Shown one piece after another: positions 1 to 34,214 of a DNA stretch of 34,214 nt. Under the pieces are notes generated by a model. It did not search any database. It was not told the DNA's origin and saw only the letters and a list, made by a program, of their open reading frames with translations. A program made the position numbers and the translations under genes. Positions within the stretch are counted from its first letter, which is position 1. Each line of letters starts with the position of its first letter. The stretch is from a virus: the IMG/VR virus record IMGVR_UViG_3300025450_001044, positions 1 to 34,214 of that record; one strand, given 5' to 3'.

Positions 1-13
1 ATAAAATTTTCAA

Positions 14-1561
14 TCATTTTAATACTCTGCTAAAATGCAATTGCGACAATGCCACTAGAAATTTATCAAAAGGTGCTTCGTGCAATGGGCTCATATTCAA
101 GTAGATAATAGGCACCAAGGTTATTACTTTTTGCCAATCTAATCCTTGTTTAATTACCCACGTTTTTAGTATTTCTTGGTAAACTTCAGCATTGTCAATG
201 CTAGGTACAGAAATGGTACAACGGTCATTGACTTCTTCGTAGCCAATCAAATCTTGTTTAACTGCTTTGTAACTGAGCCACAGGCCGCCCAACATCTTGG
301 CCAAATCATAGTATAAATCACCGTAGATGTTGCCAGCAAAGTCTGTACGCCAATCAATAGCAGTAAACTGTTGTGTTGCAGCATCGTAAATGGTATTGTC
401 AAAGTGTAGATCACCGTGGATAAATCGCCACTCGGTAGAAGTACACAACCATTTCCAATCAATCTTGCTCAAGTAAGTGTCAATGTTTTCCACAGGATAT
501 CCATTTACTTCTGTGCACTCACTCCAGTCACTGTACTTGATTCGCAATTGATCAACTCGATCCATTGTTTTGTCATAGTAAAAATTACGGCAACTGCTGT
601 AGATGTTTTTCTCGTCCAAGTCAAAAGGAGCGACCCATAATTTAGTTTCGCACCAATCTAACATTGCACGGTAAACATTGGGTGTGTACTGATTGTAAAC
701 AATATCACCCACTGCATAGTCGTGTATTAAGAAGTTGCCCACAGCCTGTACATTACCGGGCATACACTGACTGTTTTTGCCAGCACGTGCCCAACGACGA
801 GTAGCGTGTTCTTCTTTGGTAAAGTATTTGACAATCTTGCCGTTGTCGTGATAAAACAATTCGTCAGGCTTGGGAAAGCTGATCTCTGGAAGTTCTACGC
901 TTAATTCCTGCCACTTTTCATAAGTGCCAAAGTCCAACCAGTTTTTAACTGTGTGTGCTTTAAGCTCTAGTCCAGGAAAACCTTCAAAAGTGTCTTTGGC
1001 ACCAACACGTTGTAGATTGTTTAAGTATTCGTCATCCTTGGCATACATAAGTCCAATGAATGCATCTACTGCTCTTGGGCTGGCAATTTTATTTTTAACA
1101 TCCACAATATCGTCGCCATCTCTGGTGACCCAACAGTAGTCTTGACTGATAGTACTGTCTACAGGATACACACCAATCCAGTTATGATCCATACGGCTGG
1201 TATAGTCAAAGTCAAATAGTGTGTCGCAGGCCAACCAAAGGAATCCACCTTTAAGGTGTTCTGCACAATGTTGAATTGTGGTTGCTGGTCCAGTGTTGCC
1301 TTCTGAATAGTCTGGAATGTCTACGAACACAATGTTCTTTTCACTGTGTACATTGCCCACATAGTCTTTGACCTGTTGCCCCATATGCCCACAACCAATT
1401 ACAAATTTTGTATCTGTGGGAAACTTATCAATGATATGGCTGATAAGAGGTTTGTTGTCGTAGGGTATAAGACCTTTGTTAACCATTCTGCTGAACGGTC
1501 CCATTCTTCTTCCATACCCTGCACTTAATATTAATACTGTTAAGGGTTTATTTGTGTTCAC
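14..1561 (-). CDS. Bifunctional nucleotidyltransferase-kinase fusion
   Basis: 515 aa. Residues 1-235 resemble a sugar-phosphate or phosphocholine nucleotidyltransferase: the N-terminal loop SAGYGRRMGP (13-22), a following NKGLIPYDNKP (28-38), and ACDTLFDFD (111-119) at the metal-binding position. Residues 240-515 resemble the APH/choline kinase fold: Brenner motif HGDLHFDN (382-389) and the metal-binding AIDWR (401-405). The fusion suggests one protein that phosphorylates a small substrate and then activates it as an NDP derivative, as LicA plus LicC do for choline; the substrate cannot be read from sequence. The start is GTG, 14 bp inside the end of the upstream cupin gene, so translation is probably coupled. 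It likely feeds the glycosyltransferases of the window with a donor. Domain calls are firm, substrate unknown. Confidence 0.8.
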   Translation of the reverse strand: MNTNKPLTVLILSAGYGRRMGPFSRMVNKGLIPYDNKPLISHIIDKFPTDTKFVIGCGHMGQQVKDYVGNVHSEKNIVFVDIPDYSEGNTGPATTIQHCAEHLKGGFLWLACDTLFDFDYTSRMDHNWIGVYPVDSTISQDYCWVTRDGDDIVDVKNKIASPRAVDAFIGLMYAKDDEYLNNLQRVGAKDTFEGFPGLELKAHTVKNWLDFGTYEKWQELSVELPEISFPKPDELFYHDNGKIVKYFTKEEHATRRWARAGKNSQCMPGNVQAVGNFLIHDYAVGDIVYNQYTPNVYRAMLDWCETKLWVAPFDLDEKNIYSSCRNFYYDKTMDRVDQLRIKYSDWSECTEVNGYPVENIDTYLSKIDWKWLCTSTEWRFIHGDLHFDNTIYDAATQQFTAIDWRTDFAGNIYGDLYYDLAKMLGGLWLSYKAVKQDLIGYEEVNDRCTISVPSIDNAEVYQEILKTWVIKQGLDWQKVITLVPIIYLNMSPLHEAPFDKFLVALSQLHFSRVLK

Positions 1562-2021
1562 TGTCTATTCTACCGTGGGTTCTATTTTGATCGTCTTGCA
1601 ATCTGATTACATCGTCTAATTCGGTTGTACTGGCTTCCACGTACATAAGATCTGTGGAGGCAATCATTCGGTGTACAGTGCCAGGTGGTGTGTCAAATGT
1701 TGCTCCTGGTACAAGATCAATTGACTTGAGATTGCCCAGTATTTCGTTAACTTGATCTTGTGTGATCTCACCACGCTCGTAGGCTTCGCAGTCGAAAAAT
1801 TCTTCGCCGTGTAACAATGTACCGGTACCTTGCAATATCAGTATAGTTTCACTTTTTTGTTTGTGTGCTTGAATGCTGGTGCGTTGGCCAGCTTTGAGTA
1901 GTAGTGTTTTCAACACGTAAGGATAAACATCAGATCCTGCTTGAATCCAACGTTCTTCTCCCCAAGGTTTAACTACAGTTTTGACCTCGCTAATAGGTCT
2001 ATAGTCGATTCTAGATGTCAT
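1548..2021 (-). CDS. Mannose-6-phosphate isomerase type II-like cupin
   Basis: 157 aa, the size of the free-standing cupin domain found at the C-terminus of bifunctional ManC/AlgA enzymes. It shows the family landmarks: VKPWGEERW near residue 17, a first cupin box with AHKQKSET (His, Glu as metal ligands), TPPGTVHRM as the second box, then EASTTELDDVIRLQDD and GR..SEH at the C-terminus. The known reaction of the family is mannose-6-P/fructose-6-P isomerisation, but many stand-alone members act on other sugar phosphates or only bind sugars. It lies directly upstream of, and overlaps, the nucleotidyltransferase-kinase gene, which supports a joint role in making an activated sugar. A late-type box lies 23 nt before the ATG. 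Confidence 0.8.
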   Translation of the reverse strand: MTSRIDYRPISEVKTVVKPWGEERWIQAGSDVYPYVLKTLLLKAGQRTSIQAHKQKSETILILQGTGTLLHGEEFFDCEAYERGEITQDQVNEILGNLKSIDLVPGATFDTPPGTVHRMIASTDLMYVEASTTELDDVIRLQDDQNRTHGRIDSEHK

Positions 2022-2044
2022 ATATGAGTTGATAAATGTCTAAA

Positions 2045-2052
2045 TATTTATC
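2045..2052 (-). promoter_or_regulatory. T4-late-type promoter box GATAAATA
   Basis: The minus strand reads GATAAATA, 23 nt upstream of the cupin ATG at 2021. The box overlaps the stop region of clpP. It matches the NATAAATA consensus of T4-like late promoters at seven of eight positions. Confidence 0.5.
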
Positions 2053-2638
2053 TATGCTCAATGATGCTATCACATAATCCATAAGCCAATGCGTGGCGTG
2101 CGCTCATATAGTTGTCACGTTCCATATCAGCAGTTAGCTCATCAAATGTTTTACCCACACTATTGTGTTTAACATAGATGCTGGTCAAGTTACGCTTCAT
2201 AACCATAATTTCTTCGACTTGGATCAACATATCTGTTGCTTGGCCACGAGCACCGCCCGAAGGTTGATGTATCATATGGCGTGCATTGGGCAACATCAAT
2301 CGTTTACCGGCAGCTCCCGCTTGTGCTAGCAATGACCCCATACTGCAGGCCTGTCCCATAACAATTGTAGATACGTCGGGCTTAATGAACTGCATAGTAT
2401 CGTAAATTGCCATACCAGCAGTAACAACACCACCAGGACTATTAATATAAAATAAAATATCCTCATCTGGATTTTCACTTTCCAAGTATAGCATTTGTGC
2501 TACAATAAGACTGGCACTGTGTTCATTTACATCTGTGTCCAGCATTACGATTCGTTCTCTAAGCAGTCGACTGTAGATATCGTAACTGCGTTCGCCATTG
2601 GCGGTTTTTTCTAAGACTATTGGTACTAAGTTTGGCAT
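2048..2638 (-). CDS. clpP: ClpP serine protease subunit
   Basis: 196 aa, the normal length of mature ClpP, with no obvious propeptide. The catalytic triad is visible: Ser99 in GQACSMGS, His124 in MIHQP, and Asp175 in MERD. The Ser-His spacing (25) equals that of E. coli ClpP. The oxyanion/strand motif NSPGG is at 66-70 and GGARGQATD follows the catalytic His. ClpP forms a tetradecameric chamber that needs a ClpA/ClpX-type ATPase; none is encoded in this window, so it would have to partner with a host unfoldase or one encoded elsewhere on the phage. It has its own near-consensus sigma70 promoter, suggesting early, host-polymerase expression. A phage ClpS gene is at 24664-24975. An alternative role as prohead protease is possible because some phages use ClpP-fold proteases in head maturation, but similarity here is to cellular ClpP. 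Confidence 0.93.
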
Positions 2639-2657
2639 TAAATTCTCCTATAGACTT

Positions 2658-2686
2658 ATTCTACAGGATTTTGCCTGTGTTGTCAA
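2658..2686 (-). promoter_or_regulatory. Sigma70 promoter of clpP
   Basis: Minus strand: TTGACA (2686-2681), 17-nt spacer, TAGAAT (2663-2658). The clpP ATG at 2638 follows after AGGAG. The -35 hexamer overlaps the TGA stop of the upstream SprT-like gene. Confidence 0.8.
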
Positions 2687-3171
2687 CACTTTGTGAAATC
2701 TTGATGACGGAACCAACGCTTTTGTCCGTGACTGGTTTTTAAGTGTAGTCCGTAGTATTCGAACTGTTCACGCCAAGCAAAAAAACTAGGACCGTGTCCG
2801 CCACTGTATTCAAATATACGTTGATTAGGTTGGTCAAACCTCCAAATGTCCCATTGATACTGATGAACCATTTCGTGTGCAAGTGTGTTCATAAACCATT
2901 GTTCGCAAAACCATTTGTCACTGAGTTGTATTTTGCACCAGCTACCGGTATGTTGCGGCTCGTCCAACCAGTGACACATTCCCCAGCATTTTTTTATAAT
3001 ACATTGTTGAATTTCTGGACGATATAACTCGTTATTGAATACATAACGGTTGATGATATTATATGCGTATATTAAATCGTAGTCACTGGGGCGGAACTGC
3101 TTACGTCTTTGGTAAGTTATACTGGGCAACGGTTGTGCCATTATTGATCGTATCGGATTGGGTCTAGCCAC
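2683..3171 (-). CDS. SprT-like zinc metallopeptidase
   Basis: 162 aa. The zinc site is HEMVH (His99, Glu100, His103) followed by a Gln and, 23 residues after His103, GHGPSFFAWR with His126 as probable third ligand; this is the SprT/SPRTN-like arrangement, and the overall size fits the family. Cellular SprT-family proteases such as Spartan degrade DNA-protein crosslinks; the role of phage homologues is not established. Several Cys residues (57, 62, 66, 79) are present, but no clear C-terminal zinc ribbon is seen. An internal ATG at codon 11 is an alternative start. The gene ends exactly in the -35 box of the clpP promoter and lies behind a hairpin that should isolate it from the upstream operon. 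Confidence 0.75.
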   Translation of the reverse strand: MARPNPIRSIMAQPLPSITYQRRKQFRPSDYDLIYAYNIINRYVFNNELYRPEIQQCIIKKCWGMCHWLDEPQHTGSWCKIQLSDKWFCEQWFMNTLAHEMVHQYQWDIWRFDQPNQRIFEYSGGHGPSFFAWREQFEYYGLHLKTSHGQKRWFRHQDFTKC

Positions 3172-3176
3172 AAGAA

Positions 3177-3211
3177 AGCCCTCGCTTAGGTATTTACACC
3201 TAGGGAGGGCT
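3177..3211 (-). terminator. Hairpin terminator after the exported-protein operon
   Basis: Outer arms AGCCCTC (3177-3183) and GAGGGCT (3205-3211), inner arms TAGGT and ACCTA around a six-base loop. On the minus strand it is followed by TTTCTTGTGG, a weak U-tract. It lies 20 bp after the stop at 3231. Confidence 0.6.
3191..3198 (-). promoter_or_regulatory. Possible late-type box TGTAAATA in a terminator loop
   Basis: The minus strand reads TGTAAATA, 19 nt before the SprT-like ATG at 3171. It sits in the loop of the terminator hairpin, so a compact terminator/promoter element is possible. Two positions differ from TATAAATA-like boxes nearby, so this is tentative. Confidence 0.3.
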
Positions 3212-3230
3212 GGTTATATTAGTAGTTTAC

Positions 3231-4226
3231 TTAATTATGATAACTAATTTGTCCAATAACTGCACCGGGTTGTTGCAGAGCTGCATCTCTTCGGGCCTTA
3301 TATTCAGCATTGTTTACATCCAAAAACTGTATATTACCGTTATTGCCATTGGTCATACTAACTGGAGCTGAATTTACCATTGGGGTTGGGATAGGATTAA
3401 CCACAACACCGTTGTTAGTTGGAGCAGGACCATAACTTAGCGGAGCAGAGTTTTGTTGCTGTGCTTGTACTGGACGCTCATCTGCATCCAACTCATCAAA
3501 GGCACGTTGTGAGTTTGACTTCATATTATGATTGGCCAATGCACTTGCACGATTCTTACGCAACACGCTGTTCTCATCTAAAGGATAACGAACCAATACA
3601 TAGACTTTGTATCTTTTACCATCAAAAGTAACTTGACTATCTACTTGCTGAAGATTAACCAAATCACCATTTGCAGTTTTCTTGATAGCAATTTCTGTAG
3701 TCTCTGCCATATCGTCATTGCCTTGATCATTTGCATAAGACTTGGTCATACTCTTAACCTTGGAGCCAACCATTTCAAGAATCTTACGCTCTGCACTCAT
3801 ACGAGCTTTGTCATAGGCCATTTGCTCGTCGATACTGACTGCAGTACCTGCACTAAAAATAGCATCATTGCTGTCTTCAGGCAGTCTAGTAAACCAAGCA
3901 GGAGCATTATAATCAATTGGTGCTGCCTTGGGAGGAGCATAATTGTTTGCAGGGGGAGCATAGCTGGCGGTAGTAATACTGCGAACTGGTGCGGCAGGTT
4001 GTGTTGGACCGCCGACAATCACTGGGATTGGGGGAGGTGCATCTTTACCACCTAAAAAGTTTGGCGCATTTCTTTGCCAAGTACTTCTGTTGTCAACAGG
4101 TACTGCCATTTGTACAGTGCCAGGGGCAACAATTTCCTGTGCTTGTGCAGTAGGAGGAGCTATGGTAGCCACTAACTGTGCACCTTGTAAAACTACGCCT
4201 GCGGCGGTCATTGCTACGAGATTCAT
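3231..4226 (-). CDS. Exported LPP20-like domain protein
   Basis: 331 aa. The N-terminus (1-29) is a plausible signal peptide ending TAQAQ; no lipobox Cys is visible, unlike typical LPP20 lipoproteins. Residues 30-110 are Pro/Ala-rich and low complexity. Residues about 108-230 (PAWFTRLPEDSNDAIFSAGT, then a helix dense in Ala and Lys, then a strand YKVYVLVRYP) resemble the LPP20/FlgP domain of periplasmic and outer-membrane proteins. The tail is Gln/Asn/Pro-rich. It has its own consensus sigma70 promoter inside the 3' end of the preceding gene, so it can be made separately from the four genes before it. The function of such a protein in a phage is unknown; acting in the host envelope is the reasonable inference. 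Confidence 0.55.
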   Translation of the reverse strand: MNLVAMTAAGVVLQGAQLVATIAPPTAQAQEIVAPGTVQMAVPVDNRSTWQRNAPNFLGGKDAPPPIPVIVGGPTQPAAPVRSITTASYAPPANNYAPPKAAPIDYNAPAWFTRLPEDSNDAIFSAGTAVSIDEQMAYDKARMSAERKILEMVGSKVKSMTKSYANDQGNDDMAETTEIAIKKTANGDLVNLQQVDSQVTFDGKRYKVYVLVRYPLDENSVLRKNRASALANHNMKSNSQRAFDELDADERPVQAQQQNSAPLSYGPAPTNNGVVVNPIPTPMVNSAPVSMTNGNNGNIQFLDVNNAEYKARRDAALQQPGAVIGQISYHN

Positions 4227-4257
4227 AATTTACCTTTCGGTTGTTGATAATAATTCA

Positions 4258-4286
4258 ATTATACACGATTTGTTAAAATTTGTCAA
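4258..4286 (-). promoter_or_regulatory. Consensus sigma70 promoter of the LPP20-like gene
   Basis: Minus strand: TTGACA (4286-4281), exactly 17 nt, TATAAT (4263-4258). ATG at 4226 is preceded by GAAAGGTAAATT. The -35 lies within the last codons of the upstream gene (stop at 4273). Confidence 0.85.
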
Positions 4287-4650
4287 TGACTTGCCAAATA
4301 TTTGGCTGTACTTGACACGCTACACCCTGATACTGAACCAAATCTCTTTGGTTAGAACCAGTTTCCGCAAACCATCTGCATACTGTATGACGGTATACGA
4401 AATCTTGTTTGATCACTGGATGTTGTGGCAGTTGTACCCCGCGCACCATATCACCAATGTTCATACTTCTTACTTCCACTCCAGGCTCTTCGACGCAAGT
4501 TTCTTGCTTGGTAGAATTCATATGCCCTTGTGCATTTTGATCTGTCTTAACTTCGTACCTACATTCAGTTCGCCCTTCAAAGTTAGCCACAACTTCTGCT
4601 TGTGCCAAACCTGTACTGGCTAAAATCGAAATCAATAATAATGCTTTCAT
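4273..4650 (-). CDS. Small exported Cys-containing protein
   Basis: 125 aa from the ATG at 4650, chosen because it begins a clean signal peptide (MKALLLISILASTGLAQA) and forms an ATGA overlap with the stop of the upstream gene; an in-frame ATG eight codons earlier gives 133 aa but would disrupt the signal peptide. The mature part (about 107 aa) holds four Cys, consistent with two disulfides in the periplasm, and a Trp-rich C-terminus. I do not recognise the family. It is the fourth gene of an operon of exported small proteins (5229 down to 4273), so an envelope role during infection is likely. Confidence 0.65.
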   Translation of the reverse strand: MKALLLISILASTGLAQAEVVANFEGRTECRYEVKTDQNAQGHMNSTKQETCVEEPGVEVRSMNIGDMVRGVQLPQHPVIKQDFVYRHTVCRWFAETGSNQRDLVQYQGVACQVQPNIWQVIDKF

Positions 4651-4961
4651 TGACAGTAGGTCCTTAATTGCCAAATCTTACTACGAGCAATCGCATTCAC
4701 ACGCCTTACATCACCTGTTAGTGTTTCGGGCATACGTGGTTGATTGCCAACTTGAGATTCTAGTGCCGCAATAATCAAATCTTTTTGATCGCAACTAAGA
4801 CCAATGTTACGAATTTGATCGTAATTCATTTGCAATAGTGTTGGATAATTAGACACTCTTAACACTTCGACCTTTCCATTGATATTTGGAATATTACCAA
4901 GTATCGGTTGAGCCTGAGCCAACGTGCCAATTAATCCTGCGACAACCAAAAGTTGTTTCAT
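4647..4961 (-). CDS. Small exported protein, unknown family
   Basis: 104 aa. Signal peptide at 1-18 (MKQLLVVAGLIGTLAQAQ). The mature part has two Cys (SCDQKD and TYCQ at the extreme C-terminus), which could pair. No known domain is recognised. ATGA overlaps at both ends (with the 55-aa gene upstream and the 125-aa gene downstream) show that it is an operon member with coupled translation. Confidence 0.65.
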   Translation of the reverse strand: MKQLLVVAGLIGTLAQAQPILGNIPNINGKVEVLRVSNYPTLLQMNYDQIRNIGLSCDQKDLIIAALESQVGNQPRMPETLTGDVRRVNAIARSKIWQLRTYCQ

Positions 4962-5125
4962 TTGCGGTTCCTGTGTTTGTATCCAACCAAAACTTCTTTG
5001 AGTGCTTGTCCAGCTACCTGAGGATGTACACCTGCATTTCTAGCAACATAACGAATTGCTTCGTTAGTGGGCAGTTGAAGTTCAAAAATAGCAGTGGTTG
5101 CAGTTGACAAAATTTGGTCGCTCAT
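4958..5125 (-). CDS. 55-aa protein, operon member
   Basis: A 55-codon frame beginning MSDQILSTATTAIFELQL and ending GYKHRNRK. The ATG at 5125 is preceded by AAGGACTATTCAA (Shine-Dalgarno) and the TGA stop overlaps the next ATG as ATGA. It is mostly helical by composition, with a basic C-terminus and no signal peptide, unlike its two downstream neighbours. Function unknown. The tight coupling on both sides is the main support for it being real. Confidence 0.6.
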   Translation of the reverse strand: MSDQILSTATTAIFELQLPTNEAIRYVARNAGVHPQVAGQALKEVLVGYKHRNRK

Positions 5126-5136
5126 TTGAATAGTCC

Positions 5137-5229
5137 TTATTGATTTTTAATTGAATTAATACGTTCTGCAGCTTCTACTATGCAAGCAAGTGCAAATCCT
5201 AAACACATAAAACTAAGTGACATTGTCAT
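5137..5229 (-). CDS. 30-aa membrane peptide, first gene of operon
   Basis: A 30-codon frame (MTMSLSFMCLGFALACIVEAA, then a polar tail ending SIKNQ). GGAG lies 6 nt before the ATG at 5229; a second ATG two codons later is also possible. Residues 4-18 form a single hydrophobic segment. It is the first frame downstream of a perfect sigma70 promoter, 30 nt after the -10. Unknown function; small single-pass peptides of this kind often bind host membrane proteins, but that is inference. Confidence 0.5.
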   Translation of the reverse strand: MTMSLSFMCLGFALACIVEAAERINSIKNQ

Positions 5230-5258
5230 TTACGACTCCATTTTGTTAATATGTATGT

Positions 5259-5287
5259 ATTATAGCAAGGTTCGGAATTTATGTCAA
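5259..5287 (-). promoter_or_regulatory. Perfect sigma70 promoter of exported-protein operon
   Basis: Minus strand: TTGACA (5287-5282), 17-nt spacer, TATAAT (5264-5259). It starts inside the U-tract of the terminator at 5290-5318, so termination of the phasin-like gene and initiation of the next operon use almost the same bases. Confidence 0.9.
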
Positions 5288-5289
5288 AA

Positions 5290-5318
5290 AAATAACCCGC
5301 GGATTAGGCGGGTTATTT
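5290..5318 (-). terminator. Intrinsic terminator of the phasin-like gene
   Basis: Perfect 11-bp stem, AAATAACCCGC (5290-5300) and GCGGGTTATTT (5308-5318), with a 7-nt loop. On the minus strand a run of T follows (TTTTTTT through 5284). Confidence 0.88.
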
Positions 5319-5340
5319 GGGAGTGTTGTATAATTACAAC

Positions 5341-5366
5341 AGTAATACTAAGGTATTACTTTTTTG
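5341..5366. repeat. Palindrome copy 1 (AGTAATAC..GTATTACT)
   Basis: AGTAATAC, TAAG loop, GTATTACT, then TTTTTT on the plus strand. It overlaps the stop codon of the phasin-like gene. Nearly the same sequence, with one base different in the loop, is at 31239-31265, also over the stop codon of a minus-strand gene. Confidence 0.6.
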
Positions 5367-5616
5367 TAGCAGTTGTAAATGTGTCTAAAATTTTGGAATA
5401 GTCAATTTTAGAGAATTTCTGTACAATTTTGGCCGTTTCTTCGGTCATTGTTGTAGCAGTATCTACTCCAGTTTTAACTGCTTTTTTAGTATAGTCACTT
5501 TGTGCATCAACAAAGTCATTCATTGCTTTGGCAATGGCTTCATTTGTTACAAAAGTCTTAACCCACATTTTCTTAGTAGTTTGAATGCTATCAATAGCTG
5601 TATCTAATCCGAACAT
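5356..5616 (-). CDS. Phasin-like small helical protein
   Basis: 86 aa from the ATG at 5616, chosen because AAGGAG lies 7 nt upstream; the longer frame to 5646 has no such site. The sequence is a helix-rich amphipathic chain, MFGLDTAIDSIQTTKKMW at the start and FSKIDYSKILDTFTTATKK at the end, with the pattern of short phasins (FVDAQSDYTKKAV in the middle). Phasins coat polyhydroxyalkanoate granules in bacteria. Low-complexity helices can mimic this family, so the call is moderate. It is a single-gene unit with a late-type box 31 nt upstream and a strong terminator. Confidence 0.45.
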   Translation of the reverse strand: MFGLDTAIDSIQTTKKMWVKTFVTNEAIAKAMNDFVDAQSDYTKKAVKTGVDTATTMTEETAKIVQKFSKIDYSKILDTFTTATKK

Positions 5617-5647
5617 AATATATCTCCTTAAAATTGTATTGTACATT

Positions 5648-5655
5648 TATTTATT
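5648..5655 (-). promoter_or_regulatory. Late-type box AATAAATA of phasin-like gene
   Basis: AATAAATA on the minus strand, 31 nt before the ATG at 5616. Confidence 0.5.
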
Positions 5656-5704
5656 GCAGTGCACAATGGTTTTTCAAGAAAAAATTGCAGATTAGTATTG
5701 GCTC

Positions 5705-5712
5705 ACTAAATA
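5705..5712 (+). promoter_or_regulatory. Late-type box ACTAAATA
   Basis: ACTAAATA on the plus strand, 32 nt upstream of the ATG at 5745; the leader also carries AAGGAG. Diverges from the phasin-like promoter about 50 bp away. Confidence 0.45.
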
Positions 5713-5744
5713 CTTGATCCAATCAATCATTTAAGGAGATTCAA

Positions 5745-6053
5745 ATGGAACTTATCATCGCTATAGCAATTGTGGCAATCGGTGTCGCAATTTGGTTTAA
5801 TCGTAAAAAACCCGAAGCACCAAAAGTCGAAGCAGAAACATTTTCTGACAACGGCATCAAGTTTACTGCACCAAAGGAAGAAGCACCAGCTCCTGTAGCT
5901 GAAGTTGTAGAAACTCCTGCCGCCGAAGTAAAACCAGCCAAAAAGCCACGTGCTAAAAAGCCAGCCGTTGTAGCCAAAACTGCAACTACTGCTAAAAAAG
6001 CAGCCGCAGCAAAAAAGGCTCCCGCAAAACCACGGAAGCCTAAAACAGTTTAA
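5745..6053 (+). CDS. Membrane-anchored Lys/Ala/Pro-rich (histone H1-like) protein
   Basis: 102 aa. AAGGAG lies 7 nt before the ATG. Residues 1-17 are one hydrophobic segment (MELIIAIAIVAIGVAIW), followed at once by NRKKPEAPK. Residues 45-102 consist almost only of Ala, Lys, Pro, Val and Arg (PAKKPRAKKPA, AAAAKKAPAKPRKPK), like the tail of histone H1 or bacterial AlgP/Hc1-type proteins. With the N-terminus in the membrane the basic tail would be cytoplasmic and could bind DNA or RNA. The coding sequence is correspondingly repetitive. Function unknown. It has its own late-type promoter and terminator. Confidence 0.65.
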   Translation: MELIIAIAIVAIGVAIWFNRKKPEAPKVEAETFSDNGIKFTAPKEEAPAPVAEVVETPAAEVKPAKKPRAKKPAVVAKTATTAKKAAAAKKAPAKPRKPKTV

Positions 6054-6076
6054 TTTTTTATTATTAAGAAATTAGC

Positions 6077-6104
6077 AAGCCAGCGTAACAGCTGGCTTTT
6101 TTTT
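6077..6104 (+). terminator. Intrinsic terminator
   Basis: AAGCCAGC (6077-6084), loop GTAACA, GCTGGCTT (6091-6098) and a T-run to 6104, 24 bp after the stop at 6053. On the opposite strand it lies just after the stop of the 6107-6409 gene and may serve both. Confidence 0.88.
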
Positions 6105-6106
6105 GA

Positions 6107-6409
6107 TTAAGCAGTCTTAAATGTAGCACCAGGAATACTGCTGGAGTAAACTGTGCCAATTTGTTGAACTGTGACAACACTGGATCCACCGCTGGCTAAA
6201 AATGCAATTTGATTGCCCAATCCTTGCATATTGATGTATCTAACAGTTTCTGCTGGAATTATTTCGCAATTACCTGCGTAGGCTGTAGCACTTGCTCCTA
6301 CTGCATAAAACACTGGATATGCACCAACACTAACACGTACTTTGGTACTGGCAACGGCAGAGCTTGCTGTACTAGAGCCTGTGCCTGCTGAAATAACTTG
6401 GACTGTCAT
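6107..6409 (-). CDS. Small Ser/Ala/Val-rich virion-like protein
   Basis: 100 aa, no signal peptide, rich in Ser, Ala, Val and Gly, with beta-strand character throughout (VSVGAYPVFYAVGASATAYA; VVTVQQIGTVYSS). Composition and length resemble small decoration or fibre-associated proteins of T4-like aquatic phages, but I cannot name a family. AAGGA lies before the ATG at 6409 and a late-type box 24 nt upstream, fitting a virion protein made late. Confidence 0.5.
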   Translation of the reverse strand: MTVQVISAGTGSSTASSAVASTKVRVSVGAYPVFYAVGASATAYAGNCEIIPAETVRYINMQGLGNQIAFLASGGSSVVTVQQIGTVYSSSIPGATFKTA

Positions 6410-6433
6410 ACTAAAATTCCTTAGGTATATGAT

Positions 6434-6441
6434 TATTTATG
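6434..6441 (-). promoter_or_regulatory. Late-type box CATAAATA
   Basis: CATAAATA on the minus strand, 24 nt upstream of the ATG at 6409. Confidence 0.55.
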
Positions 6442-6465
6442 CAAAAATCATTTTGGCATAAGCTG

Positions 6466-6473
6466 TATAAATA
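6466..6473 (+). promoter_or_regulatory. Exact T4 late promoter TATAAATA
   Basis: TATAAATA on the plus strand, 63 nt upstream of the endonuclease ATG at 6537. No -35-like hexamer is present 17 nt upstream, as expected for a T4-type late promoter. Confidence 0.55.
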
Positions 6474-6536
6474 TTAATGCGGATCGCGATACTGGACATA
6501 TCCACCCGCTCTAACAGTTTATAAGGAACTATCAGC

Positions 6537-7115
6537 ATGACTATTTACCTATATGTTAAAACCCATCAAATAACAGGGTTAAAATACCTCGGCAAAACTA
6601 CTAAAAATCCACATACATATCTAGGATCAGGTGTAGATTGGAAATTGCATCTTAAAGAATACGGAATCGACCATAAAACAGAAATTATTAAAGAATGCCA
6701 ATCAAATGCCGAATTAAACAAGTGGGGCCGATACTATAGCAATTTATGGAATGTAGTTGAAAGTAAAGAATGGGCCAATCGAATTCCAGAAACAGGTGGC
6801 GGTCAATGCTTGCCAGAAACAGCCAAAAAAATATCTGCTAAACTAAAAGGTAGAAAGAAACCTATTAGGACTACAGAACATACGGTTAATTTAAGTAATG
6901 CTAACAAAGGTATTCAAAGACCAAGAACAGCAGAACATCAAAAAGCGTGGAATGAATCTTCTAAAAAAAATTGGGATAACAATCCTGGACGTAAACAAAA
7001 AGTTTCTGCATTAGGTAAATCTAATGCAGGTCGTAAACATACTGTTGAAACACTAGAAAAGAAAAGACAAGCTATGTTAAAATATTGGCAAACTAAAAGA
7101 TCCCAAGTTGTTTAG
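6537..7115 (+). CDS. GIY-YIG-like homing endonuclease with NUMOD3 repeats
   Basis: 192 aa. The N-terminal 90 residues show the phage GIY-YIG variant: YLYVKTHQITGLKYLGKTTK, then YLGSGVDWKLHLKEYG. Residues 95-190 carry repeated NUMOD3-type DNA-binding motifs (AKKISAKLKGRKKP, NANKGIQRPR, LGKSNAGRKH), each with a small-residue-Gly-basic pattern. Such free-standing enzymes cut a DNA site and spread by homing. Its last 23 bp overlap the 3' end of the UV endonuclease gene on the opposite strand, so it has inserted or drifted very close to a functional gene without visible damage. It is more Lys- and Asn-rich than its neighbours, consistent with a mobile gene. Confidence 0.85.
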   Translation: MTIYLYVKTHQITGLKYLGKTTKNPHTYLGSGVDWKLHLKEYGIDHKTEIIKECQSNAELNKWGRYYSNLWNVVESKEWANRIPETGGGQCLPETAKKISAKLKGRKKPIRTTEHTVNLSNANKGIQRPRTAEHQKAWNESSKKNWDNNPGRKQKVSALGKSNAGRKHTVETLEKKRQAMLKYWQTKRSQVV

Positions 7116-8133
7116 CTTGATTGTATAAACCAAAACTAGCCAAGTTTTTACCTTTGCTTTCCGACATAATATCAAATCGATCTAAAAAACTCAGCGCCCA
7201 CTCATTAACTGCGTTGTTCCAGTAGAAGTTACTGTGTGCACGTAGTTTGGCTTTTTTGTAGCCAGTGGCTAGCAATTGAGTATGGTCAGGCATTCTGAGG
7301 GGATCATGGCCAACAAGAACATCTTCACGACTGACGCTATAATGCATAGTAGGACGAACATCGCGCCAGCTATCAACCACCCTAGCGACTCTGTGATCTT
7401 GTGGACTGATGTATTCACCTTCGCGGATCCAATGGTGATGAATGTCCAAAACAATAGGCAGTATGTCGGCAAGTTCAAGACAATCATCTAAGCCCCACGA
7501 GTTTTCTTCGTTTTCGATAGTGATACAGTTTCTAGCTTCGGGCGATAAGCGGTTATATGCCAACCGGATGCCTGCGGGACCTTGACGGCCTGCAATGTGG
7601 ACGTTGATCTTAAAGTCCTGGAAACGCTTGCCAAATCCCATCCAACGGGCCATTGTTGCATGATATTCAAACTCCTCTATACTTCTGTTGACAATGTCTG
7701 GATTATCTGATGCCAAGACTGTAAACTGACCTGGATGGAAGCTAAGACGCACATTGCGTAGCCTAGCGATATCGCCCACTTGCTGAAAGTGCTTTTCGCA
7801 GTAATCACGGATATCACTCCTGCGCCAGAAATAGCTCCAATCATTATGAGTGTACACAGGCAGTACATCACTGCCAATACGGACCATACGTAAGGATTCA
7901 TCTAAGTTACCTACTCTTTCAACAAGTTTACGAATTGATTCTATGTTATGGACCATAAGGTCCCATAGTCGTTGTTCTGCAACTTCACGAGTTTGACGAT
8001 TAAGCCACGCTACTGTAGTAGTTCCGCAGTTGAATTCTTTGGCAGTATCTTTTTGTTTGATACCGTCGATTTGGCTGGGCCCGTCAATCCACTTGCAGGC
8101 AAAGCCGATACGTCTAAGATTTGTGTGTTGCAT
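7093..8133 (-). CDS. uvsE: UV damage endonuclease (UvdE/UvsE)
   Basis: 346 aa, slightly longer than typical bacterial UvsE (about 300-320). It is a TIM-barrel nuclease that nicks DNA 5' of pyrimidine dimers. Landmarks: RIGFACKW at the start, LSFHPGQFTVLAS with a conserved His, HIAGRQGP, TIENEENSWG (metal-binding Glu), VLDIHHHW (metal-binding His) and HYSVSR. In a phage it would repair sunlight damage independently of host UvrABC and of the T4 DenV type. The only ATG at the start of the conserved region, at 8133, lies six bases after a consensus -10, so the mRNA is probably leaderless. The 3' end overlaps the convergent homing endonuclease by 23 bp. Confidence 0.92.
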   Translation of the reverse strand: MQHTNLRRIGFACKWIDGPSQIDGIKQKDTAKEFNCGTTTVAWLNRQTREVAEQRLWDLMVHNIESIRKLVERVGNLDESLRMVRIGSDVLPVYTHNDWSYFWRRSDIRDYCEKHFQQVGDIARLRNVRLSFHPGQFTVLASDNPDIVNRSIEEFEYHATMARWMGFGKRFQDFKINVHIAGRQGPAGIRLAYNRLSPEARNCITIENEENSWGLDDCLELADILPIVLDIHHHWIREGEYISPQDHRVARVVDSWRDVRPTMHYSVSREDVLVGHDPLRMPDHTQLLATGYKKAKLRAHSNFYWNNAVNEWALSFLDRFDIMSESKGKNLASFGLYNQAKQLGIF

Positions 8134-8139
8134 AGATGT

Positions 8140-8168
8140 ATTATAGCAGTATATTATAATACTGTCAA
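8140..8168 (-). promoter_or_regulatory. Perfect sigma70 promoter, leaderless uvsE transcript
   Basis: Minus strand: TTGACA (8168-8163), 17 nt, TATAAT (8145-8140), then only ACATCT before the ATG at 8133. The expected start point falls on or next to the A of the ATG. Confidence 0.88.
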
Positions 8169-8186
8169 ATTGGAATTACACCAAAA

Positions 8187-8909
8187 TTAAACGTCAAATT
8201 CTATGCTGATAACGTGTTCATAGTTCTTTTTAATCAAACTTTTGAACATTATATTTTTGTGTACCAAAAAATTGGTTGCACCAGCATCCATACTGAATTT
8301 GGCTAACTGTTTGAAAAATAGTGCACGTCTTTGGTAAATGCCCATAGCTGTTGACTTTGCGCCCTGCAATTTGTAAACCGCTGTATTCCAAACGTGTTTT
8401 TCTTCTTGACTCCAATCGTGTATTTCAACAAATGCGGTCAATTGATTGTTGGCCTTGATCATTGCAGGCTGACTGTATTCTCTGTCTTTGAACTCTTGAT
8501 TCTTATAGTCTTTAACTGTGGTAATAACCAAACGATTGGCCAAAGTACAAAGATACTGTATTTGTTGTTGCTGAACTTCGTCGGATTCAGCAAAGGTCAA
8601 ATATTCATCTACTGCGACTACAATGTCATACTTTTTTGGATTCGAAGGATCAAATACTGTAAACTTTACTTTTTGCTTTTTCAAATATTCAATGACTTGG
8701 TCACTGACTTCTGCCACTGCAATGTTGTCGGACTTAATTGAAAAGATGGCAGGATTGAATCCCACAAACAAAATACTACTGGTGCCGAGATTGTAGTATT
8801 CTGTAATTTGTGCGATTATTTCTCTCTTGCGATCAACGATTTCTTGTTGTCTTTGGTGTAAACAAAATGCATCAAAAATAATGTCACTGTAATTGGAAAA
8901 CAAAGTCAT
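8187..8909 (-). CDS. Rossmann-fold methyltransferase-like protein
   Basis: 240 aa. Residues 40-110 look like a SAM-methyltransferase Rossmann core: SILFVGFNPAIF (strand plus glycine loop), a helix, KFTVFDPSNPKKYDIVVAVDEYL (acidic residues after strands two and four). The glycine loop is degenerate (VGFNP rather than GxGxG), so cofactor binding is unsure. The second half, containing HDWSQEEKHVWNTAVYKL, is not recognised. No good Shine-Dalgarno is seen before the ATG at 8909. It has a late-type box 23 nt upstream and is a single-gene unit. Confidence 0.5.
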   Translation of the reverse strand: MTLFSNYSDIIFDAFCLHQRQQEIVDRKREIIAQITEYYNLGTSSILFVGFNPAIFSIKSDNIAVAEVSDQVIEYLKKQKVKFTVFDPSNPKKYDIVVAVDEYLTFAESDEVQQQQIQYLCTLANRLVITTVKDYKNQEFKDREYSQPAMIKANNQLTAFVEIHDWSQEEKHVWNTAVYKLQGAKSTAMGIYQRRALFFKQLAKFSMDAGATNFLVHKNIMFKSLIKKNYEHVISIEFDV

Positions 8910-8932
8910 ATATGATTATTCTTATTCTTTTT

Positions 8933-8940
8933 TATTTATT
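8933..8940 (-). promoter_or_regulatory. Late-type box AATAAATA
   Basis: AATAAATA on the minus strand, 23 nt before the ATG at 8909. Confidence 0.5.
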
Positions 8941-8953
8941 ACGATATGTAATA

Positions 8954-8982
8954 ATAAAAAAAGCGTGCTATTAACGCACGCT
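8954..8982 (-). terminator. Intrinsic terminator of the UDP-sugar dehydrogenase
   Basis: Arms AGCGTGC (8962-8968) and GCACGCT (8976-8982), 7-nt loop; on the minus strand followed by a seven-T run. It lies 24 bp after the stop at 9006. Confidence 0.88.
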
Positions 8983-9005
8983 CTTGACTAACCACATAAG
9001 TTAAC

Positions 9006-10244
9006 TTATGCGTTGCGAGTATTGCCGTAGTGGATAACTTTTACAGTTTCACTACTCTTAAGTTTACGCCAAGGATCAACAATTACTGATCCTGGTGCAA
9101 TAGTGCAGTAAGGTTGGGTATCTAACTGGTCACCGGTGTATTCATAAGTAATCTTACGATTGTGTGCCCAAAGGAATACTGCTGGGCCGTCTACACTGGC
9201 TACAACTTCGCTGGGATCATCTGCCAATGGATCTACGTAAACAACTGGAACGCCAGCTTCTTTAACATAAAATCCAACCAATGTACTATAACTGCCAATA
9301 CAGTATTCAACATCTGGTTTGTAGGCTTTACCGTGAATAACAATGGGTAATCCAGTGGCCTTGCTTTGCTCAACTAAAAACAATCCTAAGTTTTTGGCTT
9401 GGATTTCACGAGCGTGCATAATGGTATCAAATAGATCATAGCCAATATCATAGTGTTCGGCTAACCAACGCAATGCAATGTTATCACGTGGATGGCAAGC
9501 ACCTGCATCGCCCATACCTGCTGTCATATACTTGGGACCTTGCAGTCTCATTGTACTACGAGCCAACGCATTGGTAACAACATCAACATTGATATTACCG
9601 ATCTTCATAGCAAAGTCTTGAATCATATTTACGATACCGACTTTAGCACTGATATAGGTGTTGTAGAAGATTTTGATAGCTTCACATTCGTCCCAAGTGC
9701 CGATTTCATAGCGTGGATCATTTTGCATAATTGTTTTATACAATGCAATCAACTCGCCAGCAATGCCAGTAAGTTCGCCATCTTCAGTACCGATAATAAC
9801 CATCTCTGGGTTGGCCATATCCCACTTAACACTACCCATGGCAATCAAATATGGATTGTACAGGAATTGGTGTTTTGGGTCCAACAACGTAATAAATTTA
9901 CTGCGTGTGGTACCAGGCAATACAGTACTGATCAGTACTACTTTTTTACTGCTGGTAGCGTGTTGATTCACTTTGTTGATAGCATCGATTACTGCATCGT
10001 GCCCAAAGTCTTTTGGTTCCATATGACTTGATGGCACACTACCGTCGTAGCCAGCAGCGTGTGGAGTTGGAACAGCAATAAAGATCCATTCGCTTTCATT
10101 TACCAATTCGTCGATATCACAGACTTTAACTGTGTCGCTGGTACGCGGGTAAATGTCATATCCACGCACTTCGTGCTTTTCAGCAAATACTTCGGCGCAG
10201 TCAAGACCCAGCTTTCCGATTCCAATAAATCCGATTTTTTTCAT
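9006..10244 (-). CDS. UDP-glucose/GDP-mannose dehydrogenase family enzyme
   Basis: 412 aa, typical family length. NAD-binding loop GIGKLG at 8-13, AVPTP (57-61), STVLPGTT (106-113), the ECEAIKIFYN helix with Lys191 and Asn195, and the catalytic Cys250 in MGDAGACHPRDN. The enzyme oxidises a UDP- or GDP-hexose twice at C6 to the uronic acid. The substrate (UDP-glucose, UDP-ManNAc or other) cannot be decided from sequence; the GACHPRD active site differs from the GGSCFPKD of classical UDP-glucose dehydrogenase. It has a sigma70-type promoter and a strong terminator, thus a single-gene unit. Its product could serve surface glycans or be a donor for the Agt-type enzyme at 18345-19337. Confidence 0.82.
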   Translation of the reverse strand: MKKIGFIGIGKLGLDCAEVFAEKHEVRGYDIYPRTSDTVKVCDIDELVNESEWIFIAVPTPHAAGYDGSVPSSHMEPKDFGHDAVIDAINKVNQHATSSKKVVLISTVLPGTTRSKFITLLDPKHQFLYNPYLIAMGSVKWDMANPEMVIIGTEDGELTGIAGELIALYKTIMQNDPRYEIGTWDECEAIKIFYNTYISAKVGIVNMIQDFAMKIGNINVDVVTNALARSTMRLQGPKYMTAGMGDAGACHPRDNIALRWLAEHYDIGYDLFDTIMHAREIQAKNLGLFLVEQSKATGLPIVIHGKAYKPDVEYCIGSYSTLVGFYVKEAGVPVVYVDPLADDPSEVVASVDGPAVFLWAHNRKITYEYTGDQLDTQPYCTIAPGSVIVDPWRKLKSSETVKVIHYGNTRNA

Positions 10245-10275
10245 TTGTTAAGTTTCCTTGAAGTTAGATGAGTTT

Positions 10276-10304
10276 ATTATACAGTAGAATAATAAGTTTT
10301 GCAA
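10276..10304 (-). promoter_or_regulatory. Sigma70 promoter of the UDP-sugar dehydrogenase
   Basis: Minus strand: TTGCAA (10304-10299), 17 nt, TATAAT (10281-10276). ATG at 10244 is preceded by AAGGAAAC. Confidence 0.72.
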
Positions 10305-10424
10305 CTGATTGAACGTCATTCTTAAAAATATTTAGTCAGCGAAAACCATAGTAAATTTTTTATCAGTTAACAGAAACTTTACACTAATTGTAACATAGTT
10401 TTAATATTATGTTGCTATACTGTT

Positions 10425-10432
10425 GATAAATA
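10425..10432 (+). promoter_or_regulatory. Late-type box GATAAATA
   Basis: GATAAATA on the plus strand, 20 nt before the ATG at 10453; would drive the glycosyltransferase, 70-aa and desaturase genes. Confidence 0.5.
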
Positions 10433-10452
10433 TTTTTATCAATTCCACCATC

Positions 10453-11511
10453 ATGAAATCAAAATCAAAGGTTCTCTTTATCCTTAAAAGAAGAGAAGAC
10501 TACAATAGCGAAATACATTCCAATATTGGTCTGAGTACAGGCCTTTACAACAGTGCCAACTTTATGAACGAGATGCTAAAAGCACACGGCATCGAAAGTC
10601 ATTTAGAAGTAGCCATTGACAACAATTGTGTCGATCGTTTGGTTAGAGCCAACAATCCCACTCACGTGATTATCGAAGCACTATGGGTAGTGCCTGAAAA
10701 ATTTGTAATTCTCAGTAAGCTACACCCCACAGTAACTTGGATCATTCGACTCCACAGTGAAATGCCATTTATGGCCGGTGAAGGTATGGCGATGGATTGG
10801 ATAGGCGAATATTCAAAATTTAAGAACATAGTTATTGGTGTCAATGCGCCAAGAATGTTGTCTGAAACAAAGAAATTTTTACAACATATAAATTCTTGGG
10901 ATAACACAACTGCTGACCAAAGAGTCATTTATCTTCCCAATTACTATCCGCAGGATTACAAAACTAAAAAATTCAATAGGAACAAGGAGTACATTGATAT
11001 AGGTTGTTTTGGTGCTATCCGCCCGTTAAAAAATCATTTACTGCAAGCACACGCTGCGTTGGACTTTGCAAATCAATTGGGCAAGAAGCTTCGCTTCCAC
11101 GTAAATGCAGGTCGTGTTGAAATGAATGGTAGTCCAGTTATCAACAATCTCAAAGGATTTTTCCAACACATACAGTCTAGAGGACACGAACTAGTTAATC
11201 ACCAATGGACACCTAGAGAAAAATTCTTAGACCTATGCGGACTAATGGATATTGGCCTACAATGTAGTTTCAGTGAAACATTCAATATTGTAGGAGCTGA
11301 TTTGATTAGTCAAGGAGTGCCATTGGTAGGTAGTGTAGAAATTCCTTGGAAAGTAGAATCCTTTGCTGCAGATCCTACTAACAGTTTGGATATAACTAAA
11401 AAATTAATGTACGCTTACAAGTGGCCTTGGTTAAATGTTAAAACCAATCAATGGAGTTTGACCAAATACACCAGCCAAACTGCAGAAACGTGGGATAAAT
11501 ACTTTAACTAA
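10453..11511 (+). CDS. Glycosyltransferase, GT-B (GT4-like) fold
   Basis: 352 aa from the ATG at 10453; the frame is open from a TTG at 10423, but that lies over the promoter box. The C-terminal half shows the GT4 signature: IGCFGAIRPLKNHLLQAHAAL (nucleotide-binding domain start) and CSFSETFNIVGADLISQGVPLVGS at the donor site, where the second Glu of the usual EX7E is Asp. The N-terminal acceptor domain is divergent. Proteins of this type are common in T4-like aquatic phages; they may glycosylate phage DNA, virion proteins or host surface. First gene of a plus-strand trio under a late-type box; AAGGAG at its stop serves the next gene. Confidence 0.75.
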   Translation: MKSKSKVLFILKRREDYNSEIHSNIGLSTGLYNSANFMNEMLKAHGIESHLEVAIDNNCVDRLVRANNPTHVIIEALWVVPEKFVILSKLHPTVTWIIRLHSEMPFMAGEGMAMDWIGEYSKFKNIVIGVNAPRMLSETKKFLQHINSWDNTTADQRVIYLPNYYPQDYKTKKFNRNKEYIDIGCFGAIRPLKNHLLQAHAALDFANQLGKKLRFHVNAGRVEMNGSPVINNLKGFFQHIQSRGHELVNHQWTPREKFLDLCGLMDIGLQCSFSETFNIVGADLISQGVPLVGSVEIPWKVESFAADPTNSLDITKKLMYAYKWPWLNVKTNQWSLTKYTSQTAETWDKYFN

Positions 11512-11524
11512 GGAGAATCGCACA

Positions 11525-11737
11525 ATGAGTCGTCATAAAGTAAAATCACATAATTGGATTGAAGGAATTTTAAGAACTGAAGAGTTTTTGTTTGATAGTA
11601 TAGAAGAAGCAATGAACTATGCTACTACTTCGGCCCATCACGTAGTAAAAGTATACAACGAACACGGAGAGCTAGTACACAATGCACAAAACGCTCCGGT
11701 TCCGGATACTATGTCAGCGGAGTTGGCCTACGCATGA
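11525..11737 (+). CDS. 70-aa protein of unknown function
   Basis: 70 aa. AAGGAGAATCGCACA precedes the ATG and the stop overlaps the desaturase ATG as ATGA, so it is translated with it. One small alpha/beta domain is likely (helix EEAMNYATTSAHH, then strand VVKVYNEHGELVHN). Short proteins with this strand pattern occur in many T4-like phages; no function known to me. Confidence 0.6.
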   Translation: MSRHKVKSHNWIEGILRTEEFLFDSIEEAMNYATTSAHHVVKVYNEHGELVHNAQNAPVPDTMSAELAYA

Positions 11738-12444
11738 TAGAAACAGTAATATATACTCTTGTAGTAACACACATTACTATTGTTGCTGTTACTTTATATT
11801 TGCATAGAGGAATGGCACATAGAGGTATAGATTTTTCTTTTCTATTAGAACATTTTTTTCGTTTTTGGCTATGGCTAACAACAGGTATGGTTACCCGTCA
11901 ATGGGTAGCAGTACATCGCAAGCATCATCAATACTCAGACAAAACAAAAGATCCGCACAGTCCAAAAGTCTATGGCATTTGGAATGTGTTGTTTGGCGGA
12001 GCATTGCTTTATAGTAAGGCAGCCAAAGATAAAAAGATGGTAGACTTTTATGGCCGAGGATGCCCTGACGATTGGATCGAACGTAATGTATATACACCCT
12101 ATAACTTCTACGGCATCATTTTAATGTTATTGATCGATTTGGCACTATTCGGACCTTGGGGAGCAGTTGTTTGGGGCATTCAAATGATATGGATCCCATT
12201 TTGGGCCGCAGGAGTTATCAACGGATTAGCTCATTGGGTTGGCTATCGCAACGGTAGCACTAACGATAATAGTCATAATATATCTCCGCTTGGCATTATT
12301 GTTGGCGGAGAAGAACTTCATAACAATCATCACCTTAATCCAGCAAGTGTGAAACTAAGCCGTCGTTGGTTTGAGTTTGATATTGGGTATATGTGGTTGC
12401 GTATTTTTTGTCTACTCAGACTTGCAAAAATAGTCCAGCGTTAA
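11734..12444 (+). CDS. Fatty acid (acyl-CoA type) desaturase
   Basis: 236 aa, shorter than cellular delta-9 desaturases (about 280-330) but with all histidine boxes of the diiron membrane family: HRGMAH (24-29), HRKHH (61-65), NGLAHWVG (163-170) and HNNHH (196-200). Hydrophobic segments surround them (1-20, 38-58, 122-140, 145-165), giving the usual four-helix membrane topology with both active-site loops in the cytoplasm. It would introduce a double bond into acyl chains and raise membrane fluidity. Translation is coupled to the 70-aa gene. The stop overlaps that of the convergent LamG gene by 4 bp (TTAA). A phage-borne desaturase fits the lipid theme of the PlcP/Agt operon. Confidence 0.88.
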   Translation: MIETVIYTLVVTHITIVAVTLYLHRGMAHRGIDFSFLLEHFFRFWLWLTTGMVTRQWVAVHRKHHQYSDKTKDPHSPKVYGIWNVLFGGALLYSKAAKDKKMVDFYGRGCPDDWIERNVYTPYNFYGIILMLLIDLALFGPWGAVVWGIQMIWIPFWAAGVINGLAHWVGYRNGSTNDNSHNISPLGIIVGGEELHNNHHLNPASVKLSRRWFEFDIGYMWLRIFCLLRLAKIVQR

Positions 12445-13151
12445 CTTGGTGTAAACGGACTGTCTGGCTGCCATATAACAGCTGACGAATTATCATAAAC
12501 AATTTTATTTGTCCCACTGGAATCCAGTGTTAAAAATTCCGGAGTTTTTGCCAATAACAATAATTTACTAGCAGATATAGGTTGTATAGGACTATGCGGT
12601 GGAGTAAAATTACCAGTGTATATCGCGGTCCCATTTACAAAATGAAAATTAGTCAATGCTCCGTGGAATCTTGTCAGCGATTGATAAGCCAAATCGACCC
12701 CAATGTACAAATAGTCAGACATATCTGTAACATCGGTTGAGTCTGCTACAGTTTTTAATCCGACCCCGTCTTGATACACAGTAAGCTGGCCGGATGCTCT
12801 AACAACAGCATAGTGATGCCAGTTTTCATACCACCCTGAAGGTAACGGAGTAGACAGTACATCCACTCCATTTAATGTGACTATAAAATTATCTAATTCT
12901 GTATGTACACTGATTGCAGAAGATGGATAACTACCTATTGTAAATATCCTGGGAAAAGCTCCGGCATCATTGTCAAATTGATAATGAAACCATTCAATGG
13001 TAAAATCATTAGTTCTAACTGCCCAGTCTGAACTTGCAGGTACACGCAAATACTCATCATCCAAGGTAAAGTAAAAAGACCCGCCAGTGGTTACCAATGG
13101 GTGGTCGTTGTGCAAAGTTACATTAGTTGCTTGTAGTCCGCGAATATACAT
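12441..13151 (-). CDS. LamG/concanavalin-like lectin-domain protein
   Basis: 236 aa. A LamG-type beta-sandwich covers residues about 20-195: GGSFYFTLDDEYLRVPAS, FTIEWFHYQF, a strand-turn FIVTLNGVDVLSTPLP, the hallmark ENWHHYAVVRASGQLTVYQDGV, and ALTNFHFVNGTAIYTGNFTPP. Such domains in phages are found on tail fibres and head decorations, where they bind glycans. No signal peptide, so a virion role is more likely than secretion. No Shine-Dalgarno precedes the ATG at 13151; a TAAATA element ends only three bases upstream, too close for a normal late promoter. Confidence 0.75.
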   Translation of the reverse strand: MYIRGLQATNVTLHNDHPLVTTGGSFYFTLDDEYLRVPASSDWAVRTNDFTIEWFHYQFDNDAGAFPRIFTIGSYPSSAISVHTELDNFIVTLNGVDVLSTPLPSGWYENWHHYAVVRASGQLTVYQDGVGLKTVADSTDVTDMSDYLYIGVDLAYQSLTRFHGALTNFHFVNGTAIYTGNFTPPHSPIQPISASKLLLLAKTPEFLTLDSSGTNKIVYDNSSAVIWQPDSPFTPS

Positions 13152-13217
13152 TCAGTATTTAGTTACTTATCGGTTAAGTTTTCTAATATTTCGTAAGGTA
13201 AAAAATATAATTTAAGT

Positions 13218-13263
13218 AAAATCCATACTTGGAAATCCAAGTAATCTCCAATGTATGGATTTT
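13218..13263 (-). terminator. Hairpin terminator
   Basis: Arms AAAATCCATAC (13218-13228) and GTATGGATTTT (13253-13263), with an inner TTGGA/TCCAA pairing. It lies 43 bp after the stop at 13306 of the repeat-protein operon; T-runs flank it on both strands. Confidence 0.7.
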
Positions 13264-13305
13264 TTAAGTACGCCCTAATACCAACAGTATCTAATAGGGA
13301 CTGAC

Positions 13306-13872
13306 TCATTTATTGGCTAATGGATTGTCAATAGCCTTTTGAATCTTACTATCAACATCTCTATTGAGTTTTTCTAACTTGGCTTCTGTGGTAGATTTTA
13401 GCTTGTCCATATCACTACGAACTTTGTCCAAATCATCACGTACATCTTTACGCATAGCACGGATTTCTGAATCTGTTGAACGCATTGTTTCTTTTGTACT
13501 ACGTTCTACAGTTTCAGTCACTGACTCGTTACGACGGATATCATTTTTCAAATCATTCTTGATATCGCGAGTATAATCATTGGTTTTGCCCAATGTTTCT
13601 TCGATTACTGCTAAACGTTTATCATACCCGCTCAAATCTGGAGCTGAATATTCAGCAATCTTTTTCTTCATATTCATATAATCTTGATATACTTGAAAAC
13701 ATCCGTATAATCCGCCCAGTAACGAACTTGCTAATGTAAATGCTACCATTAGTTTTGCTGGAGTAAATTCATATCCACCAATACTGATTACAGTATCTTT
13801 ACTAGCATATTTTTTTACTGCTTCTTCTGCTTGGTCAATTGTTGCATTGACATCTTTAATTTCTTCTGACAT
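13306..13872 (-). CDS. Coiled-coil membrane protein
   Basis: 188 aa. A short acidic N-terminus (1-35), a hydrophobic segment at about 39-62 (KLMVAFTLASSLLGGLYGCF), then a long charged coiled coil from 75 to 185, rich in Arg, Asp, Lys and Glu with heptad-like spacing and alternating KND/RND repeats. The last gene of a three-gene operon, starting one base after the stop of the 821-aa gene with AGGAG in the preceding codons. With the coil presumably on one face of the membrane it could scaffold or span the envelope for the two secreted partners. No family recognised. Confidence 0.65.
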   Translation of the reverse strand: MSEEIKDVNATIDQAEEAVKKYASKDTVISIGGYEFTPAKLMVAFTLASSLLGGLYGCFQVYQDYMNMKKKIAEYSAPDLSGYDKRLAVIEETLGKTNDYTRDIKNDLKNDIRRNESVTETVERSTKETMRSTDSEIRAMRKDVRDDLDKVRSDMDKLKSTTEAKLEKLNRDVDSKIQKAIDNPLANK

Positions 13873-13873
13873 A

Positions 13874-16339
13874 TTATTCTCCTATTTTATATTGCATATC
13901 TAACATCTGTTGATATACACGATCGCTGGCCATTTGTCTTAATGCTCTTACGTTATCTACTGTTGATTGATTGGTGTAGACTTCTTTGGGTGCATAAAAT
14001 TGTGCATCTTTCAATGCTATATTGTATGCGTCGAAACCTTTAGGTTGTGTGGCCATTGCTTCTAATCTAACTCCGCCGGCCAGTTCATTTTGCTGAGCGT
14101 TTTTATTCACGGAATCTCCGCGTTGCTCTATATTGTTTTGCATCATTTCAAATCTTTGTTGCATTATCATTTCTGACAATGGATTACCAGCTCGGCCTAT
14201 CCCGCCAAAACTGGCTACTTGTATTTGCGGTGCTTCAATTTCAACAGTTTTTGTTTCGTTACGGAATTGATAGGTAGGAGCAGATTGCTGAATAACCATA
14301 CTAGAGCTTGATGCTACCAGTGGATTATACATAAACGGATTTCTACTAATAGCCAATCCAGTTCCACTGCTGGCTTGTGGGCTAATTTCCAGTGCTGGAG
14401 GCACAGAGGGTTTTTGTACTGCAACTGCCGTTGCCGAAGTATCTGTTTGCTGTTGAGCAGCGGTATACGATTGTGTAATTTGAACTAAGCTATTATAACT
14501 TTGAGTTTGTACTTGTTGTGTTTGCTGATCTTGTTGCATTGCCTGCTGAACTACTCTACTGGACTGTTGCGGTGTTTGTTGACTGGACGATTGTGCCGAT
14601 TGTTGCTGAGATTGGCCAGTCTGAATAGTTTGGAATGATGCTTGTGTAGTTTGACTAGAAAACTGTGCTGCAGCTTGTGCACTATTAGCACTCATATCAT
14701 TCAATGATGCTATTGCGGCGCTGGCAGTTGCTTGAGATTGTTGTGTACTTGCGTCTACAACTTTTGCAGCATTTTGTACAGCCATTTGTTGCGTTGCTTT
14801 GTCTTTTTCTTGTGCAGACTTTAATACACTCATTGCTAACTTGCTAGGACCAGAACCGGAATTGGCAGATCCAGATGAGCTTGAGCTAGACGATGCGGTA
14901 GTCTGAACTGGGCCGCCAGCTGGTGTTGGTGTAGTAGATGCTGGTTGGGCAGGATCTGCAGGCGCTGATGCAACTGCTGATGATTGTGATGAATCTGAAC
15001 TTGCTGGTGCAGCTGGGGCTGGAGCAGATTGAGCAGGAGCTGGACTTGCAGTAGCAACAGTTGCTGGACTCGGTGTTGCTAATGCAGGAGCCGCAGGAGC
15101 CGGTGTTGCTGCGGCCGTTGCAATTAAAGTTTTTGCATATGCTGCTCCGTAGCCTGGACAACTAGGGCTAGACAATGGATTAACTATACAAGGGTCAGGT
15201 TTGTATAACGCATTAACAAACATATTTTGAACCGCCGCATTACCTGTGGTCGACGCACCCATTGTAAATGTGCCTAAAGATAATGAATTTGTTGTTGAGG
15301 GAAGTAAGAATTGATAAGACACATTTTCCGCAGTATTAGGAGAACTTCTACTCTGTGAGGCACTGTAAACCACATTATTACTACTGTCAGTTAATCGTAC
15401 TCTTACTTCAGCAGTTGGATTGTTAGTTAAGTAGGCTCCGCAGGTAAAAGCATTATCCCAACTTACACATTCGTTGGTCCTTGTTCCGTTACCTAAACTA
15501 TAATTATAACCATAGTTAAAACCGTACACATCGACGCCGGCTCCGGAGCTTTTAAGTGCTGTGTTGATAGCAAATGAATTGTAAACTATATTGCCGTTAG
15601 ACATTAAATTTGGATTCAACAGGTTGCCGCTGGTTACTATATTGTTAAATCCTGCGCAGGTTGGTGCGTAAGCAGGATTAAGTGTACAAGGATCTACTCT
15701 ATATTTTAGACTAAAACTAACATTAGTAATTTCTGGTCCGTAAGGCCCTACCCAATAATTTGTATCACGACCTATAAATCCTACCTGAGCGTTGCTATAG
15801 TTTGTGGCCGCTATGGGATTACTAAATGTTTCTGTAAAATTAAATTGAGTCCAGTTGTATTTGTTGTTAGTGTATTGCCCGTAATCATAAGTGGCTGCTA
15901 AACCACCACTTGCATTGTAAAATTTAACATAGGCATCTAGATAGTCTTGTTGTCCATTGTCCCAGCCATTTCCGTTCTTAGCACGGAATCCAAAATTGAA
16001 TCCGCTAAGTTGAACACCTGAACCACCAGCAGCCAGTGCGGCATTAATATTAACAATTTGATTTAAGTCTGTTTGTCCATAACTAAAGTTGATCATGCCA
16101 TAGCCATTAGCGTTAACCCTAGGAAGAGGACCACAATAGCCTGGATTTCCAGCAGCCCAACAGGTCAATGATCCGCCGAACTGACCTACATTGTTCCAAT
16201 TACCAGTCGTAGCTGTAGGTGTACCGGTAAAATTTATTAAATTACCAGTAGTCGAATCAACTTGTGCATTAGAAGTGGAATAACTTAAACACAGCCATAC
16301 CAAGCAAAGCGCCAAGGCCAATATTTTTCTGATTGTCAT
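13874..16339 (-). CDS. Large secreted protein with duplicated N-terminal domain and Q/S/A-rich stalk
   Basis: 821 aa. Signal peptide 1-26 (ending TSNAQ). Two related beta-rich domains of roughly 190 and 160 residues follow; each describes strands rich in Asn/Tyr/Gly (SGFNFGFRAKNGNG; VYGFNYGYNYSLGNG) and ends in a Cys pair motif, RVDPCTLNPAYAPTCAG and KPDPCIVNPLSSPSCPG. Then a Pro/Ala/Ser linker (about 395-500), a long Gln/Ser/Ala helix-forming region (500-640) and a C-terminal 180 residues without Cys. The start overlaps the previous gene by 71 bp, with GAAGGAAA before the ATG. The design suggests an exported fibre or adhesin-like protein; in a phage it may coat or alter the host surface. Family unknown to me. 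Confidence 0.6.
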   Translation of the reverse strand: MTIRKILALALCLVWLCLSYSTSNAQVDSTTGNLINFTGTPTATTGNWNNVGQFGGSLTCWAAGNPGYCGPLPRVNANGYGMINFSYGQTDLNQIVNINAALAAGGSGVQLSGFNFGFRAKNGNGWDNGQQDYLDAYVKFYNASGGLAATYDYGQYTNNKYNWTQFNFTETFSNPIAATNYSNAQVGFIGRDTNYWVGPYGPEITNVSFSLKYRVDPCTLNPAYAPTCAGFNNIVTSGNLLNPNLMSNGNIVYNSFAINTALKSSGAGVDVYGFNYGYNYSLGNGTRTNECVSWDNAFTCGAYLTNNPTAEVRVRLTDSSNNVVYSASQSRSSPNTAENVSYQFLLPSTTNSLSLGTFTMGASTTGNAAVQNMFVNALYKPDPCIVNPLSSPSCPGYGAAYAKTLIATAAATPAPAAPALATPSPATVATASPAPAQSAPAPAAPASSDSSQSSAVASAPADPAQPASTTPTPAGGPVQTTASSSSSSSGSANSGSGPSKLAMSVLKSAQEKDKATQQMAVQNAAKVVDASTQQSQATASAAIASLNDMSANSAQAAAQFSSQTTQASFQTIQTGQSQQQSAQSSSQQTPQQSSRVVQQAMQQDQQTQQVQTQSYNSLVQITQSYTAAQQQTDTSATAVAVQKPSVPPALEISPQASSGTGLAISRNPFMYNPLVASSSSMVIQQSAPTYQFRNETKTVEIEAPQIQVASFGGIGRAGNPLSEMIMQQRFEMMQNNIEQRGDSVNKNAQQNELAGGVRLEAMATQPKGFDAYNIALKDAQFYAPKEVYTNQSTVDNVRALRQMASDRVYQQMLDMQYKIGE

Positions 16340-17666
16340 CGAATTTTTCCTTCTCTTCTAATTTAGGTAATTTTTCTGGATTAGCTTCCCAGGCAGCCTT
16401 AGCTTGCTCGCCAATTTTGCCTTCATAAGGACAAGGTGTACCAGCTGACATCATGGCATCAAATACACGACGATCTTGACACATAGTAGCAACTGCAGCT
16501 ACTTTCATACCCATATCATAAAGAGTCTTTGATAGCTTTAAGCGTTCACAGTTCAAATCATGAATAGTACCGCCTGTGCTTACACCAAAGATTTGTGTTT
16601 GTACTGACCCACTGGTACCGGTAGTACATAAATCTTGATTACCACCACTCATCATAGCGGGTGCTACTGCAGTGGGAGGAGGTTGAATGACACGCTGAGT
16701 AATATCACTGCTATTGATATTGTTGTTTGTTAATGTACCACTTTGTATATTTTGATTAACATTAGTGTTGGCATTAGTGCTTGTACTTTGATTTACATTA
16801 TTGTTATTATTTGTCATTGTACCGTTATTGGTATTTTGATTGATGTTTGTCATAGTACCAGTATTAATGTTATTATTTGTATTGCTAGTGGTAGCAGTTG
16901 TAGTATTAACATTATTATTGTTGTTATTATTGGTCATTGTACCATAATTGTAATTGGTATTAGTAGCAGTACTGGTATTTTGATTGATATTTGTCATTGT
17001 ACCGTACTGATAGTTTGTATTAGTACTTGTACTGGTATTGACGTTATTATTATAATTTGTATTAGTACTGGTACTAGTATTGACATTATTGTTATTGTAT
17101 GTCATTGTACCACTATTAATATTGTTATTTGTATTAACGTTGGTGCTGGTACTTGCACTAACATTGTTATTGTTATTATTGTATGTCATTGTACCGCTAT
17201 TAATGTTGTTATTTGTATTAACATTATTACTTGTGCTAGTACTTGTACTGGTGTTGACGTTATTGTTATTATTTGTCATTGTGCCAGTGTTAACGTTATT
17301 ATTATTAAACGTTTGTGTACCACTATTAACGTTATTATTGTTATTGGTATAGGTAACACTACCACTCATAACATTGTTATTGTTATTATTGTTGGTCATT
17401 GTACCACTATTAACGTTGTTATTTGTATTAACGTTGGTACTGGTACTGGTTACTGCGGTGTTGTTATTGTTCGTAATAGTACCACTATTAACATTATTTG
17501 TGTTAACAGTGCTTACACTATTACTACTACTATTGGTATCCACTAGACTAGTAGATCCATATCCGCCGGACAGAGAAGAACTTTGGTTTATGGTATTAGC
17601 TGTTTGCGCTGTTACCCCAAGGGCAAACAATGCAGAAATACCCATCATTATTATTTTTTTTATCAT
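16269..17666 (-). CDS. Secreted Asn/Thr-rich repeat protein
   Basis: 465 aa. Signal peptide 1-20. Residues about 45-330 are almost only Asn, Thr, Ser, Val and Gly in imperfect units of the type VNSGTMTNNNN and VNTSTSTN; such alternation would fit a beta-solenoid or amyloid-like fibre, comparable in style to curli subunits though not a clear match. The C-terminal 115 residues are ordinary, with four Cys (LCTTG, LNCERL, TMCQD, TPCPY) and a final hydrophobic segment GLGALLGMAVFKLF. GGAG lies 7 nt before the ATG, a late-type box 34 nt upstream. The last 71 bp also encode the signal peptide of the 821-aa protein in another frame, so the two must be co-translated. Confidence 0.65.
   Translation of the reverse strand: MIKKIIMMGISALFALGVTAQTANTINQSSSLSGGYGSTSLVDTNSSSNSVSTVNTNNVNSGTITNNNNTAVTSTSTNVNTNNNVNSGTMTNNNNNNNVMSGSVTYTNNNNNVNSGTQTFNNNNVNTGTMTNNNNNVNTSTSTSTSNNVNTNNNINSGTMTYNNNNNNVSASTSTNVNTNNNINSGTMTYNNNNVNTSTSTNTNYNNNVNTSTSTNTNYQYGTMTNINQNTSTATNTNYNYGTMTNNNNNNNVNTTTATTSNTNNNINTGTMTNINQNTNNGTMTNNNNNVNQSTSTNANTNVNQNIQSGTLTNNNINSSDITQRVIQPPPTAVAPAMMSGGNQDLCTTGTSGSVQTQIFGVSTGGTIHDLNCERLKLSKTLYDMGMKVAAVATMCQDRRVFDAMMSAGTPCPYEGKIGEQAKAAWEANPEKLPKLEEKEKFDDNQKNIGLGALLGMAVFKLFHF
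16730..17530 (-). repeat. Low-complexity Asn/Thr/Ser codon repeat tract
   Basis: About 800 bp of irregular repeats built from GTTATT, ATTATT and TGTCATTGTACC units (plus-strand view), coding for the Asn-rich part of the 465-aa protein. Units differ at third positions, so the repeat is old or selected at protein level. Two open plus-strand frames here are by-products. Confidence 0.8.
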
Positions 17667-17700
17667 TTGATTGCTCCAATTTGGTAGGTCTTACCAAAAT

Positions 17701-17708
17701 TATTTATG
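17701..17708 (-). promoter_or_regulatory. Late-type box CATAAATA
   Basis: CATAAATA on the minus strand, 34 nt upstream of the ATG at 17666; would drive the three-gene repeat-protein operon. Confidence 0.55.
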
Positions 17709-17744
17709 GAGCAAAATGCACTGTTTAAGTGCTAATACTAATGA

Positions 17745-18020
17745 TCAGTTGTGTTGCCAAATATATCTACGATCACCACGTGTGTCCAGCGCAGCTACTT
17801 CCATTGGTTTAACTGCCCAACGGCTATCTCGTTGTTTATTGCGTACTACTGCTATACAACTACTTCTTAAATCCAAATTTTGTATAGGTTCGCAGGCTGT
17901 AGCATTTGCATATTCGCTGGCTAAACAAAAAGCACGCTGATCTGGCTTGTGTTCATTGATGCACTCATCGCCTTTGGCAAACGCAAGGATAGGGAAAAAT
18001 AATAGTAAAAACAATTTCAT
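17745..18020 (-). CDS. Small secreted Cys protein, paralogue A
   Basis: 91 aa from the ATG at 18020, chosen because it starts a clean signal peptide (MKLFLLLFFPILAFA); an upstream in-frame ATG at 18062 would put a second hydrophobic stretch in front. The mature part contains four Cys in the order C-x(12)-C-x(11)-C-x(10)-C approximately, with AFCLAS, ACEPIQNLDLRSSCI and VVRNKQRD. The neighbouring gene at 18107-18334 has the same pattern, so they are tandem paralogues. Function unknown; two disulfides in the periplasm are likely. Confidence 0.6.
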   Translation of the reverse strand: MKLFLLLFFPILAFAKGDECINEHKPDQRAFCLASEYANATACEPIQNLDLRSSCIAVVRNKQRDSRWAVKPMEVAALDTRGDRRYIWQHN

Positions 18021-18106
18021 AGTTGATATACACAGTATACAGTATATATCAGTAAATACCATTACAAACCTATAATAAACTGCGTAGTTTAATTATATTT
18101 CTGTAA

Positions 18107-18334
18107 TTATTTTGTTGGGTGGAAACTATTAACTTGGCGCTGGGCATCTCTGACTGCAAATATACAGGATGTTTTCATTTCCAAATTAGTTATTTTTTCA
18201 CATTCGTTTGCACTCAATGTGGCTTTTGCTACACACAAACTGTGCTGATTATGTTCGTGTATTTGATTGCATTGGTCTATGTCTCCAGCAAATACTGATA
18301 ATGGAAACATTAAAATTACAAGTATGTAATACAT
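18107..18334 (-). CDS. Small secreted Cys protein, paralogue B
   Basis: 75 aa. Signal peptide MYYILVILMFPLSVFAG. The mature part aligns with paralogue A: SLCVAK / AFCLAS, ECEKITNLEMKTSCI / ACEPIQNLDLRSSCI, AVRDAQRQ / VVRNKQRD. It begins 10 bp after the stop of the Agt-type glycosyltransferase, so it is probably transcribed with the lipid operon. No Shine-Dalgarno is obvious before the ATG. Function unknown. Confidence 0.6.
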   Translation of the reverse strand: MYYILVILMFPLSVFAGDIDQCNQIHEHNQHSLCVAKATLSANECEKITNLEMKTSCIFAVRDAQRQVNSFHPTK

Positions 18335-18344
18335 ACAGTATTTA

Positions 18345-19337
18345 TTACATATTGATTAAATTATTCTTAAATATTTCCCAAGCACGATCCCAAGTCCAAC
18401 GCAAACTACCTTGGTATACACGATTTCTGTTTAATTGTAAACAAGCTGAAACTGCATCTTCTAAATTTTCGTTTATGAATCCAGTTTCTCCTTGGTCTAT
18501 TACATCTGCAGGTCCTTGGCAAGGATAAGCGGCAACAGGAGTTCCGCAGGCCATTGCTTCGATCATAACAATACCAAATGTTTCCCACCGACTAGGAAAA
18601 ACAAACACTTCGGCATTGGCATAATAAAGTGCTAACTCAATCCCGGTCCTAAACCCGGTAAATGTTACGTCTGGATACTGTGCTCGATAAGTTTCCAGCA
18701 TAGGACCATCGCCTACCATTATTTTTGCATATCCAGGGTAATCTAATTCAAAAAATGCTTCTAAGTTTTTTTCTTTGCTAACACGGCTTACACACAACAA
18801 ATACTTTCCCGGAAAATTTTCTCTCAGTTCGGGTTTGAAAATATCACGGTCAACCCCACGTGTCCAAGGAACTATTTCTCCGTCAAATCCGTGTGCTTTT
18901 AATTCGGCTACCATACTGTCAGTAGTGGTTAATACTTTACCGCTATGCTTATGAAACCAGCGTACAAATCTCCAGGTAAGTGATTCGGGAATCCCAAATA
19001 GTTTGTTTAACCCTTCAGGAAACTTAGTATGATAAGCGGTATTGTGCCTAATATTATGTAATGAAAGATGCCTTCTAGCCCACAGACCCAAAGGACCCTC
19101 TGTCGCGATATGGATATAATCCGGATTGATCTTCGCAATCTTCTTGCCCAAATTCCTGGGATAGCTAATCTTGACTTCGTTGTAGCCAGGACAACTAATG
19201 TAGCTGAACCACCCGGGATGCAGCACCACAACGTTATAACCGTCCAGAATCGCAAGTTTCTCAATATTTTTATATGTTGTGACAACGCCATTTATCTGCT
19301 CCGGTAAGTTGTCTGTGATTATTAGAATGGTTTTCAT
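18345..19337 (-). CDS. agt: GT4 glycosyltransferase, Agt/diacylglycerol glycosyltransferase type
   Basis: 330 aa. GT-B fold with all landmarks of the GT4 group that includes the PlcP-linked lipid glycosyltransferase Agt: ITDNLPEQINGVVTTY (9-24), HIATEGPLGLWARR, TAYHTKFPE, VRWFHKH, PWTRGVD, a donor domain starting YLLCVSRVSKEKN, and the EX7E motif in RWETFGIVMIEAMACGTPVAA. Agt transfers glucose or glucuronate from a UDP-sugar to diacylglycerol at the cytoplasmic membrane. Its ATG overlaps the stop of the ATP-grasp gene as ATGA, and the PlcP-type gene stands two genes upstream. Related GT4 enzymes mannosylate phosphatidylinositol or build LPS; the pairing with PlcP is what favours the lipid-remodelling role. 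Confidence 0.78.
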   Translation of the reverse strand: MKTILIITDNLPEQINGVVTTYKNIEKLAILDGYNVVVLHPGWFSYISCPGYNEVKISYPRNLGKKIAKINPDYIHIATEGPLGLWARRHLSLHNIRHNTAYHTKFPEGLNKLFGIPESLTWRFVRWFHKHSGKVLTTTDSMVAELKAHGFDGEIVPWTRGVDRDIFKPELRENFPGKYLLCVSRVSKEKNLEAFFELDYPGYAKIMVGDGPMLETYRAQYPDVTFTGFRTGIELALYYANAEVFVFPSRWETFGIVMIEAMACGTPVAAYPCQGPADVIDQGETGFINENLEDAVSACLQLNRNRVYQGSLRWTWDRAWEIFKNNLINM

Positions 19338-20218
19338 TGAATCTTAAATTTCACATATTCCGTAATAATGTCAGCAACATTAACACTGCAATATTTTTCA
19401 AACCCAGCAAAGCCTGGATTACTATTAGCTTCGCATACACGGAATCCGCGTTTGTCAAATAATAAATCAATTCCTGCAATGTCTAGATTTAATACTCTGG
19501 AAGTTTCACGAGCTAGATATTCTATTTCTTCTGTTAACGGATAGTTCTCTCCAGTGCCGCCATTGGTAATATTAGCACGGAAGTCGCCGTCGGGTGCAGT
19601 ACGTTTCATGGCACCTATCACTCGTCCTCCCACTACTAGTACACGCAGATCTTCTCCGGGGTGATCATTTAGATATTCTTGTACAATCATGGTTTTCTTA
19701 TTACCTAGATTGTCGATAAATTCCATTAATTTTTTATAGTCACGCTTACGTTCACAGAGATAAACACCTTCACCGTAACTGCCAGTAACCACTTTGACTA
19801 CGCAAGGAAATCCAATATTTGCTTCTACCAAACCATCGTCGATAGGTAATCTTACCATCATGGTGTTGGGGATAGGAATACTGGCTCTGCTTAAAATTTG
19901 GCTACTGCGCAATTTGTCTTTGACAATTTCGATGGGCAAACTACCGTTGATACAAGGAACACCTGCTTGTTCAAAATGTCTTACTACTGCTAACTGGAAT
20001 GGTAGTATACCTGCTCCTAACCTAACCAATACAAGTTTAGGTAGTTCCATATCCTGGCCTTTGTATTTGATGCCTTTGCGGATATCTCTATCCACGATAA
20101 TATCAAAATCATCTGGGTGGCCCATCACGGCATTGATTCCTTTTTCAGCAAAGGATTCTACTAGTTTGTTTGATTCGTATTCGTTACGATCCAGTTTTGT
20201 TAATATCAGTACTGTCAT
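19334..20218 (-). CDS. RimK-like ATP-grasp ligase
   Basis: 294 aa, close to the 300 aa of E. coli RimK. ATP-grasp landmarks: VKDKLRSSQILSRASIPIPNT (start of the ATP-binding domain), FPCVVKVVTGSYGEGV (lysine plus flexible glycine loop), IVQEYLNDHPGEDLRVLVVG, RTAPDGDFRANITNGG, and the metal-binding EANSNPGFAGFEKY, equivalent to EVNASPGLEGIEK of RimK. RimK adds glutamates to the C-terminus of ribosomal protein S6; family relatives ligate other amino acids or make glutamate-containing cofactors, so substrate is open. It overlaps PlcP by 35 bp and Agt by 4 bp, so it is translated as part of the lipid-remodelling operon, although no lipid role for this family is known to me. Confidence 0.82.
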   Translation of the reverse strand: MTVLILTKLDRNEYESNKLVESFAEKGINAVMGHPDDFDIIVDRDIRKGIKYKGQDMELPKLVLVRLGAGILPFQLAVVRHFEQAGVPCINGSLPIEIVKDKLRSSQILSRASIPIPNTMMVRLPIDDGLVEANIGFPCVVKVVTGSYGEGVYLCERKRDYKKLMEFIDNLGNKKTMIVQEYLNDHPGEDLRVLVVGGRVIGAMKRTAPDGDFRANITNGGTGENYPLTEEIEYLARETSRVLNLDIAGIDLLFDKRGFRVCEANSNPGFAGFEKYCSVNVADIITEYVKFKIQ

Positions 20219-20960
20219 TTGATTTAGTCCAAGTAATTATTTCCCATTCACCACTGTGATGTTCGACCAGTGCAGTGCAACTTTCAACCCAGTCGCCGTC
20301 ATTCATATACATAACACCGTTGATGTATTTAATCTCTGCGTGATGTATATGGCCACAAATTACTCCGTCGAAACCGCGTTTTTTACAATAGTCAGCTATT
20401 GTACGCTCAAATTGAAACATAAAGTCTATGGCTTTTTTGACTCGGTGTTTGAGGTATTTACTGAGACTCCAATACCCGAACCCCATACGATGACGTATCC
20501 AATTAAATCGGCTATTGATACCAAGAACGAAATCATATGCTTTATCTCCAAGAAAACTTAACCAAGGCGCTAGTCTGGTGATCCCGTCAAACAAGTCACC
20601 GTGTGTTATAAGATAGTGTTTACCATCAGCACCTATATGTTCAATTTGATTACAAATTTCAACTTGTCCAAAACTAACACCATAAGGTATCATGGGACGC
20701 AGGAATTCATCATGGTTGCCAGCCACATACACAACCCTAGTGCCCCGTTTAGCGTGACCAAGCACACGACGAACCACGTTAGTATGACTTTGTTTCCATC
20801 TGAGTTTGTTTTGTTGGATTTTCCAAGCATCTATTATATCTCCTACTAGGTATAGGGTATTGCAGCTATTATGCTTGAGAAAATTATTTAGATGTTCAGC
20901 TTTACAATCTTTAGTACCTAAATGTACATCGCTAATAAAGATTGAGCGGTAAGTCTTCAT
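20184..20960 (-). CDS. plcP: PlcP-type metallophosphoesterase (phospholipase C-like)
   Basis: 258 aa. All calcineurin-type metal motifs are intact: D11xH13 (SDVHLGT), GD41 (LVGDIIDAW), GN82HD (VAGNHDEF), H120GD (ITHGDLFDG), and GH204xH206 (CGHIHHAEI). The stretches YLVGDIID, YWSLSKYLKH, KKAIDF and NDGDWVESCTALVEHHSGEWEI follow closely the group annotated as UDP-2,3-diacylglucosamine pyrophosphatase that contains the Mn-dependent phospholipase PlcP of Sinorhizobium and marine bacteria. PlcP cleaves phosphatidylcholine, PE or PG to diacylglycerol at the inner membrane during phosphate starvation. The alternative, an LpxH-like lipid A enzyme, cannot be excluded from sequence, but co-operonic Agt argues for PlcP. 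Third gene of the operon driven from the late box at 21271. Confidence 0.75.
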   Translation of the reverse strand: MKTYRSIFISDVHLGTKDCKAEHLNNFLKHNSCNTLYLVGDIIDAWKIQQNKLRWKQSHTNVVRRVLGHAKRGTRVVYVAGNHDEFLRPMIPYGVSFGQVEICNQIEHIGADGKHYLITHGDLFDGITRLAPWLSFLGDKAYDFVLGINSRFNWIRHRMGFGYWSLSKYLKHRVKKAIDFMFQFERTIADYCKKRGFDGVICGHIHHAEIKYINGVMYMNDGDWVESCTALVEHHSGEWEIITWTKSNDSTDINKTGS

Positions 20961-21003
20961 ATAGAGTATTTACCGCCCAATTGATTACAGTTGTATTACA
21001 ATA

Positions 21004-21090
21004 TTATTTTCGTCGACGACCGGTTACATCTTCAAATACTAGGTATAGTACTATTAATATAAAAACAGCCCCAATAATTTGACCTATCAT
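21004..21090 (-). CDS. 28-aa single-pass membrane peptide
   Basis: A 28-codon frame beginning MIGQIIGAVFILIVLYLVFED and ending GRRRK. It has one transmembrane segment and a basic tail, so the C-terminus should face the cytoplasm. GAGGATC lies before the ATG at 21090, which begins one base after the stop of the 52-aa gene. It precedes PlcP in the same operon; the 43-nt gap to PlcP holds no terminator. Function unknown. Confidence 0.5.
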   Translation of the reverse strand: MIGQIIGAVFILIVLYLVFEDVTGRRRK

Positions 21091-21091
21091 A

Positions 21092-21250
21092 TTAGATCCT
21101 CACAACTGTCCACTTTGCATCGAATGGTTTGCCTTCGGCGCGGTGTTTTAGTATCTTACGGTATTCTTCTTTACGAAGTTCCATAATTGCATCAGCATCG
21201 TGTCGGACGCAAGCCTGATACAACTTTCGAATTAACTTTCGTTGTTTCAT
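21092..21250 (-). CDS. 52-aa basic protein, first gene of PlcP/Agt operon
   Basis: A 52-codon frame beginning [20 protein letters not shown] and ending KWTVVRI, rich in Lys and Arg, probably two helices. The ribosome binding site AAGGAGG, 7 nt before the ATG at 21250, is among the strongest in the window, and an exact TATAAATA box lies 20 nt upstream of the ATG. Function unknown; small basic proteins of this kind are frequent in T4-like phages. Confidence 0.65.
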
Positions 21251-21270
21251 ACTTTATCCTCCTTGGAATA

Positions 21271-21278
21271 TATTTATA
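21271..21278 (-). promoter_or_regulatory. Exact T4 late promoter TATAAATA of the lipid operon
   Basis: TATAAATA on the minus strand, 20 nt before the 52-aa gene. No TTGACA-like hexamer 17 nt upstream. No terminator is visible between here and the Agt-type gene. Confidence 0.65.
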
Positions 21279-21279
21279 A

Positions 21280-21399
21280 TTATTTTACTGATATTAATAA
21301 AGGTTGTAATATTATGAACCAAACTATACCAATAGTAAGAATAGATTCGCATAACAGTAACAACCCGAAAAATATCAATATTAATATATCTTTAATCAT
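21280..21399 (-). CDS. Possible 39-aa hydrophobic peptide
   Basis: A 39-codon frame beginning MIKDILILIFFGLLLLCES, two hydrophobic segments. It begins directly after a strong terminator, has no Shine-Dalgarno and no promoter that I can see, and its end runs into the late promoter box. It may be chance: AT-rich DNA easily gives hydrophobic frames. Confidence 0.22.
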   Translation of the reverse strand: MIKDILILIFFGLLLLCESILTIGIVWFIILQPLLISVK

Positions 21400-21401
21400 A
21401 T

Positions 21402-21424
21402 AAAAAAGGCTCCGAAGAGCCTTT
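21402..21424 (-). terminator. UUCG-tetraloop terminator, copy 1
   Basis: On the minus strand AAAGGCTC, TTCG, GAGCCTTT then TTTT. A C(UUCG)G loop gives an exceptionally stable hairpin. It lies 17 bp after the stop at 21441. Confidence 0.92.
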
Positions 21425-21440
21425 GTATAATTATCGAAAA

Positions 21441-22355
21441 TTAAGCTGGAATATAATCAATACCAGTTCCAGCCAATACACCGGTAGCAGGAGCAACGCC
21501 TACTAAACCAATGGTTTGTTGGAAGGTTGTCAAATGTGCAGCTGCGGCCAACATTGCACCTTCTGTAGTAGCACCAGTTGCCAATTGTGTTACATAGGGT
21601 AATGCTTGTGCAGGAGTAGGTGCAGTACCAACTACATTTGTGTAAACATAGTTAACAAAACTTGCATAGTCACTACCACCAGCAGCAGTTGCAAATACTG
21701 AAGAACCGGCAATTACTGCAGCAACTTGTGTGCTAGTTTGCCCAGCATCTTCCATCTTGATACCAAGACCTTCGTATGTAGGACTAACTGTTCCGCCCAA
21801 TCCGGCTTTCAGCAATGCATAAACATCGCCAGCAGTTCCTGTTACATCAAATGCAGTTGCTTTATCAGTATATGTCAAACGCTCAAAGTTTTCTAGTTTG
21901 AAACTTACAGTAGTATCCAATGCACTGGTTACCAAAATTGCTTTATTGGTAGTGTCATTGACTACAGTGAAGTCTGCACTTTTATCGCCTAATACATAAT
22001 TGTCGATTCCGGGAGTTCCGGTTACATCGATAACAGTATTAACAATACCATTACCAATAGCACCTGTACCAACTGCGCCAAATGTTGCAATTTTGCCGTT
22101 AAGACCAACTGTACCTACTGTTAGGATTTCGTTGTTTGTTGGTGCAGCTCCACCTAAACTAGTACCTGGAATAGTAATAGTATCACCTGCGGCATATCCT
22201 GTGCCCAAGTGTGCCGAATCGATAGTCACGGAATAAACACCATTTGTTTTTGTTACGTTAAACTCTGCTCCTGTACCGGTGCCACTGGTTGTGCCAGTTA
22301 CATCTGTATAAGTTGCATTAATTGGAGTTACTCCGATTGTTACTGTTGTTGTCAT
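21441..22355 (-). CDS. Gly/Thr-rich virion-like protein
   Basis: 304 aa, no signal peptide, very rich in Thr, Gly, Ala and Val, almost no Cys or Trp. Residues 20-85 (GTGAEFNVTKTNGVYSVTID, HLGTGYAAGDTITIPGTSLGG) are the GTGA..F.V/GYAVGD.ITI type of repeat seen in structural proteins of T4-like aquatic phages. The middle (150-175) has TVSFKLENFERLTYTD, like surface-layer or calcium-associated beta proteins, and the end is helical with Ala repeats. AAGGAAA lies before the ATG. A sigma70-like promoter and terminators on both sides make it a single-gene unit, suggesting an abundant product. Confidence 0.65.
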   Translation of the reverse strand: MTTTVTIGVTPINATYTDVTGTTSGTGTGAEFNVTKTNGVYSVTIDSAHLGTGYAAGDTITIPGTSLGGAAPTNNEILTVGTVGLNGKIATFGAVGTGAIGNGIVNTVIDVTGTPGIDNYVLGDKSADFTVVNDTTNKAILVTSALDTTVSFKLENFERLTYTDKATAFDVTGTAGDVYALLKAGLGGTVSPTYEGLGIKMEDAGQTSTQVAAVIAGSSVFATAAGGSDYASFVNYVYTNVVGTAPTPAQALPYVTQLATGATTEGAMLAAAAHLTTFQQTIGLVGVAPATGVLAGTGIDYIPA

Positions 22356-22386
22356 TTTATTTTCCTTATTGAATTAGTAATGTAGT

Positions 22387-22415
22387 AGTATATAGCGTTT
22401 CCACTAGTATGTCAA
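22387..22415 (-). promoter_or_regulatory. Sigma70-type promoter
   Basis: Minus strand: TTGACA (22415-22410), 17 nt, TATACT (22392-22387), upstream of the ATG at 22355. Confidence 0.72.
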
Positions 22416-22430
22416 ATATTTTTTAACCAT

Positions 22431-22456
22431 AAAAAAAGGCTCCGAAGAGCCTTTTT
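22431..22456 (-). terminator. UUCG-tetraloop terminator, copy 2
   Basis: Ten-bp perfect stem AAAAAGGCTC, loop TTCG, GAGCCTTTTT with further T on the minus strand. The stem-loop core is identical to copy 1. It ends 18 bp after the stop at 22474. Confidence 0.92.
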
Positions 22457-22473
22457 AGTTGTTGTTCAATTGA

Positions 22474-23019
22474 TTAGAATGAACGTGTGTAGCTTACATT
22501 GTAGCTGTGATTTGTGCTGTCGCCTGTTACACGGTCGAAACGAACGCCAATTGCGTCTTTCTTTGTAACTGCATAACTAACACCAGCACGAGTTGTACGT
22601 GTAGCATCTAAATTGGCTTCATTGAACGCATCACGGAAGCGGAATCCAACTTTAGCAGTCACTGCACCGATTGTGTATGTAACACCTGGCTCAACACTAT
22701 AGTAACCAAAGTGCGTAGTGTTAGTGAACTTGTCACCAGCAGCTACACGAGTATAAACACCAACAGGACCAACTGGCATTGCCAATGTTAAACCTGCTTC
22801 ATCACGTGTTGAAAGAGCGTGGGTACCAGCAGTAGTATATTGCGTAGAACCTACATCAACTGTCAACATTTTGTTTAATGATTCACGAACAGTAATTTGG
22901 CTGTTTGTTGAGTCTGTAGCACCTTTGTCACCAATTTGATTTTGGCCTTCTAGTGTAACTGACGCAGCAAATGCTGATCCTGCCAATGCGATTAAACTTG
23001 CGATTACGATTTTTTTCAT
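22474..23019 (-). CDS. Outer-membrane beta-barrel (porin-like) protein
   Basis: 181 aa from the ATG at 23019, chosen because AAAGGAAA lies just upstream and the frame begins a clean signal peptide (MKKIVIASLIALAGSAFAA). The mature part alternates strands with polar and hydrophobic residues, and the chain ends SYTRSF, with the C-terminal Phe signal for the BAM complex. At about 162 mature residues it suits an eight-stranded barrel. It is smaller than trimeric porins. A phage-encoded outer-membrane protein may block superinfection or change permeability; this is inference. A late-type box lies upstream and a strong terminator behind it. Confidence 0.7.
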   Translation of the reverse strand: MKKIVIASLIALAGSAFAASVTLEGQNQIGDKGATDSTNSQITVRESLNKMLTVDVGSTQYTTAGTHALSTRDEAGLTLAMPVGPVGVYTRVAAGDKFTNTTHFGYYSVEPGVTYTIGAVTAKVGFRFRDAFNEANLDATRTTRAGVSYAVTKKDAIGVRFDRVTGDSTNHSYNVSYTRSF

Positions 23020-23067
23020 TTTTAGATTTCCTTTGTTAAATGACACATTTGTCGTGTACATATTATA

Positions 23068-23075
23068 TATTTATC
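23068..23075 (-). promoter_or_regulatory. Late-type box GATAAATA
   Basis: GATAAATA on the minus strand, 48 nt upstream of the ATG at 23019. Confidence 0.5.
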
Positions 23076-23099
23076 CTACAAAAAAGTCAATATAAGATA

Positions 23100-23399
23100 T
23101 TATATTATTTTGCCCAATTTGATTAAATGGGAGTTTTGTCCTTCGCCAACAATACAAGCTACATTATCATTATATTGAATCATTGTCCAAGATAGTGTAT
23201 TTTTGTTTACCATTAATAGATATTTGCTGTCTCCGGTACCGAGTCCATTCCAATAAGGAGATTCGTTGTATATTCCAGAAATGTTTTCAACAACTGTTTT
23301 AAGATCACTGCAAATAACCGGTTTCTTTGATTCTATTATCTGGGCGTTGGCTATAAGACTGGTTAGGGCTAATAGGAACGCTAATTTTGATTTCCACAT
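23100..23399 (-). CDS. Small exported protein with two Cys
   Basis: 99 aa from the ATG at 23399, which has AAGGAG six bases upstream; a GTG two codons earlier overlaps that site. Signal peptide 1-20 (ending IANAQ). The mature part has two Cys (VICSDL, ACIVGE) and a beta-rich pattern (YLLMVNKNTLSWTMIQYND). It resembles small periplasmic proteins, family not recognised. A late-type box is 18 nt upstream. No terminator is evident before the porin-like gene, which has its own box. Confidence 0.6.
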   Translation of the reverse strand: MWKSKLAFLLALTSLIANAQIIESKKPVICSDLKTVVENISGIYNESPYWNGLGTGDSKYLLMVNKNTLSWTMIQYNDNVACIVGEGQNSHLIKLGKII

Positions 23400-23417
23400 A
23401 GCCACTCCTTAAAATAA

Positions 23418-23425
23418 TATTTATT
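23418..23425 (-). promoter_or_regulatory. Late-type box AATAAATA
   Basis: AATAAATA on the minus strand, 18 nt upstream of the ATG at 23399; it overlaps the stop of the gene before it. Confidence 0.5.
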
Positions 23426-23723
23426 GTGCAAGCCTGGCGGCAATAATTTCATAGAAACTATCAAGCTCGCCACCGAATTTTCCCATTAGTTGGGGGATCA
23501 ATAATCTACACTCGTTGTATTGATTGGCTTTGAATTTATCAATAAAAAATTGATGCAGTTGTTTGTCTGCAGCTAAAGTAGGTAGTTCAGTTAACAAGAT
23601 TTTTTCTTGTGGCACCACACAGTATGCAGTAGTAGCCTTACCATCTTGTTCAAATGTTTCCAACTCTAAAACAGTATATTCATTTTGCAGAATTTCTGCA
23701 GGTTCGCCTAGGATAATATACAA
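23421..23723 (-). CDS. 100-aa protein of unknown function, TTG start
   Basis: 100 aa. The start is TTG at 23723, preceded by GGGAG at good distance and lying inside the end of the upstream gene (16-bp overlap). The N-terminal half is beta-rich (EYTVLELETFEQDGKATTAYCVV), the C-terminal half helical with acidic and aromatic residues. The last gene of the ClpS operon. No family recognised. Confidence 0.55.
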   Translation of the reverse strand: MYIILGEPAEILQNEYTVLELETFEQDGKATTAYCVVPQEKILLTELPTLAADKQLHQFFIDKFKANQYNECRLLIPQLMGKFGGELDSFYEIIAARLAQ

Positions 23724-24133
23724 TCTAATTCTCCCAATGCATCGGTAATTTGATACAAGCTGATGTCGTGATCCTCGTAGCCTTCGATTACCATATCCAA
23801 GTAATGTCTACTGGGCCAACGATGCTCGTGTAGATCTTTCATATAGTAAATCATAGCACGAATGATTCTACCATCGTGATTTACTTTTACTTCTTTTTTG
23901 CCGTAAAAATTCGGATAGCCCTCAAGGCGATCTAAACTCTTTTCGCATTCATCGGTAATTGACCATAATGCACACTCCATTGTTTCGCCAGGTGCTTCTA
24001 CTACATCACAAAAAGTTCTAAAAGCCAATTTGTGATTTGGTAGAGTCACTTTGCCTAAACTACGAGCCTTGGGACATCGTTGTTCCATACCGTATAGATT
24101 AGAATTCATACCATAAGCAAGATAATATTTCAT
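23708..24133 (-). CDS. Gamma-glutamylcyclotransferase (AIG2/GGCT)-like protein
   Basis: 141 aa, typical of the single-domain GGCT fold. YLAYGMNSN (4-12) is the substrate-binding YGSN-type loop, and LDRLEGYPNFY holds the probable catalytic Glu. The family releases 5-oxoproline from gamma-glutamyl peptides or amines. T4 and many other myoviruses carry members of unknown role. ATGA overlap with the exonuclease gene upstream and 16-bp overlap with the gene downstream. Regulation goes with clpS. Confidence 0.8.
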   Translation of the reverse strand: MKYYLAYGMNSNLYGMEQRCPKARSLGKVTLPNHKLAFRTFCDVVEAPGETMECALWSITDECEKSLDRLEGYPNFYGKKEVKVNHDGRIIRAMIYYMKDLHEHRWPSRHYLDMVIEGYEDHDISLYQITDALGELDCILS

Positions 24134-24663
24134 AGTTCTTTTAGTTCAAACCTTTCTACTGCACTTTGAATTGCTTCAGCTTGTGCCACACAATCAGCCA
24201 AAGCGTTATGTGCCAGTGCGCCTGGCTTGCGAGTGTCTCCAAGAGCTTTCAACAAAGTTCTTGAATCACGAATTGAATAGTAAAACCAAGGAGCAGGTAT
24301 TCCCAACTGTCTATATAAGTTTTCCAATATAACAATATCAAACACTGGACCTTGCGCCCATATACGGTCAGCACCTACAACGAAACGATTTAGCTCTCGT
24401 GTAAAGTTAACTAAACCAATTCGGCCATCATCGCCTAATGCTTCTTCACGTACCTCTGGACTTTGTGTTCCCCACCAATCAACGGTGCCGGGATCTACGG
24501 CCCTTCCCAGGGCAATTTGTTCGTCAACGTCCAGACGGCAGTAAAGACCTTTGGTCATTGGTATACTGGCATTAAATGGATTAAATTTAACTGCACCGAA
24601 CGTTAGCACTACTGCATCTGGAGATGTTGCCAGTGTTTCGATGTCCAGCATCACATCTGCCAT
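24130..24663 (-). CDS. DnaQ-fold 3'-5' exonuclease (Rv2179c-like)
   Basis: 177 aa. DEDDh active site: Asp7 and Glu9 in MLDIETLATSPDAVV, Asp109 in GPVFDIVILENLYRQLG, and His152/Asp157 in AHNALADCVAQA. Together with WWGTQSPEVREEAL this matches the small phage exonucleases related to Rv2179c/RNase AS (3'-5' exoribonuclease) more than the polymerase epsilon subunit. Substrate may be RNA or single-stranded DNA. It starts one base after clpS ends, so the two are translated together. Confidence 0.82.
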   Translation of the reverse strand: MADVMLDIETLATSPDAVVLTFGAVKFNPFNASIPMTKGLYCRLDVDEQIALGRAVDPGTVDWWGTQSPEVREEALGDDGRIGLVNFTRELNRFVVGADRIWAQGPVFDIVILENLYRQLGIPAPWFYYSIRDSRTLLKALGDTRKPGALAHNALADCVAQAEAIQSAVERFELKEL

Positions 24664-24975
24664 TTAAGCCACCGGTTCTAATTTGATTACCAAAGGAAAC
24701 CCATTTGTACGGGCCAGTGATGTTACTTCAACACCTTTTTGTTCTGCCATTTCAAATGGCAATGTAGCTGCAATACCGCTGCCAGTATCGTGTATTTTTT
24801 GAGTTAATGCTTCTGCATCAATTTGAGTGTAGTCAAAAATGATAACCAAAGTTTCAATTACAAATTCACGTGTAGTAACTTCGTCGTTGATATAAACTAC
24901 ATTATAAAGTACAGGTTCAGGAATATCTTCCCGTGGTGTAATTCTTGATTTGATTGTTGGGTCTGCTGTTGTCAT
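24664..24975 (-). CDS. clpS: ClpS, N-degron adaptor
   Basis: 103 aa, normal ClpS length. After a flexible 22-residue arm come YNVVYINDEVTTREFVIETL with Asn30-Asp31-Glu32 (E. coli NDD, binds the substrate alpha-amino group), His62 in KIHDTGSG (E. coli His66), AAT..FEMAEQKG and PLVIKLEP at the end. ClpS binds proteins with N-terminal Leu, Phe, Trp or Tyr and hands them to ClpA/ClpP. Here it would redirect the host, or the phage-encoded, ClpP toward N-degron substrates or block access for others. It starts from a perfect sigma70 promoter, so it is probably early. clpP is more than 22 kb away. No ClpA/ClpC is in the window. Confidence 0.93.
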   Translation of the reverse strand: MTTADPTIKSRITPREDIPEPVLYNVVYINDEVTTREFVIETLVIIFDYTQIDAEALTQKIHDTGSGIAATLPFEMAEQKGVEVTSLARTNGFPLVIKLEPVA

Positions 24976-24996
24976 AGTTATTAATAGTAAAACTAT

Positions 24997-25025
24997 ATTA
25001 TACTATAAGATAGATTTATTGTCAA
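24997..25025 (-). promoter_or_regulatory. Perfect sigma70 promoter of clpS operon
   Basis: Minus strand: TTGACA (25025-25020), 17 nt, TATAAT (25002-24997). It begins at the foot of the hairpin that ends the hsp20 unit. Confidence 0.9.
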
Positions 25026-25048
25026 CAGTTAGCGGACCCGCTAACTGT
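25025..25048 (-). terminator. Hairpin after hsp20
   Basis: Perfect 10-bp stem, ACAGTTAGCG (25025-25034) and CGCTAACTGT (25039-25048), 4-nt loop, 11 bp after the hsp20 stop. The T-tract behind it is poor (GTTGAC), so read-through into clpS is possible. Confidence 0.65.
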
Positions 25049-25058
25049 ATATCACCAA

Positions 25059-25517
25059 TTACTTGGTAAATGTGATTGCAATTTTCTTGGGTTTTTGTTC
25101 TTCGGGAACAATCAACTCAAGTGCAACACTCAAAATACCGTTTTGAACTGTTGCAGCACGCACTTCTACGTTTTCCGCTAGGGGGAAATTACGTGTAAAG
25201 TTGCGGTTGCTAATACCTTTGTGTAGATATTTCAATTCTTTGGTATCGTCTTTTTTTGATTTCTCAGCTCTTTCACCTTTTACGGTTAAGATATTTTCTT
25301 TGAGTTCCACATCGATCTCATTTTGCTTGAAACCGGCAACTGCAACTTCTACCACAAAATGTGTGTCATCCAATTGGATTACATTATGCGGAGGATAGTT
25401 ATCCGAAGTACGATTAGAAGCAAAGCTACGCTCTAATTCTTCAAACATACGGTCGAAACCGATAGCGTGACGATGTAAAGCAGGTAAGTCGAGAGTTTGG
25501 AATGTAAATTGTGTCAT
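25059..25517 (-). CDS. hsp20: Small heat shock protein Hsp20 (IbpA type)
   Basis: 152 aa from the ATG at 25517, which has AAGGAG seven bases upstream; the longer frame to 25574 lies in the leader. The N-terminal arm TFQTLDLPALHRHAIGFDRM matches IbpA-type proteins; the alpha-crystallin domain covers about 35-135 with VVEVAVAGFKQNEIDVEL and NGILSVALE; the C-terminal IAI is the IxI oligomerisation motif. It holds unfolding proteins in soluble form; in cyanophages Hsp20 is a common, probably scaffold- or host-protein-protecting gene. The promoter combines sigma70 and late features, so it may be made throughout infection. Next to clpS. Confidence 0.93.
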   Translation of the reverse strand: MTQFTFQTLDLPALHRHAIGFDRMFEELERSFASNRTSDNYPPHNVIQLDDTHFVVEVAVAGFKQNEIDVELKENILTVKGERAEKSKKDDTKELKYLHKGISNRNFTRNFPLAENVEVRAATVQNGILSVALELIVPEEQKPKKIAITFTK

Positions 25518-25554
25518 GTTTTTCTCCTTAATAAGCAAGTATGACGTTTGAAAA

Positions 25555-25579
25555 TGTAGACCCCACCCGGGCATCTACA
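25555..25579 (-). other. Hairpin in the hsp20 5' leader
   Basis: TGTAGA and TCTACA arms enclose a GC-rich loop with further CCC/GGG pairing. It lies within the 66-nt leader, 37 nt before the ATG, and does not cover the ribosome binding site, so a thermosensor role is uncertain. Confidence 0.3.
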
Positions 25580-25583
25580 GCTG

Positions 25584-25614
25584 TATTTATACTAGAAAAT
25601 CACCAATCTGTCAA
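25584..25614 (-). promoter_or_regulatory. Dual sigma70/late promoter of hsp20
   Basis: Minus strand: TTGACA (25614-25609), 17 nt, TATAAA (25591-25586), where the -10 is the first six bases of an exact T4 late box TATAAATA (25591-25584). Confidence 0.65.
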
Positions 25615-25641
25615 TAATCTAGTATAATTTTGGTAAACAAA

Positions 25642-25914
25642 TTAAATTTTGTCTACCAAATTTTTGACCCATACTGTTGGGTCTTGATCTTTGTAGTCTC
25701 TGCAGTCAACTACTAGTTTTGAATTGTTACGTACACCTTCGTGCCAATTGATGTCGTTCATTTCGTTGTTGTAGTAGTACACATCAACCAATTTGTTTTC
25801 ATCAACGGCATCAACTATTTCTTGGCATTCTTCTTGAGTCCAATAACAATTACGTACAAAAATCCTTGGGATTTCTGTACTGTATTCATAATCTGGGGGC
25901 GACAAAATTCTCAT
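25642..25914 (-). CDS. 90-aa acidic protein of unknown function
   Basis: 90 aa, no signal peptide or membrane segment. Contains [23 protein letters not shown], helix-forming and acidic, then [14 protein letters not shown] with aromatic residues. The opening resembles the first strands of 2OG-oxygenase-like phage proteins, but no HxD motif follows, so it may be a truncated relative. ATGA overlap with the methyltransferase gene upstream. Last gene of the long operon. Confidence 0.5.
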
Positions 25915-26678
25915 AGTTTTGCTTTTATCATTAAGTGCCAGCCTAGAGCTTTTTCCATAATTTTGAATAGCTCGTCGGGCATCGCTTCAAACCAAGGTTG
26001 TTTTACATACTCGTATTTGACATAGTGTTCGATGTTCCAAGGAAAGATAAAATCTTGTTTGACATCAACATCACTGAATGCGTGAAATAATTCGCGAACT
26101 TCGGCATCAGTATAGGTTACTGCTTGTGGGCAACCATTTTGTGCTTCGGGCTGATCCCAACCTGCATTAATTAAAATGTTTTTCCAACTGTCTTTGGCAT
26201 ACAACATAACACGAACTTCACCACCAGGATTCAATAATCCAGGCAAGCAGTCAACGATTCGTTGTGGATCTGGACTATGATGGATAACACCAAAACTATA
26301 GATCAAGTCAAACTTTTCGCCTGCCAATAGAGTATCCAACTGTTCAGCATCGCCGGCAAATACACGACCGGTTAGACCAAACACATCTAAACGTTGTTGG
26401 CAAATTTTAACACTTTCTTCGCTAAGATCAATACCAGTGTAGTCAGCACCTGCACGGCAGAAGCTAACAGCATCAGTGCCAATACCACAACCAATTTCTA
26501 ATACACGAAGACCTTTCCAACTTTGGAAATCAGCAAACACATAACTATGTGGTTCGATTTTATATCTACGTGCTTCTACTTCATCAAAGTATTCTTTGGT
26601 TCCTACAGGACTTGTACTGTGTCTGATATTACAGGGTCTTGAATTCCAAAAATTCTTTACTTCATCAATTGTTACCAT
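25911..26678 (-). CDS. Class I SAM-dependent methyltransferase
   Basis: 255 aa. Motif [13 protein letters not shown] (59-70), the acidic ribose-binding residue in GIDLSEES (about 84), FAGDAEQLD and motif [21 protein letters not shown], followed by [14 protein letters not shown]. This is the UbiE/Methyltransf_11 pattern for small-molecule substrates rather than DNA methylation (no NPPY/DPPY motif). The N-terminal 50 residues [25 protein letters not shown] are a recurrent lead in methyltransferases of glycan or nonribosomal clusters. It overlaps the GT2 gene by 14 bp, so it may methylate the sugar that enzyme transfers. Confidence 0.85.
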
Positions 26679-27384
26679 TTGCTATCCTTAATCTAAGTTT
26701 AGTTTGCCATTCGGCTAAATCTCGTCTACGGTCAGGGTGACTGTAGTCTTCGGGGTTTGTTGGGTCTCTGCCGTCGGCAGCATAGCTTTGTTCTCGGAAT
26801 GTTTCATCATTGTTACCGCCAGTGACATCTGCACGATCATGATAAACAGTTACATTAAGGTTGCGCAATCTGCCCATTGGAGCAGTTACATTATAGATCC
26901 ACCAGTCACTGTGGTTTACAGGACTGATACAACCAAATTCCTCGATCCACCCTCTGGGGATGATAGGAAATAGTGCGAAAGGATGATTCATATTAACACA
27001 GGGCATACGCAGTAGTCCCCAGTAATCGTTATTTGCTAGAATTTCTGTATCCCAGTGATCGGTCAGCATCAACGCATCGTCATTCCAAAACATAATCCAA
27101 TCTCCGGAAGCTTGTGTTCCCAAGAAGTTTACATATTTGTATAAACGCAAATATCCAAATCTTTCAGACTCAAATACTTTGGTAGTTGCTCCGCTTTGTG
27201 TTACAAAAGGATGCCAAGTAGTAGAGAAAAACTCTTTACTTTCTTCATCGTCGTCATCATACGCAATTAATATTTCTATATTTTCAGGATTATCAGCTGC
27301 AGCTAACAAGCTGCCTATGCTTTTAACGACTGTTTCTGTGCGTTTACGTGTGGGTAGTAATATTGATATTTTAGGTGTTGTCAT
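26665..27384 (-). CDS. GT2-like glycosyltransferase
   Basis: 239 aa, GT-A fold. N-terminal [21 protein letters not shown] is the GT2 nucleotide-binding start; FWNDDALML (NDD at 101-103) is the DXD-type metal site. The rest keeps GWIEEFG and HDRADVTGG, a possible catalytic region. No membrane segment, so a cytoplasmic transferase acting on phage DNA, phage protein or a precursor is possible. Overlaps its neighbours by 14 bp on each side. Donor and acceptor unknown. Confidence 0.78.
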
Positions 27385-29143
27385 TTGTTAATTTTTTGAG
27401 TTCTGCTTCAACAAGCTCTTGTTCGCTTGCACTTAGTTGATCTAGTTCATATTCTCCAGTACTTAATTTTTGTATTAAGAACTGTATATATTGCTCATCG
27501 TAAGTATACGAGTCTGTTCTTGATTTGTCAATCTCTATCCAAATAAATCCATTGAATCGAAACAATTTATTTGGTAAAAAATCCACTCTTAGAAAGAGAT
27601 CGCCCTTTGTTGCACTTGATGGAAATTCTATCCCAAAGGTGCTGCTGATGGTGGTTTTGTCTTCATTGTCTGCTACTAGTCCCATTTTGGGAATATGCAT
27701 AGTTTCTGGAACACTGATGTGTTCGGCTTTTTTACGTTGTGCAGTTTCAAGATTTACTGGAATATCACTGGCGGCAGGAAGTTCTAGTAGCTCATCCAAA
27801 GAAACAGGGCTTGTTGGTTCTGGAACTACTGCAGTTTCTACGGGCACTTCTATTTCAAATTCTGGCTCGGGCTCTTCTTCTGAAGATACTGTAAATAAAT
27901 CACTTCGAGTAGTTAGGTTTCCAGTGGGTGCATATTGTTCAGCATCTTCTGCTAGTTCAGCAAGTTGATCTTCAGCAAGTGCTCCGTTATCCTCAGGATA
28001 CAAAGGAGCTACCAATGGTTTTACACCATCTAATCCTTCGCCCCAAGGTCTGTTCAAATAAGGGTGTAGTTCATATAGTGTGGGTTCAGGCTTGGGCAAT
28101 TCCGTTGCAAATTCAATTGTTTCGCCACTGACTGCATCAGCCACATCACACTCTTTGTTAGGACAGAATGGACCTATGCCAGGAGCAATTATTAATGGTG
28201 TGCCGCACTTGTAGCAAGGATCTAATGTAGGGTCGCTAGGAGGTTCTCCTTCCGATTGCTCGGCCTGCGTATCTTTGGTCATCTCGCCAGATGTGTGTTC
28301 CTCCTCAACGCTTTGTAACTCTTCCGGTGTGGGCTTTTCACCAACAAATGTATCTAATTCTGCAATAGTAGGATGGGGTTCTTTTTCTTTTTTGACCCAC
28401 CCAAATGTCATTTGTGCTGCCAATAACATCACAACTGCCAGTGGATCAAATACAATAACGATTAAGATAATGACCCAGGTTACTGCTCGTTCCAGAATCG
28501 ACGCATCTGGATTGTCGCCATATACAAAGGCTGCGATATACTTAATTGGACCTACTTCTGCTTCAACTTTACGATTCTCTGCACGTATAGGTGCCGCTTC
28601 GTCATTAAGCTGACTAATTGTTTTCTGGTTCGATTCGATATCACGGGCAAGAGCCTGACGGTCTTTTTGTTGCGATTTGCGTACAACGTTTGCTTTATCG
28701 GCACCTTTTTCATCAGTGCTTCGGCCCATGATTTGGTCCACAGCATCATCCATTTGTTTAATTTGCTTGCGGTCAACTTCGATATTTTCTTTTGCCGTCT
28801 TAATCTTCTCATCATATATTGCAATCTTTGATTGTACGTCACCCGAAACCAATGTTTGGTCACTGTGTGCTTTACTTAAGAATCCAAAAATACCCAAGCT
28901 GGTAATAACCATTAGAATAGCCACTGCCACTACCGCATAACTTTTCATCAGTACAGGTAGTCGACTCCAGTGTTGCTTGACCCAACTTGCAGTAACCAAC
29001 TTACCAATTTCCAAACTAATACCCATGATCATAATGGGTATAGCAGCTGCTGAGAAAATAGCCATTAAACCCATCACTGAGTAATAAATGGCCACTGCTG
29101 AAATGGTTAGGCCGGAAAATAGTAGTAAGACTGCAAGGATCAT
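27371..29143 (-). CDS. Large membrane protein with coiled coil and zinc ribbon
   Basis: 590 aa. Hydrophobic segments at about 1-20, 22-45, 67-90 and 222-248 enclose a charged coiled-coil region (100-200). From 250 on the protein is soluble and acidic (Glu/Pro-rich), with a four-Cys zinc ribbon C310-x2-C313-x13-C327-x4-C332 and, at 515-590, a globular end (GDLFLRVDFLPNKLFRFNGF, then YIQFLIQKLSTGEYELDQL). The last part recalls a conserved C-terminal unit in proteins of T4-like aquatic phages. It could organise phage components at the inner membrane; no enzymatic motif is visible. No clear Shine-Dalgarno before the ATG at 29143. Confidence 0.65.
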   Translation of the reverse strand: MILAVLLLFSGLTISAVAIYYSVMGLMAIFSAAAIPIMIMGISLEIGKLVTASWVKQHWSRLPVLMKSYAVVAVAILMVITSLGIFGFLSKAHSDQTLVSGDVQSKIAIYDEKIKTAKENIEVDRKQIKQMDDAVDQIMGRSTDEKGADKANVVRKSQQKDRQALARDIESNQKTISQLNDEAAPIRAENRKVEAEVGPIKYIAAFVYGDNPDASILERAVTWVIILIVIVFDPLAVVMLLAAQMTFGWVKKEKEPHPTIAELDTFVGEKPTPEELQSVEEEHTSGEMTKDTQAEQSEGEPPSDPTLDPCYKCGTPLIIAPGIGPFCPNKECDVADAVSGETIEFATELPKPEPTLYELHPYLNRPWGEGLDGVKPLVAPLYPEDNGALAEDQLAELAEDAEQYAPTGNLTTRSDLFTVSSEEEPEPEFEIEVPVETAVVPEPTSPVSLDELLELPAASDIPVNLETAQRKKAEHISVPETMHIPKMGLVADNEDKTTISSTFGIEFPSSATKGDLFLRVDFLPNKLFRFNGFIWIEIDKSRTDSYTYDEQYIQFLIQKLSTGEYELDQLSASEQELVEAELKKLTNDNT

Positions 29144-29176
29144 AAGTTAGTATTTATTATCAATATTAAAGGCAAC

Positions 29177-29440
29177 TTAATATTCAATGCCGTAACTTTC
29201 TTTACCGTACCCATAGTATTCGGCCATCTCGGCAAGCTCTGCATCTGAAGGGTATTCGATTTCAGGAGCATTGTACAATGCATCAAATCGTTCTGCTTCG
29301 GCAACTGCACTCTGCAGATCAGTGGCAGTAAGTATAACAGTTTCTGCTTCAATACTGTGTCCGCCTTCCAGTTGCACACTTAATCGCATTTCATATTTGC
29401 TGGTACGATTGTTAAATTTTACTGTGTAATCACTGTACAT
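29177..29440 (-). CDS. 87-aa acidic protein
   Basis: 87 aa with AAAGGATAATTT before the ATG. N-terminal strands (YTVKFNNRTSKYEMRLSVQLEGG), then a helix and a very acidic, Tyr-rich tail ending MAEYYGYGKESYGIEY. No family recognised; such acidic proteins in phages often mimic nucleic acid, but nothing specific supports that here. Confidence 0.55.
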   Translation of the reverse strand: MYSDYTVKFNNRTSKYEMRLSVQLEGGHSIEAETVILTATDLQSAVAEAERFDALYNAPEIEYPSDAELAEMAEYYGYGKESYGIEY

Positions 29441-29483
29441 AAATTATCCTTTTGTTGATGCGAGTTAAGAAATTGTTTTTGTA

Positions 29484-29741
29484 TTATATCTCTAAGGTTT
29501 TTCTTAAAGAGCGAATATTCTTGTATTGTACACGAATTAGTGTTAAATGTAAACCGCTTTTAAGCCGCAGCGGCAAGTCTAAACTAATCATAACCATAGG
29601 GCCTTCTGCGGCATTGCGAATGTTGTCAACACCCACAGTACCAACAAACGGCACACCTTGATAAACACCGCTTACTCTATCGCCAAAACGATATCGCGGT
29701 TTATCAATGGTTCTTTCAAAGAACTCGGTTAGGTTGCCCAT
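29484..29741 (-). CDS. 85-aa beta-rich protein
   Basis: 85 aa from the ATG at 29741, one base after the stop of the 55-aa gene; the longer frame from 29792 lies inside that gene. The sequence RYRFGDRVSGVYQGVPFVGTVGVD suggests a small SH3/KOW-like beta barrel, ending in a basic RVQYKNIRSLRKTLEI. Function unknown. Confidence 0.55.
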   Translation of the reverse strand: MGNLTEFFERTIDKPRYRFGDRVSGVYQGVPFVGTVGVDNIRNAAEGPMVMISLDLPLRLKSGLHLTLIRVQYKNIRSLRKTLEI

Positions 29742-29742
29742 T

Positions 29743-29910
29743 TTATCTATCTGCGTAGTCGGGATCTTGAGCAATGCCTGCTTCAAAATCATCTACAATA
29801 GCTGCTGCCATATCATTCAAATAAAGTATGTTATATGGCAATCCGTGTGTATCAAAATACTGTGATATCCAATCTGCTAAATCGAACATATCTGGTTTAT
29901 CTATTTCCAT
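29743..29910 (-). CDS. 55-aa acidic protein
   Basis: A 55-codon frame beginning MEIDKPDMFDLADWISQYFD and ending AQDPDYADR. AGGAG lies 7 nt before the ATG at 29910. Strongly acidic, helical. It fills the gap between two other tightly spaced small genes. Unknown function. Confidence 0.6.
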   Translation of the reverse strand: MEIDKPDMFDLADWISQYFDTHGLPYNILYLNDMAAAIVDDFEAGIAQDPDYADR

Positions 29911-29919
29911 TTTTGGCTC

Positions 29920-30027
29920 CTAAGGGATTGATGCTACTAAAAAAATTAAAAATGCCCAACCAGGATGTCCAAATAATAAAGACAGCAAGGCGAGCATAGT
30001 TCCAAAGAATATGCGATCGTCGTTCAT
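29920..30027 (-). CDS. 35-aa membrane peptide
   Basis: A 35-codon frame beginning MNDDRIFFGTMLALLSLLFG, with two hydrophobic stretches separated by HPGW. Its ATG overlaps the stop of the 54-aa gene as ATGA. Unknown function. Confidence 0.5.
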   Translation of the reverse strand: MNDDRIFFGTMLALLSLLFGHPGWAFLIFLVASIP

Positions 30028-30188
30028 TTAGATTTGATACGATTGATTACTGATAACGCATCTTCGTAACCACTGGTCTCTACCTGTAGTTCGAAATATT
30101 GTTCTTGAAGTTTTTGATATTCATTTGCCCAAGTTTCAAATGCACCTTTGGGCATTGGTACTGGTACAGTATATTTGTATTTGTCCAT
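30024..30188 (-). CDS. 54-aa helical protein
   Basis: A 54-codon frame beginning MDKYKYTVPVPMPKGAFETW and ending INRIKSK. AAAGGAAACACACA precedes the ATG at 30188, 12 bp after the oxygenase-like gene. Probably one coiled-coil helix (WANEYQKLQEQYFELQ). Unknown function. Confidence 0.6.
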   Translation of the reverse strand: MDKYKYTVPVPMPKGAFETWANEYQKLQEQYFELQVETSGYEDALSVINRIKSK

Positions 30189-30200
30189 TGTGTGTTTCCT

Positions 30201-30839
30201 TTATGCTTTGTCTAAAAAGAACAAGTGTGTTAACCGAGAATTTTCTCTGGTAGTACCAAACTGCTTGCCGATTGAATGCCACAACCAAGGTCTAAAAAAT
30301 ACAGCTCGATTATACTTGATCGGAACATTCATTACTTCTGTCCATTTGCTTTCATCTAAGCCGTCGGTTTCAAAAAAGTTTTTTAACGCACCAACCCCGC
30401 GTAATTCGGGAATATTTACCAACGCATCTTCACAGCCATATTTGTTGTGACGCCAAAATTTAGTGCCTGCATCTATTATTTTTCCACTGGGTAAAGTGTA
30501 ATGTTCAGGCAAAGACAAATAGCAAACACCGGCCCAACGTTGGTTTACATTTGGGTCAAAATGTATAAGTTGTTTGCAAGGATCTTTTTTAGCAGTAATT
30601 CTAAAATTGCCACAACCACTGTTAGGAGTGGGTTTTACTTTTTCTCCTAGAATAGATTCAAATAATTCCATTGGAGGTAGCTCAACTGTGGTAGACTGTA
30701 ACCCAGGCCAATTTTGCTCGTGTGTTATAGTTTTTTGATATTCTGCAGAGGTTAACGCATACTGTCTTACTACATCCGGATTGGGATAAAAGTTATCGAC
30801 TATAACATACGTGGGGAAGTCAGGGTTAAACTTGTTCAT
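30201..30839 (-). CDS. 2OG-Fe(II) oxygenase-like protein
   Basis: 212 aa. Iron ligands can be placed: His93 and Asp95 in LIHFDPN, and distal His188 in RPWLWHSIG, with Arg202 in NSRLTHLFFL as the 2-oxoglutarate-binding residue. WAGVCYLSLP and GTKFWRHNKYG fit the double-stranded beta-helix strands. Proteins with this layout (DUF6445-like) are common in T4-like aquatic phages; the substrate may be protein, nucleic acid or small molecule. Transcribed with the GIY-YIG gene upstream. Confidence 0.68.
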   Translation of the reverse strand: MNKFNPDFPTYVIVDNFYPNPDVVRQYALTSAEYQKTITHEQNWPGLQSTTVELPPMELFESILGEKVKPTPNSGCGNFRITAKKDPCKQLIHFDPNVNQRWAGVCYLSLPEHYTLPSGKIIDAGTKFWRHNKYGCEDALVNIPELRGVGALKNFFETDGLDESKWTEVMNVPIKYNRAVFFRPWLWHSIGKQFGTTRENSRLTHLFFLDKA

Positions 30840-30860
30840 CGATGTTTACAATAGTTTCTT

Positions 30861-31175
30861 TTAATATTGATTTAATTGTGGAGCTAATTCTGCAATTAAC
30901 TCACGCTCTCTGCTGTGTGCGGGCTTACGACCACGTACAATTTCCATAACTTCAACTTCAAACGCTTCAGCACCGTGTGCTCTAATACTCTTACACAAAT
31001 TCCAATCTTTGCCTTCTGTTAGGGCACGACGAATGTGTTTTTGTACACGAACTTTTACTGCTTTTTTTACTGCTGAACCACATACAGTAATACCGATGTA
31101 GGATTCTGCGGTGTTAGTGTTTACTAACATATACACAGCGTGTTTAGTATCTTGACGGCGTTTTCTTTTCATCAT
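30861..31175 (-). CDS. Small GIY-YIG nuclease-domain protein
   Basis: 104 aa, essentially one GIY-YIG domain: HAVYMLVNTNTAESYIGITV (GIY and YIG strands), a helix with VKVRVQKHIRRAL containing the catalytic Arg, KSIRAHGAEAFEVEVME and the Glu-containing RERELIAELAPQLNQY. No DNA-binding extension, so unlike the 6537-7115 enzyme it may be a domesticated nuclease. Two consecutive ATG codons stand at 31175 and 31172; a consensus -10 ends six bases before the first, so the mRNA is probably leaderless. It heads the long operon down to 25642. Confidence 0.8.
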   Translation of the reverse strand: MMKRKRRQDTKHAVYMLVNTNTAESYIGITVCGSAVKKAVKVRVQKHIRRALTEGKDWNLCKSIRAHGAEAFEVEVMEIVRGRKPAHSRERELIAELAPQLNQY

Positions 31176-31180
31176 AATGT

Positions 31181-31210
31181 ATTATAACACAAATGGGTTA
31201 TTTTAGTCAA
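31181..31210 (-). promoter_or_regulatory. Sigma70 promoter, leaderless GIY-YIG transcript
   Basis: Minus strand: TTGACT (31210-31205), 18 nt, TATAAT (31186-31181), then ACATT and the ATG at 31175. Confidence 0.78.
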
Positions 31211-31237
31211 TAACCCTACGAAGAAAATGGGTATCAA

Positions 31238-31266
31238 AAGTAATACTTAGGTATTACTTTTTTTAG
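31238..31266. repeat. Palindrome copy 2 (AAGTAATAC..GTATTACTT)
   Basis: AAGTAATAC (31238-31246), TTAG, GTATTACTT (31251-31259) and a plus-strand T-run. It contains the stop codon of the 83-aa gene. Near-identical to the element at 5341-5366. Confidence 0.6.
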
Positions 31267-31498
31267 GTAATCTGGTGTTAATTTTAGTACTACTTTTGAA
31301 CTCTTTTCGTACATAATACTGTACCATTTTGTAGTTAATACACGACGGCAAGTCCAAGTAGGGCTCTTCGAGTACAAATTGATAAGCACAATCTGCCCAA
31401 GTATTAGTCTTCAAAAAGTTAAAATACGCCCTACGATGTTCTTGATTTTCAGCATCAAAAACAGTATAGGGGCGGGAAAGTAAAAAAGTCTTTAACAT
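31247..31498 (-). CDS. 83-aa protein of unknown function
   Basis: 83 aa. AAGG lies before the ATG at 31498, with a sigma70-type promoter close upstream. Basic C-terminus (RKEFKSSTKINTRLPKKSNT), aromatic middle (WADCAYQFVLEEPYLDLPS). No family recognised. Its stop lies inside the palindrome at 31238-31259. Confidence 0.55.
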   Translation of the reverse strand: MLKTFLLSRPYTVFDAENQEHRRAYFNFLKTNTWADCAYQFVLEEPYLDLPSCINYKMVQYYVRKEFKSSTKINTRLPKKSNT

Positions 31499-31528
31499 AG
31501 ATACCTTAATTAGTTGAACTTATCCAGT

Positions 31529-31557
31529 ATTATAGCAGTAAACCGAAATATCGTCAA
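31529..31557 (-). promoter_or_regulatory. Sigma70-type promoter
   Basis: Minus strand: TTGACG (31557-31552), 17 nt, TATAAT (31534-31529), upstream of the 83-aa gene. Confidence 0.75.
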
Positions 31558-31565
31558 CTGTTGTT

Positions 31566-31775
31566 TTAATGCAACGTTCCCGATGTAAATTCGCTTACAC
31601 CGTAAATCTGCATAATTTTTAGCACCTGCTCGGGATATTCCATAGTATCAAAATCTTCGGGCATCAATACTGATTTAAGTTTACCATTTGGGCTAATAAC
31701 AAAAATATAATCCTCGTCGTCGATGTTGTCAACAATGTCGGCTTGGGATAAATCATATTGAGTTGTGTAAGTCAT
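31566..31775 (-). CDS. 69-aa acidic protein
   Basis: 69 aa, overlapping the end of the peptidase gene by 23 bp. Acidic (DIVDNIDDEDYIFVISPNGKL), one probable alpha/beta unit with FVISPNGKLKSVLMPEDFDT. Unknown function; the overlap suggests co-translation with the peptidase. Confidence 0.55.
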   Translation of the reverse strand: MTYTTQYDLSQADIVDNIDDEDYIFVISPNGKLKSVLMPEDFDTMEYPEQVLKIMQIYGVSEFTSGTLH

Positions 31776-32412
31776 AATATTGTCGCTCCAGTAGTTTATA
31801 ATTTTTTTTGCTGAATCGTTTTAATTTGATTAAAATTGGATGATCCTTACCAAATGTTTTCGAGTACAATTTGAACACAGTGGTGTTTTCTATTTTAACT
31901 TTTTTATTCGGTAAAAAATCTGCCATATCAGCGGCTATGTTGAAAGCGTAAGCTTCTACCTCGTCAGGGATACCAAAGTACTCCTGTTTTTCTCTAAGAG
32001 AACTTGTTCGGGTAGTACTGTTATAATATCTGCCGTCTCTAAATTCTCTTCTTCTAAACTGATGCAAATGAATGTATTCGTGTCCCATAATGGTCACAAT
32101 ATCTCTTACTAAAATGGACCAAATGGCCCGAGTCAAATCTGTTTCTGCAAGTTGATATTCTATGGCGTTTCTGGGAAAGTCTATTTCGATTTCTATACAG
32201 GGCTTACCATCTTCGTCTAATTCAGGATCATACAATCCACTGACCAAGAAGTTATTGCCGGTAACCAACAATGTGTTATTACCAACTATACGAACTTCGG
32301 AAAAAGGTAAGGCTCGATTCAATTTGCGGACTATGGTTTTATAGTCTACAATCTTTCCCTCTAGCCTGGTATAAATCTTATCCAGTCGTTCGATGATCTC
32401 GAAATAATTCAT
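31753..32412 (-). CDS. HEXXH metallopeptidase-like protein
   Basis: 219 aa. HEYIH at 111-115 (His111, Glu112, His115) then LHQ, and a downstream helix GIPDEVEAYAFNIA where Glu151 or Glu153 could be the third zinc ligand, as in gluzincin-type peptidases. The N-terminal half is beta-rich, with an acidic DPELDEDGKPCIEIEID. No signal peptide. Phage proteins with this HEY.H..Q and DE.EA.A layout occur in T4-like phages; target unknown. Confidence 0.6.
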   Translation of the reverse strand: MNYFEIIERLDKIYTRLEGKIVDYKTIVRKLNRALPFSEVRIVGNNTLLVTGNNFLVSGLYDPELDEDGKPCIEIEIDFPRNAIEYQLAETDLTRAIWSILVRDIVTIMGHEYIHLHQFRRREFRDGRYYNSTTRTSSLREKQEYFGIPDEVEAYAFNIAADMADFLPNKKVKIENTTVFKLYSKTFGKDHPILIKLKRFSKKNYKLLERQYYDLHNSI

Positions 32413-32418
32413 TAGCGA

Positions 32419-32742
32419 TCACTTAAAAAGAATAAGTGCCATCAATACGGCCTGGCCGATAAATCCTACACCTATTGTAATGATATTTAACTGATCTCGC
32501 AAAATTACTGCCCGTGCAAATAAGAGTACTAAGCCGGCCCACAAAAAGAATATAATGTCTAAACTGGGTAGTTTATCAGTTAATCCTCCCATAATGGCCA
32601 AGAATGTTGGTATCGTTGCACAATGTAACACGATTGCTGCTAGCCAGCCCAGTGTATCTGCAGTTAGTTTCTTAAAGTGATCCATAAAAAATTTACGAAT
32701 CATGGCGTACAATCTCAGAAGACTAAATTCATTGAAACTCAT
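32419..32742 (-). CDS. Small three-pass membrane protein, holin candidate
   Basis: 107 aa (an internal ATG at codon 14 is an alternative start). Three hydrophobic segments, about 32-53, 60-80 and 86-105, follow a basic N-terminus (MIRKFFMDHFKKL). It starts one base after the stop of the SleB-type hydrolase gene. Size, topology and place next to a lysis enzyme fit a class I holin, but no family is recognised, so this is inference from context. Confidence 0.45.
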   Translation of the reverse strand: MSFNEFSLLRLYAMIRKFFMDHFKKLTADTLGWLAAIVLHCATIPTFLAIMGGLTDKLPSLDIIFFLWAGLVLLFARAVILRDQLNIITIGVGFIGQAVLMALILFK

Positions 32743-32743
32743 A

Positions 32744-33319
32744 CTATTCCTTATAGAAAATGTGTTGACCTATTTGAGCAAGTTTTTCTTTATGCCAACC
32801 TGGGTTGATGTTGGCAGCGTGAAAATATAACGCTTGATTTAAGCTGGGCAATCTAAAGTTTTCCAATAAAACTTTTTTGGCCACTTCGGCACTTTCTGCG
32901 TACATCTGTGGGTAAACTGGGTGTGTTCTAAAATTGTTTTCACAGGCCCAAGAGAATTGGCAAATGACTTTTTCGTACATTATGTTCTTTTGGTAAACAA
33001 CCCCACAAACACCAGTGCCAAATCTGCCACTGTTAACGCGGTTCATAGTGACCTGTGCAACCGCAACCTTGCCTTCAAAAGGCTCACTACCGGCTTCCCA
33101 GTAGATGTTCTTGGTTAAACAGTCGAGTTGTTTAGTACGTTCTGCAGCAGTTACTACAGCAGCGTCCTGATGAGACATCGTCTCACGTAAATGATTCAAT
33201 TTGTTTTCTGTTACTGCTACTAGCACACTGGAGCAAATAAAAAATCCAATGGCTAACAAAAGTAATTTGGTTGAAAGAATCACTCGATTATAATAGATAG
33301 TTGATACAGCTGACGCCAT
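32744..33319 (-). CDS. SleB/CwlJ-type cell wall hydrolase (endolysin)
   Basis: 191 aa. A hydrophobic segment at 17-37 (LLLLAIGFFICSSVLVAV) acts as signal anchor, so the enzyme is exported by the host Sec system, like a SAR endolysin. The SleB/hydrolase_2 domain covers 65-190: LTKNIYWEAGSEPFEGKVAV with catalytic Glu75, VTMNRV, VCGVVYQ, CQFSWAC, ALYFHAANINPGW and IGQHIFYKE. It cleaves peptidoglycan glycan strands. AAAGGAAAAAT lies before the ATG. A TATAAATT box 27 nt upstream suggests late expression, as expected for lysis. Confidence 0.88.
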   Translation of the reverse strand: MASAVSTIYYNRVILSTKLLLLAIGFFICSSVLVAVTENKLNHLRETMSHQDAAVVTAAERTKQLDCLTKNIYWEAGSEPFEGKVAVAQVTMNRVNSGRFGTGVCGVVYQKNIMYEKVICQFSWACENNFRTHPVYPQMYAESAEVAKKVLLENFRLPSLNQALYFHAANINPGWHKEKLAQIGQHIFYKE

Positions 33320-33346
33320 ATTTTTCCTTTCTTTTTTTCGGAGTGT

Positions 33347-33354
33347 AATTTATA
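33347..33354 (-). promoter_or_regulatory. Late-type box TATAAATT
   Basis: TATAAATT on the minus strand, 27 nt before the SleB-type ATG. A weak TTAACT hexamer lies 17 nt upstream, so a sigma70 contribution is possible. Confidence 0.45.
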
Positions 33355-33417
33355 TACCGTGTAAAAAACAGAGTTAACTGCTAACTTTACTAGTAAACAT
33401 ACACTATTATACGGGTA

Positions 33418-33441
33418 AAATCAGTATAAATCAACTGATTT
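33418..33441 (-). terminator. Weak hairpin after the partial structural gene
   Basis: Arms AAATCAGT (33418-33425) and ACTGATTT (33434-33441), 8-nt loop, followed by TT on the minus strand, 12 bp after the stop at 33453. Confidence 0.45.
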
Positions 33442-33452
33442 GAAGTATTAAA

Positions 33453-34214
33453 TCAAATTACACCGTTTATTTTGACACCAGCGTTGCTTAAAAGCGATGT
33501 ATTTCGGGCTTGATCCAAAACTGCTTTTAACGTTTCGCCGGCAACGTTTGGCTGACTCATTCCGCGCAACATAAGGTCTGTGCCTATGTTTCCTTGGTCT
33601 GCTGCATAGTAAGGCAAGGTGCTTACAAAATTTAACAATAGGCTATTATCCCTAACTGAGCTAATAGCCAAATTAGCACGATTATAGTTTCTATGTTCGG
33701 TTGCAATGTGACTGCAAACATCAGCATAGTTACTGTTAATTTGGTTAACAATAGCCGGCAAATTTCCGCTGGTGTTGGCTGCAATTTCGGAAATTAAACT
33801 GTAGTAAGACTGTTCTGCATCCAACAGTTGTTGACTCCAATATTCTCCGACACCTTGATTTTCGTTATCAGTGTTGCTCAAACTTACCTGTGCAGCCAAT
33901 CTGCTGATTTCGCTTAGGCTATCTCTAATAACTGGACCGTAATAGGTATTGTACAAATTGTTGATACCGGCATTGACTGCGGTCATTGAATCTGTCAAAT
34001 ATCCCGAAGCAGTACCAATTACATCTAGCATTGTGACCGGAGCGTTGTTAACTCCCAATGGCAAATAACTACGTAGGCTTTCTAATATAGAAGGATTGAG
34101 TAAACTGGTATTGGTAGTCAATGCTTCAATGTTTCCGGTTATTTCAACTTCAAGAGTTCTTAATAGTGCTGCCACATCAGATCCAACTTGATAGGTAAAA
34201 TTTGGTGCTTTTGA
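33453..34214 (-). CDS. 3' part of a possible virion protein (cut by window edge)
   Basis: The frame is open to the last base of the window, with no stop upstream, so at least 253 residues of a longer protein are present; the GTG at 34175 is only an internal codon candidate. Ser-, Asn-, Leu- and Ala-rich, mostly helical in the visible part (ILESLRSYLPLG, LSEISRLAAQVSLS, ILSSV-like segments), no Cys except one, no signal peptide. The composition suits a phage structural or tail-associated protein; it lies directly upstream of the lysis genes. Family not recognised. Confidence 0.5.
   Translation of the reverse strand, partial: SKAPNFTYQVGSDVAALLRTLEVEITGNIEALTTNTSLLNPSILESLRSYLPLGVNNAPVTMLDVIGTASGYLTDSMTAVNAGINNLYNTYYGPVIRDSLSEISRLAAQVSLSNTDNENQGVGEYWSQQLLDAEQSYYSLISEIAANTSGNLPAIVNQINSNYADVCSHIATEHRNYNRANLAISSVRDNSLLLNFVSTLPYYAADQGNIGTDLMLRGMSQPNVAGETLKAVLDQARNTSLLSNAGVKINGVI

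Follow-up and report, generated by a model that had tools for sequence, protein, structure and literature searches.

The described systems closest to the locus analysed in this study are the Rz/Rz1 spanins, the curli modules of pelagiphages, tandem glycan-binding proteins and a set of hypothetical proteins of Pelagibacter and Roseobacter phages. The locus comprises three consecutive minus-strand genes, here named A, B and C, in a 34,214-nt stretch of viral DNA that was analysed as a whole and is called the window. Rz/Rz1 spanins resemble A-B-C in their late, envelope-spanning design, a one-helix coiled-coil membrane protein, overlapping genes and, in some phages, a shared operon. A-B-C differs from them in having three genes, no lipoprotein and a glycan-binding-like head, and in being present alongside Rz/Rz1; no Rz1-type lipobox was found in A or B of the window, and separate Rz1 genes adjoin the cassette elsewhere. 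The size and topology of C would be compatible with a class III holin of the T4 T type (one helix, a large C-terminal periplasmic domain and a lethal pore), and no holin match was found for C in PHROG.

Pelagiphages carry curli (type VIII secretion) genes, the purpose of which is debated (PMC7029224, PMC9599517, PMC9004378). Like A-B-C, the curli modules supply an exported, envelope-targeted repeat protein in related aquatic phages, but A-B-C has a predicted inner-membrane coiled-coil protein and a glycan-binding-like B instead of CsgG, CsgF and the curlin repeat. Membership of A-B-C among the curli systems was rejected: Pfam matched none of the three proteins, and neither a curlin repeat nor CsgG or CsgF was found among the window ORFs scanned, all but a few small ones. 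The modelled head of B has the same tandem beta-sandwich fold as SGBP-B and the CBM22 tandem of Xyn10C, from which it differs in sequence (~9% identity), in its phage origin and in being joined to a conserved C-terminal segment.

The same A domain is present in Pelagibacter phages HTVC115P, HTVC023P, HTVC202P, HTVC033P, Mosig and Baldr and in Roseobacter phages CRP-810 and CRP-207 (phrog_20531). In most of these records the A domain is followed by a protein at the B position and a C protein ending in NPL, all of them hypothetical proteins. These phages differ from the window in the short spacer of A (~20-65 aa) and in B, frequently a protein of 190-610 aa containing an acidic linker. Two C-like genes occur in HTVC115P (positions 13914-14276 and 14619-15047 of its locus), the first without the NPL end. 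In the portion of the literature on related isolates reached by keyword search, no function was given for the A, B and C genes and no virion proteomics was found.

Gene A (16269-17666, minus strand) encodes 465 amino acids comprising a signal peptide, an Asn-rich repeat, a 100-aa C-terminal domain with four cysteines and a hydrophobic C-terminal helix. Gene B (13874-16339, minus strand) encodes 821 amino acids with a signal peptide, two beta-sandwich domains, a long low-complexity linker containing a predicted helix and a conserved C-terminal segment, and gene C (13306-13872, minus strand) encodes 188 amino acids with a single membrane helix and a coiled coil. The genes A and B share 71 bp (16269-16339, minus strand), where the tail of A and the signal peptide of B are read in two different frames, and a single base (13873) separates B from C. 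These ORF coordinates agree with the sequence-only reading, which had described a 465-aa protein with a repeat of about 285 Asn/Thr/Ser/Val residues, the 71-bp overlap and the start of C one base after B. Shine-Dalgarno-like sequences occur at every start codon (TTGGAG, GAAGGA and AGGAG). Among the related loci the A/B overlap measures 60-90 bp in 70 of 126, the commonest length being 65 bp; these lengths rest on mechanically picked starts, and the gene calls in the loci were likewise mechanical.

Gene A is preceded, at a distance of 35 bases, by a late-type promoter box, CATAAATA (17701-17708, minus strand). It differs by one base from TATAAATA, the T4 late-promoter consensus. The late-type box proposed from the window alone is strongly enriched across the family: of 135 related loci, 49 have NATAAATA in the 110 nt ahead of A, against a frequency of 1.6% in random windows and 7.3% upstream of other ORFs. 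This enrichment supports late expression of the cassette in many of the phages carrying it.

Separate searches of IMG/VR with the A-domain profile and with the C protein gave at least 598 and at least 566 confirmed stretches; the related loci used here are the nearest relatives among the matches listed. Loci fetched by C alone with at least 4 kb upstream had a same-strand A in 68 of 68 cases, and those fetched by A alone with at least 4 kb downstream had C in 58 of 58. The claim that the three proteins belong together is borne out by this synteny. Since the order A-B-C recurs in all testable related loci, the arrangement is not due to chance; the loci share ancestry, so that these counts are not independent tests. 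A-B-C is thus a conserved cassette, shared by several hundred or more phage contigs of freshwater and marine origin. A is single-copy in all 48 long contigs, and the cassette also occurs in pelagiphages, roseophages and contigs of up to 525 kb. A tblastn search with A matched 11 of 50,697 phage records, mostly Pelagibacter and Roseobacter phages and only through the last ~100 residues; most of these records have a gene at the B position and a C-like gene downstream of A, the gene order being kept at low identity. One 354,429-base contig is partly syntenic with the window (67-82% DNA identity in pieces), and the window may therefore be part of a much larger phage.

A cellular origin of the cassette was considered and rejected. 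The matches comprised 25 bacterial or archaeal genome contigs, all of them from metagenome-assembled or single-cell genomes and mostly short, so that phage contamination is likely. A distant copy of the A domain lies on a 2.5-Mb Variovorax replicon (9001-9246 of locus L225), without an annotated gene or a recognisable cassette.

No convincing Pfam, NCBIfam or PADLOC family was found for A, B or C. A matches phrog_20531, a family of unknown function, over its C-terminal domain (residues 242-429, E=4.7e-13). A-B-C is covered by no named family. Nor is the layout peculiar to this phage, as GenBank isolates encode it as hypothetical proteins.

Analysis of 112 loci revealed large differences in conservation along the three proteins. 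The helical C-terminal domain of A (residues 330-430; 16377-16679, minus strand) contains four invariant cysteines and has a mean pairwise identity of 0.74; its core is modelled by AlphaFold2 as helices with pLDDT 84-94 (residues ~391-430). It is followed by a hydrophobic helix (residues 447-463 in the AlphaFold2 model; 16278-16328, minus strand) that overlaps the start of B, and such a tail is present in 79 of 135 family members. The model of A gave no PDB fold match, and its BFVD matches are unnamed or uncharacterised viral proteins. The C-terminal segment of B (residues 741-821; 13877-14119, minus strand; consensus FYxPKxxYxNQxxVDNxR) has an identity of 0.36 with 94% of columns aligned, and was also recognised by eye in pelagiphages. 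In C the N-terminal region, the membrane helix and the C-terminus have identities of ~0.7; the helix, assigned by hydropathy (residues 41-59; 13696-13752, minus strand), lies in a conserved region with an identity of 0.70. C ends in the motif NPLANK in the window (13309-13326, minus strand), and in 140 of 141 distinct homologues it ends in NPL (NPM in one) followed by 0-5 residues. Judged by this conservation, the core of the cassette is the four-cysteine domain of A, the C-terminal segment of B and C with its terminal Asn-Pro-Leu.

Consistent with the proposal of two exported proteins and one membrane protein, a signal-peptide-like N-terminus was found in 126 of 135 A and 126 of 132 B proteins and exactly one membrane helix in all 129 C proteins, as counted by simple hydropathy tests; A and B of the window have N-terminal hydrophobic segments. 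Mature A has four cysteines in 120 of 135 proteins and most C proteins have none, which fits export of A. By the charge rule the coil of C is predicted to be cytoplasmic in 99 of 129 proteins; lambda Rz likewise breaks this rule. With respect to anti-phage defence, the PADLOC matches were confined to weak ones between the coiled coil of C and ZorA or similar proteins.

The B model consists of two confident beta-sandwiches, a long linker of low confidence that includes a predicted helix, and the short helical C-terminal segment. The first beta-sandwich, a carbohydrate-binding-like domain (residues 27-220; 15680-16261, minus strand), was identified by Foldseek in a model with pLDDT mostly 85-97, and its mean identity is 0.31 across the 112 loci. 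The second (residues 236-390; 15170-15634, minus strand), likewise assigned from the model and Foldseek, is missing from most relatives, with only 9% of columns aligned across loci. The best Foldseek matches of the head are tandem glycan-binding proteins (SGBP-B, E=3.9e-7; CBM22 tandem, E=4.4e-7), and with its high model confidence the head has the beta-sandwich fold of a carbohydrate-binding module. Pfam found nothing significant in B of the window and almost no carbohydrate-binding or other named domain in 62 B proteins. From the modelled fold we infer that the head of B may bind glycan.

Association of the cassette with lysis genes varied among the phages. About 10 loci encode an Rz-like spanin, an Rz1-like spanin and a GH19 endolysin followed by A-B-C, the endolysin gene stopping at the start of A or slightly beyond it, and in pelagiphages an amidase, an M15 peptidase or a GTA-type holin adjoins or lies near the cassette. 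Among 48 long contigs, the 38 with a detectable GH19 or PF07486 endolysin placed it within 5 kb of A in 8 cases, against 5.9 expected, and general linkage to lysis genes was rejected. Many large phages have a GH19 endolysin 20-25 kb from the cassette on the opposite strand. Some lineages thus have a real link to lysis, and others have none. In this respect the window is like the phages with a distant endolysin, as the sole candidate found, a PF07486 cell wall hydrolase (32744-33319, minus strand; E=2.3e-24), lies ~15 kb away. The first gene after C encodes a membrane protein in 58 of 116 loci, compared with a background of 24%.

Tentatively, we favour the reading that A-B-C is a late complex, anchored in the envelope and binding glycan, with a role at lysis or egress. 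The three proteins would form a complex that is made late and placed in the envelope of a Gram-negative host. C would sit in the inner membrane. A would be exported, contributing a disulfide-type helical domain, often a hydrophobic tail, and an Asn-rich region serving as a spacer of adjustable length. B would also be exported; its conserved C-terminal segment would dock to A, to C or to both, and a host surface or cell-wall glycan would be bound by the variable N-terminal head. Such a complex may help to breach the outer layers or may free progeny from host glycans.

The same head and anchors could serve a surface complex of mid or late infection that masks host glycan receptors, leading to superinfection exclusion or preventing progeny from re-adsorbing to debris, with the head of B matched to the host and A and C as the anchor. 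A variable, glycan-binding-like head on conserved anchoring parts is what this explanation expects, linkage to endolysins is not general, and sugar-modifying genes lie near in the window, namely a glycosyltransferase (18345-19337) and a UDP-glucose dehydrogenase (9006-10244). However, the late-type boxes, like the operons with Rz, Rz1 and endolysin, point to the final stage of infection, and exclusion proteins are, to our knowledge, usually single and small rather than a fixed three-gene cassette. Receptor masking is rather unlikely on this evidence. Also in this part of the window, a RimK-like ATP-grasp ligase gene (19334-20218, minus strand; Pfam E=4.5e-48) adjoins a metallophosphoesterase gene and the glycosyltransferase. 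Further along are a weak, below cut-off match to a Gram-negative porin end (22474-23061, minus strand; PF13609, E=1.2e-4) and an HSP20 small heat-shock protein gene (25059-25574, minus strand; E=2.7e-20).

The repeat of A (residues 41-325; 16692-17546, minus strand) bears on whether the cassette makes an extracellular fibre or amyloid, with a purpose like that of the pelagiphage curli genes, such as aggregation or capture of neighbouring cells. Asparagine accounts for 39% of the repeat and N, T, S and V together for 80%; its autocorrelation is 0.43 at lag 28 and 0.42 at lag 12, compared with a maximum of 0.33 across 1000 shuffles. Long antisense ORFs over the repeat, among them one of 267 aa (16743-17546, plus strand), are by-products of the Asn codons. 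AlphaFold2 models residues 78-290 as regular short strands of ~7-12 residues (pLDDT ~60-76). Regular stacked short strands, a repeat of up to ~500 aa in relatives and the existence of phage-borne curli modules (PMC7029224, PMC9599517) speak for a fibre. Against this, the confidence of the repeat model is moderate, it has no PDB fold match, the curli components were lacking among the window ORFs scanned, and 41 of 135 relatives have fewer than 60 aa ahead of the A domain, so that the repeat is dispensable. A fibre is thus improbable. The stretch before the domain ranges from ~35 to 524 residues among relatives, the repeat itself from absent to ~500 aa, and only 36% of its columns aligned across the 112 loci; when the linker reaches at least 100 aa, it has at least 25% Asn in 85 of 89 cases. 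As the repeat varies in length while the domain is constant, the system does not centre on the repeat. The Asn-rich repeat is the most variable part of the cassette, probably a spacer of evolvable length. The sequence-only reading had offered two outcomes, an envelope structure built in the host and an extracellular fibre; the first is the class that the results favour most, and the second is weakly supported, the repeat being dispensable.

In several phages the genes ahead of the cassette are for tail fibres or fibre assembly, and in the window C is directly followed by a LamG/ConA-like protein (12441-13151, minus strand) that matches parts of baseplate and virion families; both would suit A, B and C as virion proteins of a tail-fibre or spike assembly. 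The signal peptides of A and B and the membrane helix of C, however, misfit assembly of virions in the cytoplasm, and PHROG structural-family matches for the three proteins are only weak, low-complexity or coiled-coil. A tail fibre or spike would be expected to match structural families and to lack an export signal; A and B match no structural family, and most have signal-peptide-like N-termini. A virion assembly is very unlikely, and the host-envelope reading fits better than the tail-fibre reading. The same region of the window has a fatty acid desaturase gene (11734-12444, plus strand; PF00487), an unusual auxiliary gene that other phages, too, have close to the cassette (cluster 13). Hardly probable at all is a spanin-like outer-membrane disruptor strictly replacing Rz/Rz1, for which the one-helix membrane protein with its coil, exported partners, overlapping genes and lysis neighbours in some phages would speak, but A and B of the window have no lipobox and Rz and Rz1 are encoded beside the cassette in ~10 loci, so that A-B-C is not a replacement there and strict replacement was rejected.

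Returning to the envelope-anchored glycan-binding complex, a broader interpretation is possible, if doubtful: A-B-C may represent a new class of envelope machine that phages build from an anchor in the inner membrane, a spacer of variable length and a glycan-binding head that can be exchanged. Many aquatic phages would use it when infection ends, alongside holin, endolysin and spanins. At least 598 IMG/VR stretches contain the cassette but just 11 of 50,697 phage records do, so that cultured model phages have left it unnoticed. Cultured pelagiphages and roseophages carry A-B-C, and the cassette is therefore directly testable. If a role in lysis or egress is true, phage release from SAR11 and other abundant aquatic bacteria would require components not seen in the classic models.
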